A stretch of DNA of 64,000 nucleotides, taken from Desulfobotulus pelophilus. GTDB taxonomy: Bacteria > Desulfobacterota > Desulfobacteria > Desulfobacterales > ASO4-4. A model generated the notes under the pieces. It was not told the DNA's origin. It did not search any database and was given only the letters and a program-made list of their open reading frames with translations. The stretch lies in NCBI RefSeq assembly GCF_026155325.1, contig NZ_JAPFPW010000012.1, positions 1 through 64,000 of the forward strand. Direction: 5' to 3'. The position numbers and the translations under genes were made by a program. Below, in pieces: positions 1 through 64,000 of the stretch (position 1 is the first letter of the stretch; each line of letters opens with the position of its first letter).

Positions 1-865
<865 letters not shown>

Positions 866-3800
866 TTAGAGCACCCGCATGGGCCGGATGCCTGTTTCCT
901 GAGCGGCAAAGGAGCGGAACTCTTCGGCCCGGAGGGGTTGTGAAAATAGAAACCCCTGCATCATGTCACAGTTGTGGGCGCGGAGGAAGGTAAGCTGGTC
1001 TTCCGTTTCCACGCCTTCTGCCACTACCGTAAGCCCCAGGCTGTGGGCCAGCGAGAGGATGGAGAGCACAATGGATGCGTCATCCTGATTATGGGGAATT
1101 TCCTGTATAAAGGATTTATCCACCTTGAGTACCTGTATGGGAAAGCGTTTGAGGTAACTCAAAGATGAGTAGCCGGTTCCGAAGTCGTCTATGGCAAAAC
1201 GTATGCCCATATGGGCAAAACGTGAGAGAGTCCGGATGGCGGAATCCGCATCTTCCATAATCACACTCTCTGTGAGTTCCAGCTCCAGCTGTTCCGGTGG
1301 CAGGCCGGTATGGGTCAGCAACAGGGAAATTTCATCACAGAGCCCCGGCTGTTGAAACTGCACAGCGGAAAGGTTGACGGCAAGGGAAAGTCCGTGCAGG
1401 CCTTCTCGTTGCCATCGGGCAGCTTCCTTCACGGCATTTTCCAGTATCCAGCTTCCAATGGGAAGAATGAGGCCCGTTTCTTCTGCAATGGGAACAAAGA
1501 TGGAGGGGGCAACCGGATCTCCACCATTCGGATGCCAGCGGAGCAGGGCTTCCGCCCCCGTTATTTTTCCGGAAACAAGATCCACTTTGGGTTGATAAAC
1601 AAGGTGAAATTCATTTTTTTCAAGGGCTTTACGTAAAAGGTTTTCCATATCCATGCGTTGTATGGCAAAGGTATTCATTTCCGGAGAGAAGAGGGCAAAG
1701 CTGTTTTTACCGGTCTGCTTTCCACGATACATGGCCGTTTCCGCATTCTTGATGAGGCTTTCTTCATTCTCTCCATCATCGGGGAACAGGGCAATACCGA
1801 TGGTGAGGGATGCAAAATATTCTCTGTCTTTCATGCTAAACGGTTTTTTGAGTATGTTTTTGATTCGGAGAGCCGTGGCAGCAGCGGTGCCTGAGTCCTG
1901 GATCATGGGGCTGATCACCACGAATTTATCGCCGGCAAAGCGGGCTAAAAATTCTTCCGCCTTAAGTATGGAAGCAATGCGACGCGTAATTTTCTTCAGG
2001 ATATGATCTCCCGTAAGGTGGCCCAGGGAGTCGTTGACATTCTTGAAGTTGTCTATGTCCAGAAACAGAACGGCCAGCTTTTCCTTTCTCTGGCGTGCAA
2101 GAGCAATCATTTTTTCGAGTTCTTCCGTCAGCATTCTCCGGTTGGCAAGACCTGTGAGGGTATCATGGAAGGTTTGAAAGTGCAGTGCCTCCATGCTGGT
2201 TTTCAGTTCGCTGATGTCGTGAAAAACAGCCATGTAGCGTACGGTTTTTCCGGTTTCATCGGGAATGCCCGTAATGGCAAGCCACTGGGGGTAGGTTTCA
2301 CCATTTTTTCTCCGATTCCAGACTTCTCCGCTCCATTCGCCATTTTTCTGAAGGGCATTCCATACATTTCTATAAAAACCCTGTGGGTGAATATCGGATT
2401 TTAAAACCATGGGATCTTTTCCCAGAACTTCTTCCGGAGCAAAACCCGTAATGGTTGAAAAGGCCGGGTTGACCCGTTCTATGATCATACTGGCATTGGT
2501 TATACAGATACCTTCTATGGTGTTTTCAAAAACCGTATCCGAAAGGAGAAGGAGCCGCTCGTAGGCTTTTTTTTCTGTAATTTCATGCCCGTAAAGGTAC
2601 CATGCCTTACCGTCTGAAAGGGGGCTTGCGGTAAAAAGGAAAGTTTTGTCTGCTATGGTGGCTTCCACGGAACCCGAGCCGGCGGTTTTTGTGCAGTCCT
2701 TAATTATTTTTTCCCATTCTTCACGAATCCTCTGGCCGGGAACGAGATCCCATCCGTTCAGCTGTTCCCGTGCCGCCTTGTTCATATAGTCCAGTATGAA
2801 ATTTTGGGTTATTCTCAGAACAGGGTTGGGGTTTTCATCCGGAAAGCGGGCAAGGGCTCTGGCTTTTTCCTCGGATTCCCTCCGCTGTTGAACTTCTTTT
2901 TTCAGAGTGCTGTGTCCGGTTTGAATATACTCCATGAAATGGTTGAAACATCTGGCAAGAACGCCGGATTCTCCATCGGAAAGAACGGGAGCACGCAGGG
3001 AAAAATCTCCTTTTTCGGCTTCACGCATGATGGCGACAAGGCTTTCAATGGGTTTTGTGATGGATCGTCCCAGCCATGCCGTAAGGGGTATGAGGACAAT
3101 GAGGCAGAGCAGTAGAGAGGCAAAGAGGGTTTTGCTGAGGTTGTGAATGGGTGCGTAGAATTCATCCGTATAGGCTGTTGCGGCAATGACAAGGCCCAGT
3201 TCCGGTACGTGGGCGGAAAGTATCACTTTGTTTCTGGGTTTGTTTTCCTGGGGGTTCTGCCAGGTGTAGCGGTGAACGACACGGTCTGCCTGCAGAATTT
3301 TACGGATAATGGGCCTGCCTTCGGTATCCAGCCATTTTTCAATGTTCTGTGGTTCAAAGTGGGGGTGAATGAGAAGCTCGCCGCTTTTGTCCATCAGAAA
3401 GGCGTACCCGCTTTTTCCAAACCGGAGGTTGTTAATGGCTTCCCTCAGGTCGTCGATTCTCAGAAGGTCCCGGAATTCATCCCTGTAGGAGGAAGCGGAA
3501 ACAATCCAGTCCCAGGGCTCAAAGTATCCCATATACAGGGCTTTGGGTCTGAAATTCTGTTCCCCCGGGTTTTTCCAGTCGTATTCAACATAGCCATCCT
3601 TTGTCCGTTTCTGTTGAGTGACGAAATCAAAATGAGACATATCCTGGCCCTCCAGGTTTCTGTCCATATGGTGCTGCAGAACGCCCTCCTGATTGAGAAC
3701 ATAAATATATCCTGTGTGTCCGATGACCTGCCTGCGGAAAAAAGCGGATGCCTGTATTCTGGCCTGATTTTCAGACAGAGTGCCTGTTTCTGTCTGTCGG

Positions 3801-4066
3801 TGCAGTTCTTGTAAAATCTGCAGATTGGTTTCGACAACGGTTCTGAGGTGGTTACGTATGGCCACGTTTCCTGCCGTATGGATGAGGCTGTGGATGGTTC
3901 CTGTGGTTTTGTCAAAAGTACTTTGTATGTGTCGTTCAATGGTGAGGCGCAGAAGGGTGTGGGCACCTATGCCGGTAAAGGTCATGGCCATGATGAAAAG
4001 GGTCAGATAGCTGACCAGCATACGATTCCGGATGGGCATGTTCAGAAATTTCTGCATCAGGGCCAT
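866..4066 (-). CDS. Membrane Cache-HAMP-PAS-GGDEF-EAL protein, probable c-di-GMP phosphodiesterase
   Basis: A 1066-residue signalling protein. Order: transmembrane helix (about 14-34), periplasmic Cache-like sensor (YIYVLNQEGVLQHH, then YFEPWDWIVSAS), second helix near 310-335, HAMP, two PAS segments (the second starts TVFENTIEGICITN), GGDEF, EAL. The GGDEF signature reads AGDKF, so cyclase activity is unlikely. The EAL domain keeps EALLRW, ELTES, DDFGTGYSSL and AEGVETE, so c-di-GMP hydrolysis is predicted. The frame extends upstream to 4195, but I chose the ATG at 4066 because AGGTGG lies eight bases before it and the extension is not protein-like. It has its own sigma-70 promoter and stands alone. 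The ligand sensed is unknown. Confidence 0.88.
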   Translation of the reverse strand: MALMQKFLNMPIRNRMLVSYLTLFIMAMTFTGIGAHTLLRLTIERHIQSTFDKTTGTIHSLIHTAGNVAIRNHLRTVVETNLQILQELHRQTETGTLSENQARIQASAFFRRQVIGHTGYIYVLNQEGVLQHHMDRNLEGQDMSHFDFVTQQKRTKDGYVEYDWKNPGEQNFRPKALYMGYFEPWDWIVSASSYRDEFRDLLRIDDLREAINNLRFGKSGYAFLMDKSGELLIHPHFEPQNIEKWLDTEGRPIIRKILQADRVVHRYTWQNPQENKPRNKVILSAHVPELGLVIAATAYTDEFYAPIHNLSKTLFASLLLCLIVLIPLTAWLGRSITKPIESLVAIMREAEKGDFSLRAPVLSDGESGVLARCFNHFMEYIQTGHSTLKKEVQQRRESEEKARALARFPDENPNPVLRITQNFILDYMNKAAREQLNGWDLVPGQRIREEWEKIIKDCTKTAGSGSVEATIADKTFLFTASPLSDGKAWYLYGHEITEKKAYERLLLLSDTVFENTIEGICITNASMIIERVNPAFSTITGFAPEEVLGKDPMVLKSDIHPQGFYRNVWNALQKNGEWSGEVWNRRKNGETYPQWLAITGIPDETGKTVRYMAVFHDISELKTSMEALHFQTFHDTLTGLANRRMLTEELEKMIALARQRKEKLAVLFLDIDNFKNVNDSLGHLTGDHILKKITRRIASILKAEEFLARFAGDKFVVISPMIQDSGTAAATALRIKNILKKPFSMKDREYFASLTIGIALFPDDGENEESLIKNAETAMYRGKQTGKNSFALFSPEMNTFAIQRMDMENLLRKALEKNEFHLVYQPKVDLVSGKITGAEALLRWHPNGGDPVAPSIFVPIAEETGLILPIGSWILENAVKEAARWQREGLHGLSLAVNLSAVQFQQPGLCDEISLLLTHTGLPPEQLELELTESVIMEDADSAIRTLSRFAHMGIRFAIDDFGTGYSSLSYLKRFPIQVLKVDKSFIQEIPHNQDDASIVLSILSLAHSLGLTVVAEGVETEDQLTFLRAHNCDMMQGFLFSQPLRAEEFRSFAAQETGIRPMRVL

Positions 4067-4214
4067 GGAAGAATCCACCTGACAGGACGTTTGGGAAGAA
4101 ATCAGTCTGGTTTTTACCGTATACGCACATGGAAAGGAGACGTGTGGTTCCCTCTCTTCCGACAACGGAAAGGGGGTCGGGTACGGGCGGGACATATTGT
4201 AACGATAAGGTCAG

Positions 4215-4243
4215 AGTATAGAAGAATCGTTGTCTTTTGTCAA
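4215..4243 (-). promoter_or_regulatory. Sigma-70 promoter of the Cache/EAL gene
   Basis: On the minus strand TTGACA (4243-4238) and TATACT (4220-4215) are separated by exactly 17 bases, a near-consensus pair. The expected start is near 4208, giving a leader of about 140 bases to the chosen ATG at 4066. Confidence 0.75.
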
Positions 4244-4481
4244 TTTACAAAACAGAGATGTATTTCATGAATGAAAGACAGGGCAGGGCAAGCAAATTCT
4301 GTTTTTTCCCCGGAACCCTTCCCACCCTTGCGCCTGCAGGGCTTCCGGTGGTAATCATAGCAGGTTTATGTTTCCTCTTTCTTTTTGAAGACTTTTTCCA
4401 TGCGCTTAGTTTACCTTGCCAAGATGTCTTATTGTCACAGAAAAGCGCACTATGCGTGATCCGTAAGGAGGTTTCATCCTG

Positions 4482-7400
4482 ATGCATACAGAAAAAACAT
4501 GGGTGCTGGGTGTGGATGTGGGTTCGGTAACCATCGGTATGGCTCTTGTGGCATCCGATGGCAGTATCGGTCGCACGGCCTGTCGTTTTCATCATGGTGA
4601 TATCATCGCAACGCTGGAGATTCTTTTTCAAGATTTTGAAGGTGAGAATCCTGCAGCCCTCGTTACAACGGGCAGGGCTCGCGGGTATTTTGAAAGTCAG
4701 GGGCATTATGATGAAAGGGTGGCCCTGATCGCAGCCCTCAGGAAAAGGCAGCCTTCCGCCCGGGCAGCCCTTGTGGTGGGCGGGGAGAAGTTCGGGCTGA
4801 TCCGTTTTGATGCCAATGGAGCTTATCAGAGTTACAGGGGGAACACTTCCTGTGCTGCAGGCACGGGTAGTTTTCTTGATCAGCAGGCTGGCCGTCTGGG
4901 TTTTTCCGGTGCCGCAGAACTGGCAGAGATGGCCGACTCCCATAGAGGAGAACCTCCTAAAATTGCTTCCCGCTGTGCTGTTTTCGCCAAAACAGACCTG
5001 ATTCATGCCCAGCAGGAAGGGTATTCACAGGCCGCTATCTGTGATGGGCTCTGCGAAGGTCTGGCCCGGAATGTGGTGGATACGGTTCTTTCCGATGCCG
5101 CATGGCAGGGGCCGGTGGTCATGGTGGGGGGGGTAGCCCTTAACGGTGCGGTACGCCGCCATATGGAAAAGCTCGCTGGTGAATCGTTTATTGTGGATCC
5201 CCTTTCCCATCTTTTCGGTGCTGTGGGTACGGCCCTGCATTACCACAGGGAACATCCCGATTTGGTGCGGCGGTGTGTCTGGCCCGTTGCCATCCATGCC
5301 CGCAAGGAAACCTCCATCGCCACTGCCTGTTATCCTCCTCTGACCCTTGAGATGTCTGTCTGGCCCGAATTTGCTGGCCTTGCCACCAGTATTTTTCGGC
5401 CAGAGCACGGTGAGGGACCGGATGTGGAAGTGGACCTTTACCAGCTCCCCGAGGTTTTTGGTGGCAGCCCTCATATTCTGGGAGTAGACATCGGTTCCAC
5501 CAGTACCAAAGCCGTTCTGGTTTCCCCAAAAGGAGGGGTGGCGGCGGGCTTCTATACCCGGACTCAGGGACGGCCCGTGGCGGCTATCTGTTCCATTCTG
5601 GAAGCTCTGGACGGGATGCAGCGGTCCTCTGGTATCACGGTGCCTTTGGCGGGCTGCGCCACTACAGGTTCCGGCAGGAAGTTTGTGGGGGGTATTCTGG
5701 GGGCGGATCTCATACTGGATGAAATCACAGCCCATGCAAAGGCCGCCAGTATGCTGAATCCGAAGGTGGATACCATCATTGAGATCGGTGGGCAGGATGC
5801 CAAGTTCACCACCCTGAAGGATGGTCGGGTTACCAGTTCCATCATGAACAATGTCTGTGCTGCTGGAACGGGCAGTTTTATTGAGGAGCAGGCCCAGAAG
5901 CTGGGGGTTGCCATTTCCGATTATGCCCGTCTCACCGAAGGCGTGGCCGCTCCCCTTTCCAGTGATCGCTGTACGGTGTTCATGGAAAGGGATCTGAATC
6001 ATTATCTGGCGGAAGGCTTTTCCGTGGAGGAGGTGCTGGCCAGTGCCCTGCATTCCGTCCGGGAAAATTACCTTCTCAAGGTGGCTACGGAAAGCCGGAT
6101 TGGCGATGTGATTTTTTTTCAGGGAGCCACGGCTAAAAACCGGTCCCTTGTGGCAGCCTTTGAACAGCGTTTGCAAAAACCCATTCTGGTGTCCCGTTAC
6201 TGCCATCTGACAGGTGCTCTGGGAGCTGCCCTTGCTCTTGGTGAAGCCCTGCCAGAAGCCACCGCTTTCAGGGGTGTGGAGATATATAAGCATCCCATCC
6301 CCATTGAGACGGAGGTGTGCACCCTGTGCACCAACCACTGCAAACTCACTGTTGCACAGGTAGCCGGGGCAAAGGTGGCCTATGGTTTTCTCTGCGGCAG
6401 GGATTACGAAACAGAAAACTATGTGAATCGCAACCGTGCGGGTTTTTCCCTGAGCAAGGTGAGAAAAAAGGCGCTGGCCATGGCAGACATGGTGCCGCCG
6501 GAAGAAGGGGAACTGACCATTGGTCTGCCTGCTGCCCTGCATCTGTATGAGGATCAGGGTTTCTGGAAGGTCTTTTTTGAACGGCTGGGCTTTGCCGTAC
6601 GGAGCAGTGATACCTATGCGGAAGGAGTTCGAAGTGGCAAGGTGCTGGCCGGAGCAGAGTTCTGCGCTCCCATGAGTGCCATGCACGGTCATGTGGCCTG
6701 GCTTTTGGAAAGAACGGACTATGTTTTCCTCCCCTTTTATTTTGAGGAGCGCCGGTCGGACAAAACGGCACGTCGTCAGTATTGCTATTATACGCAGTTT
6801 GTTCCCTCTCTGGCGTCCTTTATGGACAGCGCGCGGGTTCTGCGGCCCACGGTCCGGTATCTGTATCCGGATCTGCATACCAAAATGGAACTTTACCGCA
6901 TGCTGCGCCGTATCAGTGGCCGGGACATTGGTTTTCTGGAGGTGTCCAGAGCATGGGATGCGGCCACCCGCTATAAAGAGGAGTCCGGAAAACGATTGCA
7001 GGAAGTGGGGAAAAAGGCAAAAGATGGCGGGGATATCCGCGTGCTGTTGCTGGGCCGTCCTTACAATGTGCTGCCTTCCTGGGCCAACAAGGGTATCCCG
7101 GAAATTTTTGAATCCCTTGGGGTGCGTCCCTTTTTTCAGGACATGCTGCCGGATCCTGATAAAAAGGATACTTCCCTGCAGCCTCTGCTGGATACGGTTC
7201 ACTGGCGTTATGCGGCCCGCATTCTTGCCGCTGTGGAGGAAACGGCAAAAATACCAGGGTTGTACCCGGTGTTTGTGACGGCCTTTAAATGTGCACCGGA
7301 CAGCTTCATTCTGGACTATGCCAAGGCCATTCTGGAAGCCTGGGATAAGCCCTATCTGGTGCTGGAGCTGGATGAGCACGATTCCAGTGTGGGGTATGAA

Positions 7401-8723
7401 ACCCGTATTGAGGCAGCCATCCGTGCCTTCAGGAATCACAACGAAGGGCAGCAGCCTGCCGCACCTGCCGTACTGAAAGGGGTGAACCCGGAGATGGCTG
7501 CAAGCCTAGAGGGGAAAACCCTGGTGCTGCCCAACTGGGATCCCATTACATGCCGCCTGCTGGCTGCCAATCTCCGCAGGGAAGGACTGCGGGTCATTGT
7601 TATGGAGGAAAGCGAAGCGGCCATCCGTCGCAGTCTGCGGTTTAATACGGGGCAGTGTATTCCGGTCAATGCCATAGCGGAAGAATATGTGGAAACCATC
7701 GACCGGTACGATCTGGATCCGGAAAAGACAGTCCTGTGGATGATGAAGTCGGACATTGCCTGCAACATCAAGCTTTATCCCCATCATATTAAAACCCTCC
7801 TTGCCCGTTATGGGGAAAAATATGGCAGGGCAGGTCTTTATGTGGGCGATCTTTCCTTTATTGAAATTTCCATGCGCTCGGCCTTCAATACCTATATTGC
7901 CTATCTGTTTGGCGGGCTTCTGCGCAGGGTTGCCTGCAGAATCCGGCCCAGGGAAAAACTTGTGGGCATGACGGATGCGGTGCTGGAAAAAGCCATCACC
8001 GTTATGGAGGCTGCCTTTATGGGTGAAAAGGGGAAGGAAGATGCGGCAAGGGAAGTGGCGGCCATGTTTTCCTCCATTCCTCAGGAGGACGGGGCAAGGG
8101 TCAAGGTGGCTGTGTTCGGGGATATTTATGTCCGGGACAATGATGTGATGAACCAGAATCTTGTCCGTTTCATCGAGTCCCACGGCGGTGAGGTGATTCC
8201 CATGCCCTACAGTGATTATGCACGTATGACCGCTGAGGTATATTTTAAAAAATGGTTCAATGAAGGAAAATACCGGAATCTGATTTCCTACCGGCCCCTG
8301 CTGGCAGCCCTGTCCCGTCTGGAGTGGCGGTATTACCGCCATTTTGAACCCCTGATCGGAGAACCGAGACCGGAATATGATGTGCCGCCCGGGGACATCC
8401 TGAAGGAGTACGGGGTTTCCATTGAAAATACAGGCGAATCTCTGGATAACCTGCTGAAGGTGTTCTACCTGCACAGGCACCATCCGGATCTGGGGCTTTT
8501 TGTACAGGTGAGCCCTGCCTTCTGCTGTGCATCTCTGGTTACGGAGGCCATGGCCGGACGCATAGAAGAAAAAACCGGTATTCCCGTGGTGTCCATTACC
8601 TATGATGGCACGGGTGGTTTCCGGAATCAGGATCTGGTTCCTTACCTTACCTTCCCGAGGGTGAAAAAAGGGGAGGAATCCTGCCTGTCAAAGGGAGGGT
8701 TTCCCTTTCTCTGTGCCCTGTAA
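4482..8723 (+). CDS. Giant acyl-CoA dehydratase activase-like protein (tandem BadF/HgdC ATPase + DUF2229 + HgdB-like)
   Basis: A 1413-residue fusion related to the ATP-dependent electron activators of 2-hydroxyacyl-CoA dehydratases and benzoyl-CoA reductases. Two ASKHA ATPase modules are visible: DVGSVTIGMALV with CAAGTGSFLDQQ (about 9-250), and DIGSTSTKAVLV with CAAGTGSFIEEQ (about 330-600). Both keep the two cysteines expected to ligate a [4Fe-4S] cluster (CAAGTGSF plus RCAVF or RCTVF). Next come a Cys-rich stretch CTLCTNHC (about 612), a DUF2229-like region, and an HgdB-like C-terminal part (VKVAVFGDIYVRDNDV). The start has AAGGAGG ten bases upstream. Close homologues in anaerobes are usually annotated only as activase-related; no dehydratase or reductase partner is encoded nearby, so the substrate is unknown. 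The 3' end overlaps the convergent gene by 36 bases. Confidence 0.85.
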   Translation: MHTEKTWVLGVDVGSVTIGMALVASDGSIGRTACRFHHGDIIATLEILFQDFEGENPAALVTTGRARGYFESQGHYDERVALIAALRKRQPSARAALVVGGEKFGLIRFDANGAYQSYRGNTSCAAGTGSFLDQQAGRLGFSGAAELAEMADSHRGEPPKIASRCAVFAKTDLIHAQQEGYSQAAICDGLCEGLARNVVDTVLSDAAWQGPVVMVGGVALNGAVRRHMEKLAGESFIVDPLSHLFGAVGTALHYHREHPDLVRRCVWPVAIHARKETSIATACYPPLTLEMSVWPEFAGLATSIFRPEHGEGPDVEVDLYQLPEVFGGSPHILGVDIGSTSTKAVLVSPKGGVAAGFYTRTQGRPVAAICSILEALDGMQRSSGITVPLAGCATTGSGRKFVGGILGADLILDEITAHAKAASMLNPKVDTIIEIGGQDAKFTTLKDGRVTSSIMNNVCAAGTGSFIEEQAQKLGVAISDYARLTEGVAAPLSSDRCTVFMERDLNHYLAEGFSVEEVLASALHSVRENYLLKVATESRIGDVIFFQGATAKNRSLVAAFEQRLQKPILVSRYCHLTGALGAALALGEALPEATAFRGVEIYKHPIPIETEVCTLCTNHCKLTVAQVAGAKVAYGFLCGRDYETENYVNRNRAGFSLSKVRKKALAMADMVPPEEGELTIGLPAALHLYEDQGFWKVFFERLGFAVRSSDTYAEGVRSGKVLAGAEFCAPMSAMHGHVAWLLERTDYVFLPFYFEERRSDKTARRQYCYYTQFVPSLASFMDSARVLRPTVRYLYPDLHTKMELYRMLRRISGRDIGFLEVSRAWDAATRYKEESGKRLQEVGKKAKDGGDIRVLLLGRPYNVLPSWANKGIPEIFESLGVRPFFQDMLPDPDKKDTSLQPLLDTVHWRYAARILAAVEETAKIPGLYPVFVTAFKCAPDSFILDYAKAILEAWDKPYLVLELDEHDSSVGYETRIEAAIRAFRNHNEGQQPAAPAVLKGVNPEMAASLEGKTLVLPNWDPITCRLLAANLRREGLRVIVMEESEAAIRRSLRFNTGQCIPVNAIAEEYVETIDRYDLDPEKTVLWMMKSDIACNIKLYPHHIKTLLARYGEKYGRAGLYVGDLSFIEISMRSAFNTYIAYLFGGLLRRVACRIRPREKLVGMTDAVLEKAITVMEAAFMGEKGKEDAAREVAAMFSSIPQEDGARVKVAVFGDIYVRDNDVMNQNLVRFIESHGGEVIPMPYSDYARMTAEVYFKKWFNEGKYRNLISYRPLLAALSRLEWRYYRHFEPLIGEPRPEYDVPPGDILKEYGVSIENTGESLDNLLKVFYLHRHHPDLGLFVQVSPAFCCASLVTEAMAGRIEEKTGIPVVSITYDGTGGFRNQDLVPYLTFPRVKKGEESCLSKGGFPFLCAL

Positions 8724-10928
8724 CCACTCCAGCAGGGCTGGCTCTTCCATGGGACGGGCAAAGAGCCAGCCCTGGCCTTCATCACAGCCAAGGGAGAAGA
8801 GAGCCTGACGCTGGGCTTCGGTTTCCACGCCTTCGGCGGTGATGCTCATGCCGAGGCTGTGACCCAGGCCTATCACCATGCGGGCTATGCTGTCATCTTC
8901 CAGGATTTCATGCACAAAACTGCGGTCAATTTTCAGACGCTGGGTATGGAGGTGGCGCAGAACGCTCAGGGAGGAGAACCCTGTGCCGAAATCGTCTATG
9001 GCCACCTTCACTCCCATGCTCCGGATGGCATCCAGCAGGGTGCGGATTCGCATAAGATCTTCTGCTGCCATGGATTCGGTAATTTCCAGCTCCACCTGTT
9101 CGGCGGGTACGCCCGCATCCTCAATGGCACTCTGCAGTATGGGTATGAAGTCCTGTTCCCTGAGCTGTGCCTGAGATATATTGATGGCCATGATAAGGTC
9201 TGTGAAACCTGCATCCATCAGGCGGTAAAGCTGCTGGCAGGCTGTACGCAGCACAAAGGTTCCCAGTGCTATCATGAGGCCGGACTGTTCGGCCAGCGGA
9301 ATGAAGCGGTCCGGCGGCACAAAGCTGCCATCGGGCATTCGCCAGCGGAGCAGGGCTTCCATACCGCTGGCGAGGCCGGTTTGCAGACTGATTTTCGGTT
9401 GATAGACAAGAAAAAGGAGCTGGGTATTGAAAGCTTCCCTGAGGCTGATGAGAAGACGCATGCGCTCCCGTACGTCTTGGCCCATGGATTCGGAAAAGTA
9501 CAGGGCCGTTCCCTTCTGGCGCAGTTTGGCCTGCTTGAGGGCCACATGGGCATCCTTGAGCAGACGGGATCCGGGGCCGGTATCCTGGGTCAGCCGTACC
9601 AGTCCCATGGTGGCGGATATACGGACATGCTGGCCCATAACCTCAAAGTTGCCGGTAAAAAGATCCTGCAGTTTTTCCGGACTGATTTCCCGTGAAGGCC
9701 CCAACAGGGCGAAGAGATCGCTGCCCAGCCGGGCAATGAGGCTTCCCTGCATACCGTTTTCCAGCCTCCGGGCAATGGCATGGAGCACCGCATCGCCCAT
9801 TTCATGGCCAAGGGTGTCATTGATAGCGGAAAAATCATCAATATCCAGAAGTGCCAGCGTAGTTCTTTTTCTTTCCAGTTCTGGTTGTTCAAGAACTTCC
9901 AGAAGGCGGTTCAGGTTGGGGATGCGGAGCATGGGGTCCAGATAAGCCTGATCCACCAGTCTCTCATAGAGCATGACATTGTCAAAGCCCACAGCCATAC
10001 TGGAGCAGAAAACCTCCAGAAGATCCATTTCTGTGGATTCAAGCGTACGCCGAACTTCCACAAACGCCGCCAGTCCCCGTCCTTTTTCCGTAGCAAAATA
10101 TAAAAGCAGGTCGTGTTCAAAAATGTTTTTTCGTTCCCTGAGGCAATGTTCCAGAGCTTTCTGGACATGGGGCATATTCAGAGTTTCAAGGGGCTGATGC
10201 ATCAGATGACGAAAGTTACCGGCTGCGGCAATGATGCGGGCGGGTTCTTTGTTTTCCCCCGCACCCTCCTGAGCACAGATCAGCCCTTCCGGTTCCATTT
10301 GCAGAAGGGCGCAGAGCTGGGCCACCACGCCTTCGGCAAAAAGCTGCATCCCATTCAGCTTGTTCAGCTCCGTGCTGGCCCTGACCACCATTTCAAGGCC
10401 ACGCCGCATATCCTCATGGCTGCGCATCTGTGTATAGGCCCTCACCGCAGTGGTGAGGCTGGTGAAAAGGCGTACACGGGTGAGTTCGGATTTGGTTTTG
10501 TAGTCGTTGATATCATAACTGCGTATGGTTTCCAGTTCGGGCGCATAGCCGGGCTGGCCGGTACGGAGGATAATCCGCAGGGCTTTCCGGCCGATCTTTT
10601 CGCGGACATGATGGACGACCCTGAGTCCTGCATCATCGGATTCCATGACCACATCCAGCAGGATGACAGCAAGGTTGGGGCTGGCTTCCACCATGCGACA
10701 GGCTTCTTCTCCGGAATGGGCATGGAGAAGCTGCAGGGGCCGGTTTTCAATCTGAAGATCCCGGAGGGCCAGTTCCGTAGCCCGATGAACATCCCCGTCA
10801 TCATCCACCACAAGAATCTGCCAGGGCGGACCGGTGTCCGTGGCCTCCCTGTGGGAAGGGTGGGAGTCCGTATCTTCTTCTATGAAGATAAGTTCATCGG
10901 AGGGTAAGAGCCTTGGCTGATCATTCAT
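8688..10928 (-). CDS. Response regulator REC-DUF3369-GGDEF-EAL, probable c-di-GMP phosphodiesterase
   Basis: A 746-residue response regulator. The receiver starts ILVVDDDGDVHRA, with phospho-acceptor Asp in VILLDVVMES and Lys in NDYKTKSEL. A DUF3369/GAF-like sensor follows, then GGDEF and EAL. The GGDEF site reads GSDLF and is degenerate. The EAL domain keeps EALLRW, ELEITES, DDFGTGFSSL and AEGVETE, so it should hydrolyse c-di-GMP. The open frame starts further upstream, but the ATG at 10928 fits best: it overlaps the stop of the upstream kinase gene (ATGAATGA), has GAGGT before it, and starts just ahead of the receiver. Translational coupling makes the kinase its likely phospho-donor. Confidence 0.9.
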   Translation of the reverse strand: MNDQPRLLPSDELIFIEEDTDSHPSHREATDTGPPWQILVVDDDGDVHRATELALRDLQIENRPLQLLHAHSGEEACRMVEASPNLAVILLDVVMESDDAGLRVVHHVREKIGRKALRIILRTGQPGYAPELETIRSYDINDYKTKSELTRVRLFTSLTTAVRAYTQMRSHEDMRRGLEMVVRASTELNKLNGMQLFAEGVVAQLCALLQMEPEGLICAQEGAGENKEPARIIAAAGNFRHLMHQPLETLNMPHVQKALEHCLRERKNIFEHDLLLYFATEKGRGLAAFVEVRRTLESTEMDLLEVFCSSMAVGFDNVMLYERLVDQAYLDPMLRIPNLNRLLEVLEQPELERKRTTLALLDIDDFSAINDTLGHEMGDAVLHAIARRLENGMQGSLIARLGSDLFALLGPSREISPEKLQDLFTGNFEVMGQHVRISATMGLVRLTQDTGPGSRLLKDAHVALKQAKLRQKGTALYFSESMGQDVRERMRLLISLREAFNTQLLFLVYQPKISLQTGLASGMEALLRWRMPDGSFVPPDRFIPLAEQSGLMIALGTFVLRTACQQLYRLMDAGFTDLIMAINISQAQLREQDFIPILQSAIEDAGVPAEQVELEITESMAAEDLMRIRTLLDAIRSMGVKVAIDDFGTGFSSLSVLRHLHTQRLKIDRSFVHEILEDDSIARMVIGLGHSLGMSITAEGVETEAQRQALFSLGCDEGQGWLFARPMEEPALLEWLQGTEKGKPSL

Positions 10929-13035
10929 GGTGACCTCGTGTGTCCGCTGTGATGGATCCGGAGCCCTGGTTTTCTTGCTGGGGATGGCCTGGAGCGTGGA
11001 GGGGCAGATCCATAATGAGGGTACTGCCCCTTCCCGGCGTGCTTTCCATGCGCACACTGCCGCCGAGAAGCTCACTCACCAGAGAATAAACGATATGCAG
11101 GCCCAGGCCGGAGCCGCCTTTTCCCAGCCGGGTTGTAAAAAAAGGATCGAAAATACGCGTAAGATTTTCCGGCTGGATACCGCAGCCGTTGTCTGTGACC
11201 CTGATGCGTACGTTGTCACTGTCAATGGCCCGTCCTTCAATGCGGACACGACCTTCTGCCCCTCCTTCAAAAGCATGGATAACGGCATTATTGACGATAT
11301 TCATCAATACCTGAGTAAGGGGGCCGGGATAGCTGTCCATGTAAATGCCCGGGTCAGCATCATCTTTGAGCTCCACCCTGTTGCGTTTCAGGGTGGGGCT
11401 GAGGGTGAGACGCAGCTCATGCAACACTTCGCCCAGTTCAAAGGTTCTGCGCTGGTAGCTGGACTGATCCACGGCTACCTGCTTGAAGCCTGCAATCAGC
11501 TCCGCCGCCCTGAAAAGATTTCGTTCAATGATTTCTCCTGCTTCCTGCCACCGGTTGATGAAATGTTCCAGAACGGAGCGTTTCAGTCCTTCGGCACAGG
11601 CGGTCTGAAACTGCCGGGTCAGGTCTTTCAGGGTGCTGGCTACCATAACGGCATTGCCGATGGGAGTATTGAGTTCATGGGCAACCCCGGCTACAAGGGA
11701 TCCCAGACCCGCGAGCTTTTCAGAACGGACCAGTTCGGTCTGGGTAAGTCGAAGGTTTTCCAGTGCTGTCCGGAGTGCCATGGTTCTTTCTTCAACCCGG
11801 CTTTCCAGGCTGGTATTGAGGCTTTCCAGTGCCTGCTGCGCTTTGCGCTGTTCGGTTACATCATAGAAGCTGATCATGAGGTCCTCACCCACCATGGCTC
11901 CACCCACCAGAAGGTTGCGGCTTTCTTTGTTCCTGCAGCAGATGGTAAGTTCTGTTGGACGAAGCTCTTCGCCGGTTGTGGCAAGATGATCCATTCCTTT
12001 ATGCCATAGTGCCATGGCTTTTTTCCGGTAGTCCGGGTCCGGATAGGCTTTTTCCCACCAGTCTCTGATGTGGGGAATATCTTCCAGAGTATAACCCAAG
12101 AGCTGGGTCCATCTGCGGTTAATTGCCGTAATCCGGCCATCGGTGGCCAGAAGACAGAGGGGGACGGGGGCCAGTTCAAACAGCTCCCGGAATCGCATTT
12201 CACTTTGCAGCAGAGCCCGGTTGGCCTTTTGGGCCAGGGTGACATCCCGGAGCACACCCACAAAACGTCTGCGCTTTTCGGAGCCGGACAGGGGCATGTC
12301 TTTAGCCGGGTTGAGCGTGACTTCTGCTATAAAAAGTGTTCCGTCGGAGCGTTGATGCCGCCACAGGAACTGGCGGGCTTCTCCGGCCATGGCCGCCGCC
12401 ATGAGCTGGTCCGCTTCCAGCAGAGAAGGACTGCCATCTTCCTGAAGATCCGGGGAAAGTCTGCCCGGATGGATGCCGATGATTTCGTCACGGCTCAGGC
12501 CGAAAAGGCGAAGGGTTGCGGGATTGCATTCAATGATGCGGTCGTCTTCCACCAGCACCATGGCATCGTTGGCCCTTTCCACCATTTCCCGGAAAACAAG
12601 AAGTTCCGTTTCCACTTCGCGCTGGCGGGTGATGTCCATGTAGCTTTTGATGAGAAGAACCTGATTTTCCAGGCGGATCATGCGGCCGGAGACAATGACA
12701 ACCCTCTGGCTGCCATCATAGGAGAGCAGGTATGCCTCCGTGTTGTGGATCTCTCCGGATAGTGTTGTCTGGTGCAGAAACCGGTTGTAGGCATCTTCGT
12801 CTTTCCAGAAGTGAAAGGCAGGAGCACACAGATCCTGTACGCTGTCTGCCGGATAACCGAAAAGTTTGTGCCAGGTATGGTTCCAGAGGGTTCTGGCGGG
12901 TTTTCCCCTGTCGTCCAGTATGGTGCAGGACATGGGAATGGGTGCGTGGAGAAAAAGGGTATGCATTTCCTGGAGGCTGCCGGATGGAGAGTTGGCATGG
13001 TTCGGGCTGGATAAAACGGAATCCGGAACTGTCAT
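10921..13035 (-). CDS. Multi-PAS sensor histidine kinase
   Basis: A 704-residue kinase with no obvious transmembrane helix, so probably cytosolic. Three PAS segments come first (APIPMSCTILDDRG; VERANDAMVLVEDDRIIECN; LFELAPVPLCLLATDGRITA), then a coiled-coil linker, an H-box LAGVAHELNTPIGN near residue 450, and a HATPase domain with an N-box VLMNIVNNAVIHAF and G boxes VTDNGCGI and GGSGLGLHIV. GGAGGTC precedes the ATG. It overlaps the start of the REC-EAL gene downstream by eight bases, so signal perceived by the PAS domains is predicted to change c-di-GMP breakdown. The ligand is not evident. Confidence 0.92.
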   Translation of the reverse strand: MTVPDSVLSSPNHANSPSGSLQEMHTLFLHAPIPMSCTILDDRGKPARTLWNHTWHKLFGYPADSVQDLCAPAFHFWKDEDAYNRFLHQTTLSGEIHNTEAYLLSYDGSQRVVIVSGRMIRLENQVLLIKSYMDITRQREVETELLVFREMVERANDAMVLVEDDRIIECNPATLRLFGLSRDEIIGIHPGRLSPDLQEDGSPSLLEADQLMAAAMAGEARQFLWRHQRSDGTLFIAEVTLNPAKDMPLSGSEKRRRFVGVLRDVTLAQKANRALLQSEMRFRELFELAPVPLCLLATDGRITAINRRWTQLLGYTLEDIPHIRDWWEKAYPDPDYRKKAMALWHKGMDHLATTGEELRPTELTICCRNKESRNLLVGGAMVGEDLMISFYDVTEQRKAQQALESLNTSLESRVEERTMALRTALENLRLTQTELVRSEKLAGLGSLVAGVAHELNTPIGNAVMVASTLKDLTRQFQTACAEGLKRSVLEHFINRWQEAGEIIERNLFRAAELIAGFKQVAVDQSSYQRRTFELGEVLHELRLTLSPTLKRNRVELKDDADPGIYMDSYPGPLTQVLMNIVNNAVIHAFEGGAEGRVRIEGRAIDSDNVRIRVTDNGCGIQPENLTRIFDPFFTTRLGKGGSGLGLHIVYSLVSELLGGSVRMESTPGRGSTLIMDLPLHAPGHPQQENQGSGSITADTRGHHE

Positions 13036-13093
13036 GGGGGCATGACCTCCTTCGGATGACTATGAAAGGGGGTGTGTTGTAGAAAGCTGTTTG

Positions 13094-13122
13094 AATCTAG
13101 GCTATTTGTCCTGCCTTGTAAA
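13094..13122 (-). promoter_or_regulatory. Candidate sigma-70 promoter of the kinase/EAL operon
   Basis: On the minus strand TTTACA (13122-13117) and TAGATT (13099-13094) are spaced by 17 bases, about 60 bases before the kinase start codon. The -10 is a moderate match. Confidence 0.5.
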
Positions 13123-13274
13123 CAGGGTGCCGGTTATGGAGCGCTTGGCAGGATGAACTTTCCGTTGAATTTCATGGATACAAGTGCACACTGTGTGAGC
13201 TTTGGAAAGGCCATGGGCCTTTCCGGCAAAAAGGATGGCATATCGGATTTGACGGAGGAGAAAGGGGCGGAACC

Positions 13275-16142
13275 GTGGAGGATGGGGTGGAGCAATCAGA
13301 GGATATGGCAGCCTATCTGGAAGCCCTGAAGCAGTATGGTCCCATCAGGGAAAGGGTGGTGGTGCACAAAAAAATGCCGGGGCATACGGCCACTTTTGGG
13401 CAGGCGGACCCTCCGCTTGCCCCTCCCCTTCGCCGTATGCTGGATGCCATGGGTGTCGGGGAGCTGTATGCCCATCAGGCAGAGGCCATAGGCCGCATCC
13501 GTCAGGGATTGCATACGGTGGTGGCCACACCCACAGCCAGCGGCAAAAGTCTCACCTATACCATTCCCGTACTGGAGCGGTTTCTTGCCAACCCCAACGC
13601 CAGAGCTCTTTACCTGTTTCCCTTGAAAGCGCTGGCAAGGGATCAGAAAGAAACGCTGGAAGCCATCATCCCTCACATGGAGGTTCTCAACCCTCCCACG
13701 GTTGCCGTTTATGACGGTGATACCTCTTCCCACGAAAGGTTGAAGATACGCCGGCGTCCTCCTGCCGTTCTGATTACCAATCCGGAAATGCTGCATTTGG
13801 CCCTCCTTCCTTTTCATGATAAGTGGGCTTCTTTTTTTTCTTCCCTTGAAACCGTTGTCATTGATGAGGTCCATACTCTGCGGGGGGTAATGGGTTCCCA
13901 TATGGCATGGGTGCTCCGGAGACTGCTGCGCATCTGCCGGTATTATGGTGGTACTCCCACCTTTGTTTTCTGTTCTGCCACCATAGACAGTCCGGAGGAT
14001 CTGGCCGGGAGGCTCACGGGGCTTTCCGTGGCCTGTGTTTCGGGTTCGGGTGCGGCAGCACCGCCCAAACATTTTCTTATGCTGGATGGCATGGATGCAG
14101 GCAGCCGCATGGTGCTGGATCTGATCCATGCGGCCCTGCACAGGGGGTTCCGAACCCTGATCTACTGTCAGAGTCGGAAAATGACAGAGTTGATTGCACT
14201 CTGGGCCAACGGGCTTTCCGGTGCATTCAGGGGAAAAATTGCCGCTTACCGGGCAGGCTTTCTGCCTGAGGACAGGCGGAAGATAGAAAAGAAGATGGGT
14301 TCAGGTGAACTTCTTGCCGTGGTTTCCACTTCTGCTCTGGAGATGGGTATTGATATTGGAGCGCTGGATCTCTGCATCCTTGTGGGCTACCCCGGCACGG
14401 TAATGGCAACATGGCAGCGTGCCGGAAGGGTGGGGCGGAGGGACAGAGAGTCGGCCGTGCTGCTCATTGGCGGGGAAGATGCGCTGGACCGTTTCATGCT
14501 GCGTCATCCCGATGTTTTTTTTTCCATGCCGCCGGAAAAGGCCATTGTGCATCCGGCCAATCCGGTGATTGCGGCCCGGCATCTTGCCTGTGCTGCTGCG
14601 GAGTTGCCCTTACGCTGTGATGATCCCATGGTTATGGAATTTCAGGGTATGATGGGCCGTGTTCTCAGGGAAGGCGGCCTTTTTGAAAGCAGGGAGGGTT
14701 CTCATTTTCTTTCTTCCCTGAAATATCCCCATCGGGGTGTGAACCTCCGGGGCGGGGGGAGGCCCATGATGATAGTGGAGAAGGAAAGTGGCCGGAGCAT
14801 AGGAGAAAGTGATCTTTTCCGGGCCATGCGGGAGACCCACCCCGGAGCGGTGTACCTTCATAACGGAGAACACTTCCTTGTGGAAGATCTCGATGTGGAC
14901 AGAGCAAGGGTCACGGTGCGCAGGGAGAAGGTTCCGTATTTTACCCGGCCCAGAGGTTTCAAGGAAACCCGGATTCTTGAAATCATGGACACAAAAAGGG
15001 TGGCGGGTACCCGGGTTGGCCTGTGCCGTCTGGAAGTAAGGGATCAGATAACAGGCTATGAGAAACGACACAGTAAGGGCCAGCGTTTTCTGGGTGTCAC
15101 TCCCCTGAATCTGCCTCCCCAGCATTTTGAGACCGAAGGTATCTGGATAGAAATTCCCGAAAGAGTGGAGCCGTATCTTGCGGAAAGGCAGATGCACTTT
15201 ATGGGGGGTATCCATGCCATGGAGCATGCTGCCATCGGTATACTGCCTCTGGTGGTGATGTGTGACCGCAATGATCTTGGTGGCATTTCCCAGCCCTTTC
15301 ATCCTCAGGTGCAGAGGGGATGTATTTTTATTTATGACGGTGTGGCGGGGGGGATAGGTCTGTGCCGGGAAGCCTTTGAAAAGGCAGAACATCTTCTTGT
15401 CCGTACCCGGGATCTTGTGGCGAACTGTCCCTGTGAAAGCGGTTGCCCCGCCTGTGTGCACTCTCCCAAATGCGGTTCAGGTAACCGACCCATAGATAAG
15501 GCGGCCGCCATTTGTCTTCTGGAAGGGCTGCTCATGCCATCCGGTGAGCCCCTGCCGGATCTTCCGTCCGTGGCCTTTCCTCCGGAGATTCGGGAGCCTG
15601 GCCCTGTGTCGGGAAAACGATACCTTGTACTGGATCTTGAAACCCGCAGATCCGCAGCAGAGGTGGGAGGCTGGCACAGAGCCGACCGCATGGAGGTAAG
15701 CTGTGTGGTGGTTTATGATTCAGCCCTCGATGACTGCATCACCTTCCTTGCCGAAGATATGGATGAGCTGATTGTTCTTCTGAAGCAGGCAGACCTTGTG
15801 GTGGGTTTCAATATTCTGCGTTTTGATTACCGGGTTCTTTCCGGATACACGAATTTCGATTTTTCTTCCCTGCCCACCCTTGATCTTCTGGTAAAGGTGC
15901 ATGAACGACTGGGATATCGTTTATCTCTGGACCATCTGGGCAGGGAAACGCTGGGGGCTCAGAAAAGTGCCGATGGTCTCCTTGCCCTTCAGTGGTGGAA
16001 GGAGGGTAAACTTCTAGAAATTATTGACTATTGCCGTCAGGATGTTGTGCTGACCCGGGACCTTTATCTTCATGGCCTTGAAAAGGGATATGTGCTTTTC
16101 CGCAATAAGGCGGAGCAGGTGGTGCGCCTGCCGGCATGGTAA
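13275..16142 (+). CDS. DEAD/DEAH helicase fused to DnaQ-like nuclease (MrfA-MrfB/YprA-YprB-like)
   Basis: A 955-residue fusion. The N-terminal part is an Lhr/YprA (MrfA)-type superfamily 2 helicase: TPTASGKSLTY (Walker A), VVIDEVHTLRG (DEVH), CSATI, and QRAGRVGRRD (motif VI), followed by a DUF1998-like region with a four-cysteine cluster CPCESGCPACVHSPKC. The last 170 residues form a DEDD exonuclease-like fold: LVLDLETRRS, VVGFNILRFD, and YCRQDVVLTRDLY supply acidic residues. In Bacillus subtilis these two parts are separate adjacent genes needed for mitomycin repair, so this protein probably unwinds and trims damaged DNA. The start is GTG at 13275 with AAAGGGG upstream; GTG 13287 and ATG 13305 are alternatives. 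Confidence 0.88.
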   Translation: MEDGVEQSEDMAAYLEALKQYGPIRERVVVHKKMPGHTATFGQADPPLAPPLRRMLDAMGVGELYAHQAEAIGRIRQGLHTVVATPTASGKSLTYTIPVLERFLANPNARALYLFPLKALARDQKETLEAIIPHMEVLNPPTVAVYDGDTSSHERLKIRRRPPAVLITNPEMLHLALLPFHDKWASFFSSLETVVIDEVHTLRGVMGSHMAWVLRRLLRICRYYGGTPTFVFCSATIDSPEDLAGRLTGLSVACVSGSGAAAPPKHFLMLDGMDAGSRMVLDLIHAALHRGFRTLIYCQSRKMTELIALWANGLSGAFRGKIAAYRAGFLPEDRRKIEKKMGSGELLAVVSTSALEMGIDIGALDLCILVGYPGTVMATWQRAGRVGRRDRESAVLLIGGEDALDRFMLRHPDVFFSMPPEKAIVHPANPVIAARHLACAAAELPLRCDDPMVMEFQGMMGRVLREGGLFESREGSHFLSSLKYPHRGVNLRGGGRPMMIVEKESGRSIGESDLFRAMRETHPGAVYLHNGEHFLVEDLDVDRARVTVRREKVPYFTRPRGFKETRILEIMDTKRVAGTRVGLCRLEVRDQITGYEKRHSKGQRFLGVTPLNLPPQHFETEGIWIEIPERVEPYLAERQMHFMGGIHAMEHAAIGILPLVVMCDRNDLGGISQPFHPQVQRGCIFIYDGVAGGIGLCREAFEKAEHLLVRTRDLVANCPCESGCPACVHSPKCGSGNRPIDKAAAICLLEGLLMPSGEPLPDLPSVAFPPEIREPGPVSGKRYLVLDLETRRSAAEVGGWHRADRMEVSCVVVYDSALDDCITFLAEDMDELIVLLKQADLVVGFNILRFDYRVLSGYTNFDFSSLPTLDLLVKVHERLGYRLSLDHLGRETLGAQKSADGLLALQWWKEGKLLEIIDYCRQDVVLTRDLYLHGLEKGYVLFRNKAEQVVRLPAW

Positions 16143-16182
16143 ACAAGGGCAATCTTTTTCTTTTTTTGCTTTTTCCCCTTTC

Positions 16183-16210
16183 TTGACAAGACTTTTTTGG
16201 GCCTTATCTT
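16183..16210 (+). promoter_or_regulatory. Candidate sigma-70 promoter upstream of grpE
   Basis: TTGACA (16183-16188) and TATCTT (16205-16210) are separated by 16 bases. It would start transcription near 16217, about 270 bases before grpE. No CIRCE-type heat-shock inverted repeat is visible. Confidence 0.5.
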
Positions 16211-16216
16211 CTTGCC

Positions 16217-16434
16217 AACCTCACCGGGATACGGTGAAAGTACATAGCAAAGGCATCAAAAGGAACTTAATTTTAAAGGCTTATCCCATATGTGGCTGTA
16301 CCGTCAGGCCTTGGATGATAGTGCAAAGGCGGTAAAGAACAGTCTGTTCATGGAATGGTGGCCGCAGACTCTGGAAGTCAGGGTCCGGCAGTAAAGGAGA
16401 GAGGGCATGCAGAACAAGAGATCATGCCCTTTTT
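16217..16434 (+). ncRNA. Candidate structured leader RNA or small RNA before grpE
   Basis: The span from the predicted start to an intrinsic terminator is about 218 bases with no credible ORF. It can form CACCG/CGGTG and AAGGC/GCCTT stems. Near 16337-16370 two mutually exclusive stems are possible: GAACA/TGTTC (16337-16349) or AGTCTG/CAGACT (16341-16346 with 16365-16370). This suggests a small RNA or an attenuating leader. I do not recognise a known family; 6S RNA and SRP RNA signatures were not convincing. Confidence 0.35.
16403..16434 (+). terminator. Intrinsic terminator 54 bases before grpE
   Basis: GGGCATG (16403-16409) pairs with CATGCCC (16423-16429), followed by TTTTT. It lies between the promoter-like site and grpE, so it may end a small RNA or attenuate grpE-dnaK. 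Confidence 0.65.
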
Positions 16435-16488
16435 AATGGAAATTCCAGATGTCCTAAGGTGAATGGGATCTGCGTCAGGAGATGAGGA

Positions 16489-17223
16489 TTGAAACAGGCA
16501 GATATGGATAACAGGACGGAAGTGAGACCTGAAGAGGAACGTGAAGGAGTAAAGGACGCACCTTTTTCCGGTGAATCCCTTTCTCCGCAGGAGGATGAGC
16601 AGAACCCTCCTGTGCCCGGAACGGAAGACAGGCCGGAAGCTCCTGCGGGAGAAGAAAAGCCTGCAGAGGAGAGGGAAGCCAGTCTTGCTGAAAAACTGAA
16701 GAGCAGTGAAGTTGCCCTGAAGACGGCGGAAGACCGTTATCTGAGAACCGTTGCGGAACTGGACAACTTTAAGAAAAGAACGGCCCGCGAGACGGAAGAG
16801 TTCCGTAAATATGCCAATGTCTCTCTGGTGCAGAAACTGCTGCCCGCTCTGGACAATCTGGAGAGGGCCATGGATTCCGCAGGAAAGGATGAAGCCATTT
16901 CTGCCATAGTGGCAGGGCTTCGTATCACCCTTGCGGATATTCTGAAGGTCTTTTCCGAATTCCATGTCAAATGTGTGGAAGCGGAGGGCAAAAAGTTTGA
17001 CCCCGTCTACCACATGGCCGTTGCCCATGAGGAAACGGATGCGGCGGATCCGGATACGGTTATCCGGATTTTTCAAAAGGGATATATGATGCACGACAGA
17101 CTGATACGCCCGGCCATGGTATCCGTAGCCAAAGCCATGGCGGCTCCTGCGGAAAATCAATCCGGCGGGGCAGGGGAGAGTAATCAGGCACCTGATCAGT
17201 CCGTGGATGCTGACAGACGATAA
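16489..17223 (+). CDS. grpE: GrpE, nucleotide exchange factor of DnaK
   Basis: A 244-residue GrpE. An acidic, low-complexity N-terminal tail of about 80 residues precedes the coiled coil (AEDRYLRTVAELDNFKKRTA) and the C-terminal beta domain (LGEEVDP-like region here reading EGKKFDPVYHMAV, then RIFQKGYMMHDRLIRPAMV). It accelerates ADP release from DnaK. The start is uncertain: TTG at 16489 has CAGGAG seven bases upstream, whereas ATG at 16504 lacks a good ribosome site. The tail is longer than in Escherichia coli GrpE. dnaK follows after 20 bases with the same orientation; dnaJ and hrcA are not in this window. Confidence 0.93.
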   Translation: MKQADMDNRTEVRPEEEREGVKDAPFSGESLSPQEDEQNPPVPGTEDRPEAPAGEEKPAEEREASLAEKLKSSEVALKTAEDRYLRTVAELDNFKKRTARETEEFRKYANVSLVQKLLPALDNLERAMDSAGKDEAISAIVAGLRITLADILKVFSEFHVKCVEAEGKKFDPVYHMAVAHEETDAADPDTVIRIFQKGYMMHDRLIRPAMVSVAKAMAAPAENQSGGAGESNQAPDQSVDADRR

Positions 17224-17243
17224 GTTAAAAGGAGAACATAGAT

Positions 17244-19166
17244 ATGGGTAAGATTATTGGTATCGACCTTGGAACCACCAACTCCTGTGTGGCCATCATG
17301 GAGGCAGGAGAACCAAAAGTTATTGCCAACACGGAGGGTGGTCGTACCACTCCTTCCATTGTGGCCGTTACGAGCTCCGGAGAACGTCTGGTAGGGCAGC
17401 CTGCCAAGCGTCAGGCCATCACCAACCCGGAAAATACCATTTTCGGTGTAAAAAGACTGATTGGCCGTAAATTCAATTCTCCTGCCGTGCAGAAGGACAA
17501 AGGTGTTCTTCCTTTTCACATTGAAAGTGCGGATAACGGAGATGTGGGTGTAAAAATTCAGGATAAGAAGGTCAGCCCTGCTGAGGTCTCCTCCTATATC
17601 CTTGCTTATATTAAAAAGGTAGCCGAAGAATATCTTGGTGAGCCCGTAACGGACGCCGTTATTACGGTTCCGGCCTATTTTGATGACAGCCAGCGTCAGG
17701 CCACAAAAGATGCGGGTACCATTGCCGGTCTCAATGTGAAACGTATTATCAATGAGCCTACGGCAGCTTCTCTGGCTTATGGTCTGGATAAAAAATCCGA
17801 TGAAAAAATTGCGGTTTTTGACCTTGGCGGCGGTACCTTTGATATCTCTGTGCTGGAAATAGGAGATGGTGTTTTTGAAGTGAAGGCCACCAACGGGGAT
17901 ACCCACCTTGGGGGTGAGGACTTTGATAACCGCATCATCGATTTTCTGGCAGACAGCTTCCGTAAGGAGCAGGGCATTGATCTCAGAAAAGACAAAATGG
18001 CTCTGCAGCGTCTGAAAGAAGCAGCGGAAAAGGCCAAGATCGAGCTTTCCTCCTCCATGGAAACGGAAGTGAACCTGCCTTTCATTACGGCCGACGCATC
18101 CGGGCCTAAGCATCTTCAGGTCAAGCTGTCCCGGTCCAAGCTGGAATCTCTTGTGGCAGACCTTCTGGATAAACTGGAGTTTCCCTGTGTACAGGCCCTG
18201 AAAGATGCGGGAATCAGTGCTTCCAATATTAACGAAGTGGTTCTGGTGGGCGGTATGACCCGTATGCCTGCGGTGCAGGAGCGGGTGAAAAAGATTTTCG
18301 GCAAAGAGCCCCACAGGGGCGTGAACCCGGATGAGGTTGTGGCCATAGGCGCTGCCATTCAGGCCGGTGTACTGCAAGGGGATGTGAAAGACGTTCTGCT
18401 GCTGGATGTAACGCCCCTTTCTCTGGGTATCGAAACCCTGGGCGGTGTTATGACAAAGCTGATTGAACGTAATACCACCATTCCCACCAAGAAAAGTCAG
18501 GTGTTTTCCACTGCCGCCGACAATCAGCCTGCCGTATCCATCCATGTGCTGCAGGGTGAAAGGGAGATGGCGCGGGATAACAAGACCCTCGGTAACTTCG
18601 AACTCAGGGATATACCGCCTGCACCAAGGGGCGTTCCCCAGATTGAGGTGGGTTTTGACATTGACGCCAACGGCATTGTGCACGTGTCTGCCAAGGATCT
18701 GGGTACGGGTAAGGAACAGTCTATCCAGATTACTTCTTCCAGCGGTCTTTCCACGGATGACATTGATCGCCTTGTGAAGGAAGCGGAAATGCATGCCGAT
18801 GACGATAAGCGTAAGCGGGAACTGGTGGAAGCCAGAAATACGGCAGACAGCATGGTCTACCAGACGGAAAAATCTCTGAAGGAAATGGGCGACAAGGTGG
18901 ATGCGGATACCCGTTCTTCCATTGAAACCGCCGTGGAAGACCTGAAAAAGGTCATGGATGGTGAAGATCTGGAAGCCATCAAAGCCAAAACCGAAACCCT
19001 GACTCAGGCTTCCCACAAGCTGGCAGAAGTCATGTATCAGCAGCAGGCGGCTGGTGCGGCGGCGGATGCGGCAGGAGCGGGCGGTGCGCAGGATGCTTCC
19101 CGTCCTCAGGATGATGATGTGGTGGATGCGGACTTTGAAGAAGTAAAAAGTGATAAAAAAGACTGA
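17244..19166 (+). CDS. dnaK: DnaK, Hsp70 chaperone
   Basis: A 640-residue Hsp70 of standard length. Signatures are [13 protein letters not shown] near the start, [16 protein letters not shown], the [12 protein letters not shown]-like [27 protein letters not shown], a linker [15 protein letters not shown], the substrate-binding beta domain and an alpha lid ending in an acidic tail ([12 protein letters not shown]). It binds exposed hydrophobic segments of unfolded proteins in an ATP-driven cycle with DnaJ and GrpE. The ribosome site AAAAGGAG lies before the ATG. It ends shortly before a strong intrinsic terminator, so grpE-dnaK form a two-gene unit. Confidence 0.98.
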
Positions 19167-19202
19167 AAAGACAGCTGATAATCATCCATCAGCCTGAATA
19201 GG

Positions 19203-19256
19203 GGGCTGGCCCGTGGTGCCGACATGGCAATGAGGGGCCAGCCCTTTTATTTTTTT
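19203..19256 (+). terminator. Intrinsic terminator after dnaK
   Basis: GGGCTGGCCC (19203-19212) pairs with GGGCCAGCCC (19235-19244), followed by TTTTATTTTTTT. Confidence 0.85.
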
Positions 19257-19633
19257 CTGACACAGATGCCGGTTTGGGCTGGCCGCTTGCCTGCCGAAGC
19301 CAGTGCATGGTTTTTTTGCCATGGCCTGTCCTTTGAATGGCGGGTGGTTTTTTTGTCCATTTTGCCCCTCGGTCCCTATAGGGAGAAGGGTCTGCCCGGC
19401 ACACAGGTCTGGCTGCAGGCCCGGATTTTCACAGGCGAAATGCGGGGCATGAAGACCGGGTATTGTAAAAAATGAGCTGGTCATGGATTTATGTGCAAGG
19501 ATTTCAGGATTCTGTAACCGCATGCCTGATTTGTTGAATAGTTACGGTTGATCTTCAAAAGGCTGCGGATTATCCTGCCCCATTACCCGAATGGGCAACG
19601 TCAGTACTTTACGGAAGGAAAAGAGAAACGATC
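19257..19633. other. Intergenic region before the acyl-CoA ligase
   Basis: About 375 bases with no supported gene. It must contain the promoter of the downstream ligase. A loose AACCG/CGGTT inverted repeat near 19516-19548 is the only structure noted; no confident -35/-10 pair was found. Confidence 0.4.
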
Positions 19634-21226
19634 ATGCAGTTAATCACGGAGATTCTCGCTCAGAACGCCCGGAATTTTCCGGACAGTATCGCCCTCGTGG
19701 AACGGGTTCCGGAGACGGAAACCCGCAGCTCCATCACATGGAGTGTTTTTCACCAGGAAAGTCTTCGCCTTTCCAGAGCCCTCCGCATGCGGGGTTATTC
19801 CAGAGGGGAGAAGGTTGTACACCTTATGACCAATTGCCTGGAATGGCTGCCGTATTATATGGGCATTCTGGAATCCGGAGCCTGGGCCGTTCCCTTGAAT
19901 TTCCGGTTTCTTGCGGATAAAATTCTTCGCTGCACGGTTCTTTCCGAAGCCAGAGTACTCATTTTCGGACCGGAGTTTGTGGACAGGGTCCGGGCGGTGA
20001 AGCCCGGTCTGGATGCGGTGGTGGAGCTGTACGTGTTTGCCGGGCCGGAGGAGGATAGGCCCCGCTTTGCCATGCCCATGGCCGATCTTCTGGCAGAAGG
20101 AGACCGGGAAAAGGCCCGTGCCCTTCCGCCCGTAGCTCTGGAGCCCGATGATGAGGCGGCCCTGTACTTTACCTCCGGTACGACGGGGGATCCCAAAGGG
20201 GTGCTCTTAACCCATGGTAATCTGGCCTTTGCCTGTGAGGTGGAGCATCGTCACCACCAGCAGAAGCCCGAGGACGTCTTTCTTTGCATTCCGCCCCTGT
20301 ATCATACGGGTGCCAAGATGCACTGGTTCGGTAATTTTAAGGTGGGTGCGGCTTCCGTATTACTGAAGGGTGTATCTCCCCAATGGATTCTGGAGGCTGT
20401 TTCCGAAGAAAAGGCCAGCATCGTCTGGCTGCTGGTGCCATGGGCCCACGATATTCTCCATGCCGTTGAATCCGGTGAGTTGCGTCTGGAGGATTACGAC
20501 CTTTCCCGATGGCGGCTCATGCACATTGGAGCCCAGCCCGTTCCCCCCAGTCTGGTGAAGCGCTGGAAGAAAATTTTCCCCCATCATCAGTATGACACCA
20601 ATTATGGATTAACCGAAGCCACGGGGCCGGGATGTGTGCATCTGGGGCTGGAGAATACCCACAAGGTCGGTGCCATCGGACAGCCGGGATGGGGTTGGGA
20701 GTGCCGCATTGTGGACCGGAAGATGCAGGAAGTTCCCTTTGGCGAGCCCGGTGAGCTGATTGTGCGGGGGGGCGGCGTGATGCGGGAATATTACGGTAAT
20801 CCCAAGGAAACGCAGAAAAGCATGAAAGAAGGCTGGCTCTGCACCGGTGACATTGCCCGGCAGGATAAGGATGGTTTTTACTGGCTGCTGGACCGCAAAA
20901 AAGATCTGGTCATTACGGGTGGGGAGAACGTGTATCCCGTGGAGGTGGAAAATTACCTGATCCGTCATGAAAAAATTCAGGATGTGGCCATTATCGGTAC
21001 CCCCGATGACCGGCTGGGCGAGCTGGTGACGGCTGTCATTCAGCTCAAGCCCGGTCGGGAGATGGACGAGGAAGAGGTGGCATCCTATTGCCTTGGTATG
21101 CCCCGTTACCGCAGGCCCCGCATTGTTCACTTTGGGGAAGTGCCGAGAAATCCCACCGGTAAAATTGAAAAGCCCGTGCTGCGCAAACGCTATGCGGGGA
21201 TTTATTCCAGTTTCAGGAGGGATTGA
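19634..21226 (+). CDS. AMP-dependent acyl-CoA synthetase (fatty-acid CoA ligase family)
   Basis: A 530-residue member of the ANL adenylation family. The phosphate-binding P-loop reads YFTSGTTGDPKGVLLTH (about 178-194), the A5 motif NYGLTEATG, the A7/A8 region TGDIARQDKDGFYWLLDRKK with DLVITGGENVYPVEVE, and the catalytic lysine lies in NPTGKIEKPVLRKRY. It activates a carboxylic acid to acyl-AMP and then acyl-CoA; the chain length cannot be read from sequence. The start ATG has AAGGAA 13 bases upstream, slightly far. It appears monocistronic, isolated by the dnaK terminator upstream and by a strong hairpin downstream. Confidence 0.88.
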   Translation: MQLITEILAQNARNFPDSIALVERVPETETRSSITWSVFHQESLRLSRALRMRGYSRGEKVVHLMTNCLEWLPYYMGILESGAWAVPLNFRFLADKILRCTVLSEARVLIFGPEFVDRVRAVKPGLDAVVELYVFAGPEEDRPRFAMPMADLLAEGDREKARALPPVALEPDDEAALYFTSGTTGDPKGVLLTHGNLAFACEVEHRHHQQKPEDVFLCIPPLYHTGAKMHWFGNFKVGAASVLLKGVSPQWILEAVSEEKASIVWLLVPWAHDILHAVESGELRLEDYDLSRWRLMHIGAQPVPPSLVKRWKKIFPHHQYDTNYGLTEATGPGCVHLGLENTHKVGAIGQPGWGWECRIVDRKMQEVPFGEPGELIVRGGGVMREYYGNPKETQKSMKEGWLCTGDIARQDKDGFYWLLDRKKDLVITGGENVYPVEVENYLIRHEKIQDVAIIGTPDDRLGELVTAVIQLKPGREMDEEEVASYCLGMPRYRRPRIVHFGEVPRNPTGKIEKPVLRKRYAGIYSSFRRD

Positions 21227-21310
21227 GCAGGAAAAAGACCAGCACAAAGAGGCCGGTGTCTGACTCCGTCAGCCCTCCGTTGAAAATTTTTTTTTTGTTG
21301 CAACCAGAAA

Positions 21311-21338
21311 GCCCTCGCACCGGAACCGGTGCGAGGGC
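21311..21338. terminator. Strong GC-rich hairpin after the acyl-CoA ligase
   Basis: A perfect 13-bp stem, GCCCTCGCACCGG and its complement around a two-base centre, followed by TTTG. The U tract is short, but position and strength suit termination. Confidence 0.55.
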
Positions 21339-21343
21339 TTTGA

Positions 21344-21506
21344 AAAAGGGGTCAGGCCCCTTTTAGTCCGCTTTTCGAAAAAAGGGGTCAGACCCCTTTT
21401 GGTTTTTAGCTTGTGACCCCTTTTAGCTTGGACTGGTGTTTTGTCAATATGGAAAGATGGTCTTTTATATGGTCATTTGGAGTGTAAAAGGGGTACGACC
21501 CCTTTC
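21344..21506. repeat. Cluster of palindromic repeats (core AAAGGGGTCWGACCCCTTT)
   Basis: Copies at 21344-21364 (one mismatch), 21380-21400 (perfect), a half copy at 21413-21424, and a variant at 21486-21506 (GGGGTACGACCCC). All are self-complementary around a single A/T. They belong to the family also found at 22.2-22.6, 33.9 and 39.6 kb. Confidence 0.85.
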
Positions 21507-21520
21507 AGTTACAAAGCAAC

Positions 21521-21558
21521 TTGACACAACAAACCCCTTGTATTACGTATTGTAATAC
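21521..21558 (+). promoter_or_regulatory. Promoter/operator of the toxin-antitoxin pair
   Basis: TTGACA at 21521-21526 is a perfect -35. The inverted repeat GTATTAC/GTAATAC (21540-21546, 21552-21558) covers the expected -10 and abuts the ribosome site GGAGGT at 21559. This is the usual place for an RHH autorepressor to bind. Confidence 0.6.
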
Positions 21559-21570
21559 GGAGGTGGTGAT

Positions 21571-21813
21571 ATGATCACATTAAGACTTGATCCGAACTTA
21601 GAAAAAGAGATTAGTACCGTTGCCAAAAACCTTGGCCTGACAAAATCCGATTTGATACGTAAAAGCGTAATTGAATATCTCGGAAAGATAGAAAATCCTA
21701 ATGCTTGGGAATTGGGCAAAGATTATTTTGGCCGATATTCAAGTGGTATGGAAAATTTGTCGGTAGATCGAAAAATGATTTTAAAAGAAAAGATCCGGGC
21801 AAAAAGAAAATGA
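21571..21813 (+). CDS. Ribbon-helix-helix (CopG-like) antitoxin
   Basis: An 80-residue protein whose N-terminus MITLRLDPNLEKEI followed by LGLTKSDLIRKSVIEYL has the strand-helix-helix pattern of CopG/RHH DNA-binding antitoxins. The basic C-terminal tail (LKEKIRAKRK) would contact the toxin. GGAGGT lies seven bases before the ATG. It overlaps the PIN toxin gene by four bases (ATGA), so the two are translationally coupled. Codon use is AT-rich, unlike the surrounding genes, which fits recent acquisition along with the palindromes. It is predicted to neutralise the toxin and repress its own promoter at the inverted repeat. Confidence 0.82.
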   Translation: MITLRLDPNLEKEISTVAKNLGLTKSDLIRKSVIEYLGKIENPNAWELGKDYFGRYSSGMENLSVDRKMILKEKIRAKRK

Positions 21814-22220
21814 AAAAAATTCTAATAGACTCTGGCCCTTTAATCTCATTATTCGATTCATCCGACAGATATCATCAAGAAACACTTAATTTTATTAAAC
21901 TAAATAAATTTCCCCTTGTTACAACGATAGCTTCCATTACAGAAACACTTCACTTATTAGATTTTAACCGAAATGCCCAGATAGATTTTTTAGAATGGAT
22001 TGGCAGAGGAGGCGTTGAGATCCATGATATCCAAAATAAAGATTTTCACCGATTAAAAGAGCTGACAGAAAAATATCGTGATTTGCCAATGGATTTTGCG
22101 GATTCATGTCTTGTGTATATGGCTGAACAACTCAACATAAATACCATTGCAACTATTGATCGTGATTTTACAGTTTACAGGGTTAAAGGAAGAAAAAAGT
22201 TCGAAATTTTATTTTCTTAG
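21810..22220 (+). CDS. PIN-domain ribonuclease toxin (VapC-like)
   Basis: A 136-residue PIN protein. The conserved acidic residues are visible: Asp in ILIDSGPLISLFD, Glu in ITETLHLLD, Asp in MDFADSCLVYMA, and Asp in ATIDRDFTVYR, so the metal-dependent RNase site looks intact. PIN toxins usually cleave tRNA or rRNA when freed from antitoxin. The frame is open upstream to 21705, but ATG 21810 overlaps the antitoxin stop and begins directly at the first beta strand. Base composition is low in GC, like the antitoxin and unlike neighbours. The target RNA is unknown. Confidence 0.85.
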   Translation: MKKILIDSGPLISLFDSSDRYHQETLNFIKLNKFPLVTTIASITETLHLLDFNRNAQIDFLEWIGRGGVEIHDIQNKDFHRLKELTEKYRDLPMDFADSCLVYMAEQLNINTIATIDRDFTVYRVKGRKKFEILFS

Positions 22221-22224
22221 GTAG

Positions 22225-22259
22225 AAAAGGGGTCAGAGAAAAGGGGTTTGACCCCTTTT
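22225..22259. repeat. Palindromic repeat copies after the toxin gene
   Basis: A half copy (22225-22238) followed by a variant copy (22239-22259, GGGGTTTGACCCC). They lie five bases after the toxin stop codon and directly abut the transposase remnant. Confidence 0.8.
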
Positions 22260-22469
22260 CGTTAGAAGGTGCGGAGACCAGAAGGTGAATGTGGTTGGTC
22301 ATCAGGCACTAGGCATGGATGTCCACACCTCTTTTGACGGCATGTCCGCCCAGCCAGTGGAGGTAGGCGTGCAGTCGTCATCGCTGAAAAAGACAGGATT
22401 CCGGGCAACACCCCGCTGGATCAGATGCAGAGGAACACCGGAAATGTGAATTCTTGGGCGTCTTGGCAT
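22260..22469 (-). pseudogene. Degraded REP-associated (Y1/HUH) transposase remnant
   Basis: From ATG 22469 the minus strand reads MPRRPRIHISGVPLHLIQRG and NPVFFSDDD, the typical N-terminus of IS200-like REP-associated tyrosine transposases (RAYT). After DDD the family reading continues only in another frame, YLHWLGGHAVKRGVDIHA, then a TAG, then CLMTNHIHLLVSAP, which carries the metal-binding His-x-His motif. So there is at least one frameshift and one nonsense change. The sequence stops at a palindrome before the catalytic tyrosine region, leaving about one third of a gene. Palindromes bracket it on both sides, the arrangement expected where a RAYT acts on such repeats. Not functional. Confidence 0.85.
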
Positions 22470-22486
22470 TTTTGTCACCTTTAGAG

Positions 22487-22518
22487 AAAAGGGTCTAGAA
22501 AGGGGTCAGACCCCTTTT
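22487..22518. repeat. Palindromic repeat copy upstream of the transposase remnant
   Basis: A partial unit (22487-22498) and a near-perfect copy (22499-22518) lie 18-50 bases before the remnant's start codon. Confidence 0.85.
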
Positions 22519-22531
22519 GGAAAAAAGCAAA

Positions 22532-22560
22532 GAAAAACCCCCGCCATTTCTGACGAGGGT
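22532..22560 (-). terminator. Terminator of the sigma-54-controlled pilin gene
   Basis: On the minus strand ACCCTCGTC (22560-22552) pairs with GGCGGGGGT (22545-22537), using two G-U pairs, followed by TTTTTC. It lies 22 bases past the pilin stop codon, separated from it by a palindromic repeat. Confidence 0.65.
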
Positions 22561-22562
22561 GT

Positions 22563-22583
22563 AAAAGGGGTCTGACCCCTTTT
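22563..22583. repeat. Palindromic repeat overlapping the pilin stop codon
   Basis: A perfect copy (central T form). Its last two bases are part of the TAA stop codon (22584-22582) of the minus-strand pilin gene. Confidence 0.88.
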
Positions 22584-22980
22584 AGTTTTTAACAAATAAA
22601 ACAATCTCTGTTTTGATTTTATCAGCGTTACTTGCCTGATATGCTGTGAACCACTCAGAAGGGCCACTAGTTAAAGTGATCGTATACGTGCCTTCTGAAC
22701 CAGTTTTTTGTTCGGCTTTATAGTTAAAGTCTCCTACTGTTTGGTCGACAGGAGCGGTAAAATTTGTACTTTTCACAACACTATTTGCGTACAGCATAGA
22801 AACATCAGCCTGAGCCGCAGCTAAAGCACCTTTAACGGCATTGTCTCTTGCCGAATCCTGCATATCAAAATACCTCGGCACGGCCACAGCCGCCAGAATT
22901 CCCAGCAGCACCAGCACGGCAATAATTTCAATCAGGGTGAAGCCTTGCTGATTGTTCATCAATGATTTTCTCTGTTCCAT
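22582..22980 (-). CDS. Type IV pilin-like major subunit (sigma-54 controlled)
   Basis: A 132-residue prepilin with leader MEQRKSLMNNQQG, cleavage before FTLIE (Glu at +5), and the hydrophobic helix IIAVLVLLGILAAVAVPRYF. The rest is a short globular domain (DSARDNAVKGALAAAQADV and onward) with no disulfide cysteine pair. Size and motif resemble MSHA-type or GspG-like subunits. AGGAG lies seven bases before the ATG at 22980. A sigma-54 promoter sits 82 bases upstream, next to a sigma-54 activator gene on the same strand, and the pilus operon begins 1.8 kb away on the other strand. I infer it is the abundant pilin of that machine, but this is not proven. Confidence 0.88.
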   Translation of the reverse strand: MEQRKSLMNNQQGFTLIEIIAVLVLLGILAAVAVPRYFDMQDSARDNAVKGALAAAQADVSMLYANSVVKSTNFTAPVDQTVGDFNYKAEQKTGSEGTYTITLTSGPSEWFTAYQASNADKIKTEIVLFVKN

Positions 22981-23061
22981 GGTTTTTCTCCTAAGGGGTG
23001 TTTTTTGAATCCTATGCCGAAAAAGCTTCCGGCCCTCTTCATATCTGCCCGAAACTTAAAA

Positions 23062-23076
23062 GCACAAACCGTGCCA
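23062..23076 (-). promoter_or_regulatory. Sigma-54 promoter of the pilin gene
   Basis: The minus strand reads TGGCACGGTTTGTGC from 23076 to 23062. Consensus is TGGCACG-N4-TTGC; only one T differs, and the GG and GC are correctly spaced. Transcription would start near 23050, about 70 bases before the pilin ATG. Confidence 0.8.
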
Positions 23077-23129
23077 TAGTTTTTTTCTGTCAATCCCGTA
23101 CATCCGGGGTCTTTCTCCTTTTCCTCTCC

Positions 23130-23165
23130 CTCCAAATTGTGTTGACGCACCTGCAAATTTTGGAG
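23130..23165. promoter_or_regulatory. Candidate upstream activator binding site
   Basis: An inverted repeat with perfect arms CTCCAAA (23130-23136) and TTTGGAG (23159-23165). It lies about 55-90 bases upstream of the -24 element, where sigma-54 activators usually bind. Confidence 0.4.
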
Positions 23166-23197
23166 ATGGGCTGGCTGAAGGCCATGAAAAGGGCTTT

Positions 23198-24529
23198 TTA
23201 GGTCTTCGGGTCATCTTTCTGCAGCGCATATTTTTTCACCCGATGCCACATGCTCCTCGGGTTGATGCCCAGTTTTTCTGCCGCTCTGGCCTGTACCCCG
23301 TTGCTTTCTTTCAGTGCTTCCATGAGGATGCGCTTTTCCATTTCTTTTAAAAAAGCGTCCAGCTGAAAGCTTTTCTCCTGAAAGCGAACGGCCGCTTCCG
23401 CCAGCACGGCTTCGTTGCGGCCGGATTCTCCGGCCGCCATCAGACCGGCGGCCGACAGGTGCTGTGTCAGGATTTTGCCGCCTTCGGAAAAAACCGCAGC
23501 CCCTTCCAGCACATTGAGAAGTTCCCGTACATTGCCGGGCCAGCTACCGGCCACCAGCTGTGCCATGGCTTCTCCGGACACGGCAACGCCGGTGGTCCGG
23601 GTGAAGTCTCTGCAAAAAAAAGGGATGTCCTCCCGTCGTTCCCGGAGAGGGGGCAGCATGAGACGGAAAACATGGAGACGATAAAACAGATCTTCCCGGA
23701 AGCGGCCTTCGGTCACGGCCTTTTCCAGATTCTGATGGGTGGCGGCCACAATCCGAACATCTACCGTTATGTCCTTATCTCCGCCTACGCGCTGGATGGT
23801 TTTTTCCTGCAGCACCCGGAGAAGCTTGCCCTGCAGGGCCATGGGCATGTCACCGATTTCATCCAGAAACAGAGTGCCACCATGGGCCAGTTCAAATTTT
23901 CCTTTGCGCATGCGGTCCGCGCCGGTAAAGGAGCCCTTTTCATGCCCGAACAGTTCGGATTCCAGCAGTCCGTCGGGTATGGAGACGCAGTTGATGCGGA
24001 TGAGGGGGCCTGCACTGCGGCGGCTTCTTTTATGCAGGGCTTCGGCCATTTTTTCTTTGCCCGTGCCGGATTCGCCTGTGATGAGAACGGTGGTGTCTGT
24101 GGGGGCCACCTTTCGCAGGGCTTCAAGGGCTTCCCGTATGGACTGGCTTTCTCCTACTATATCCGGAAAAAGGGTCCGGGCCTCCATGCGGCTCAGGGCA
24201 GAACCCACTTCCCTGAATACTCTCCGGTACCGCTGCATCTCATCTTCATGGCCATTGGGCGGACTGGTTTCCGGGACAAGGGGACGGGTTGCTTCCATGA
24301 AGGTTTCAACGGGTGCGAGGAAAAAACGGGCCATCAGAAATCCGATGATGCCACCGATGAGGGTCATGGCAGAGGCCGGGAAAAAAAGAAAAGGGAGGCC
24401 CAGCCACTGGGTATGGGCAGCGGTTTTGGATGCGGAGTGAAAGCCGGTCAGCACAGACAGCAGTGACAGTCCGGAACAGATAAATGGGATCAGTATGCTG
24501 AGGCCAAAATGGATCTGGATTTTTTTCAT
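23198..24529 (-). CDS. Membrane-anchored sigma-54-dependent activator (PilR/NtrC-type)
   Basis: A 443-residue enhancer-binding protein without a receiver domain. Two N-terminal transmembrane helices (about 8-28 and 43-70, including GLPFLFFPASAMTLIGG) anchor it. The AAA+ domain starts at IVGESQSIREAL and has Walker A GESGTGKEKM, the sigma-54 contact loop GSFTGA (usually GAFTGA; Ser is a tolerated variant), Walker B TLFLDEIGDMP, and RLHVFRLMLPPLRER. The C-terminal Fis-type helix-turn-helix reads AAEKLGINPRSMWHRVKKY. AGGGAG precedes the ATG. The gene directly downstream is a pilin with a sigma-54 promoter, its probable target. The membrane anchor suggests activity is controlled at the envelope. 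Confidence 0.9.
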   Translation of the reverse strand: MKKIQIHFGLSILIPFICSGLSLLSVLTGFHSASKTAAHTQWLGLPFLFFPASAMTLIGGIIGFLMARFFLAPVETFMEATRPLVPETSPPNGHEDEMQRYRRVFREVGSALSRMEARTLFPDIVGESQSIREALEALRKVAPTDTTVLITGESGTGKEKMAEALHKRSRRSAGPLIRINCVSIPDGLLESELFGHEKGSFTGADRMRKGKFELAHGGTLFLDEIGDMPMALQGKLLRVLQEKTIQRVGGDKDITVDVRIVAATHQNLEKAVTEGRFREDLFYRLHVFRLMLPPLRERREDIPFFCRDFTRTTGVAVSGEAMAQLVAGSWPGNVRELLNVLEGAAVFSEGGKILTQHLSAAGLMAAGESGRNEAVLAEAAVRFQEKSFQLDAFLKEMEKRILMEALKESNGVQARAAEKLGINPRSMWHRVKKYALQKDDPKT

Positions 24530-24697
24530 AAGACTCCCTCGCCTTTCTCTGAAGGCGGATCAAAAGCTATCTTCCCACAGATCATGCCATATATCCTCAT
24601 GGGGAGCAAATAAAAGGCCCCTGGTGAATATCCTGGCTGATCAGGGGTGTTCGGCGAGATCGAACCTTGTATGATTTCGGGCATATATCTTTTTTGA

Positions 24698-24726
24698 TTG
24701 ACAGAAATAGGAGGAAATCCTATTAA
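24698..24726 (+). promoter_or_regulatory. Promoter and internal operator of the pilus operon
   Basis: TTGACA (24698-24703), a 17-base spacer and TATTAA (24721-24726). The inverted repeat AATAGGA/TCCTATT (24706-24712, 24718-24724) lies between and overlaps the -10, so a repressor could block it. Confidence 0.55.
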
Positions 24727-24764
24727 GAATATTTACTGCATAACTTTCCGTTGGCAGATATCCT

Positions 24765-24780
24765 GACTCCCTCGGGAGTC
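24765..24780 (+). promoter_or_regulatory. Perfect palindrome in the pilus operon leader
   Basis: GACTCCC (24765-24771), two bases, GGGAGTC (24774-24780). About 35 bases into the predicted transcript; either an RNA hairpin or a protein-binding site. Confidence 0.4.
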
Positions 24781-24833
24781 CCGGGTAAAGACTCTTGCTT
24801 GTCACAGGGTATTGGGTGACTGGTGCTGGCTGG

Positions 24834-26672
24834 ATGAACTTTTTGAATCAGGGAGTGGATGTGACTTCTTTCCGGAATCTGTCGGCAACGGAAAAACTGC
24901 TGGAACGTATCCGTTCGGATGCTGCTGCTCCGTCACCTCTTCGCCGTATTTCTGATCCTATGGAAGGAACCCCGCCCTTTCGCGGAAAAGGTCGGCCCAC
25001 TCTGGGAATCAGTTTTTCCCAAGACGCCATTTATATGGTGGAAGCCTGTCGCGACCGGCGGGGAAAGCTGTTTACCCGTTACAGCCGAACGGAGCTGAGC
25101 GTATCGCCGAATCTTGACGATTCGCAGTTTGGGGGCGTGCTGGAGAAAGCTCTGGCATCGTTTGCGGGTAAGAAAAAAGAGGCCAGAATCTGGGTTCTGA
25201 TGGGCGCTGCGGATGTGGAAGTCCGCTTGCTGAGTTTGGCTCCGGCTACGGATGACGAGCTTTCTGTGGCTGTGTACTGGGGCTTGAAAAAGGAGCTGGG
25301 TCAGGAGCTCCCCAACGATCTGATCTATGACTATGCCCTTGTGGGAAGGCGGATGGACGGAGGGTATCCCCGTCTGGAAGTCGTTACCTGTTTCGCGAAC
25401 AGGAAGGTGCTGGACCCTCTGCGAAATTTGTTTGAAACCCTGGGCTACCCCTTGTCCGGTATTACCGTGGCCAGTTTTGCTCTGGAAAATCTCCTGAGGG
25501 AAGGCCGGGTTGGCAGCAGTGAGGAAAGTTCCTGTTTTCTGTATGTGGGGGACGGCTGGTCCCGCATTGATATCTACTATAAAAACAGACTGCGTTTGAG
25601 CCGGGATATTAAAACGGGGTTTAACAGCCTTGTGGAGGTGATGCAGGAGGAAATGCAGGCCGTGATGCGGGCAGCCGGTGAAATGCTGGAGCCTTCCGCA
25701 GCACTGGTCTCTTCCATTGTGGCCCTTGTGGTGGAGGGCGATGAGGCCCGTTGGCAGATGAACGGCCGGGATTATGCCATCCCGAACAGGCGTGTACGGG
25801 AGCTGAGTAATCCTGTGGTGACACGGCTGGTGCGGCAGGTGGAAAGAACGCTGGAGTATTTTGCCCTCAATTTTAAGGCGGAACCCGTAAGCCAGGTTTT
25901 TCTTACCGGTGAAATGGTACGCAACCCCCGCATGGTGCATGCCCTCAGCCGTTCTTTTGCCCTTCCCGTTAAGGTGCTGAATGTTTTTCAGCCGGAAGAT
26001 TTCAGCGGATTTCTTTCTCCGCCGGATTCTGCGTGGGAGCAGGATCAGATGATTCCTGCTGCAGGTCTGGCCCTTTCTTCCGGTATGACGCCTAACCTGT
26101 ATTGTACCTGGAAAGAAAAACAGCTGGCGCGGCGTAACCGGAGGCTGACAGCGGCCATTTGTCTGGGCGGGCTGCTTGTTTTGGGACTGATGGGCGGTTT
26201 TACAGCGGTGAAAAAAATGCAGACCAAGGCTCAGTTGTTGAGCAATCTCCGAACAGAAGAACAGCTGACCCGCTACAGTACCTCTCTGAATCCGGAAATG
26301 ATCCGGAAACTTCATGAAAAAGTGGAAACGAAGAGGGCTGATGAAGCCCGGCGCGTGGAACGTTATTTCCCTTTGGCCGTGATCGGTGAAGTTCTGCGGA
26401 GAACACCAGAGACTGTGCTGGTGGAGCGGGTGCTGTGGGAGCGAAATGCGACCGGTTCCCGTCAGGAACCCTGCCGTACGGAACTGGAAGGCCGCATTCT
26501 TCTGCAGGAGGGAGGCCCAGCCATGGAAAATATACTGGCAGGCTATGCCCTTGAACTGAGCAGGGCTTCCTTTGTTACGGGAACCAGGATTCGCAGGCAG
26601 ATCCTTCGTGAGAACGGCCGTCTGCTGGCCTTTACCCTTTCCGTTGACTGCCATGGAGACAGAAAACCATGA
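24834..26672 (+). CDS. PilM/PilN-like pilus assembly protein (MshI-like)
   Basis: About 612 residues. The first two thirds resemble PilM, an actin-like inner-membrane partner (TLGISFSQDAIYMVEA, LKKELGQELPNDLIYDYALV, SSCFLYVGDGWSRIDIYY, VFLTGEMVRNPRM). Near residue 450 a helix AAICLGGLLVLGLMGGFTA begins a PilN-like part with periplasmic coiled coil. In MSHA systems MshI similarly bridges the cytosolic and periplasmic assembly platform. The start is uncertain: the frame opens at TTG 24795; ATG 24834, GTG 24855 and GTG 24861 are possible, and only the last has a good purine-rich site. It is the first gene of the operon and overlaps the next by four bases. Confidence 0.8.
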   Translation: MNFLNQGVDVTSFRNLSATEKLLERIRSDAAAPSPLRRISDPMEGTPPFRGKGRPTLGISFSQDAIYMVEACRDRRGKLFTRYSRTELSVSPNLDDSQFGGVLEKALASFAGKKKEARIWVLMGAADVEVRLLSLAPATDDELSVAVYWGLKKELGQELPNDLIYDYALVGRRMDGGYPRLEVVTCFANRKVLDPLRNLFETLGYPLSGITVASFALENLLREGRVGSSEESSCFLYVGDGWSRIDIYYKNRLRLSRDIKTGFNSLVEVMQEEMQAVMRAAGEMLEPSAALVSSIVALVVEGDEARWQMNGRDYAIPNRRVRELSNPVVTRLVRQVERTLEYFALNFKAEPVSQVFLTGEMVRNPRMVHALSRSFALPVKVLNVFQPEDFSGFLSPPDSAWEQDQMIPAAGLALSSGMTPNLYCTWKEKQLARRNRRLTAAICLGGLLVLGLMGGFTAVKKMQTKAQLLSNLRTEEQLTRYSTSLNPEMIRKLHEKVETKRADEARRVERYFPLAVIGEVLRRTPETVLVERVLWERNATGSRQEPCRTELEGRILLQEGGPAMENILAGYALELSRASFVTGTRIRRQILRENGRLLAFTLSVDCHGDRKP

Positions 26673-27220
26673 AAGAAAGCTTTCGGGTCTCCCGGATGAA
26701 TATTGTGCTCCTCTGTGTCATGACCGGTATTGTGCTTTTGTACGGTATATTCGGTACCTATGGGGAGTTCCGTCGTCTGCAGGCAGCCAGAGACGAAGGG
26801 GTGCAGCTTGCCGACCGGCTTCGGGTGCAGGAACTGCTGAATCCGGTTTATACCCAGCTTCTGCGTTCTCTTGATGCAGAGGATGGAACGGAATCACTGA
26901 GACTCCCGGAGTCCCGGCCACTGGGAGAAGATAAGTCACGGGATCTTTTTTCGGTTTTCAGCGGACCTGCCCGGGAAGCGGGGCTGGTACTGGTGAGTCT
27001 TCTGCCGGATACGGATGCCTTTGACCCAAGGTCGGGTCGCCTGTCTCTTACCCTGATACTTTCCGGTGAAGTTCAGAACTTCTACCGTTATCTTCGTGTG
27101 CTTGGGAGTTTGCCTTTTGTGGATCAGTTTCTTTTTCTGGAAATCCGGAGACCGGATGGGAATCTGCAGATGCGTGTGCGCCTCCAGATCCGCATGGTTC
27201 CGCAGGGAGGCCGGGAATGA
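26669..27220 (+). CDS. PilO-like inner-membrane pilus assembly protein (MshJ-like)
   Basis: A 183-residue protein with one N-terminal transmembrane helix (NIVLLCVMTGIVLLYGIFG, about 12-30), a coiled coil, and a C-terminal ferredoxin-like domain (LSLTLILSGEVQNFYRYLRV, PFVDQFLFLEIRR) typical of PilO/GspM. Sequence identity to known families cannot be judged by eye; position between the PilM/N-like and PilP-like genes supports the call. It starts with an ATGA overlap with the gene upstream and shares the same type of overlap with the next gene, so the genes are tightly coupled. It would form the periplasmic alignment complex. Confidence 0.7.
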   Translation: MKESFRVSRMNIVLLCVMTGIVLLYGIFGTYGEFRRLQAARDEGVQLADRLRVQELLNPVYTQLLRSLDAEDGTESLRLPESRPLGEDKSRDLFSVFSGPAREAGLVLVSLLPDTDAFDPRSGRLSLTLILSGEVQNFYRYLRVLGSLPFVDQFLFLEIRRPDGNLQMRVRLQIRMVPQGGRE

Positions 27221-27711
27221 ATACCAGAGAAAAGATATTGGTCGGAGCCGTGCTGCTGGCCCTTCTGTATGCGGGGTATGAGTTTTTCCTGAAAAAAGAA
27301 AATGGTAAGGAATGGAGTTCCGCACAACCCGCGGCGGAGAAGGCATTACGGGACATTGCCGGTGGTACGGGGGGAGTGCAGGGAGGACGCTTTCCGAGAG
27401 ATATTCTTCATGCGGCACTTTCTGAATGGGATCAAGACCCTTTTCATGGGCCCCATACCGAGGATGCTTCACCCCGTGAAGAAAAGCCACGGCCGGAAAC
27501 CAAAGATGTCAGTGAGTGGGTTTTTATGGGGTATATGGCCCTTGGAAAAGTCCGGATTGCCGTTATTTCCGGTCTGGAATATCAGGTTGGCGAAACCCTT
27601 GTGGGACGGGAGGATCTGAGAATCAGAGCCATTGAGGAGCAGCGTGTGATTCTGGAAGATGAAGATGGACAGAAAATTCTCCTGGAACGCAGGGGAGGGG
27701 ATATATGGTGA
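27217..27711 (+). CDS. PilP-like pilus assembly protein (MshK-like)
   Basis: A 164-residue protein with an N-terminal helix (ILVGAVLLALLYAGYEFFL), a low-complexity linker rich in Pro and Glu, and a C-terminal small beta domain (WVFMGYMALGKVRIAVISG, VGETLVGREDLRIRAIEE, RVILEDEDGQKILLE). The beta domain follows the pattern of PilP/GspC homology regions, which dock onto the secretin. It has no lipobox, so it is a bitopic inner-membrane protein rather than a lipoprotein like classical PilP. Overlaps: ATGA with the PilO-like gene, seven bases with the secretin gene. Confidence 0.65.
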   Translation: MNTREKILVGAVLLALLYAGYEFFLKKENGKEWSSAQPAAEKALRDIAGGTGGVQGGRFPRDILHAALSEWDQDPFHGPHTEDASPREEKPRPETKDVSEWVFMGYMALGKVRIAVISGLEYQVGETLVGREDLRIRAIEEQRVILEDEDGQKILLERRGGDIW

Positions 27712-29309
27712 CAGGTCTGTTGAGGAAAAAAAGATACGGGGCAGCGGAGTGCCTGATGGAGAAGGACGCCGGGTTCAGAAGGCAGAGAGTTGTCTGGATC
27801 TGTCTGTGCCTGCTGCTTTGTACAGGATGCATGGGGCGGGGAAGCAGCGAGTTGCCGGATCCCTTCATGGAGCCCTGGAGGGCCATGGCGGAGGTTTCAG
27901 AAGGCTATTCCCCTACGGCGGCTACCCCCATTGTGCAGTACCCGGATTTTCTGGATGGAGAAGCCCGTACTTATATTGAGCAGGAAGATTCCGTGATGCC
28001 TGCCATGAAAGCCTTTCCGGCTACGCCCATGACTCTCCGCATGCAGGATGTGGATATTGCCGTTTTGCTGCGGGTTCTCTGCCGCAGTGTGGAACGCAAT
28101 GTGGTAATGAGCCCGGGGGTACAGGGCAGGACCAGTCTGAATATTGTGGATGCACCATGGAAAGAGGTTTTTCTGAGCCTCCTGAATGCCCATGACCTCA
28201 CCTTTGTGGAAGAGGGCAGCATGCTTCGTATCCTGACAAGGGAGGAAAGGGCTGCCCAGCTGGCTTCCGAGCATCGGGTGCGGGTGGCAGAGCCGCTGGT
28301 TACGGCTGTGGTTCATGTGGATTACGCAGACCCCGAAGCGCTGGGAGCCAACCTGCGTCAGTTTCTTCAGAGCCGGAGGGATGTCGGGCGTTCGGCGGAT
28401 GGCGGGCCGGACGGATCGGCGGTTATGGTGGATAAAAATACCCAGTCTCTGATGATTCAGGCAACACGGACGGATCTGGGCCGGATTCTCCAGCTGATCA
28501 AGCATCTGGACAGGCCGACACCTCAGGTTCTGCTGGAGGCCCATATTGTGGAAGCCACCCGGGATACGGCAAGGGAACTGGGGGTTCAGTGGGGCGGTGC
28601 ACACAGAATGAGTTCCCACTGGATCAAGGGTGGAAATCAGGCCGGATGGGATGTGAATGCAGGGGATGCTTCCTTTGACCCTTCTGCAGGGAATGTGGTG
28701 AATTTTCCCGTGGACCTGTCAGAAGGAGGCTTTTCTCTGGGCTATCTTTTTCGTCAGGGCGGTTCCAGCCTGCTTTCCGTGCAGCTTTCTGCGCTGGAAT
28801 CACAAGGCCGTCTGAATATCCTCTCCCGGCCATCCATCACCACGTTGAATAACCAGACAGCTATTATTGAGTCTGGCAGGGAAGTTCCCTACCAGAGCGT
28901 GGAAGACGGGGAAACTAAAATTGAGTTTAAAAAAGCCGCCGTACGTCTTGAGGTCTTGCCCCATGTGATAGATCATCGTACCCTTCGTCTTGAAATTAAA
29001 ACGAATAAAGATGAGCTGGACTGGACGAACGCTGTGGCTGGTAACCCTGCTATTATCACCAAAAGAGCCGAGACGCGGGTGGTGCTTTTTGATGGACAGA
29101 CAACGGTGATTGGTGGCTTGAACAAGGAAAAAGAAAGCAGGGGAGAGACCGGGGTACCGTTTTTAAGGAATATTCCCCTGCTGGGTCATCTTTTTAAGGG
29201 CAGTACCCGGGGAAGTGAAACGGAAGAGCTTCTGATTTTCATTACTCCCAGAATTTTAAAAACGGAAGCGGGAATGCCCGGCCTTCGGGTGGAGCCAGAA
29301 GCACCCTGA
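27705..29309 (+). CDS. Secretin of the pilus (MshL/PilQ/GspD family)
   Basis: A 534-residue outer-membrane secretin. A signal with lipobox LLCTGC (Cys near residue 41) suggests lipidation. N domains include MTLRMQDVDIAVLLRVLCRS and SLNIVDAPWKEVFLSLL. The secretin core shows VLLEAHIVEATRDTARELGV, LSALESQGRLNILSRPSI, TTLNNQTAIIESGREVPY, and the terminal TTVIGGLNKEKESRGETGVP with LLGHLFKG and EELLIFITPRI. It forms the ring through which the pilus crosses the outer membrane. ATG 27705 has GGGGAGGGG upstream and overlaps the PilP-like gene; ATG 27756 is less likely. It is shorter than PilQ, in line with MshL. Confidence 0.92.
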   Translation: MVTGLLRKKRYGAAECLMEKDAGFRRQRVVWICLCLLLCTGCMGRGSSELPDPFMEPWRAMAEVSEGYSPTAATPIVQYPDFLDGEARTYIEQEDSVMPAMKAFPATPMTLRMQDVDIAVLLRVLCRSVERNVVMSPGVQGRTSLNIVDAPWKEVFLSLLNAHDLTFVEEGSMLRILTREERAAQLASEHRVRVAEPLVTAVVHVDYADPEALGANLRQFLQSRRDVGRSADGGPDGSAVMVDKNTQSLMIQATRTDLGRILQLIKHLDRPTPQVLLEAHIVEATRDTARELGVQWGGAHRMSSHWIKGGNQAGWDVNAGDASFDPSAGNVVNFPVDLSEGGFSLGYLFRQGGSSLLSVQLSALESQGRLNILSRPSITTLNNQTAIIESGREVPYQSVEDGETKIEFKKAAVRLEVLPHVIDHRTLRLEIKTNKDELDWTNAVAGNPAIITKRAETRVVLFDGQTTVIGGLNKEKESRGETGVPFLRNIPLLGHLFKGSTRGSETEELLIFITPRILKTEAGMPGLRVEPEAP

Positions 29310-29365
29310 GGGCTGTGTCAGTACCTGCCGGAGATTTTGGGAATTATGAATAAAGGCGGGTGGAT

Positions 29366-30907
29366 ATGGGCTATTTTCATCTTCTGAATCTCAAACGGGA
29401 GCCTTTCTCCAATGCACCGGATCCGGGCTTCTTTTACCTTGCCAGACCGCACAGAGACTGTTTGCAGCAGATAGAGATGAGCCTGCGCCTGCGCAGGGGG
29501 CTGACCCTTGTGGTGGGCGATGTGGGTGCGGGTAAAACCACGCTCTGCAGGCATATGTATGCGTCTTTTGCTGAAGAGCCGGGCATTCTGATGGTTTTTG
29601 TCCCGGATCCTGCTTTCCGGGATGTAAGGGCTTTTCTCTCCCATGTGGCTTCGGGTCTGGGATTGAGCAAAGAAGGGACGGTTGCTGATCTCAGGGAAGC
29701 CATCTGTTCTTTTCTGCTGGAAGAGGCCAGCGGAAAGGATCGGATTCCCCTCGTCCTGATTGATGAAGCGCAGAAGGTATCGCTGGACATCATTGAAATC
29801 CTGCGGGAATTTCTGAATTTTGAAACGAATCAGCGCAAGCTGCTGCAGATTGTTCTTGTGGGTCAGCCTGAACTGATCCGGGAAAACAGACCCCCTGAAA
29901 ACTTCATGGACAGGGTGCATCTCTGTCACTATCTGAAACCTCTGCGTTTTCGGGATACGCGGGAACTCATTCATCATCGTCTTAGCATGGCGGGCCGTGA
30001 TGGTACGGGCCTGTTTACCATGGCGGCACTGGCCTGCATTCATCATAAAAGTGGCGGTCATCCCAGAAAAATTATCCATCTTTGTCATCATACCCTTCTT
30101 TTACTTCTGATTCAGAACAGGGAAAAGGCGGGCTGGTCTACGGTGCGTCAGGCAGCCTCCCGCCTGCCATTGCAGGAGAAAGACCATTCCGCAAGCTCCT
30201 GGCTGGGTGGCAGGATGGCTTTTTTTCTTTTAATTTGCCTCAATCTGATGCTGATTCTGGGACTGGGATACGGCCTGTTTCAAAAGGACGTGCCGCACAA
30301 GGAGCTGGCAGACAATGGGCAGGCCGTTGGGTTGCAGGCTGGGCCTGCGGTTTTGCCTCCCCAGCAACGGATACCTGCCGCACCGGATTCCCTTGAGAAT
30401 ATGGGATGGAATGAAGGGAATATTTCTCCGGTTGTTCTTGGCCAAGTTACGGTGCGCAGCGGAGACCGGTACGGAGATATGGTGCGAAGAGTTTACGGAA
30501 AGGCAACGCCAGAGCTGATGGAAGCGGTTGCAGGGATGAACCCCCATATTCGGGATTATAACCGCATTTACCCCGGAAACAGAATTCATTTTCCAGCCAT
30601 CCCCCTAGAGCTTACCCCCCGGTATCCCGTGGTGGCTTTTGGGGAAATACGGGATCTGACAGCGGCTTTAGAGAAAATGCAGACGATGGCAGGGAATATT
30701 CCCCTGCGGCTGGTTGCCTTCGGGCAAAAGGGGCAACCCCCTTTGTTCCGGCTTGTACCCGATGCCTGTCTGAAGGACGGAGCTGCATTGGGAGTCTGGC
30801 AGGCCAAACTCAGGCAGGCGGCCACTCCGGGTGAGGATATTCTGATTACAATCTGGGAAGATGACCTTATTTTTTATACGGACCCGGAAGCGGCCTGTAT
30901 CCCGTGA
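29366..30907 (+). CDS. ExeA/MshM-like AAA ATPase with LysM-like periplasmic domain
   Basis: A 513-residue protein. The N-terminal AAA domain (YFHLLNLKREPFSNAPDP; Walker A VVGDVGAGKTTLCRH; Walker B PLVLIDEAQKV; sensor LVGQPEL) matches the ExeA family, which in type II and MSHA systems helps insert the secretin through peptidoglycan. A single transmembrane helix follows (FFLLICLNLMLILGLGYGLF, about 288-307), then a periplasmic LysM-like module (VTVRSGDRYGDMVRRVYG, INRIYPGNRI-like NRIYPGNRIHFP) that could bind peptidoglycan. The frame opens with GTG at 29360, but ATG 29366 is better spaced from AAAGG. It corresponds to MshM, here fused to an MshN/ExeB-like tail. Confidence 0.88.
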   Translation: MGYFHLLNLKREPFSNAPDPGFFYLARPHRDCLQQIEMSLRLRRGLTLVVGDVGAGKTTLCRHMYASFAEEPGILMVFVPDPAFRDVRAFLSHVASGLGLSKEGTVADLREAICSFLLEEASGKDRIPLVLIDEAQKVSLDIIEILREFLNFETNQRKLLQIVLVGQPELIRENRPPENFMDRVHLCHYLKPLRFRDTRELIHHRLSMAGRDGTGLFTMAALACIHHKSGGHPRKIIHLCHHTLLLLLIQNREKAGWSTVRQAASRLPLQEKDHSASSWLGGRMAFFLLICLNLMLILGLGYGLFQKDVPHKELADNGQAVGLQAGPAVLPPQQRIPAAPDSLENMGWNEGNISPVVLGQVTVRSGDRYGDMVRRVYGKATPELMEAVAGMNPHIRDYNRIYPGNRIHFPAIPLELTPRYPVVAFGEIRDLTAALEKMQTMAGNIPLRLVAFGQKGQPPLFRLVPDACLKDGAALGVWQAKLRQAATPGEDILITIWEDDLIFYTDPEAACIP

Positions 30908-30927
30908 AACACGAAAAGGAAATGGTG

Positions 30928-32637
30928 ATGAAGCGTAAAAGGCTGGGAGAGATGCTGGTGGAGGAAGGGCTTATCACCGAAGGGCGTCTGGAGGAAATTT
31001 TTGACGCTCAGCGCCGATCCGGTCAGAAACTTGGTGAATATCTTGTCCGGGAGGGGCTGGTTAAGGAAGAAGACATCATTGGAGCCGTTTCCAGGCAGCT
31101 GGGGATTCAGCGGTATGCGCCGGGTCTTTTTCCGGTGGAAACCAGCCTTGCCGACTGCCTGCCCGTGAATCAGGCCATGAAATATCAGGCCGTTCCCCTT
31201 GCACGCAGGGGTTCCGTGCTGGCTATGGCCCTCCGGGACCCAACGGATATTTATGTGCTGGATGCTCTGGAAGTGTTTACCAACCATGAGCTGGAAGTGG
31301 TGATCTGCACGGAACAGGAGTTCAATCAGCTGGTGGCTGCTGTGTACGGTGCCAGCTCCGGTCTGGTAGGGGCTCTGGAAGAGATTCGGGAGGATGCCGG
31401 GGGAGATGGTGAGGAAAAAGATGAAACCGGTGCGGGCAGCCGGGATCTGGATGTCAGCTCCCTGCAGGCCATGGCTTCGGATGTTCCTGTTATTAAACTG
31501 GTGAATACCCTTTTGTCTCAGGCTGTCCGGGAGCGGGCCAGCGATGTGCACATCAGCCCGGAAAAGGATCATGTGCAGGTCCGTTTTCGTGTGGATGGCA
31601 AGCTGTTTGAAGTACCGGCACCACCCCGGCGGCTTTTTCTGCCCATGGTTTCCCGTCTCAAGGTACTGGCAGGGCTGGATATTGCCGTTTCCCGTATTCC
31701 TCAGGATGGCCGTTTTACCATACGGATGGCACAGAAGGAAATCAACATCCGGGTATCCAGTCTTCCGACCATTTATGGCGAAAATCTGGTGCTTCGAATT
31801 CTGGATACATCCGCCGGGGTGCAGTCCCTTGAAAATCTTGGCATGGATGCAGGCGTTCAGGAAAAAATCCGGGCTGTGATCCGTAAGCCCTATGGCATGA
31901 TACTGGCCGCAGGGCCGACGGGGAGTGGTAAAAGCACCAGTCTGTATGCCATGCTCAAAGAGATCAACCGTCCGGATATTAATATTGTCACCCTGGAGGA
32001 TCCTGTGGAGTTCCGAGTGGATAAAATCCGTCAGGTGCAGTTGAACCGCAAGGCAGGCATGACCTTTGCCAGCGGCCTTCGTTCCATTCTCCGCCAGGAT
32101 CCGGATGTGGTGATGGTGGGGGAAATCCGGGACAGTGAGACCGCATCCATTGCCGTACAGGCAGGCCTTACGGGGCATAGAGTTTTCAGCACCGTGCATA
32201 CCAATGATGCCGCCGGTGCCATTACCCGCTTTCTGGATATGGGTGTGGAGCCTTTCCTTGTTTCTTCGGTCATGCTGGCAACCATTGCCCAGCGTCTGGT
32301 CAGGCGTATCTGTCCTGATTGCCGTGAATCCTATGTTCCCGCAGACAGTGTGCTGGAACGATGGGGGCTGATGGCCTGCAGGGGAAGGGAATTTGTGCGG
32401 GGCAGGGGCTGCACCACCTGTATGCAGACCGGGTATCTTGGGCGCATGGGGCTGTATGAGGTGCTGGTCAATGATGAGCGGGTGCAGGAAATGATTCTGC
32501 AGCATAAGTCGGCCAAGGAAATTGCAAGAATTCTTCAGGAAAGGGGTGATCTGAAAACCCTGAAGCAGGATGCTGTGGAAAAGGTGCTGGCCGGTAACAC
32601 TACCTTTGAAGAGGCCGCTTCTGCGGTAATGGTGTAG
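30928..32637 (+). CDS. Pilus assembly ATPase with c-di-GMP-binding MshEN domain (MshE/PilB/GspE)
   Basis: About 569 residues. Two consecutive MshEN motifs of the R/K-L-G-x8-type are visible: RLGEMLVEEGLITEGRLEEI and KLGEYLVREGLVKEEDIIGA, each ending in Gln 24 residues from its first residue; such motifs bind c-di-GMP in MshE. The motor core has Walker A GPTGSGKSTSLYAML, ITLED-like NIVTLEDPVEF, Walker B VVMVGEIRDSETA, and a zinc tetracysteine (CPDC and CTTC). It powers pilus extension. Start: ATG 30928 with AAGGAA seven bases upstream; GTG 30904 (GTGA overlap) and ATG 30922 remain possible. Confidence 0.94.
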   Translation: MKRKRLGEMLVEEGLITEGRLEEIFDAQRRSGQKLGEYLVREGLVKEEDIIGAVSRQLGIQRYAPGLFPVETSLADCLPVNQAMKYQAVPLARRGSVLAMALRDPTDIYVLDALEVFTNHELEVVICTEQEFNQLVAAVYGASSGLVGALEEIREDAGGDGEEKDETGAGSRDLDVSSLQAMASDVPVIKLVNTLLSQAVRERASDVHISPEKDHVQVRFRVDGKLFEVPAPPRRLFLPMVSRLKVLAGLDIAVSRIPQDGRFTIRMAQKEINIRVSSLPTIYGENLVLRILDTSAGVQSLENLGMDAGVQEKIRAVIRKPYGMILAAGPTGSGKSTSLYAMLKEINRPDINIVTLEDPVEFRVDKIRQVQLNRKAGMTFASGLRSILRQDPDVVMVGEIRDSETASIAVQAGLTGHRVFSTVHTNDAAGAITRFLDMGVEPFLVSSVMLATIAQRLVRRICPDCRESYVPADSVLERWGLMACRGREFVRGRGCTTCMQTGYLGRMGLYEVLVNDERVQEMILQHKSAKEIARILQERGDLKTLKQDAVEKVLAGNTTFEEAASAVMV

Positions 32638-32638
32638 T

Positions 32639-33853
32639 ATGGCGCATTATGCATACAGGGCTCTGGATGTAACAGGGAAAAAAGTAAAGGGTGTGCTGGA
32701 TGCGGAAAGTACGGAAGCAGCCGAACGCATGCTTCTTGACAGGGAGCTTGTTCCCCTTGAGATCCGAACGTACAGTGCCGGTGCTTTTGATACCAGTGCT
32801 CTTCTGTCCCGTTTTACATCCGTAAAAACAGAAGAGCTGATCCTGTTCACCAAGCAGTTCCGCACCCTTTTGCGGGCAGGCGTTGGGATTCTGCGGATTC
32901 TGGAGGTTTTGGAACGGCAGACCGAAAACGCAAAGCTGCGCTCCATACTGGCGGATATGGGAGAAGATATCCGGGAAGGAGCCAGTCTTTATGATGCTTT
33001 CCGCCAGCACCCCTCAACATTTTCTCCCCTGTACGGCAGCATGATCCGGGCAGGGGAGCAGAGCGGAAGTCTTCCTCAGGTTCTGGAGCGACTCACCTAT
33101 ATTATCGAACATGAGCACAAGGTGCGCTCCGATATCAAAAGTGCTCTTCAGTATCCCATCATCGTCACGGTTTTTCTTGTGGTCGCTTTTTTTGTGCTGT
33201 TAACATTTGTTATCCCGCAGTTTGTATCTATTTTTCAGAAGACCGGCATAGAGCTGCCCCTGCCCACAAAGCTTGCACTGGGTCTGTACGCTTTTCTTGA
33301 GGCTTTCTGGCCCCTGCTGCTGGTGACGATGGCAGGCTCCGTGATGGGGCTGGCTTTCTGGTTCCGTACAGAAAGGGGGCGGCTGCTCCGGGATCGTTTT
33401 CTTCTGAGGCTTCCCCTTTTCGGCAACCTGTTTGCCAAGGCAGCCATGTCCCGCTTTGCCAGTATTTTTTCCATTCTGCAGTCCAGTGGTATTCCCGTAC
33501 TCCAGACACTCAACATTCTTTCCGGTGCCATCGGCAATGCAGCCGTTGCCTATGAGTTTGATCAGATAGGGGAGAAGCTCAATGAGGGTAAGGGAATTGC
33601 AGGACCTTTGAGCGAGGCCCGCTATTTCACGCCCATGGTGGTGAATATGGTGGCCATCGGCGAAGAATCCGGTAATCTGGAAGAAATGATGCAGGAAGTG
33701 GCCGTTCATTATGATGATGAAGTGGGCTATGCCACCAAGCAGCTTTCCGATGCCGTAGGCCCGCTTCTTACCGTGGGACTGGCCGTTGTGGTGGGTTTTT
33801 TTGCCGCTGCCATCTTCCTTCCCATGTGGGATCTCACACAGATGGTGAAATGA
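32639..33853 (+). CDS. Inner-membrane platform protein (MshG/PilC/GspF)
   Basis: A 404-residue polytopic protein. It contains two GspF repeats: LFTKQFRTLLRAGVGILRIL with GSMIRAGEQSGSLPQVLERL, and MSRFASIFSILQSSGIPVLQ with MVVNMVAIGEESGNLEEMMQ. Transmembrane helices lie near 175-200, 220-245 and 375-400. The platform couples ATPase rotation to extraction of pilins from the membrane. Its ATG follows the ATPase stop after a single base, and its own stop overlaps the next ATG by four bases, so it is in the same translation-coupled operon. Length and motifs are normal for the family. Confidence 0.95.
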   Translation: MAHYAYRALDVTGKKVKGVLDAESTEAAERMLLDRELVPLEIRTYSAGAFDTSALLSRFTSVKTEELILFTKQFRTLLRAGVGILRILEVLERQTENAKLRSILADMGEDIREGASLYDAFRQHPSTFSPLYGSMIRAGEQSGSLPQVLERLTYIIEHEHKVRSDIKSALQYPIIVTVFLVVAFFVLLTFVIPQFVSIFQKTGIELPLPTKLALGLYAFLEAFWPLLLVTMAGSVMGLAFWFRTERGRLLRDRFLLRLPLFGNLFAKAAMSRFASIFSILQSSGIPVLQTLNILSGAIGNAAVAYEFDQIGEKLNEGKGIAGPLSEARYFTPMVVNMVAIGEESGNLEEMMQEVAVHYDDEVGYATKQLSDAVGPLLTVGLAVVVGFFAAAIFLPMWDLTQMVK

Positions 33854-34356
33854 TGAAAAACGTAAAAGGGGTAAACGTAAAAAACGTAAAAGGGGTCAGA
33901 CCCCTTTTACTTAAAAAGGGGTCTGACCCCTTTTACGGGCAGGCAGGCTTCACCATGATTGAGATCATTGCCGTACTGGTGATTGTGGGGATACTGGCGG
34001 CGGTGGCGGCAAGCCGTATGATGGATACCCGGTCTGTGGAGGAAAGTGCCCGTGTGGATGCCATCAAAGCCCATCTCCGATATGCCCAGGCCAGAGCTAT
34101 GGGGGAGGGCAGGCCATGGGGGGTGCATGTTACGGCAGACAGCTATTATCTTTTCAGAGGTACGAATGAAAGCGGCAATGAGGTGCTCTTTCCGGGTGAA
34201 AACTCCCTTATGGTGCAGGCAGGTTCGGGCTTTTTTTCCGGAACACCCCTGACAGTTACTTTTGATGCCTACGGCAGTCCCGGAGACAATACCCTTACCC
34301 TTGTAACATCGGGGGGGGCCATCACCATTACCCGCAATACGGGGTATATCCCATGA
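33850..34356 (+). CDS. Minor prepilin (GspH-like) with repeat-encoded leader
   Basis: A 168-residue prepilin. Cleavage is expected in GQAG/FTMIE, giving a mature helix IIAVLVIVGILAAVAASRMM and a GspH/FimT-like domain (AIKAHLRYAQARAMGEG, TPLTVTFDAYGSP). The leader is about 33 residues, much longer than usual. Residues about 13-29 are encoded by two palindromic repeats (33888-33908 and 33914-33934), giving VKGVRPLLLKKGSDPFY; preceding codons contain partial copies too. The start is ATG 33850 (overlapping the platform-gene stop) or ATG 33853, neither with a good ribosome site. Its stop overlaps the next pilin's ATG. See findings. Confidence 0.85.
   Translation: MMKNVKGVNVKNVKGVRPLLLKKGSDPFYGQAGFTMIEIIAVLVIVGILAAVAASRMMDTRSVEESARVDAIKAHLRYAQARAMGEGRPWGVHVTADSYYLFRGTNESGNEVLFPGENSLMVQAGSGFFSGTPLTVTFDAYGSPGDNTLTLVTSGGAITITRNTGYIP
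33888..33934. repeat. Two palindromic repeats inside the minor-pilin leader
   Basis: Perfect copies at 33888-33908 (central A) and 33914-33934 (central T), five bases apart. Two further partial units (AACGTAAAAGGGGT at 33859-33872 and continuing into the first copy) precede them. The reading frame stays open through all of them. Confidence 0.9.
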
Positions 34357-34778
34357 GAATGATAAAAAGGGCGCTGCTCCCTTTTCATAAAGAAGGTTTT
34401 ACCCTCATTGAGGTGATCGTATCCCTCATTCTTGTGTCCATTGTGGGAACCATGCTGGTGACCTTCATGGGTACCGCCGTGACCCGGAGTGCAGACCCTC
34501 TTCTGAATGTGCAGCATGGGCATTACCTTAATCAAATTATGGAAAATATCACTGCGGATTATAAAATATTGATGACCGAAAATACGGAACCTCTTACGGA
34601 GCTTCAGAATAGAATCGATTCTAATCAATACAGTGTTGAGGAACATCCTTATGCGGTGATTGAAAACAAGCGGATTCGTTTTGATAAAAATGCAGAAACG
34701 GAAGATAGCGGCGGGAAAGTGTTGAAGGTTACGTTGTCATACAGGGGGCTTACGCTTACTGCTTTGTTCACGGAATAG
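34353..34778 (+). CDS. Minor prepilin (PilV/GspI-like)
   Basis: A 141-residue prepilin with leader MRMIKRALLPFHKEG, cleavage before FTLIE (Glu at +5) and helix VIVSLILVSIVGTMLVTFMG. The short C-terminal domain (NVQHGHYLNQIMENITADY, ENKRIRFDKNAETED, VLKVTLSYRGLTLTALF) has no recognisable fold signature. Position between GspH-like and GspJ-like genes fits a PilV/GspI or MshC-type minor pilin that caps or primes the fibre. ATGA overlap with the upstream gene shows coupling. The coding sequence is more AT-rich than the ATPase and platform genes, typical of fast-evolving pilins. Confidence 0.82.
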   Translation: MRMIKRALLPFHKEGFTLIEVIVSLILVSIVGTMLVTFMGTAVTRSADPLLNVQHGHYLNQIMENITADYKILMTENTEPLTELQNRIDSNQYSVEEHPYAVIENKRIRFDKNAETEDSGGKVLKVTLSYRGLTLTALFTE

Positions 34779-34809
34779 GGTGTGTGGATGGGGATAGGGA
34801 GAGATAACG

Positions 34810-37800
34810 ATGATGCTTTTACTTCTTCAGAAAAATGACAGTAAAAAGCTGTCCTTTTCCAATGGTTTTACCCTGGTAGAAGTGATTGTAAGCTTGGTGC
34901 TTCTGTCCATTCTTGTGTCTGTGGCGGGCTTGGGCCTGGTGCGGGTCGTGGAAGGATACGCCTTTTCAAGGGAAAATGCTGAGATGACCCAAAAGGCCCA
35001 GTTGGCCATGGGGCGTATGACACGAGAAATTGTGGAATTGCTTCGTATCGAGCATGTAACTGCTTCCTCTGTAGTTTTGGAAAATCGGGAGGGGCTGCGA
35101 AGCTTTGGTTTGCATGAAAACAGTATCAGGCTTGCTCTGGGCAGTAATGATTTTCAGAATGGAGACCTTCTTTTGGAGGGTGTCGATGGTTTGAAGTTTT
35201 CCATGCATTCTGGCAGTAAAAAATGGGAGGATGGAGACCCTGTAGAAACTCTTTCTATGGTGGATATAGAGCTTCGTTTGAATCGTTCGGATGGTACGGT
35301 AATGACTTTTATGGGCAGAGCTGCGCCCAGAAATAATAAAAATATCGGCGGTGCTTCTCCGACAACGCCGCCTCCTACGGCCCCCAGTTACGGCCTTTGC
35401 ATGATTTCTGTTCTTGCAGAAAATACGGCCTCTGTGGAAAGGCTCTGGCAAATGGCTTGGGCTGTGATTACAGGCCTGATTCTTTGTATGGTACTGTTCA
35501 TCAAAGGCTTTTATTCTCAGAAACATGGTGGTTTTTCGCAGGAAAGAGGTAGTATTCTCATTGGTCTTGTGGTCACCTTAGTGGTCATATCCGTCCTTAC
35601 CGCTGCGGTAGTGCCCATGTTTACAGTTTCTACAATGAATCAGGTCGTGGCTGATCAGGGAAGGAAGGCTTTTTTTCTTGCAGAATCCGGTTTCCGTTAT
35701 GCTGCCAGTGAGTTCCTCAATGCAGGTGAAGAGAAGGCACGGCTGGCTGTGCTTGATGATATGCATGGTCAGACCTATACGCTGGCTGATAACAGGGGTG
35801 CGTTTTCTCTGTCCTTTGAACCCTACTGGTTTAAAACCACTGGAACGCAAGTTAACTCTAATACGATCAGCGTAAAGGTGCATGGGAATGTTCCTGTGGA
35901 ACTTACGGCGGAGAATTTGTCTCAAGGTCGTATTGTTGTGGGCAGTACGATGCATACCTATACCGGAGGCAGTGGCGGTGCCAGTATTTTGACTTTTACG
36001 GGACTTATCCCTCCATTGACGGCCAGTGCCGGAACGGATGTGCGCCTTTCCAGCCGAGTTTCGAGTGCTCAGAATATGGCGCGAAACGGCAATTTGAGCC
36101 TGAGTACGGGTGATTCATGGGGTTTTCCTGAGCTGAATGGAAATTTTACTCTGAAAGGTTCGGGCGTTGCCGGAATCACGGAGACAACGGTGTTTAATTA
36201 TGAACAGCGGGTGGGCAATACCCTGCGTCGGGTTACTATGTCTGATCCTTTGGAAGACGCGAGGTGGAACAGCAGTCTCAGTATAGATTCTGCTGCCAAT
36301 GTGGTCCTGGAACCCTATCTCCGGGTACGTTCCACCGGTATTGCCGGTGGTGCCCAGCGTGAGGTGACTTACAGTGTGCCCGTTGGCTGGATTGCCGGTG
36401 GTGGAGATGAGTTCAAGCAGGAAATTTTTCATGACAGATTTGATTCTCTTGGGGCCTGGTTTGCGGGCAGAGATCAGATGCTGGGTAGTCATGGGTTGTC
36501 TGATGGGGCTTTAAAAGTGAATGCAGTGGTTGATCCCACCACAACGGGTATCGGCCTGGTGGATTGGATCGCAGGGTTATTTGGATGGGGCAATGACGGC
36601 CGCTGGGCTGCTGTTGTTTTTAATTGGAGCAATTTGAATACTAATCTGGCCCAATCCTGGATGGATCACAGAGGGGCTTTACGCTATGATCTTCAGGCAA
36701 AGGTAAAGAATAACGAGCCCTATTTTATGGCAGGGCTGGGTTTTAGGATGCGTAATAATTTTGATGGCTCGGATTTACATACTTATGGGGTTTCATTTTT
36801 ACGCCAGCGTGAAACCCGTTCCCGTGGCCGAATATTAGGAGTTTATACTTCTTGGAGTGAATGGGGTTTTGATGATGATATCCACCCTGGATTGCGTCCT
36901 TTTGCTTTGGGTAGTCATGTCTCTTCAGGAGAAACCATACAGTCTGCCGGATGGCTTTTAGGAGAACAGATTCAAGCTCGTTACAGCCTTCCGGCGTTGC
37001 TTTTCTGGCAGAGGACAGGCCCATCCACAGGTACGGGTAGTTTTCAGCGCATTGCCCACAGAGACATTAGCGGTGATGGTGTGACAGTGGGGACAGGTAC
37101 GGCGCTGCGTCTCAAAGAATGGTCATCCATCATGGTGAGAGTACAGGAGGGCTGGGAGCTGACCTTTGATCAGGGCAGGGCCAATCTGGCTGGACGGCAC
37201 CTCAAGGTTGGCGATAGGATTCAGAATTATGATGGAAGTAAAACCGCCCGTGTTATGAGTATGCCAGTGCTTGGGGGAGGGGGGTGGGGAGGAGGATCTG
37301 CGGCTCATGGCTCTCTGCTTCTTGCCCAGATGGAGGGGGGAGACTTTACAGCAAACGAAAAAATTTATCTGAAAGGCGACACCAGTCATGCCCAGATCAG
37401 AACCTTATCTCAGGGCGCTTCTAAGGTAAACTGGGTTATGGCTTATGTGTCAGATAATAAGAATACCCCCGAGCTAGGTGACGGAAGCCAGTCCAATGTT
37501 TTCAGACGTGGCAACCCAAGGAATCAGGCGAACTGGCCTCCCGATGACTGGACTGACAGGGCGGCTGGCAATGACTATTTTACACTGGTAAAGTGGGCAG
37601 GTGTACCGGGAGGCGGCGCTACTTTTGTGCCGTCAGCGGTAGGAAGCGAGTTGAAAAAAGCGGTTATCCGCACGAGTGCATTGCTTTCCCCTGTGTGGAC
37701 GGAAAAAAGTACGGCTACTGATTTTGTCACTGGTAACGGGGATCATGTTTCCCTTATTACCTCCAGCAGTGCCGGAACTTCTACCTATTACGACGATTTT

Positions 37801-37857
37801 GCTATTCAGTTGGACCAGAAGGCTGGAACGGGTTTCCTGCCGCCTGTTCAGCAGTAA
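34810..37857 (+). CDS. Double prepilin-like fusion with large C-terminal domain (PilW/GspJ + PilX-like)
   Basis: A 1015-residue protein. Module 1: prepilin leader ending SNG19 before FTLVE (Glu at +5), helix VIVSLVLLSILVSVAG, GspJ/PilW-like domain to about 190. A second hydrophobic segment (about 211-233, MAWAVITGLILCMVLFIKGF) would bring the chain back to the cytosol. Module 2: a basic stretch KHGGFSQERG (Gly247), then SILIGLVVTLVVISVLTAAV and QGRKAFFLAESGFRYAASEF, which resembles the PilX/GspK N-terminus. About 700 further residues, rich in Gly, Ser and Thr, are presumably exposed and may be an adhesin-like tip; I recognise no domain. MSHA loci also end in large minor proteins (MshQ-like). 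Sits 31 bases after the PilV-like gene. Confidence 0.78.
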   Translation: MMLLLLQKNDSKKLSFSNGFTLVEVIVSLVLLSILVSVAGLGLVRVVEGYAFSRENAEMTQKAQLAMGRMTREIVELLRIEHVTASSVVLENREGLRSFGLHENSIRLALGSNDFQNGDLLLEGVDGLKFSMHSGSKKWEDGDPVETLSMVDIELRLNRSDGTVMTFMGRAAPRNNKNIGGASPTTPPPTAPSYGLCMISVLAENTASVERLWQMAWAVITGLILCMVLFIKGFYSQKHGGFSQERGSILIGLVVTLVVISVLTAAVVPMFTVSTMNQVVADQGRKAFFLAESGFRYAASEFLNAGEEKARLAVLDDMHGQTYTLADNRGAFSLSFEPYWFKTTGTQVNSNTISVKVHGNVPVELTAENLSQGRIVVGSTMHTYTGGSGGASILTFTGLIPPLTASAGTDVRLSSRVSSAQNMARNGNLSLSTGDSWGFPELNGNFTLKGSGVAGITETTVFNYEQRVGNTLRRVTMSDPLEDARWNSSLSIDSAANVVLEPYLRVRSTGIAGGAQREVTYSVPVGWIAGGGDEFKQEIFHDRFDSLGAWFAGRDQMLGSHGLSDGALKVNAVVDPTTTGIGLVDWIAGLFGWGNDGRWAAVVFNWSNLNTNLAQSWMDHRGALRYDLQAKVKNNEPYFMAGLGFRMRNNFDGSDLHTYGVSFLRQRETRSRGRILGVYTSWSEWGFDDDIHPGLRPFALGSHVSSGETIQSAGWLLGEQIQARYSLPALLFWQRTGPSTGTGSFQRIAHRDISGDGVTVGTGTALRLKEWSSIMVRVQEGWELTFDQGRANLAGRHLKVGDRIQNYDGSKTARVMSMPVLGGGGWGGGSAAHGSLLLAQMEGGDFTANEKIYLKGDTSHAQIRTLSQGASKVNWVMAYVSDNKNTPELGDGSQSNVFRRGNPRNQANWPPDDWTDRAAGNDYFTLVKWAGVPGGGATFVPSAVGSELKKAVIRTSALLSPVWTEKSTATDFVTGNGDHVSLITSSSAGTSTYYDDFAIQLDQKAGTGFLPPVQQ

Positions 37858-37934
37858 AAAAAACTTTTTTTATGAGGCATCCATCGGGAATACCCTGAAA
37901 TTAAAAATCGATTCGACCCCTTTAGGGACTTTTG

Positions 37935-39173
37935 ATGAACAACCTTGACACACTCATTAAAAACGCCATGCAGTCCGGGTACTCCGATCTGCATCTAACG
38001 GGCGGGCATCCGGTGGTGTTCCGTAAAGACGGGAAAATCGGTTTTCTGACGGATACCCGTTTTTCCCCAAAGGAGATGGATGGACTGGCAGGGACCCTTT
38101 TGACAAACCGTGAAAGGGCCATGCTGCAGTCCCGTTTTTCCGTGGATCTGGCGCGCTCCATGCAGGGTGTGCGAGTGCGGATGAATGTGTTTGCCACATC
38201 CCGGGGTATCAGCATTTCCATCCGCATGCTGCCCGGCCGTCCGCCGACTCTGGATCATCTGAACCTCCATCCCCTGATCCGTCAGGCCTGCCGCCTCCCC
38301 AAGGGGCTGATTCTTATCTGCGGTTCCACAGGCTCCGGTAAATCCACCACCATTGCTGCCATGGTGGATGAGATCAATCAGACCCGCAGTGAGCACATCA
38401 TTACTCTGGAAGATCCCATTGAATACCGCTTTGCCTCGGCAAAATCCTATGTGGAGCAGAGGGAGCTGGGTACCCATATGCCTTCCTTTGATCAGGGTTT
38501 GAGGGACGTGCTGCGTCAGGATCCGGATGTCATTGTGGTGGGGGAGCTGCGGGAGCCGGAAACCATCCGTCTGACCCTTAATGCCGTGGAGTCCGGTCAT
38601 CTGGTCATAGCGAGCCTCCATGCCACCCATTCTGAAGATGCCTTTTACCGTATCTGTAATTCTTTTCAGCCGGAAATTCAGGATCTGGTGCGCAACCAGC
38701 TGGCTTCCACCCTGGCCCTTCTGGTGGTACAGCATCTGGAATATCTGCCTGAAGCGGGTTTCCGGGTGCCCGTGCTGTCTCTTTTGCAGGGAAGTTCCGG
38801 AGTGAAGGGCCTGATTCGTGAGAATCGTTTTTCCCAGATAGAAAGTGCCATACAGATGGGCAAGGAGGGAGGGATGATGACGCAGGAGCAGTATCGCAGG
38901 GATTTTTTAAAAAAACAGCAGAATCTCATGCCTCCTTTCCGTATTTTCCGGCCTTCCAGAGAGGATGTTACCGATCCTTCCTATGCGTCTTCTCTCGTGC
39001 TGGATGAGCAGAGGCCGGTTCAGGCACCGGGAATTTTGTCAGCCCTGGGTGAGCTGACGGGAGATGGCAGTATCAAAAAAAGCATCCCCACCAGTTTGCA
39101 TCATGCCGGTGAGGATGCCTATGAAATTCAGGAAGACGGGATGTCCATGTCGGATATTATTAAGAACCTGTAG
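37935..39173 (+). CDS. PilT-like retraction ATPase
   Basis: A 412-residue PilT/PilU-type motor. N-terminal PAS-like domain (YSDLHLTGGHPVVFRKDG), Walker A CGSTGSGKSTTIAAMVD, Asp box ITLEDPIEYRF, Walker B DVIVVGELREPETIRLTL, His box HLVIASLHATHSEDAFYR, and a PilT C-terminal signature GLIRENRFSQIESAI. The last 80 residues, beyond the usual PilT end, are unrecognised. It should power pilus depolymerisation, giving a dynamic pilus for twitching or DNA uptake; classical MSHA loci lack their own PilT. ATG 37935 has AGGGA upstream. It lies 77 bases after the fusion gene. Confidence 0.93.
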   Translation: MNNLDTLIKNAMQSGYSDLHLTGGHPVVFRKDGKIGFLTDTRFSPKEMDGLAGTLLTNRERAMLQSRFSVDLARSMQGVRVRMNVFATSRGISISIRMLPGRPPTLDHLNLHPLIRQACRLPKGLILICGSTGSGKSTTIAAMVDEINQTRSEHIITLEDPIEYRFASAKSYVEQRELGTHMPSFDQGLRDVLRQDPDVIVVGELREPETIRLTLNAVESGHLVIASLHATHSEDAFYRICNSFQPEIQDLVRNQLASTLALLVVQHLEYLPEAGFRVPVLSLLQGSSGVKGLIRENRFSQIESAIQMGKEGGMMTQEQYRRDFLKKQQNLMPPFRIFRPSREDVTDPSYASSLVLDEQRPVQAPGILSALGELTGDGSIKKSIPTSLHHAGEDAYEIQEDGMSMSDIIKNL

Positions 39174-39182
39174 GGAAAAATT

Positions 39183-39557
39183 ATGAAAAAAAGTTATTTT
39201 TGGGTCGGCTTTTTTTTTCTGTTTATACTGGTTTTTAGTAATTATGCCTTTTCTGATAGAAACACCTCAGGTGGAGTGAGTGTAAGGGGATATTATCGTC
39301 AAGATGGAACCTATGTACGTCCCCATACGCGTGCATATCCTCAAAAAAAAATATCCCCGCATTCTCCGGTGTCTTCGGTTTCATCTTTTAGTGATGTGGA
39401 TTATTCTCGTTTATTTTTTAATTCAAACTATTCAGGTCAGGGTAGTTTTCAAAGCAATTCAAATAATACAATTAAAAAATGTGTATGTAACGGGGCTGTT
39501 GTATTGACCAATTTAGATAGTGTTGATTCAAGCTGTGTTTGTGAATATTTTGACTAA
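39183..39557 (+). CDS. Small secreted protein of unknown function
   Basis: A 124-residue protein with a signal peptide (SYFWVGFFFLFILVFSNYAFS, cut near residue 24). The mature part begins with VSVRGYYRQDGTYVRPHTR, a motif seen in many short exported proteins of unknown role, continues with a Ser/Asn-rich stretch, and ends with three cysteines in CVCNGAVVLT and CVCEYFD. Base composition is clearly AT-rich compared with PilT just nine bases upstream, with which it may be cotranscribed. Secretion is well supported; function is not. Coding status is supported by the signal peptide and spacing. Confidence 0.65.
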   Translation: MKKSYFWVGFFFLFILVFSNYAFSDRNTSGGVSVRGYYRQDGTYVRPHTRAYPQKKISPHSPVSSVSSFSDVDYSRLFFNSNYSGQGSFQSNSNNTIKKCVCNGAVVLTNLDSVDSSCVCEYFD

Positions 39558-39562
39558 GTCAG

Positions 39563-39661
39563 AGAAAAACAAAAGAAAAAAAGGGGCATGAAAAGAAGAA
39601 AAGAGAAGGGAAAGAAGAAAGTAAAAGAAAAAAGGAAAAGAAAAGGGGCCTGCCCCCTTTT
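39563..39661. repeat. Polypurine tract ending in a palindromic-repeat variant
   Basis: From about 39563 to 39650 the plus strand is almost only A and G. It ends in a diverged palindrome (39641-39661, GGGGCCTGCCCCC flanked by AAAA/TTTT), which lies one base past the stop codon of the minus-strand beta-barrel gene. Confidence 0.7.
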
Positions 39662-39662
39662 C

Positions 39663-40535
39663 TTAAAAACCATAGCTTAAGGAAATATTCAGTTCCTGAA
39701 TATCCCCGTTAAATGGGATGTCGGACCGGCCCCTGTCCTGAGGACTGAGGTCGGCGGGTAAATCGCCTCTTTCTGACATCCACTGCTGCCAGCTGTACAG
39801 AATTCCCGCACTCCATGAAGGGCTGAGCTGCTGGCGAACACCCAGCCGGAAGATACGTCCTTCTCCCTCGCTTTTATGCGGGTTGTTGTCCGAAATATCA
39901 CCCCATTCGGGGTTTCTTTCGGAAAATTTTGCATTATGGAAAAGGAGGGAAGATTCCACGGAAAGATCCGGCCGGGGCTGCGCTCTGAGATCCAGGCCGT
40001 ACCACCAGCTGTTCCATTCGGAAAGCTCTCCTTTGGCTGGCTGCAGAGCGTCTCCTCCGGTGTTTCCGTACTGGGGATTCCTGGAATCCGGAGAATAGCC
40101 ATGGTAGGAAAGACCCATCATGGGAATGAGGGACAGGCGCTGATTCAGCAGATCCCACTGGTAACCGATACCCGCCGCCATATCCATACGATCCGTACCT
40201 CTGGCGTAAGAGGTGTTTTGGCCTGTGTAGGGAATATCGTCGTGGAGGCGTTCCTGCTGAATGGAGGATTTAAAATGAAGCCGGTCCATGGAAAGTCGCA
40301 GGTCCACACCCTGAGAGGCATTCTGTGTGTTGGCCATATGCATGGCCTGATCCGCCTGACTCCAATGGGGGGAAAGGCGAGCCTGATTGTTGTCACGCAG
40401 GTGCATCTGCATGGAAAGTGCCGGTGGTTCCGTGTTGTAAGGAAGCTCGGGTTCTGCCCAGGCAAATCCTCCTGCCGCCAGAAAAAGAGACAGAAGAAGA
40501 TAAATAGCTTTATGCCCTGGAATACCCTGTTTCAT
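39663..40535 (-). CDS. Predicted outer-membrane beta-barrel protein
   Basis: A 290-residue protein with a clear signal peptide (AIYLLLSLFLAAGGFAWA, cut near residue 27). The mature chain shows alternating patterns of amphipathic strands (LRLSMDRLHFKSSIQQ, MAAGIGYQWDLLNQRLSL, IFRLGVRQQLSPSWSAGILY) and ends in aromatic LNISLSYGF, the usual signal for beta-barrel insertion. I recognise no specific family, so substrate or role is unknown. It faces the pilus operon convergently and could be unrelated to it. ATG 40535. A palindromic-repeat variant lies just past its stop codon and may serve as terminator. Confidence 0.7.
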   Translation of the reverse strand: MKQGIPGHKAIYLLLSLFLAAGGFAWAEPELPYNTEPPALSMQMHLRDNNQARLSPHWSQADQAMHMANTQNASQGVDLRLSMDRLHFKSSIQQERLHDDIPYTGQNTSYARGTDRMDMAAGIGYQWDLLNQRLSLIPMMGLSYHGYSPDSRNPQYGNTGGDALQPAKGELSEWNSWWYGLDLRAQPRPDLSVESSLLFHNAKFSERNPEWGDISDNNPHKSEGEGRIFRLGVRQQLSPSWSAGILYSWQQWMSERGDLPADLSPQDRGRSDIPFNGDIQELNISLSYGF

Positions 40536-40671
40536 TGTTTCATCCTGTCCCGAAAAAGTTTTCAGGAAAATCGTTCATTGGCCTGCTCTAGCAGTATGCA
40601 GACCTTCTTTTCACTAAAGGCAAAAATATCACCGTTCGGATAAGAATGCAATGGACATCCGCACCGGTTTT

Positions 40672-41385
40672 TTACAGGGGCTTACGGAAATAGAGCACAA
40701 GGCTTTTGCCCATAACCGGGTTCAGCATGCGGTCCATAAAGCGCGTCAGTGCCGGTTTTTCCATGATATCCCACACAAGAAAACGGTGGTAGAGCCGGAC
40801 AGCAGGGTGCTGATTTTTTGTGGGGCCGACAAGGCACTTGAGCCACCAGAACGGACTGTGAAGGCTGTGGGCATAGCCGCAGCCTTGATAGGTCAGTCCG
40901 CTTTTTTCAAGGATGCGGATGATGTCTTTTTTTCTGTAGATCCGTATGTGGCCCTGATTGGCATGGCTGTAGTCTTTGGCCAGCCACCAGCAGATCTGTT
41001 CCGGCCAGAAACGGGGAACACTGACCACAACGTCTGCTCCGGGTCTGGCCACCCGGACCAGCTCCCGGGCGGCAGAGGCATCATCAGGAATGTGCTCCAT
41101 GACTTCAGAGCAGATGACGGCGTCAAAGGCATGGTCCCGGAAGGGGAGTTGGGTGATGTCGGCGGTGCTGAGTCCCCATGACCCTCCGCCATGCCATCCC
41201 ATCATGTCATGATTCTGAAGACGTTCCTGCGCGGAAAGGAGGTCTTCGTGGCTGAGGTCAGCTCCAATGGCCGTAACTTTTTCAAGGCCATAGGCGGCCG
41301 CCGTATGGCGGCCGGGTCCGCTGCCGATATCCAGAATTTTCCAACCCGGCTGTATGTTCATGCGACGGAAATCAACGGTGATCAC
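40672..41385 (-). CDS. SAM-dependent methyltransferase
   Basis: A 237-residue class I methyltransferase: motif I ILDIGSGPGRH, motif II GADLSHEDL, FDAVICSEVMEHIPD (Methyltransf_11 type), and LVRVARPGADVVVSVP. The substrate is not evident; UbiE/MenG-like quinone methylation is possible, but the neighbouring glycosyltransferase suggests modification of a polysaccharide, lipid or other envelope product. The start is GTG at 41385 with GGAGG seven bases upstream; it overlaps the end of the glycosyltransferase gene by 14 bases, so the two are coupled. Confidence 0.85.
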   Translation of the reverse strand: MITVDFRRMNIQPGWKILDIGSGPGRHTAAAYGLEKVTAIGADLSHEDLLSAQERLQNHDMMGWHGGGSWGLSTADITQLPFRDHAFDAVICSEVMEHIPDDASAARELVRVARPGADVVVSVPRFWPEQICWWLAKDYSHANQGHIRIYRKKDIIRILEKSGLTYQGCGYAHSLHSPFWWLKCLVGPTKNQHPAVRLYHRFLVWDIMEKPALTRFMDRMLNPVMGKSLVLYFRKPL

Positions 41386-42619
41386 GGATAACCTCCCTGT
41401 AGGTTTCTACGGTTTTTTCCGCAGCATTTTTCCATGTGAAGTGTTCATGCACACGGGCATACCCCGCCGCTCCCAGCCGTTCTCTTCGGGCAGGGTCATC
41501 CAGCAGTTCGCAGATGGCTTCTGCCAGGGCATCCGCATTCCCCGGCGGAACAAGAAGTGCCGCATCTCCGGCAACCTCGGGAAGGGCTCCCCCGGTGGTG
41601 GAGATAACCGGTGTGGCCGTTGCCATGGCCTCGCCCACGGGAAGCCCGAAGCCTTCATAAAGGGAGGGGACAACGGCAATGGAGGCTCTGGCATATTCCC
41701 GCACAAATTGCCAGTGGTCTATTCTTCCTGTAAAATCAATAATATGGCCTATGTTGAGTTTGCGGATCAGTTTCTCAATACCACCCTTTTCCTTGGGTTT
41801 TCCAATGACCGTAAGGCGTACGGAATGGGTGCGGGATACTTTTTCCAGAGCCTGCAGCAGGTGGTAGAGGCCCTTTAGGGGCATATCCGCGCTGTTGGTG
41901 ACGATCAGGCGTCCCGGCTCCCTTTGGATTTCGGGCATGGGAAAGAACAGTTCCGTTGAAATGCCATTGGGAACAACGGAAAAGCGGGAGGGAGAAATGG
42001 CATATTCCCGGGCGATGTCTTTTTTAGAAAATTCACTTACGGTGATAATTCTGGGTAGTTTTCTGCTCACCCTTTTCTGCATGCCGATGAAGGAATACCA
42101 GCGGAGGTGCTTGAATTTTTTCCATGGAGCCCGGACGCTGCGGATGGCGAGTTTCCGGTCAACGGTCATGGGGTGGTGTATGGTGGCAACGGTGGGAATT
42201 TTCTGGCTGATCTGCTGAATGCCGTAGGAAAGGCTCTGGTTGTCATGGATGATATCGTAGTCGTGGAGCCGGTTTTTGAGGAAGCGAACAGCCCGGAAAC
42301 CGAAGGTGAAGGGTTCGGGATAGCCCATGGTGGAAATGCTGAGCCACTCCATGAGATTGACGGGATCTTTGAGCTCCTCAATGCGAGGGGTGCGGAACAG
42401 AGCCTCGGGATTGTAAAGATCCAGCGTTGGAACGGGAATCAGTCTGGCTCCTCCTTCGAGAAGAGGGTCCGGAGGCCCGGCCAGTACGTCCACTTCATGA
42501 CCAAGATCACAGAGGGCCTTGGCAAGATTTCGTATATACACCCCCTGACCGCCGGAATGGGGATTGCTGCGGTAGCTGATCATGCATATGCGTAAGGGTT
42601 TTTCCTGGTTTTCTGACAT
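41372..42619 (-). CDS. GT4-family glycosyltransferase
   Basis: A 415-residue GT-B enzyme. N-terminal Rossmann domain MISYRSNPHSGGQGVYIRNL; C-terminal nucleotide-sugar domain with VPNGIS, RLIVTNSADMPLKGLYHLL, and the GT4 signature VPSLYEGFGLPVGEAMA followed by TPVISTTGGALPEVAG. It should transfer a sugar from a nucleotide donor to an envelope or lipid acceptor. The frame is open upstream to 42721, but ATG 42619 (MSENQEKPLRI) has GGGAG upstream and fits family N-termini. Together with the methyltransferase it forms a two-gene unit. Confidence 0.9.
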   Translation of the reverse strand: MSENQEKPLRICMISYRSNPHSGGQGVYIRNLAKALCDLGHEVDVLAGPPDPLLEGGARLIPVPTLDLYNPEALFRTPRIEELKDPVNLMEWLSISTMGYPEPFTFGFRAVRFLKNRLHDYDIIHDNQSLSYGIQQISQKIPTVATIHHPMTVDRKLAIRSVRAPWKKFKHLRWYSFIGMQKRVSRKLPRIITVSEFSKKDIAREYAISPSRFSVVPNGISTELFFPMPEIQREPGRLIVTNSADMPLKGLYHLLQALEKVSRTHSVRLTVIGKPKEKGGIEKLIRKLNIGHIIDFTGRIDHWQFVREYARASIAVVPSLYEGFGLPVGEAMATATPVISTTGGALPEVAGDAALLVPPGNADALAEAICELLDDPARRERLGAAGYARVHEHFTWKNAAEKTVETYREVIRDHR

Positions 42620-42771
42620 AAAGGACTCCCGAGCTTGTGACTGATAGGGCTGTCCCGGTAAAAGAGAAGGTTTTGCACAGCACCTTTGCCCGGGAAAAAA
42701 CCGATGGTAAGTGAGTCCCATATGTCGATGGAGCTTGTTTCGTCAAGGGCTTTTTTGGCGCGCAGGGCTTC

Positions 42772-42802
42772 GGGGCCTTACCGAAAGTCGCCGTAAAGCC
42801 CC
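42772..42802 (-). terminator. Hairpin after the FliL-like gene
   Basis: On the minus strand GGGGC and TTAC pair with GTAA and GCCCC around a small CGA/TCG-closed loop, 22 bases after the stop at 42824. There is no U tract, so termination is uncertain. Confidence 0.35.
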
Positions 42803-42823
42803 TGGCTTGAGCCATGGGGAGGT

Positions 42824-43333
42824 TCAGTTTTCTCCCATGCCACCGCTGAGGGTGAAGGCGGTGAGATAAAGGTAGGCTACCTCTGTCGTAAGGTAGCGGT
42901 TCAGGATACTGGTGGTCAGGGCCATGACCCTGTCTTCATGGCCTTCCAGATCGTGGCGTGTATACGAAGAGAGGGCAATGGTAAGGGCGTGGTGAATACG
43001 GTCCGATCTTTTCCGGATGTCCGTTATACCGTTTGAGTCTTTGAAGCGGAAGGTCAGTTGCATGGATAAAAAACTCTGATCCGCAAGGTTGGTGGCAAAG
43101 CGAAACTGATAGCTTGGCAGGTGGGCCGTTTCTTCCAGAGGGGGTTGTATCCCCGGTTCAAAAAACATGCGCTGCTGCTGCTGGGCCTCCCAGGAACCAC
43201 GGCGGGCCTGATAAATTTCTCCCAGACCCGAAAATGTGTACTTTTTATCGTAGTAGGGCTTATACAGGGCAAGCCCGATAACCACAGCAGCCAGTATGGC
43301 TGCGCCAATGCCAATGGAAAGGTATGTTTTCAT
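42824..43333 (-). CDS. Single-pass membrane protein, FliL-like
   Basis: A 169-residue protein with one N-terminal helix (YLSIGIGAAILAAVVIGLALY) and an extracytoplasmic domain. The pattern FATNLADQSFLSMQLTFRF, then DRIHHALTIALSSYTRHDLE and ILNRYLTTEVAYLYLTAF, resembles FliL, in which a beta strand is followed by a helix with L-SSKT-like residues and a final strand. No flagellar genes are nearby, so it is at best a FliL-like or stomatin-related protein. It lies 15 bases downstream of the lipoprotein gene, so they are probably cotranscribed. Confidence 0.5.
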   Translation of the reverse strand: MKTYLSIGIGAAILAAVVIGLALYKPYYDKKYTFSGLGEIYQARRGSWEAQQQQRMFFEPGIQPPLEETAHLPSYQFRFATNLADQSFLSMQLTFRFKDSNGITDIRKRSDRIHHALTIALSSYTRHDLEGHEDRVMALTTSILNRYLTTEVAYLYLTAFTLSGGMGEN

Positions 43334-43348
43334 GGTGCTCTCTCTCCT

Positions 43349-44470
43349 TTACGGATAGCCAAGGAAAGTAGCTTCAAAGGCAATACATAGTGTGTAGTAG
43401 CTCCATTCATCTCCGTCTCCAAGGTCAATTCTAAGTTCCGGTATGATGTCAAAGCCCCATGATAGCAGCACTTCCCTGTCATTTAAAGCGTCCATTTCCG
43501 CATAAATACGTTGCCCGACAGGGAAGGGGAGGGCATAGGGATTCTGCTCGTCTATGACCTCATAGTTTTTCAGGCGGGTGTGTTCGGGAACAAATACGGC
43601 CTCCCATCGCCACAATCTGGCATCGCCGGAGGCTTGTATTTTGGTAAAGGCTTCAAAGAGTACGGAAGTGTCCAGTATGGCACCCCTGCCATCGTCCCTG
43701 AGCATTGCGTGGTAGCCCGCCGGTGTGTTGACGGAGGCTTTCTGGTCCACCATAAGAATGAGACCCTCTTGAGAATACCGGGCATAGAGATGAAAGGGGG
43801 TGCCTTTGGTATAACCGGGACGGTTGATTCTGCCTTTTTCCAGCAGTACAGGTTCTCCATTGATGATCCTGAATTCCGGGTTACCCACAAAATACTCTCC
43901 CGGAACAAGGGTGTTGGGGTAGGTGGGGCGGTCAGGCGGTCTGTTTTCCACAGCGGCAATATACACACTGAAGTGGCTGGTTTCAAAGGTCAGGGTTTTA
44001 TCTCTGGTATTTCTGGTTTTCAGGGCCATGTTCGTCCAGCGGTGGGCCAGAGGGTCAAAGTAGCGGGCCACGACCTGATAGTCCGGTATGGGTGTTCCAT
44101 CGGCAAATTTTTCCCCGTAGGGAAGGGTTATGGTGACCGGAGATTCGAATATGAGGGGGTGGGGCTGAAACCGCACAGCCGGTCCGGCGGCCCGGCTGGA
44201 GGGCAGGGGCGCTGGCAGGGGTGTTTCGCTGATGCTAATGGTTTCCGTGGAGTAAAGGGCATCGGGTGGGATCCGTACTCCGGCACGGAAAAGGGGATTT
44301 TCCGGATCGGATACGCTAAGTTCGTCTCCCCGGTGATCCACGACTGCCTGAACGGCGGGTGGCGGGCTGGCGGGGGAGTCCGGTGCTGCTGGGGAATGGG
44401 TGCTCTCTTCGGTGCAGCTGAAGGTGATGGCAAGCAGGAGGCAGCAGAGAAATAATTTTGTGAAATGCAT
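43349..44470 (-). CDS. Predicted lipoprotein with ZU5-like domain
   Basis: A 373-residue protein with a lipoprotein signal (FLCCLLLAITFSC, Cys19 followed by Thr-Glu-Glu). A Pro/Ser-rich linker follows, then a ZU5-like segment (RAGVRIPPDALYSTETISI, FESPVTITLPYGEKFADG) of the kind found in cell-surface and death-domain proteins. The C-terminal half is unrecognised (VPGEYFVGNPEFRIINGEP, WRWEAVFVPEHTRL). It is probably exported to the outer membrane. Upstream partner of the FliL-like gene. No clue to a ligand. Confidence 0.7.
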   Translation of the reverse strand: MHFTKLFLCCLLLAITFSCTEESTHSPAAPDSPASPPPAVQAVVDHRGDELSVSDPENPLFRAGVRIPPDALYSTETISISETPLPAPLPSSRAAGPAVRFQPHPLIFESPVTITLPYGEKFADGTPIPDYQVVARYFDPLAHRWTNMALKTRNTRDKTLTFETSHFSVYIAAVENRPPDRPTYPNTLVPGEYFVGNPEFRIINGEPVLLEKGRINRPGYTKGTPFHLYARYSQEGLILMVDQKASVNTPAGYHAMLRDDGRGAILDTSVLFEAFTKIQASGDARLWRWEAVFVPEHTRLKNYEVIDEQNPYALPFPVGQRIYAEMDALNDREVLLSWGFDIIPELRIDLGDGDEWSYYTLCIAFEATFLGYP

Positions 44471-44689
44471 GATGGACTCCCTTGGCTAGGAACTGTGGAT
44501 GCTGTCGTTTCAACGTGGAATCATGCAATATCTATGCCTTTTTGTGGATCTTGACCTTGCCGGGGTGGTGGCTTACATTCGCCAGACTGCCCGGTTCCCT
44601 GCCGGATGGAAGGTTTTTGATTATGGTGGGGCTGAAAAACAGGGAGAGCAGACCCGCTTATGTCAATGTCTGAGGAGGGTACAGATTTC

Positions 44690-45073
44690 ATGAATAAGAA
44701 AATTACCTGTGAAGATGTTCAGCTGGCTCTTAGGCGTTTACCCACAGGTCTCTGTCGCAGGTTCCAGAGGATACCGGTACCGGAGCGCATGGCGGTTCTG
44801 GAAGAGGCCGGGGTTCCCGTTTCCCGCATGGGAGACGGGATGGAGGAAGAGGATATACGAAGTCTGGACAAGGCCATCCGCTATAAGGATTCCAAAGTAC
44901 AACTCGTGCGCATGGTGCTGATGGGGCGTATAAAAAATGATATGGAAGACCCGGAAACAGCTGAAGCCATGGCAGCGTATATTCTTGAGCGTCACTCTCT
45001 TGACAGTGTTCATGACGTTTATGATGAACGGTACCGGGGAAAACCCATGCCCGATGCGGTAGTGAGTTCGTGA
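44690..45073 (+). CDS. Conserved-looking small protein, unknown function
   Basis: A 127-residue, mostly helical protein (MNKKITCEDVQLALRRLPTG, RMAVLEEAGVPVSRMGDGME, VQLVRMVLMGRIKNDMEDP). I recognise no domain. ATG 44690 has GGAGGG ten bases upstream; an earlier in-frame ATG at 44660 lacks a ribosome site. Its stop overlaps the start of the RibD-like gene, so it is the first gene of a three-gene unit with that reductase and mnmH, which argues that it is real. Confidence 0.6.
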   Translation: MNKKITCEDVQLALRRLPTGLCRRFQRIPVPERMAVLEEAGVPVSRMGDGMEEEDIRSLDKAIRYKDSKVQLVRMVLMGRIKNDMEDPETAEAMAAYILERHSLDSVHDVYDERYRGKPMPDAVVSS

Positions 45074-45606
45074 TGGCGGAAACCGGGGATAGGGTTCGCG
45101 TCATTCTGGTTATGGCACGGACCCTGGACGGCAGGACGGCACGGGGGCCGGGTGATCCTCTGGGTTGGACGGAAAGGGCGGATAAAGTTCATTTTGCAGA
45201 TTTCACCCGGCGCGTGGGAGTGGTCATCATGGGGGCAAAAACCTTTGATGCCATGGGAGCTCCTCTGCCGGGGCGAAAAAATATTGTTTTTACCCGGTCT
45301 CCGGAAAAACGGGCGGGAAACAGCCCGAACCTTGTGTTCACATCCGGACCCGTGGAAAAGGTGCTGGCTAATCTTGCGGATCAGGGATACAGAGAAGCGG
45401 CCCTTATTGGCGGCAGTGAGTTGAATGCTGTTTTTGCCAGAAAGGGCTGCATTGATGAAATGATGGTGACGGTCTCTCCCCTTTTTTTTGGTGAGGGGCC
45501 GGGCCTTTTTGCTGAAACGGTATCCATGGATTTGCAACTGGCTGGCGTGAAGCTTCTGGGGGAGAACTCCCTGCTTCTTCACTACAGAGTACGGAATGGG
45601 GGATGA
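45073..45606 (+). CDS. RibD C-terminal/dihydrofolate reductase-like reductase
   Basis: A 177-residue protein of the RibD reductase fold: VRVILVMARTLDGRTA at the N-terminus, VVIMGAKTFDAMGAPLPGR (NADPH-binding, DHFR-like), and ALIGGSELNAVFARKGCIDE followed by VSPLFFGEGPGLF. It lacks the RibD deaminase domain, so it may be a stand-alone pyrimidine reductase or an orphan NADPH-dependent reductase. Start: ATG 45073, or GTG 45070, which overlaps the upstream stop. It overlaps mnmH by 11 bases. Confidence 0.82.
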   Translation: MAETGDRVRVILVMARTLDGRTARGPGDPLGWTERADKVHFADFTRRVGVVIMGAKTFDAMGAPLPGRKNIVFTRSPEKRAGNSPNLVFTSGPVEKVLANLADQGYREAALIGGSELNAVFARKGCIDEMMVTVSPLFFGEGPGLFAETVSMDLQLAGVKLLGENSLLLHYRVRNGG

Positions 45607-46828
45607 TACGGAAAAGCAGGAACAGCAGGCGGAACTGAACGATTTGTGCCAGCGTATTCAGGCGATGGAGCTTCCGGAAATCAGGCAGAATCTCATTGCA
45701 CCGGATGTGAAGAATATTTCTCAGAAAGCTTTTGGAGAAGTGCTGCAGTCTTATCTCTGCGGTGACGATCCGGAGTATGGGGTGGTGGATGTCCGGTCGG
45801 AGTCCGAATATGCGAAAAATGCCATTCCCGTTGCCGTCTCCATGCCCATTCTCAATGACAGGGAGCGCCATGAGGTGGGTCTTCTGTATAAGCGTTACAG
45901 CCATAAAGATGCTTTGCGCTATGCTTTCCATCTGGCCAGAGAAAAGGAGGCCTCCTATGTGGAAAAGGCGCGCAGGTATGCCGGTGGCAGGCCCCTGATT
46001 CTTTATTGCTGGAGAGGTGGTGGAAGGAGCCGGTATGTGGCAGGGCTTCTGGGCAGGCATGGCGTTCCGGTTATGCGTCTGGAAGGTGGTCATAAGGGTT
46101 TTCGCAGGGAGGTCTATGATCTGCTGTACCATGGAAGTCTGCGGTTGTGGTCTCTGTCTGGCATGACAGGGTGTGGCAAGTCCGAGCTGCTGGAGTTTCT
46201 GGCAAAGACCCATCCATCCCTTCCCGTATTGCACCTGGAAGCACTGGCAGGTCATGCGGCCTCTGTTTTCGGACATATCCGGTTCGCCGGGCAGGGGGGG
46301 GCGGTGGACCAGCAGACCTTTGAAACCCGCCTGTATCTGGCGCTGTTGGCACATCGGCAGGCAAACGGTGAATTCCCTTTTTTTCTGACGGAAATGGAGA
46401 GCCGGAAAATAGGTGGTGTTCAGATTCCTCCGGCTCTTTTCAAGGCACTTGAAAATGGCCCCCATATCCGGTTGGAATCGCCTATGGATTTACGTGTGGC
46501 AAGGCTTACGCGGGAGTATTTTGGGGAGGATGGCAGGGGCAGGGATGCGGTTCGCGATGCCCTTCTTTATCTGTCAAGGCGGGTTGGCGGCCATAGGGTT
46601 CGGTACTGGCAGTCGCTTCTGGATAAGGGTGACACCGGTCTTTTTTTGCATGATATTCTGGTTGATTATTATGATAAAGGCTATAAAGGAGAAAAAACAG
46701 AGCCTTTTCAGGTCCTTTGCTGCCATGCTATTCCTGCAGCGGCTGAGACCGTTGCAGGAATATGGCAGCGCTGTTTCTGTCAGGACTCTTCGGGGTCAGC
46801 CGTGATGGCGGAGGAACCGTCCTTATGA
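45596..46828 (+). CDS. mnmH: tRNA 2-selenouridine/geranyl-2-thiouridine synthase
   Basis: A 410-residue protein with the family's two domains. The rhodanese part has VVDVRSESEYAKNAIPVAVS and the catalytic cysteine in LILYCWRGGGRSRYVAGLLG; the P-loop part has LSGMTGCGKSELLEFL. It replaces sulfur by selenium at the wobble 2-thiouridine of Lys, Glu and Gln tRNAs, using selenophosphate, so the organism probably makes selenophosphate (selD is not in this window). An N-terminal extension of about 50 residues precedes the rhodanese domain. The gene overlaps the reductase upstream by 11 bases, and its 3' end overlaps the convergent gene by 49 bases. Confidence 0.9.
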   Translation: MGDDTEKQEQQAELNDLCQRIQAMELPEIRQNLIAPDVKNISQKAFGEVLQSYLCGDDPEYGVVDVRSESEYAKNAIPVAVSMPILNDRERHEVGLLYKRYSHKDALRYAFHLAREKEASYVEKARRYAGGRPLILYCWRGGGRSRYVAGLLGRHGVPVMRLEGGHKGFRREVYDLLYHGSLRLWSLSGMTGCGKSELLEFLAKTHPSLPVLHLEALAGHAASVFGHIRFAGQGGAVDQQTFETRLYLALLAHRQANGEFPFFLTEMESRKIGGVQIPPALFKALENGPHIRLESPMDLRVARLTREYFGEDGRGRDAVRDALLYLSRRVGGHRVRYWQSLLDKGDTGLFLHDILVDYYDKGYKGEKTEPFQVLCCHAIPAAAETVAGIWQRCFCQDSSGSAVMAEEPSL

Positions 46829-47355
46829 TGAAGTCTGTGGACGGATGTGATATCCTGAATGGCCGGGGTGTCCGCACAGAGACGGGTGATGAGGTCCAGC
46901 CGTGTAAGGCTTTGGAATCGCCCATCGTCGCTGCGGGGGGCATATTCCAGAATGTGGACCCATTCGTTGTCCACGTTCAGGATATCCCCGCACATGGCTG
47001 TTAGGCCGGCCATTTCATTGAGCATGGCAACGGTCCCGAAGCGTTGCTGCAGATCTTCGATGAGCAGTTTCAGGGAGCCAAGGCGCAGCTCGGGTACCTC
47101 AAAGGGTGTACGCAGCCGGGCGAGTTTCAGTACGGACCGGGTATCTCTGGTTTCCCATAAAAGATCTGTGATATCATCGGTATAGAAAACACTGATGCCG
47201 TTGTAACGCCCTGTGCCGTCGTATTCCGTAACCTGAACGAGGCTATCGGAAAGGGCGCGGATCTGGCCCACGATGGGGGTTTCTGAGAGATGCCGTCTTC
47301 CGATTTCCACCAGATCCTGATTTTTCTTGAAGTGCTTCAGCTTTTCGATAATCAT
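46780..47355 (-). CDS. Protein of unknown function
   Basis: A 191-residue soluble protein (MIIEKLKHFKKNQDLVEIG, PIVGQIRALSDSLVQVTEYD, TRSVLKLARLRTPFEVPELR, LLIEDLQQRFGTVAMLNEMA). No signal peptide, membrane helix or recognised domain. The alternating hydrophobic pattern and the lack of low-complexity sequence support coding. GGAGG lies eleven bases before the ATG, and a -35/-10 pair lies 43 bases upstream of it. The last 49 bases overlap the end of mnmH on the other strand. Confidence 0.65.
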   Translation of the reverse strand: MIIEKLKHFKKNQDLVEIGRRHLSETPIVGQIRALSDSLVQVTEYDGTGRYNGISVFYTDDITDLLWETRDTRSVLKLARLRTPFEVPELRLGSLKLLIEDLQQRFGTVAMLNEMAGLTAMCGDILNVDNEWVHILEYAPRSDDGRFQSLTRLDLITRLCADTPAIQDITSVHRLHHKDGSSAITADPEES

Positions 47356-47656
47356 GCCCGTGCCTGCCTCCCTTTGTACGATGAAAAAACTGTGTACCCC
47401 ATAGTCGAGTTCCCCTGTCTTGTCAAAAGATCTGAGGGAAAATACAAAAAGAGACGGATAATCAGTGTTTTTTACTGGCTGCTGCTGGGCCGGTTTTCTG
47501 ACGGGCAGTGGTACATGATCGGCTGGGGCTCCCTGTGCCGGAGTTCAGGTATGGGGTGCTTTGAAGAGGAGGATGCCGGGCAGTCCGGAGTCTTGTTCCG
47601 GATCAGGTATGCGTGCTGCATCCAGCCATTTGTTGATTGATTTGAAAGGAGATTGC
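47356..47656. other. Divergent intergenic region before ppsR
   Basis: About 300 bases between two divergent genes. It contains the back-to-back promoter pair listed next. Short open frames reaching into ppsR lack support. Confidence 0.5.
47398..47448. promoter_or_regulatory. Back-to-back divergent promoters
   Basis: Plus strand: TTGTCA (47420-47425), 17 bases, TACAAA (47443-47448), towards ppsR. Minus strand: TTGACA (47426-47421), 17 bases, TATGGG (47403-47398), towards the unknown gene. The two -35 boxes overlap, so the promoters may compete. Confidence 0.45.
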
Positions 47657-48535
47657 ATGCCAGGCGGAGATCTTACAACCATGATCCGGCAGGGAGCACC
47701 CGTTTATGTTTTATCCTGCGGACAGGGGATTAACGGAGAGCAGATGATCCGTTCTGTTCTTGTTCAGTTTCCCGCTGTTCGAAGCCGTGTGGTGCGGGTA
47801 CCCCATATGCATGGGCCGCAGCAGATTCACGAGATTCTGGAGAAGGTACGGGAAGAAGAGGGCGTTGTCGCCTATACCATTGTCGACCCGGAGTTGCGGA
47901 TGCTTGTGCAGAGTGAGTGCGAAAAAACGGGTATTCTCTGTGTGGATTTCATGGGACCGGCCCTTGATATGCTGGAGGCTGCCTTCCATGAAAAACCCCT
48001 GGGAGAACCGGGGCGTTACCGCAAGTTCAATCAGATAAATATGGACAGGGTGGCAGCCATTGAGTTTGCCGTGGCCCATGATGACGGGCTCAATCCCCAG
48101 GATCTGGGAAAGGCCGAGATAGTGCTGGTGGGGCTTTCCCGCTCCGGTAAGACCCCGTTGAGCATGTACCTTTCCGTCCATGGCTGGAAAGTGGCCAATG
48201 TCCCCATTGTAATCGGTATCCCCCTGCCTTCGGAGCTGATGGCCATTAACCGTAAACGCATTGTGGCCCTTTACATTGATCCTGAGCAGCTTGCCGCCCA
48301 CAGGCAGATTCGCAGGAAGCGGCTGGGCCTCACCGACGATATGGCTTATACGGGTAAAAAAGAAGTCTTCCGTGAGGTTGAGTCCGTACGGGAGCTGTAC
48401 CGCCGCCATGGGTTTGCCACCATTAATGTGAGCAATAAACCCATTGAATCCAGTGCCGAAGAGGTGGTGAGCATTATCGAGAAACGGTTCCCCGAGGGAG
48501 CTCATAAGCAGGGTAAACGCAAGGTTGCTCCCTGA
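47657..48535 (+). CDS. ppsR: Pyruvate, phosphate dikinase/PEP synthase regulatory protein
   Basis: A 292-residue member of the DUF299 kinase/pyrophosphorylase family. Signatures: an N-terminal domain with VYVLSCGQGINGEQMIRSVL, the P-loop-like motif IVLVGLSRSGKTPLSMYLS, VANVPIVIGIPLPSEL, and ATINVSNKPIESSAEEV near the end. The bifunctional enzyme uses ADP to phosphorylate and inactivate PEP synthase or pyruvate phosphate dikinase on Thr and reverses this with phosphate. Its target is not encoded here. The frame is open upstream to 47561; ATG 47657 follows GAAAGGAGA and matches family length. Preceded by a divergent promoter. Confidence 0.9.
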   Translation: MPGGDLTTMIRQGAPVYVLSCGQGINGEQMIRSVLVQFPAVRSRVVRVPHMHGPQQIHEILEKVREEEGVVAYTIVDPELRMLVQSECEKTGILCVDFMGPALDMLEAAFHEKPLGEPGRYRKFNQINMDRVAAIEFAVAHDDGLNPQDLGKAEIVLVGLSRSGKTPLSMYLSVHGWKVANVPIVIGIPLPSELMAINRKRIVALYIDPEQLAAHRQIRRKRLGLTDDMAYTGKKEVFREVESVRELYRRHGFATINVSNKPIESSAEEVVSIIEKRFPEGAHKQGKRKVAP

Positions 48536-48565
48536 TTGCCGGGGTAGTGTTGGAGCCTGTTCGTT

Positions 48566-49087
48566 TCAGGGCAGAGAAGCCAGAGCCATATGAATGGCCG
48601 GTTTGGTGTACTCCATGCGGGTGACGGCATTGCCGGTAAGAATACCGATGAGCCCCTTGTCGTAGCCGATGCGGGGATTGTGGCTGAAGCCTGCTGCCTG
48701 AACCGCCGCATCCAGTTCCAGTCCTTTTTCTGTAACAAGGCGGCTGATTTCGGTGGGCAACTCAAAGGCAGGTCCAAGGCCGGTGAAGTAATCCTGACCA
48801 TTGTAAAGCACGCAGGCCGTAAGGTTCATGTAGCCGGTGCGGGTCAGGGGAACGGGTATGATGCCCGATTCAATGCCGATTCCCAGAAAGAGGCCGTTAT
48901 GCCATACGGCCTTTGCCCGGTTTCGGGCACCGGTGAGGGTGCTTTCAAAGCCCCTTGGCTGATCCGGTACGCCAGATGGAGCGTTTTCACAGCTTACATG
49001 GATGGAGGAGAAGCGGCCGGATTCTTCAAGTACCTGAACAAGGGCTTCCTTTTTAACGGGGTTGAGGGAACCTAAGCAGAAATGCAT
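48566..49087 (-). CDS. Inosine/xanthosine triphosphatase (YjjX/DUF84 family)
   Basis: A 173-residue protein: MHFCLGSLNPVKKEALVQVL (the N-P-V-K substrate motif), SGVPDQPRGFESTLTGARNR, LFLGIGIESGI, and GPAFELPTEI. These match the YjjX family, which hydrolyses non-canonical nucleotides such as ITP and XTP to keep them out of nucleic acids. Length is typical. AAGGA lies before the ATG. It stands alone between ppsR (convergent) and glnS (divergent). Confidence 0.88.
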   Translation of the reverse strand: MHFCLGSLNPVKKEALVQVLEESGRFSSIHVSCENAPSGVPDQPRGFESTLTGARNRAKAVWHNGLFLGIGIESGIIPVPLTRTGYMNLTACVLYNGQDYFTGLGPAFELPTEISRLVTEKGLELDAAVQAAGFSHNPRIGYDKGLIGILTGNAVTRMEYTKPAIHMALASLP

Positions 49088-49184
49088 ATTTTTTCCTTGG
49101 TCTGTAGCGGGTTTCTGTTAAAAGACCTGTCTGGCATCATTGCTTTGACAATGCAAAGCGGTATGAAGAGATTGTATGTGTCAG

Positions 49185-49411
49185 TTCAGCAGTTTTTGTT
49201 AGGTAATGTCATATCCGTAAAACAGTTGCCGAGGCACAATGTTTATTGTCCGTTACGCAATCGTATTCGTAAGAGCTTTTTGTCCTGTGCGGAATTGGCA
49301 AAAACTCTTCGTCACTCAAGCGTAAAAAGTCTGGTTGCTGCGGCAGCCGGTTTCGGCTTATCGCTTGAGTGTCGGAATCCGAAACCATGACAATATCACT
49401 TACAAACAGCC
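49185..49411 (+). repeat. Dispersed element copy A (upstream of glnS)
   Basis: Starts TTCAGCA and ends in CAATATCACTTACAAACAGCC-like sequence. Within it lie TATTCGTAAGAGCTTTTTG and CCTGTGCGGAATT next to GGCAAAAACTC, shared with copy C. An internal hairpin has perfect arms CACTCAAGCG (49313-49322) and CGCTTGAGTG (49362-49371), enclosing a smaller stem. The tail ATCCGAAAC...ATATCACT is shared with copies B and C. Confidence 0.65.
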
Positions 49412-49467
49412 TTAGAGCCTCCGTGACAGACTGCCAGTATCGGGTTTTTACGCCCGGAAAGGATACC

Positions 49468-51162
49468 ATGAGTACCACAGAAAATGCAGCACCTTCCCAT
49501 TTTATCCGCAATATTATTAAAGCAGACATTGAAGCTGGCACCCATAAGGGTCGGGTGCATACACGCTTTCCCCCGGAGCCCAACGGGTACCTGCACATGG
49601 GTCATGCTAAATCCATTTGTCTGAATTTTGGTATGGCGGCAGAATTTTCAGGGAAATGCAATCTTCGCTTTGACGATACCAACCCTGAAAAGGAATCCAC
49701 GGAATATGTGAATGCCATCAGAGAAGACGTGCGGTGGCTGGGTTTTGACTGGGAGGGCCGGGAATTTTATGCTTCCGATTATTTTGGCATACTCCATGAT
49801 TTTGCAGTGGATCTCATTCGTGGTGGTAAGGCCTATGTCTGTTCCCTTTCCGCGGAAGAAACCCGTGCCTACAGGGGTACTCTGACGGAAGCCGGAAAAA
49901 ACAGCCCCTACCGGGACCGGAGTGTGGAAGAAAATCTTGCCCTTTTTGCCCGTATGCGGGCCGGGGAATTGGATGAGGGCAGCCATGTGCTCAGGCTGAA
50001 GATTGATATGGCATCCCCCAACATGCTCATGCGGGATCCCACCATTTACCGTATTCGCAAGGTGCATCATCACCGGACAGGGGACGCATGGTGTATCTAT
50101 CCCATGTATGATTTCACCCACTGCATTTCCGATGCTCTGGAAGGCATCACCCATTCCATCTGTACTTTAGAGTTTGAGAACAACCGGGAAATTTATGACT
50201 GGGTGCTGGACAACATTGATGCCCCGGCAAGACCTAAGCAGTATGAGTTTGCAAGGCTGAATCTTTCCTATACGGTCTTAAGCAAACGCAAGCTGATTCA
50301 GCTGGTGAAAGAGGGCCATGTTCATGGATGGGATGACCCCCGTATGCCAACCCTGTCCGGTTTGCGGAGAAGGGGGGTTCCTGCGGCAGCCCTGAGGGAT
50401 TTTTGTGAGCGTATCGGTGTGGCCAAAAAAGACAGCACTGTGGATCTGGCCCTTTTTGAATATTGTGTCCGGGATCATCTGAATGCTTCCGCTCCCCGGC
50501 GCATGGGGGTGCTGGATCCCGTGAAGCTGGTTATCACCAATTATCCGGAAGGGCAGGTGGAGTGGCTGGATGCGGTGAATCATCCGGGAGATCCGGCATT
50601 CGGTAGCCGGAAGGTTTCCTTTTCCCGTGAACTCTGGATTGAACGGGAGGATTTTATGGAAGATCCCCCTAAAAAATTCTTCCGTCTTTCCCCGGGCAGG
50701 GAGGTCCGGTTGCGCTTTGCTTATTTTGTGACCTGTGAGGAAATTGTGAAAGATCCTGAGACGGGGGATGTGGTGGAAATCCGTGCTGTTTATGATCCCG
50801 AAACCCTGGGCGGCAATGCTCCGGACGGCCGGAAGGTGAAGGCCACCATCCACTGGGTATCCAAAAGTCATGCTATGGAAGCTGAAGTGCGGCTTTACGA
50901 CCGGCTTTTTACTCAGGAAGATCCTGATGATATGCCCGAAGGAAAAAGCTTTCTGGATGCCCTGAACCCGGGCTCTTTTGTGCAGAGAAAGGCTTTTCTG
51001 GAACCTGCCATGGCTGATGCTCTGCCTGGAGAGGTCTTTCAGCTGGAAAGGGTGGGGTATTTTGCCGTGGACACGGACACAGACATGGAAAAGGCGAAGC
51101 TGGTCCTGAACCGTACCATCACCCTCAGGGACTCCTGGGCAAAAGTGGCCGGGAATCCCTGA
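49468..51162 (+). CDS. glnS: Glutaminyl-tRNA synthetase
   Basis: A 564-residue class I synthetase. Signatures: [20 protein letters not shown] (HIGH-type motif), [10 protein letters not shown], the active-site [20 protein letters not shown], and the KMSKS equivalent [11 protein letters not shown]. It charges tRNA-Gln directly, so the indirect Glu-tRNA amidation route is not needed for Gln. The frame is open upstream to 49369 through repeat copy A, but ATG 49468 has AAAGGA upstream and matches the family start. Its stop overlaps the next ATG by one base. Confidence 0.96.
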
Positions 51163-52037
51163 TGACCATACCGTCTCCTTCTGTGATGCTGTGGCGAAAG
51201 GGACTGCCCGGTCTGGCGGCACCCTTACGCCCTGTATTTTATGAAAAAACGGGTTTCATGCCTTGTGGCTCGGAGGATGCGGGAGGCTGGGTGCGGGCAG
51301 GAAAGTCCGGGGCGCATGGAGCCGTTATCAGGGTGTGCGGAGATTGCGGCTCTGCCTTTGATGTGGCCCTGTGGCTGGAGGAAAGGGGACTGCTTTCGGA
51401 CTGGGATTCGGTTTTGGCAGAGAGCCAGAGCTCCGGTGTGGGGCAGTATGGCAGGCAGTGGGTTTCACCGGCTGGCAACCTCTATCTTGTCTGGAAACTG
51501 CCGGCCGTTTTCTCTGCAGCAAAAGGACTGTTGCCCATTATGCTGGGGGCTGGCCTGGCGGAGATTTTCCGGTGGAGGGGGGTGCCGCTGATGATCAAAT
51601 GGCCCAATGATCTGGTTTTGGAAAACCGGAAGGTGGGCGGTATGCTGATACGTTCCAGGGGGGACTGTGTGCTGGCGGGTATGGGGGTGAACTTTGTTTC
51701 TGCTCCTTCCCGCCTTGCCATCAGAGAATCCAGCCCTATTGACGCAACATCCTTGAATCAGGGTGGATATATTTTTGACCCTTTGGAATTTTGGGCCAGT
51801 TCGGCGGAATATGCCAGAAAAATAATAAGGAAAAACATTGAAAACGGGTCGATTTATGATTTAATGATTGATTCGACTCAATGGCTATGGCGAAGGGGGC
51901 AGGCTGTCATGGTCTATCCGTCAGGAGGGGAAATTTTCCCTGCCATTCTGGCAGGGATTGCCGGAGACGGAGGTTTACGTCTGGTTACTGAAAAAGGGGA
52001 ACAAATCCTCTATTCAGGCAGCATAGGCCCCGCATAG
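51162..52037 (+). CDS. Biotin-protein ligase (BirA-like, no DNA-binding domain)
   Basis: A 291-residue protein with the ligase core: SSGVGQYGRQWVSPAGNLYL (the usual GRGRxGR-x-W-S-P-x-G-N motif is only partly kept), MIKWPNDLVLENRKVGGMLI, and VLAGMGVNF. It couples biotin to carrier-domain lysine. It lacks the N-terminal helix-turn-helix of Escherichia coli BirA, so it should not act as a repressor. The N-terminal 80 residues before the core are unrecognised. It lies 96 bases upstream of a biotin-dependent carboxylase, its likely substrate, and overlaps glnS by one base. Confidence 0.85.
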   Translation: MTIPSPSVMLWRKGLPGLAAPLRPVFYEKTGFMPCGSEDAGGWVRAGKSGAHGAVIRVCGDCGSAFDVALWLEERGLLSDWDSVLAESQSSGVGQYGRQWVSPAGNLYLVWKLPAVFSAAKGLLPIMLGAGLAEIFRWRGVPLMIKWPNDLVLENRKVGGMLIRSRGDCVLAGMGVNFVSAPSRLAIRESSPIDATSLNQGGYIFDPLEFWASSAEYARKIIRKNIENGSIYDLMIDSTQWLWRRGQAVMVYPSGGEIFPAILAGIAGDGGLRLVTEKGEQILYSGSIGPA

Positions 52038-52133
52038 CATGTGTATGAACGGAAAATCAGGTTTTTTTGTTCTGCACCATTTTGGTTGATAGTCTGTTGT
52101 TAATCATTGCAAACCATAAAAAGGAAACAACAC

Positions 52134-55100
52134 ATGGGTGCACAAACCTTTGAAGAGTTTCGTTCAGAAATCCGGAGAAGACGGGAAACGGGTAATGATG
52201 TCCGTATTCTCATTGCCAACAGGGGTATCCCTGCCCGCAGAATTGCCAGGGCTGTCACAGAGCTGGGTGCAACGGCCTGCATAACGGCAACGGACATTGA
52301 TAAAACATCTCCTGCGGCCATCGGAGCCAGAAAACTCATGCTTCTGGGCGAAAACCCCACAGCGTATCTGGATCTGGACCGTATTGTAAAAAAAGCCAGA
52401 GAAGAAGGCATCGAGGCCATTCATCCGGGATGGGGGTTTGGTGCGGAAGATGATTCTTTTCCTGCCAAGTGTGAAGAAGCCGGAATTATTTTTATCGGTC
52501 CACCCCAGAAGGCCATGCATGAGCTGGGCAATAAGGTGGCTGTCCGCGCGTTGGCCCAGAGGGTAGGGGTGCCTGTGGTACCCGGTTCCGAGGGTGCTGT
52601 CAGTATTCCGGAAGCAAGGGACATTGCCCGTAAGCTGGGTTTTCCCATCATGCTCAAGGCGGAAGGCGGTGGTGGAGGCAGAGGAATTTATGAGGTCTAT
52701 TCGGATGCCGACCTTGAATCCAGTTTTGTGAAGGCTTCGGCTCTGGCTGAAGCCAGTTTTGGCAACCCCAGACTGTTTGTGGAAAGGCTGCTTTCTGAAG
52801 TCCGGCACATAGAAATTCAGGTGATTGCAGACAAGTACGGCAATGTTTTTGCTTTTGATGAGCGGGACTGCACGGTGCAGCGTAACCACCAGAAGCTCAT
52901 TGAAATCACGCCCTCGCCCTGGCCGAAAATGACAGAGGAGCTGCGGGCACGCCTTAAGGAATACGCCATCCGGCTTGTGAAGGCAGTGGATTATTATTCT
53001 CTGGCCACGGTGGAATTTCTTGTGGACATGGAAGGCAACCCCTATCTGATTGAGGCCAACACCCGTCTTCAGGTGGAGCATGGAATCACCGAGTGCCGCT
53101 ATGGGGTGGATCTGGTGGAAGAACAGATCGCCATTGCCTATGGCTGCACCCTGCGTTTCAATGATGAGAATACAAAGCCTCACCAGTATGCCATGCAGGT
53201 GCGCATCAATTGCGAAGATCCCAAAAAAGGTTTTTCTCCCAATGCGGGCCGTATTACCCGTTACACCTCCCCCGGTGGTCAGGGTATACGTATAGATTCG
53301 TGTATTACAGCGGGCTATGAATTCCCTTCCCAGTATGATTCCGCAGCCTCTCTGCTCATTGCCTATGCATCTTCCTGGACCAAGAATGTGGAACAGATGC
53401 GCAGGGCCTTGAAAGAATGCATGATTTCCGGTGTTAAAACCACCATTCCTTTTTTTAAGGTGGTACTGGACCGGCCGGAATTCGTTGCGGGAAACTATGA
53501 CACAAAATTTGTGCAGAAAAATCCCGATCTTTTTGATTATGTGGATCAGCAGCCCGAAGCCCTGCGCCTTTCCCGCCTCATCGCAGAAATTTCCGCCAAG
53601 GGTTATAATGAGTATCTTGCCCTTGATAAGTACAGGGGCGTTCAGGATAAGCGCCTCGGGCCCTGTGTGCCTGTTATTCCCTTTGCTCCGGAAAGGGATT
53701 CCGTTGCCCATGTTCCCCTTCGAAGGGGGCAGAGCCGGGAGAGCATCCTTGATTATGTAAGAACCGCAGGGAAGGTGTTTTTTTCCGATACTACCTGCAG
53801 GGATCAGACTCAGTCCAACTCCGGTAACCGCTTCCGTCTGGCCGAAGACCGCATTATTGGCCCCATTCTGGACAAGTGCGGATTCTTCTCTTTGGAAAAC
53901 GGCGGCGGTGCCCATTTTCATGTGGCCATGCTGGGGAACATGACCTATCCCTTTACGGAGGCCGATGAATGGAATGATTTTGCACCGGATACCTTAAAGC
54001 AGATTCTGATACGCTCCACCAATGTGCTGGGTTACAAGCCCCAGCCTAAAAATCTCATGCGTATTACAGGCGAGATGATCTGTGAGAATTATGATGTTAT
54101 CCGCTGTTTTGATTTTCTGAACCACATTGAAAACATGCGGCCCTTTGCGGAAGTAGTGTTGTCCAAGCAATACAAGATTTTTCAGCCTGCCATTTCCATG
54201 AGTCACGCCAAGGGTTTTGATGCGGATCACTACCTTGGTGTTACGGAAGAGATCCTTGCCATGGTGGCGGATGTGGCCGGTATTTCCCTTGAAGAAGCCA
54301 GCCGTATCATTATTCTGGGCTTAAAGGATATGGCAGGGGTCTGTCCGCCCGCCATGATCCGGGATCTGGTAACAAAGCTTCGGGTAAAATATCCGGATCT
54401 GGTGCTGCATTATCACCGCCATTGTACGGACGGGCTTTTCTCTCCTGCCCTTTCTGCGGCAGCAAAAGCCGGATGCCATATTCTGGATGTGGCCATCGGT
54501 GCATCCGTGCGGTGGTACGGTCAGGGTGATGCCCTGGCAACGGCGGCCCTCATTGAAGAGGAGCATGGTCTTGATATCTGTCTGGACAAGGAAAGGGTGC
54601 GGGATGCGGGCTTTGTTTTAAAGCAGATCATGCCCTACTACGACCGTTACACGGCACCCTATTTCCAGGGTGTGGACTATGAGGTGGTGCAGCATGGCAT
54701 GCCCGGTGGTGCTACCAGTTCGTCCCAGGAAGGGGCCATGAAGCAGGGATATATTCATCTTCTGCCCTATATGCTCCAGTACCTTGCCGGTATCCGTCAG
54801 ATTGTCCGTTACCATGATGTGACCCCCGGCTCCCAGATTACCTGGAATACGGCCTTCCTTTCCGTGACCGGTGCCTATAAGCGGGGCGGGGAAAAGAATG
54901 TACGTAAACTGCTGGATGTTCTTGAAATGGTAGTAAGTACGCCGGAAGAGGCCCTGCCCGAAGAAATGAAAAAGGCAAGGCTTGAGATTTATCAGGAAGC
55001 CAATGATGCTTTCCGTGATCTGATTCTGGGTAAATTTGGCAAGCTGCCCTTAGGCTTCCCGCCGGAGTGGGTGTATGAATCCGCCTTTGGTCCGGATTAC

Positions 55101-55850
55101 AGAAAGGCCATGGAAAAACGAACGGAAGATTCTCCTTTGCAGCACCTCGATCCCATGGATATTGATCTGGAGAAGGCGGCTCTGACAAAGACGCTGAACC
55201 GGGAGCCTACAAAAGAAGAGCTTGTCCTTTACCTGAATCATCCCGGGGATGCCCTGAAGACCATACGTTTTCAGGAAAAATACGGAGATCCCAACAATCT
55301 GCCTCTGGATGTCTGGTTTGAAGGCATTGAAAAGAACAGTTCCTGCTCCTTCAAAGACAGCCGGGGGATGCCCCATGAAATGACCATTCTGGATGTTTCC
55401 CTGCCCGATGAGGATGGTAATGCCGTGGTCCGCTATCATCTGGATTCGGAAATCATGACCCATGTGGTCAAGGTGACAGAACCCCTCAGGGGCGGAACCG
55501 CAGGCATGGAAATGGCGGATTCCGATAATCCCTATCATATTTCATCGCCTTCCAATGGTGATCTGTGGGTAACCCATGTGAATGTGGGAGATATGGTGAA
55601 GGCCGGTGAGGAGATATTCAATATTTCCATCATGAAGCAGGAAAAAGCCGTGCTTTCCACCGTGGATGGCCGTGTGAAGAGAGTGTTAAAATCTGCCCGT
55701 TATCAGGTGGACCGCAAAATGGTTCCTGTTAAAGACGGTGAACTGCTGGTGGAGCTGGAACCGGTTTCTGCCAACCGTTGTACGGACTGTGGTGTTCCTG
55801 TGCAGGAAGAGTTTGTTTTCTGCCCGTCCTGCGGTAAAAAACAGGGCTAG
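52134..55850 (+). CDS. Pyruvate carboxylase-like multidomain biotin carboxylase with zinc-ribbon tail
   Basis: About 1238 residues in the order biotin carboxylase, carboxyltransferase, biotin carrier. BC: ILIANRGIPARRIARAV, EGGGGGRGI, VFAFDERDCTVQRNHQKL, LIEANTRLQVEHGITE. CT: SDTTCRDQTQSNSGNRFRL, GLKDMAGVCPPA (carbamylated-Lys position), HYHRHCTDG (metal His-x-His). Carrier: biotin lysine in ISIMKQEKAV, not the usual AMKMET. The C-terminus adds CTDCGV and CPSCGKKQG, a zinc ribbon not normal in this family. CT differs from pyruvate carboxylase: D-A-H-Q reads D-Q-T-Q, and the T-S-Q-P-S segment is missing. It may carboxylate pyruvate or another acceptor. Start ATG 52134 with AAAAGGAAA. Confidence 0.85.
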   Translation: MGAQTFEEFRSEIRRRRETGNDVRILIANRGIPARRIARAVTELGATACITATDIDKTSPAAIGARKLMLLGENPTAYLDLDRIVKKAREEGIEAIHPGWGFGAEDDSFPAKCEEAGIIFIGPPQKAMHELGNKVAVRALAQRVGVPVVPGSEGAVSIPEARDIARKLGFPIMLKAEGGGGGRGIYEVYSDADLESSFVKASALAEASFGNPRLFVERLLSEVRHIEIQVIADKYGNVFAFDERDCTVQRNHQKLIEITPSPWPKMTEELRARLKEYAIRLVKAVDYYSLATVEFLVDMEGNPYLIEANTRLQVEHGITECRYGVDLVEEQIAIAYGCTLRFNDENTKPHQYAMQVRINCEDPKKGFSPNAGRITRYTSPGGQGIRIDSCITAGYEFPSQYDSAASLLIAYASSWTKNVEQMRRALKECMISGVKTTIPFFKVVLDRPEFVAGNYDTKFVQKNPDLFDYVDQQPEALRLSRLIAEISAKGYNEYLALDKYRGVQDKRLGPCVPVIPFAPERDSVAHVPLRRGQSRESILDYVRTAGKVFFSDTTCRDQTQSNSGNRFRLAEDRIIGPILDKCGFFSLENGGGAHFHVAMLGNMTYPFTEADEWNDFAPDTLKQILIRSTNVLGYKPQPKNLMRITGEMICENYDVIRCFDFLNHIENMRPFAEVVLSKQYKIFQPAISMSHAKGFDADHYLGVTEEILAMVADVAGISLEEASRIIILGLKDMAGVCPPAMIRDLVTKLRVKYPDLVLHYHRHCTDGLFSPALSAAAKAGCHILDVAIGASVRWYGQGDALATAALIEEEHGLDICLDKERVRDAGFVLKQIMPYYDRYTAPYFQGVDYEVVQHGMPGGATSSSQEGAMKQGYIHLLPYMLQYLAGIRQIVRYHDVTPGSQITWNTAFLSVTGAYKRGGEKNVRKLLDVLEMVVSTPEEALPEEMKKARLEIYQEANDAFRDLILGKFGKLPLGFPPEWVYESAFGPDYRKAMEKRTEDSPLQHLDPMDIDLEKAALTKTLNREPTKEELVLYLNHPGDALKTIRFQEKYGDPNNLPLDVWFEGIEKNSSCSFKDSRGMPHEMTILDVSLPDEDGNAVVRYHLDSEIMTHVVKVTEPLRGGTAGMEMADSDNPYHISSPSNGDLWVTHVNVGDMVKAGEEIFNISIMKQEKAVLSTVDGRVKRVLKSARYQVDRKMVPVKDGELLVELEPVSANRCTDCGVPVQEEFVFCPSCGKKQG

Positions 55851-55882
55851 AGCTTGACATCTTTCCTGCTTATGCCATGACA

Positions 55883-55906
55883 AGAGGCGGCCTGTGGGCC
55901 GCCTCT
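55883..55906 (+). terminator. Hairpin after the biotin carboxylase gene
   Basis: AGAGGCGGCC (55883-55892), TGTG loop, GGCCGCCTCT (55897-55906), then TCTGCG. A perfect 10-bp stem but with a poor U tract. Confidence 0.6.
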
Positions 55907-55998
55907 TCTGCGTATGGGTTTTTCTCCGGGAGCGGATGCCATTGTGGGCTACACGGGTCCCGCACTCCTACACATCGGAAAAGGACAGGCTGGTGGTA

Positions 55999-56502
55999 AT
56001 GATTTCCCGCAGGGATGAAAAAAAACTATCCGCTGAAACCCTGAACCAGCGCGCGAGGGAACTGGCCAAAGAGTCGTCGATCATGATTCTTGGCACCTGC
56101 GGGCCGGAAGGCCCATGGGCTGCACCGGTGTATTATGTCTTCTCCGAAGGTACATTCTGGTTTTTTTCATCGCCGGAATCCCGTCATATCCGCCATGGAA
56201 GGCAGGCATCGGCCAGTGTGTACCAGGATGGAGGTCACTGGAAAAAGATCAGGGGGCTGCAGATGACAGGGCGCATTCGCCCCGGTGGCAGTGGTTCGGC
56301 CTCTGCCTTTGCTAAATACGTAAGGAAGTTTTCCTTTATACGGGAAATGGCCGGTGCGGGAATGTGTGACCCCGCACAGTTCGGGGAACGCTTTGGCAAC
56401 CGTTTTTTTCGCTTTATACCGGAGTATGCTCTGTATGGAGACAACCGGTTGGGTTTTGGCTTCAAGGAAAAGGTTGCCATGAAAGAAGGAGAAAACCCAT
56501 GA
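55999..56502 (+). CDS. FMN-binding split-barrel (PNPOx-like) protein
   Basis: A 167-residue protein of the pyridoxamine-phosphate-oxidase-like flavin fold: IMILGTCGPEGPWAAPVYYV, FWFFSSPESRHIRHGRQASA, KKIRGLQMTGRI, and NRFFRFIPEYALYGDN. Members bind FMN or F420 and act as small oxidoreductases. The frame is open upstream to 55894; ATG 55999 is chosen because the fold starts there, although its ribosome site is weak. Its stop overlaps the ATG of the UbiD-type gene by four bases, so the two flavoproteins are coupled and may work in one pathway. Confidence 0.75.
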   Translation: MISRRDEKKLSAETLNQRARELAKESSIMILGTCGPEGPWAAPVYYVFSEGTFWFFSSPESRHIRHGRQASASVYQDGGHWKKIRGLQMTGRIRPGGSGSASAFAKYVRKFSFIREMAGAGMCDPAQFGERFGNRFFRFIPEYALYGDNRLGFGFKEKVAMKEGENP

Positions 56503-58322
56503 AATATGCAAGTCTTTGGGAGGCCGTAAGGGATCTGGAGAAAAAGAGAGATCTGGTTCGTATCCGTGAAGAGGTGGACCCGGATCTTGAAATGGCGGCC
56601 ATCCACCGCAGGGTGCAGGAGGCGGGAGGACCGGGCATCCTTTATGAAAGAGTAAAAGGTTCTCCCTTTCCTGCGGTTTCCAATCTTTTCGGCACACTTG
56701 AAAGGGCCCGCTTTCTTTTCCGGGATACACTGGCTGCGGTGCGTACTTTGGTGGAAGCCAAGGCAGATCCTGCTATTTTTTTGAAACGGCCATCCCGCCT
56801 CCTTTCCCTGCCGGGGAGCCTTGGAGCATCCCTCCCCATACGGAAAAAAACAGGGCCTGTTTTAGCCTGTGAAACCCGTATATCAAGTCTTCCCGCCGTG
56901 CGATGCTGGCCCAAAGATGGTGGTCCCTTTGTGCTTTTGCCTCAGGTTTTGAGTGAAGATCCTGAAAAGCCGGGTATTTTTTCCACCAACCTTGGCATGT
57001 ACAGGGTGCAGCTTTCCGGAAATGACTATATTCAGGATGAGGAGGTGGGGCTGCATTATCAGATCCGCCGGGATATAGGCATCCACCATACCAAGGCTGC
57101 TGCCATGGGTAAAAGGCTTCCCGTAAGCGTTTTTGCAGGTGGTCCTCCGGCCCATACTCTGGCTGCGGTCATGCCCCTTCCCGAAGGCCTTTCGGAGCTG
57201 GTTTTTGCCGGTGCCCTTGGAGGACGCAATTTCCGCTACGCCCGCAGGGGCGATCATATTATCAGTCTGGATGCGGATTTTTGCATCACAGGTTATCTGG
57301 CCGAAGGAAAGAAGCCCGAAGGTCCCTTTGGGGATCATCTGGGTTACTACAGTCTTGTACACGATTTTCCCTATCTGGAGAATGTGCGGGTTTTCCACCG
57401 GAAAAATGCCATCTGGCCCTTTACGGTGGTTAGCAGGCCCCCTGCGGAAGATACGGTTTTCGGTCAGCTCATCCATGAGATCACAGCTCCCATGGTGCCC
57501 GTTTCTCTGCCAGGTGTGGCAGCTGTCCATGCCGTTGATGCGGCAGGTGTTCATCCTCTGTTGCTGGCCATAGGCCATGAGCGTTTTGAGCCTGCTACAT
57601 CAAGGCCCATGGAGCTGCTCACCCAGGCTTCGGCCATTCTCGGTTTCGGCCACTGCTCCCTTGCCAAGTATCTCTTCATTGTGGCAAAGGAAGATGCGCC
57701 CAAGCTGGATGTCCATGATATTCCATCTTTTTTTACCCATGTTCTGGAAAGGGTGGACTGGTCAAGGGATCTGCATTTTCATACCCGGACCACCATGGAT
57801 ACCCTTGATTATTCCGGAGACGGGGTCAATCAGGGTTCCAAGCTGGTGGTGGCGGCCTGTGGTCCTGTCCGTCGGCGGCTGGGAAGAAGGCTGCCCGATG
57901 GTCTGTCTCTGCCCTTGGGCCTTGACCGGGCGGCCCTTGTCATGCCGGGCATTCTGGCCGTGTCCGGTGAGGCTTCCGGCGGTTCTTCCGCATGGGATGC
58001 GGAAGAGCTGGCTGCTTTTTTGGGCAATGATCCGCAATTCAAGGAAGCCTTCCCCCTGATCCTTCTGGTGGATGATGCGGATTTTGTGGCGAAACGGGAG
58101 GCAAACTGGCTGTGGGTCACCTTCACCCGGAGTGATCCGGCAAAGGATGTTCATGGCGGAGGCAGCTTTATCCGCAACAAGCACTGGGGCTGCACCGGTC
58201 CCCTGCTCATTGATGCCCGCATCAAGGGGCATCATGCACCGGGGCTGGAGACGGAGCCTGCCGTTGAAAAAAGGGTGGATGCGCTGGCCGCAAAGGGCGG
58301 GCCTCTGTATGGATTGATTTGA
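56499..58322 (+). CDS. UbiD-family decarboxylase, long form (probable menaquinone pathway)
   Basis: A 607-residue UbiD protein. Motifs: LREAVRDLE-like SLWEAVRDLEKKRDLVRI, ACETRISSLPAVRCWPKDGG, FSTNLGMYRVQLSGNDYI, and EGPFGDHLGYYSLVHDFPYL with the catalytic E-x-P-F-G-D element. The family uses prenylated FMN to (de)carboxylate aromatic or unsaturated acids. Classical UbiD has about 490 residues; forms near 600 occur in bacteria using the futalosine route to menaquinone, so this could be its decarboxylase. No other menaquinone genes or ubiX are in view, so another aromatic acid is possible. Coupled to the FMN split-barrel gene upstream. Confidence 0.82.
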   Translation: MKYASLWEAVRDLEKKRDLVRIREEVDPDLEMAAIHRRVQEAGGPGILYERVKGSPFPAVSNLFGTLERARFLFRDTLAAVRTLVEAKADPAIFLKRPSRLLSLPGSLGASLPIRKKTGPVLACETRISSLPAVRCWPKDGGPFVLLPQVLSEDPEKPGIFSTNLGMYRVQLSGNDYIQDEEVGLHYQIRRDIGIHHTKAAAMGKRLPVSVFAGGPPAHTLAAVMPLPEGLSELVFAGALGGRNFRYARRGDHIISLDADFCITGYLAEGKKPEGPFGDHLGYYSLVHDFPYLENVRVFHRKNAIWPFTVVSRPPAEDTVFGQLIHEITAPMVPVSLPGVAAVHAVDAAGVHPLLLAIGHERFEPATSRPMELLTQASAILGFGHCSLAKYLFIVAKEDAPKLDVHDIPSFFTHVLERVDWSRDLHFHTRTTMDTLDYSGDGVNQGSKLVVAACGPVRRRLGRRLPDGLSLPLGLDRAALVMPGILAVSGEASGGSSAWDAEELAAFLGNDPQFKEAFPLILLVDDADFVAKREANWLWVTFTRSDPAKDVHGGGSFIRNKHWGCTGPLLIDARIKGHHAPGLETEPAVEKRVDALAAKGGPLYGLI

Positions 58323-58346
58323 ATGGTGTGGGTTTATTGTTTTTTT

Positions 58347-58478
58347 GTGTCTCATAAGTTAATTACTCAAGTCAGAAACTTGAGACACTAAATTAAGGGG
58401 CGTTTAAATATGAAAAATCTACGACTTTAAGATTTTATCATTTAAAATCAAAGCATTGTGGCAAGTCCGAAACTTGAG
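58347..58478. repeat. AT-rich intergenic stretch with short inverted and direct repeats
   Basis: GTGTCTCA (58347-58354) pairs with TGAGACAC (58381-58388). The 17-base unit CAAGTCMGAAACTTGAG occurs at 58368-58384 and 58462-58478 as a direct repeat and is itself a small hairpin. No gene is visible from 58323 to 58878; repeat copy B follows. Confidence 0.55.
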
Positions 58479-58624
58479 TTAATTAAATAGGAACTCTTGA
58501 GTATATTGAGTTTATTTCTTTTAATTCGGTAGCTTAGTGGTGTGGTCCGGCACTGATCGAAATGAGTTTGAATCCGGTACAAGTTACTCTACGACAAGAC
58601 GCCCTAACAGGGCATGGGTTGCTG

Positions 58625-58720
58625 TTCAGCATAATTTTCCAGGTACCCTACCTGCCAGACAGCTACACAGGCCTTCAAAGCTCTGATCCGAAACGATTGC
58701 AACGTCACTTGCAAATAGCC
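58625..58720 (+). repeat. Dispersed element copy B (short form)
   Basis: Begins TTCAGCATAATTTTCC like copy C, lacks most of the middle, and rejoins at CACAGGCCTTCAAAGCTCTG and ATCCGAAACGATTGCAA, ending CAAATAGCC. It looks like an internal deletion relative to copy C. Confidence 0.6.
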
Positions 58721-58878
58721 TGGGTGCCTTGCAGTAACAGCGAAGCTGCTGCCGTTGCAGCATTGGAGATTGAGAATAAACTGTGCGGAACAATTGCATA
58801 AAATATTGTGATATGCTGAGATCTGTATCAGGCCCTGATACCCTGAACACTCAGAAAAAAAATGGAGAATTGCCACCT

Positions 58879-59205
58879 ATGGAAGTAACCCTGAATCTGA
58901 ATGAAGATCTTGTGAAGTGGTATCAGAAGCGTTCGGCTAATTTTGGGCTGGACCTTGATGATATGGTGGATTTTGTGCTCAATGCTTATGCCAAGAAAAC
59001 CGATCCCAAAAAAACCGCCGCCATCCCCTGCAGGGCAAGGGCTGCCGCAGGCATGAGCGAGGAAGAGGCTCTCCGTTATGTGCATTTTCCCCTTGAAAAA
59101 CGTCTCTGGCACGGGGCAAGGGAACTGGCGGAAAGGACGGAGATGGATGCCACCGAGTTTCTGACCCGTGTGATCGTGGATTTTCTGGAAGAGCAAAAGG
59201 CCTGA
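58879..59205 (+). CDS. Small protein, possibly ribbon-helix-helix-like
   Basis: A 108-residue protein. The start MEVTLNLNEDLVKWYQKRSA followed by LDLDDMVDFVLNAYA resembles a strand-helix-helix arrangement, and a second similar helical pair occurs in the C-terminal half (ARELAERTEMDATEFLTRV). It may be an RHH-like DNA-binding protein, but this is weak. ATG 58879 has GGAGA about ten bases upstream; the frame extends upstream into repeat copy B without support. It is monocistronic, ending at an intrinsic terminator. Confidence 0.6.
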   Translation: MEVTLNLNEDLVKWYQKRSANFGLDLDDMVDFVLNAYAKKTDPKKTAAIPCRARAAAGMSEEEALRYVHFPLEKRLWHGARELAERTEMDATEFLTRVIVDFLEEQKA

Positions 59206-59214
59206 TTCAGTAGG

Positions 59215-59240
59215 GGCAGGCCCTTTGAGCCTGCCTTTTT
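59215..59240 (+). terminator. Intrinsic terminator
   Basis: GGCAGGC (59215-59221), seven-base loop, GCCTGCC (59229-59235), TTTTT. Confidence 0.8.
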
Positions 59241-59373
59241 CTCCGGGAAAAGTACCGGGGTGAGGGTTTCATATCCTGTAATGAATCTAGGAATTTATGT
59301 AATTATTTAGTATGTTTTATCCTGAAAAACTGTTCTTTCATGTCAGCATCTTGGTTCGAACAAAAGACAATCG

Positions 59374-59644
59374 GGCTGTTTGTCAGTGATATTGCAATCG
59401 TTTCGGATCAGAGCTTTGAAGGCCTGTGCGAAAAAAGCGGCAAACTGTCTGAACCGCCATAAAGGCAGCGTGCTTACGCCTGCTATGGTAATCAAAAAGC
59501 TTATCCTGCCTGTGGCGGGGAGTTTTTGCCGCTTTCGCACAGGCCAAGAAGCTCTACGAATAAGATTGAGTTACGAACAAATGGCTCGGTTGTCTATGTA
59601 CCTGATTGAAAGTTTTCGATTTGTTAAAGGAAAATTGTGCTGAA
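59374..59644 (-). repeat. Dispersed element copy C (upstream of rlmN)
   Basis: On the minus strand it starts TTCAGCACAATTTTCC (59644) and ends TCACTGACAAACAGCC (59374). A large imperfect hairpin lies inside: GGCCTGTGCGAAA near 59421 pairs with TTTCGCACAGGCC near 59545, continuing through GCGGCAAA/TTTGCCGC and an inner CCGCCA/TGGCGG stem. It shares both flanks with copy A and its ends with copy B. Confidence 0.7.
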
Positions 59645-59663
59645 GAGTTACGAATTTGTCTTA

Positions 59664-59672
59664 TGTTATAAT
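59664..59672 (+). promoter_or_regulatory. Extended -10 promoter of rlmN
   Basis: TGTTATAAT: a perfect TATAAT (59667-59672) with the upstream TG of extended -10 promoters. No good -35. The start would be near 59679, 16 bases before the chosen rlmN ATG. Confidence 0.5.
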
Positions 59673-59694
59673 GATCAGGGATACGGGACAGCCC

Positions 59695-60756
59695 ATGTAT
59701 AATCTTTTTTCCATGACCTGTGCCGATCTGGAAAACTGGCTGCGCCTCCGCCATGGCAAAGGTGCCTTCCATGCAAAGGCTCTTTACCATGAGGTGATGG
59801 GAAGGGGAAACAGTGATTTCGCCCTGCATCCGGCCTTTGAAAAATCACAAAAACTGGCGCTGGCGGTAGAGGGGTCCCTTGCTGTTCCCGAGGCCCGGAT
59901 TGTGGAAACGGCAGGCACCGGGGATTCCTTCAAGTTTGTCACAGCTCTGGGTGACGGGCTGCGCATTGAATCCGTGATTCTCACCATGGAAAGCCATGAA
60001 ACCCTCTGCCTTTCCTCTCAGGTGGGCTGCCGCATGGGCTGTGCTTTCTGCGAAACGGGAACCATGGGGCTTATCCGCAACTTACAGCCCGAAGAGATAG
60101 TTTTGCAGGTGATGGCCGCCCGATACCAGTTGCAGCGGCCCGTCCGCAATGTGGTATACATGGGAATGGGAGAACCCATGGACAATCTGGATGCGGTGCT
60201 GAAAGCCGTGGAGATTCTCTCGGATCAGCGGGGGCTTAACATTCCTTTGCGGCGGCAGACCCTTTCCACCGTAGGCATTGTGCCGGGCCTCCAAAGGCTG
60301 GCTTCCATGAAAGCCATGAGGCCTTTGCACCTTTCCTTAAGCCTTACTGCAGCCACCGATGAGCTGCGCAGTGAGCTGATGCCCGTAAACCGGGCCTTTC
60401 CTCTGGCTTTGCTTAAAAAAACGCTGGCGGAATATCCCCTGCCATCGGGTGGAGCCATTCTCCTTGCCTATGTGCTGATTCCCGGTGTGAATGACAGCAG
60501 AGACGATGCCATGGCGCTGGCGGATTTTGCAGAAGACTTGCCGGTGCGCATCAATCTCATTCCCTATAATCCCGGAACCGGCGGCAGGTGGCCTGCCACA
60601 GAGGATCAAGACATTCACCGCTTTGGTGCCCTTCTTTATGAAAAGGGGCTTTTTGTGAGAAAGCGCTGGAGCCGGGGCAGGGAGGTGATGGCCGGTTGCG
60701 GGCAGCTGGGGGGCAGGCCGGGAAAAGACAGCAAAGAAAAACAGGAGGCCACATGA
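59695..60756 (+). CDS. rlmN: 23S rRNA/tRNA adenine C2-methyltransferase (RlmN-type radical SAM)
   Basis: A 353-residue radical-SAM methyltransferase. The cluster motif C-x3-C-x2-C is CRMGCAFC (in LSSQVGCRMGCAFCETGTMG); also NVVYMGMGEPMDNLDAV, LSLSLTAATDELRSELMPVN, and the second catalytic cysteine in MAGCGQLGG. It methylates A2503 of 23S rRNA, and often A37 of tRNA. The frame is open to 59656, but an extended -10 at 59664-59672 makes ATG 59695 the most likely start. The gene overlaps mntA by four bases. Distinguishing RlmN from its paralogue Cfr by eye is uncertain, but RlmN is far more common. Confidence 0.88.
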   Translation: MYNLFSMTCADLENWLRLRHGKGAFHAKALYHEVMGRGNSDFALHPAFEKSQKLALAVEGSLAVPEARIVETAGTGDSFKFVTALGDGLRIESVILTMESHETLCLSSQVGCRMGCAFCETGTMGLIRNLQPEEIVLQVMAARYQLQRPVRNVVYMGMGEPMDNLDAVLKAVEILSDQRGLNIPLRRQTLSTVGIVPGLQRLASMKAMRPLHLSLSLTAATDELRSELMPVNRAFPLALLKKTLAEYPLPSGGAILLAYVLIPGVNDSRDDAMALADFAEDLPVRINLIPYNPGTGGRWPATEDQDIHRFGALLYEKGLFVRKRWSRGREVMAGCGQLGGRPGKDSKEKQEAT

Positions 60757-61052
60757 AAAGAATGGAAAAGGATCATATTCTTGCACTTCTTGTCCGTAGC
60801 AAGCCCGTCCTTGAAGAGCGTTTCGGGGTGACCCGGCTGGCATTGTTTGGTTCTGTGGCAAGGAACGAATCATCTGCAACAAGCGATGTGGATGTGATGG
60901 TGTCCTTTGACGGCCCTGCAACTTCGGAGCGTTATTTCGGGGTTCCGTTTTTTCTTGAGGATTTGCTGGGGGTCTCCGTTGATCTTGTCACGGAAAAAGC
61001 CCTGCGCCCTGAACTTCGTCCATTCATTGAACGGGAGCGTGTTAATGTCTGA
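60753..61052 (+). CDS. mntA: MntA-like minimal nucleotidyltransferase antitoxin
   Basis: A 99-residue protein of the minimal nucleotidyltransferase family: LALFGSVARNESSATSDVDV with G-S and the D-x-D metal pair (DVDVMVSF), plus GVSVDLVTEKALRPELRPFI. Such proteins AMPylate the partner HEPN toxin HepT and neutralise it. AGGAGG precedes the ATG, which overlaps the rlmN stop (ATGA), so it is tied to a housekeeping gene. It overlaps the hepT frame by eight bases. All catalytic residues seem present even though hepT is interrupted. Confidence 0.85.
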   Translation: MKRMEKDHILALLVRSKPVLEERFGVTRLALFGSVARNESSATSDVDVMVSFDGPATSERYFGVPFFLEDLLGVSVDLVTEKALRPELRPFIERERVNV

Positions 61053-61401
61053 TTCTGTCCGTAGGGAGTGGAAATTTTACATCGATGATATGATAGAGTT
61101 TGCAGAGAAAGTGCTGCTTTATACGGAAAATATGGGGCAGTCAGATTTTATAGCAAGCGGCTTAAATTATGATGCCACAGTACGAAACTTTGAGCTGATA
61201 GGTGAAGCGGCCAAACATATTCCTGCGGAAGTCAGAGAAGCAAACCAGTAGATTCCATGGTGTCTTGTTATTGCCCTGCGTAACAGGCTGATCCATGCCT
61301 ATCTCGGCATAGATAGCGATACCCTGTGGAGTGTGATCCGTGATGATGTCCCGGTTCTTCTGGCTGACCTGCAGAAGCTGCGGCATATAAATTCAGATTA
61401 A
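61045..61401 (+). pseudogene. hepT: HepT-like HEPN toxin interrupted by one amber codon
   Basis: From ATG 61045 the frame reads MSDSVRREWKFYIDDMIEFA and NYDATVRNFELIGEAAKHIP, then TAG at 61249-61251 (codon 69), then continues in frame IPWCLVIALRNRLIHAYLGI to TAA at 61399. The HEPN active motif R-x4-H-x-Y (RNRLIHAY) lies after the TAG. Family members have IPW preceded by a residue at that position, so a single C-to-T change of CAG is enough. No frameshift or other damage is seen. If UAG is read as stop, the 68-residue product lacks the RNase motif. GGGAG precedes the ATG. Confidence 0.82.
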
Positions 61402-61430
61402 AGCCCGGAATATGACATTCAGGAGGCTTC

Positions 61431-62282
61431 ATGAAAAATACAAAGGCCCGGATGTGTCCGAAGTGCGGTAAAATGGTGAGCCATGATCAGGATCAGTGTC
61501 CATGGTGTGGTCAGAAACATCCCGGTAATCCCCTGCTTCCTGCCAATCTTGTTGCACGCATGGGAAGGCCGGGGGAGATCATCCGCATACTGATCTGGGT
61601 GAATGCCATTTTATACCTTGCCTCTCTGCTCATTAATCCTGCGGAAACCAAGTGGACCATGAATCCCTTTACCGCCCTTTCTCCGGATACCCGCAGTCTT
61701 CTCATGCTGGGTGCGACGGGAACCTTTCCCGTTTATCAGATGGGAAACTGGTGGACCCTTATTACGGCGGGTTTTCTCCACGGCAGCCTGCTCCATATCC
61801 TTTTTAACATGGCGGCCCTTTATCATGTGGGGCAGCTGGCGGAGAGGGCATTTGGTCCTTTCCGGATGCTTCTCATTTATCTTCTCACCAGTGTGGCAGG
61901 GTTTGCCCTTTCCCTTGTGGGTGGCGTGTACCTGACCATCGGGGCTTCGGCGGCGGTATGCGGTCTCATCGGAGCGCTTCTCTACTATGGAAAACGCAGG
62001 GGAGGCTTCCATGGAAAGGCGGTGTATCAGCATACTCAAGGCTGGATTATCGGTCTTGTGATCATCGGTTTTCTGATGCCCAGCATCAACAACTGGGGTC
62101 ATGGAGGCGGACTTGTGGCGGGAATCCTGGCGGCTTTTGTTCTTGGCTATTCCGAAATAAGACCGGAAACACCCGGTCTTCGGATGACAGTCCTTGTCAT
62201 TGCTCTGGCCGTGCTGGCCCTTCTGGTGTGGGTGGCCTTTACGGCTCTGATTTACAGGGGAAGCATAGGACGTCTGATATAG
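61431..62282 (+). CDS. Rhomboid-family intramembrane serine protease with N-terminal zinc ribbon
   Basis: A 283-residue polytopic protein. A zinc ribbon (CPKCGKMV, then CPWCGQKH) precedes six or more helices. Rhomboid hallmarks: AGFLHGSLLHILFNMAALYH, the catalytic serine in TIGASAAVCGLIGALLYY (G-x-S), and the catalytic histidine in NNWGHGGGLVAGILAAF. It should cleave membrane-protein substrates within or near the bilayer; the substrate is unknown. AGGAGG lies four bases before the ATG. Thirty bases after the hepT frame, possibly cotranscribed with rlmN-mntA. Confidence 0.88.
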   Translation: MKNTKARMCPKCGKMVSHDQDQCPWCGQKHPGNPLLPANLVARMGRPGEIIRILIWVNAILYLASLLINPAETKWTMNPFTALSPDTRSLLMLGATGTFPVYQMGNWWTLITAGFLHGSLLHILFNMAALYHVGQLAERAFGPFRMLLIYLLTSVAGFALSLVGGVYLTIGASAAVCGLIGALLYYGKRRGGFHGKAVYQHTQGWIIGLVIIGFLMPSINNWGHGGGLVAGILAAFVLGYSEIRPETPGLRMTVLVIALAVLALLVWVAFTALIYRGSIGRLI

Positions 62283-62499
62283 GTGAAGAATTCGGTGCCG
62301 TTTTTTCTGCTGCTGATGGTCAGGGGCAGGGAATGGCAAAACATACACCCATAAAATGGTAACGGCTAAGGATTCTTTCGTCCGGCAGTGGAAAAGAAGA
62401 TGTTGCATGATGGCAAGCCTTTGTATTTTCTCCATGGTTTTGTCCCTATGCGGATTCGGCTGGATCGTTACAGAAGAGTTCCGTTGCGGGGAGATGATC

Positions 62500-63924
62500 A
62501 TGATTGATGCTGTAATTGGTTTTTTAAATACCCTTTTCTGGAGTTATATTCTCGTTTACGGCCTGCTTGCCGTGGGCGTTTTTTTTACACTGCGGCTGGG
62601 TTTTATTCAGTTTTTCCAGTTCGGGGAAATGTTCCGTGTGGTGTTTGCTGCGCGCAGGAAGGATGGGGCGGGTATTTCTCCCTTTCAGGCCCTTTCCGTG
62701 AGCCTTGCCTCCCGCGTGGGAGTGGGAAATCTTGCTGGTGTGGCCGTTGCCCTGCATCTGGGGGGAGCCGGAGCCATTTTCTGGATGTGGTTGATGGCAC
62801 TGTTCGGTATGGCTACGGCCTATGCCGAAAGCACTCTGGGCCAGCTGTATAAAACCACCAATCACGACGGCAGGTATCGGGGAGGGCCGGCTTTTTATAT
62901 AGGCCGTGGGCTGAAGGCACCCTGGGCGGGCGTTCTTTTTTCTCTTGCACTGATTCTTTCCTTCGGCCTGGTGTTCAATGCGGTGCAGGCCAACGCCATA
63001 GCAGGGGCCATGAATTTCGCCTTTGATGTTCCCCTGTGGGCAACGGGTCTTGTGGTGGCGGCCTGTGCCGGTGTGGTGATTTTTGGCGGTATCCGTCAGG
63101 TAGCCAAGGTGGCGGCTCTTGTGGTTCCTGTCATGTCATTTTTTTATGTGCTCCTCGTTCTCGTTATCCTTGTGATGAATATCACGGCGGTGCCGGATAT
63201 GCTGAAACTGATTGTGCTGTCTGCGTTCGGTCTGCAGGAGGCTGCGGGAGGTATCATGGGGGGGCTGACAGCAGCCATGCTCAATGGTGTGAAACGGGGC
63301 ATGTTTTCGAATGAAGCGGGCATGGGTTCGGTTCCCAACATCGCAGCCTGTGCAACGCCCAGTCCCCATCATCCGGCATCCCAGGGTTTCGTTCAGGCCC
63401 TGGGGGTATTTCTCGATACCATTGTCATCTGTACGGCAACGGCTGTCATGATTCTTCTTTCCGGGATCTTTCTGGAACCGGGAGCCGATCTTAAAGGCAT
63501 TGAAATTACCCAGATGGCGCTGGCTGCCCATGTGGGAGCCATCGGGAATTATTTTGTGGCTGTGGCCATTCTCTTTTTTGCCTTCACCTCCATCATTGGC
63601 AATTATACCTATGCGGAAAATGCCCTCACCTATATCGGTTGTGCTGGGCGCACGGGCGTGATGCTTCTTCGGGCAGGGCTGGTTCTGATGGTTTTCTGGG
63701 GTGCCCAGCAGACGGTACAGCGTGTTTTTGATGCGGCGGATGCCTCCATGGGATTGATGGCCACCATCAACCTTGTGGCCATTGTTCTGCTTTCCGGAAC
63801 GGTGGTAAAGCTTACCCGGGATTATCTCCGCCAGAAAAAGGAAGGTGGAGATCCCTGTTTTGACCTTGGGGATTATCCGGAACTGGAAGACAGAATCGAT
63901 ACGGAAGTGTGGACAAAACGGTAG
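62500..63924 (+). CDS. Sodium:alanine/glycine symporter (AGCS family)
   Basis: A 474-residue transporter with about eleven helices. Family signatures: SVSLASRVGVGNLAGVAVAL, FWMWLMALFGMATAYAESTL, YRGGPAFYIGRGL, MLNGVKRGMFSNEAGMGSVP, and FAFTSIIGNYTYAENALTYI. It imports alanine or glycine with sodium. The frame is open to 62356; ATG 62500 has GGGGAG and matches the family N-terminus IDAVIGFLNTLFW. No glycine riboswitch was seen in the 217-base leader. A hairpin follows the gene. Confidence 0.92.
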   Translation: MIDAVIGFLNTLFWSYILVYGLLAVGVFFTLRLGFIQFFQFGEMFRVVFAARRKDGAGISPFQALSVSLASRVGVGNLAGVAVALHLGGAGAIFWMWLMALFGMATAYAESTLGQLYKTTNHDGRYRGGPAFYIGRGLKAPWAGVLFSLALILSFGLVFNAVQANAIAGAMNFAFDVPLWATGLVVAACAGVVIFGGIRQVAKVAALVVPVMSFFYVLLVLVILVMNITAVPDMLKLIVLSAFGLQEAAGGIMGGLTAAMLNGVKRGMFSNEAGMGSVPNIAACATPSPHHPASQGFVQALGVFLDTIVICTATAVMILLSGIFLEPGADLKGIEITQMALAAHVGAIGNYFVAVAILFFAFTSIIGNYTYAENALTYIGCAGRTGVMLLRAGLVLMVFWGAQQTVQRVFDAADASMGLMATINLVAIVLLSGTVVKLTRDYLRQKKEGGDPCFDLGDYPELEDRIDTEVWTKR

Positions 63925-63931
63925 TGATGGG

Positions 63932-63964
63932 CTGCCTGGCAGGGAAAAATCCCTGCCCAGGCAG
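63932..63964 (+). terminator. Hairpin after the symporter gene
   Basis: CTGCCTGGCAGGGA (63932-63945) pairs with TCCCTGCCCAGGCAG (63950-63964) with a one-base bulge. No U tract follows, so termination is uncertain. Confidence 0.5.
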
Positions 63965-64000
63965 TTCGTTGAATCCTCATGCAACCCGGTACTCACTGGT

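Follow-up and report, generated by a model that had tools for sequence, protein, structure and literature searches.

An in-frame pair of REP-like palindromes in the leader of a GspH-type prepilin of Desulfobotulus pelophilus

The window, a 64,000-nucleotide stretch of Desulfobotulus pelophilus DNA, carries on its forward strand an open reading frame for a GspF/PilC-type platform protein (32639–33853; Pfam T2SSF, 6.4e-56), followed by a gene for a GspH-type minor prepilin of 168 amino acids, counted from an ATG at 33850 (33850–34356; Pfam N_methyl, 3.2e-6, and GspH, 4.8e-4). The prepilin gene lies between the platform gene and the remainder of the pilus operon. Its start, ATG 33850 or 33853, overlaps the TGA stop of the platform gene at 33851–33853, and the list of open reading frames bears out the remark in a first-pass annotation of this DNA that the frame runs open across that stop and through the leader. 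The protein has the hallmarks of a type IV prepilin, with the motif GQAG/FTMIE (G/F-x-x-x-E), a hydrophobic helix, and both the N_methyl and GspH domains, and its mature part is 33–43% identical to GspH-like pilins from other families of the order.

Ahead of the predicted cleavage site before FTMIE, translation gives a leader of 33 residues, MMKNVKGVNVKNVKGVRPLLLKKGSDPFYGQAG (33850–33948, + strand), compared with 13–19 residues in the leaders of the other prepilins in the window. Most of this length comes from two palindromes. Copy 1, GTAAAAGGGGTC-A-GACCCCTTTTAC, is centered on TCAGA and encodes VKGVRPLL (33886–33910), and copy 2, inverted relative to copy 1, is centered on TCTGA and encodes KKGSDPFY (33914–33936). 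The two form an inverted pair of 24 bp with 100% complementarity and a 5-nt spacer (33885–33908 and 33914–33937). The left end is partially repeated in tandem with 24-nt spacing (33856–33896, + strand), with a 17-nt unit at 33856 and again at 33880. Together, the inverted pair of 21-bp palindromes and the 24-nt partial duplication make up approximately 25 of the 33 leader codons. The first-pass annotation had described this arrangement correctly, both in the length of about 33 residues and in the assignment of the two peptides to palindromes accompanied by partial copies. It had also named two observations that would speak against its reading, namely palindrome-free orthologs with the same leader and a start codon downstream of the palindromes. 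In the five GspH-like relatives, which come from other families of the order, the leader is approximately 12–20 residues long and contains no palindrome, and a scan of the leader for ATG, GTG, TTG, and CTG found such codons only at codons 1 and 2, upstream of the cleavage site, and none between the palindromes and that site. Therefore, if the prepilin is made, the palindromes must be translated.

Removal of 75 nt (25 codons; 33862–33936, + strand) joins the flanking sequence into MMKNGQAG/FTMIE, which has an ordinary short leader, and this segment is the putative in-frame insert. The 51-bp palindrome dimer is free of stop codons in one of its three phases, the phase used by the pilin. Because the dimer is open only in this phase, and because the lengths of the dimer and the duplication are multiples of three, selection appears to have kept the leader open. 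The earlier proposal that insertions had rebuilt or replaced the leader while keeping a usable N-terminus holds for the in-frame insertion and the usable N-terminus, but replacement fits the sequence less well than insertion in the middle of the leader, between MMKN and GQAG.

The palindrome core, AAAAGGGGTCWGACCCCTTTT, is a dispersed REP-like repeat with a 21-bp unit. Exact copies number 18 in this genome (G000) and 11 and 21 in the two congeners compared (G001 and G002, respectively), giving 50 copies in three members of the genus. An exact 17-mer has 34 strand matches in the genome, corresponding to the 18 copies, while its reversed control has none. Within the window, 12 matches with two or fewer mismatches were found against 2.6 expected, and none of 100 shuffled sequences reached 12. 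Across the 50 copies the core is nearly invariant and the flanks are random, with several copies arranged as inverted dimers (in the pilin leader, a MotA-like gene, and the carAB junction). The palindrome was found in none of 37 other sampled members of the order and, in the phylum at large, in only 5 of 394 further genomes sampled, and is a genus-level dispersed repeat that is sporadic elsewhere. A match in a RimI gene of genome G420 was judged by eye to be a chance coding match. No known RNA family was found in the window, the sequence GGGGTCAGACCCC was not found in the literature searched, and a literature search combining prepilins with palindromic insertion returned nothing relevant. Elsewhere in the window (21348–22583), three exact copies (21384, 22502, and 22567) and three degenerate ones (21348, 21490, and 22243) lie on either side of a small RHH-like gene and the small gene that follows it, and the series runs up to the stop codon of a second prepilin gene. 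The RHH-like gene and its small neighbor, which is PIN-like by eye only, are a possible toxin–antitoxin pair. The second prepilin gene (22582–22980, minus strand), approximately 11 kb from the pilus operon, is major-pilin-like with the leader MEQRKSLMNNQQG, and its stop codon touches a palindrome copy.

Copies of the palindrome also occur in frame at the ends of other proteins in the genus. An operon that is orthologous in the three species encodes DUF3450, MotA/ExbB-like, ExbB, ExbD, TonB, and TPR proteins. Of these, the MotA/ExbB-like, TonB, and TPR proteins each carry the palindrome N-terminally and in frame, in an intact or a decayed state that differs from species to species. The three MotA/ExbB-like N-termini read MSKNKKGSDPFYAHKRGLTPF, MSKIKKGSAPFYAP, and MSKNNKKGSAPFYAG, the three TPR N-termini read MEKIMENPQKGSAPFYAHKRHKRGLNPF, MKKAKEAKGVKPLLCPQKGSDPF, and MMLKAEKGSDPFYTQRGLTPF, and the TonB tails likewise vary in palindrome state. 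In the MotA-like and TPR proteins, candidate later starts (GTG, TTG, and CTG) are located only within or past the hydrophobic segment, so that their use would destroy the signal peptide. The TonB N-terminal copy is a weaker case on the same reading of start codons, because possible later starts exist there. In the MotA/ExbB-like signal peptide of G002 (L137, 6014–7570), LTPGPSPRGRGE is found in the same n-region as the palindrome, and we take it to resemble the translation of another widespread palindromic repeat. Outside this operon, a G002 methyltransferase has one copy near its N-terminus, and CarA is C-terminally extended, with one, two, and three copies at the carA–carB junction of G000, G001, and G002, respectively. 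A small G001 gene beside a kinase-like toxin gene ends in APQTQKGVRPL, while its G002 counterpart is 92% identical up to that point and continues without the palindrome, so that the two genes show the site filled and empty, respectively. In G231 (L142), a distant genome, KKGSDPF lies in frame in PriA at residues ~235–241, between the DNA-binding and helicase domains. The majority of the remaining copies are intergenic. An apparent enrichment at protein ends, and with it the N-terminal trend, was noticed post hoc in a handful of inspected loci. The presence of repeats in the start regions of several exported proteins suggests that ends that are cut off or floppy are tolerated landing places.

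The reading we favor, with a probability of about 0.8, is that a REP-like mobile palindrome, in the form of an inverted dimer, inserted in frame into a short prepilin leader, was then extended by a duplication, and has been tolerated there with the leader being discarded. An inverted dimer of AAAAGGGGTCWGACCCCTTTT of ~51 bp would have entered between leader codons 4 and 5, and a 24-nt in-frame slippage duplication would have followed. Because the added residues are basic, hydrophilic, and ahead of the prepilin peptidase site, they would be lost with the leader on cleavage after GQAG, leaving the mature pilin unchanged. The same tolerance would account for the copies found in frame in the n-regions of signal peptides and in the cytoplasmic TonB tail. 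Two results count against this reading: comparison with the two congeners yielded no strain that has this pilin free of the palindrome, and the repeat is accompanied neither by a flanking Y1 transposase nor by a GTAG tag. A broader generalization, which we put forward tentatively and would not yet bet on, is that in-frame palindromic elements repeatedly find a refuge in N-terminal segments that are cut off or stay in the cytoplasm (prepilin leaders, n-regions, and the TonB tail), with export signals being continually rewritten while the mature protein is left untouched.

Three other explanations bear on the same data. The palindromes could be decayed, non-coding debris in a pilin gene that is a pseudogene or starts elsewhere. 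The insert is indeed large compared with normal leaders, and both congeners are without the pilin: no ortholog is detectable in G001 by protein search, and G002 keeps only 3′ remains of the pilus operon. However, GspH and its relatives match the mature domain, which is intact, over its full length, no other start codon is available, and the frame stays open through 75 nt of insert, in which the dimer has stop codons in both of the unused phases, which makes this explanation very improbable. In G002, the locus (L115; G002:C7:99000-113000) has lost most of the pilus operon, with part of a large pilin-like gene and a PilT-like gene left and unrelated genes between them. It is somewhat less improbable, though still doubtful, that N-terminal repeats are positively selected rather than tolerated, for example by tuning the charge of n-regions and leaders. 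Basic residues derived from the palindrome (KKG, VKG, and KRG) recur across all three species in the n-regions of several exported proteins, and in the MotA-like protein a repeat of the unrelated LTPGPSPRGRGE type shares an n-region with the palindrome, but copies also occur at C-termini, between genes, and at other positions, and their decay and turnover differ by species as neutral drift predicts.

The third explanation concerns the RNA. The inverted pair is predicted to form a 24-bp hairpin within the translated leader (33885–33937, + strand), and the fold of 33845–33960 has an energy of −50.3 kcal/mol, compared with −24.8 kcal/mol for shuffled sequences (z −7.6). The first-pass annotation had suggested that G-C arms followed by a T run could form terminator-like hairpins that act as a polarity switch between the platform and pilin genes. 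We found the opposite arrangement: the sequence 3′ of the hairpin on the coding strand is GGGCAGG, so the T run that an intrinsic terminator needs after its GC-rich hairpin is absent from the transcribed strand, and the three terminator-like matches at the leader (33886–33934) are all antisense, with none on the + strand. Strong termination is also unlikely because the palindrome is found at the carA–carB junction of all three species. A recruited hairpin could still act when translation of the leader is stalled or missing, reducing the output of the pilin genes that follow gspF through attenuation, mRNA processing, or translational polarity. Its stability and its position directly after a translationally coupled start favor such a role. 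Against it stand the + strand just described, the occurrence of the element at many unrelated loci, and the distance of ~35 nt between the start codon and the hairpin, which places the hairpin beyond the initiation footprint. We regard regulation by a recruited hairpin as unlikely, if slightly less so than positive selection, and a milder effect of the hairpin on translation or mRNA stability may exist.

Tolerated insertion of a mobile palindrome has precedents. In-frame palindromes in proteins are already known from Rickettsia and from the REPs of several bacteria, including N-terminal cases, as is a signal-peptide MITE (PMC2229807, PMC3733652). Rickettsia palindromic elements (RPEs; Ogata et al, 2000, as described in PMC2229807) are likewise dispersed palindromes fused in frame to protein genes and tolerated, some of them at N-termini, and in-frame insertion into conserved protein genes is seen here in the pilin, MotA/ExbB-like, TonB, TPR, methyltransferase, and CarA genes and in PriA of G231. 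However, RPEs are 105–146 bp long with longer inverted repeats, while the repeat of this Desulfobacterales-like genus has a 21-bp unit, a 51-bp dimer, and an unrelated sequence. Intragenic REPs of the GTAG/CGTC families are palindromes of 20–40 bp, often inverted dimers and mostly intergenic, with some in frame and a notable NH2-terminal share (PMC3733652). REPINs combine two inverted palindromes in one unit, as in the pilin leader, MotA-like gene, and carAB junction (PMC3116915). The 50 copies in three genomes resemble both in being numerous, dispersed, short, and often dimeric, but they differ in the absence of a GTAG/CGTC tag from their flanks, where core-adjacent positions are not conserved, in the absence of an adjacent or repeat-flanked RAYT, and in a low copy number of 11–21 per genome. 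The YPAL/RU-2 MITE in YPO1552 of Yersinia also contributes to the signal peptide of an exported protein, but there a hydrophobic element of 168 bp creates a new signal peptide (PMC2229807), while here a short basic insert precedes an existing cleavage site. The present case adds a new repeat family in a lineage that is itself new, a target in the form of a prepilin leader, and a three-species comparison that shows turnover at the ends that exported proteins discard. Whether the N-terminal segment is translated was left open for many N-terminal intragenic REPs (PMC3733652). Reports of NH2-end repeats usually cannot exclude a later start. With a prepilin this doubt falls away, since translation has to cover the leader as well as the cleavage site, and no other start exists. 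With a set of orthologous N-termini in differing repeat states, the genus makes a refuge of mobile DNA in discarded segments testable.

Transposition by a tyrosine (HUH-type, Y1) enzyme is plausible by analogy with REPs. The exact palindrome was not found near Y1_Tnp genes in G000, G001, G002, G049, G115, G150, or G231, and linkage to a RAYT was discarded as no Y1 transposase of the genus has the palindrome next to it; one Y1_Tnp locus of G115 has related GGGGTCAGGCC words. At two sites in G002 (L105, 2051, and L111, 2072), another element, starting with AATGGCACTGAATTTAGC and encoding an ORF with no Pfam match, lies directly 3′ of GGGGTCWGACCCC. An IS110-like element, with a weak Pfam DEDD_Tnp_IS110 match, is found within the palindrome core where contigs are broken, with insertion points at ~234–303 in L118, L119, L120, and L121 of G002 and L116 of G001, and at 5171 in L121. 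IS110-like elements are known to target REPs, and the interruptions in G001 and G002 resemble that habit; the palindromes seem to be the target site of this element.
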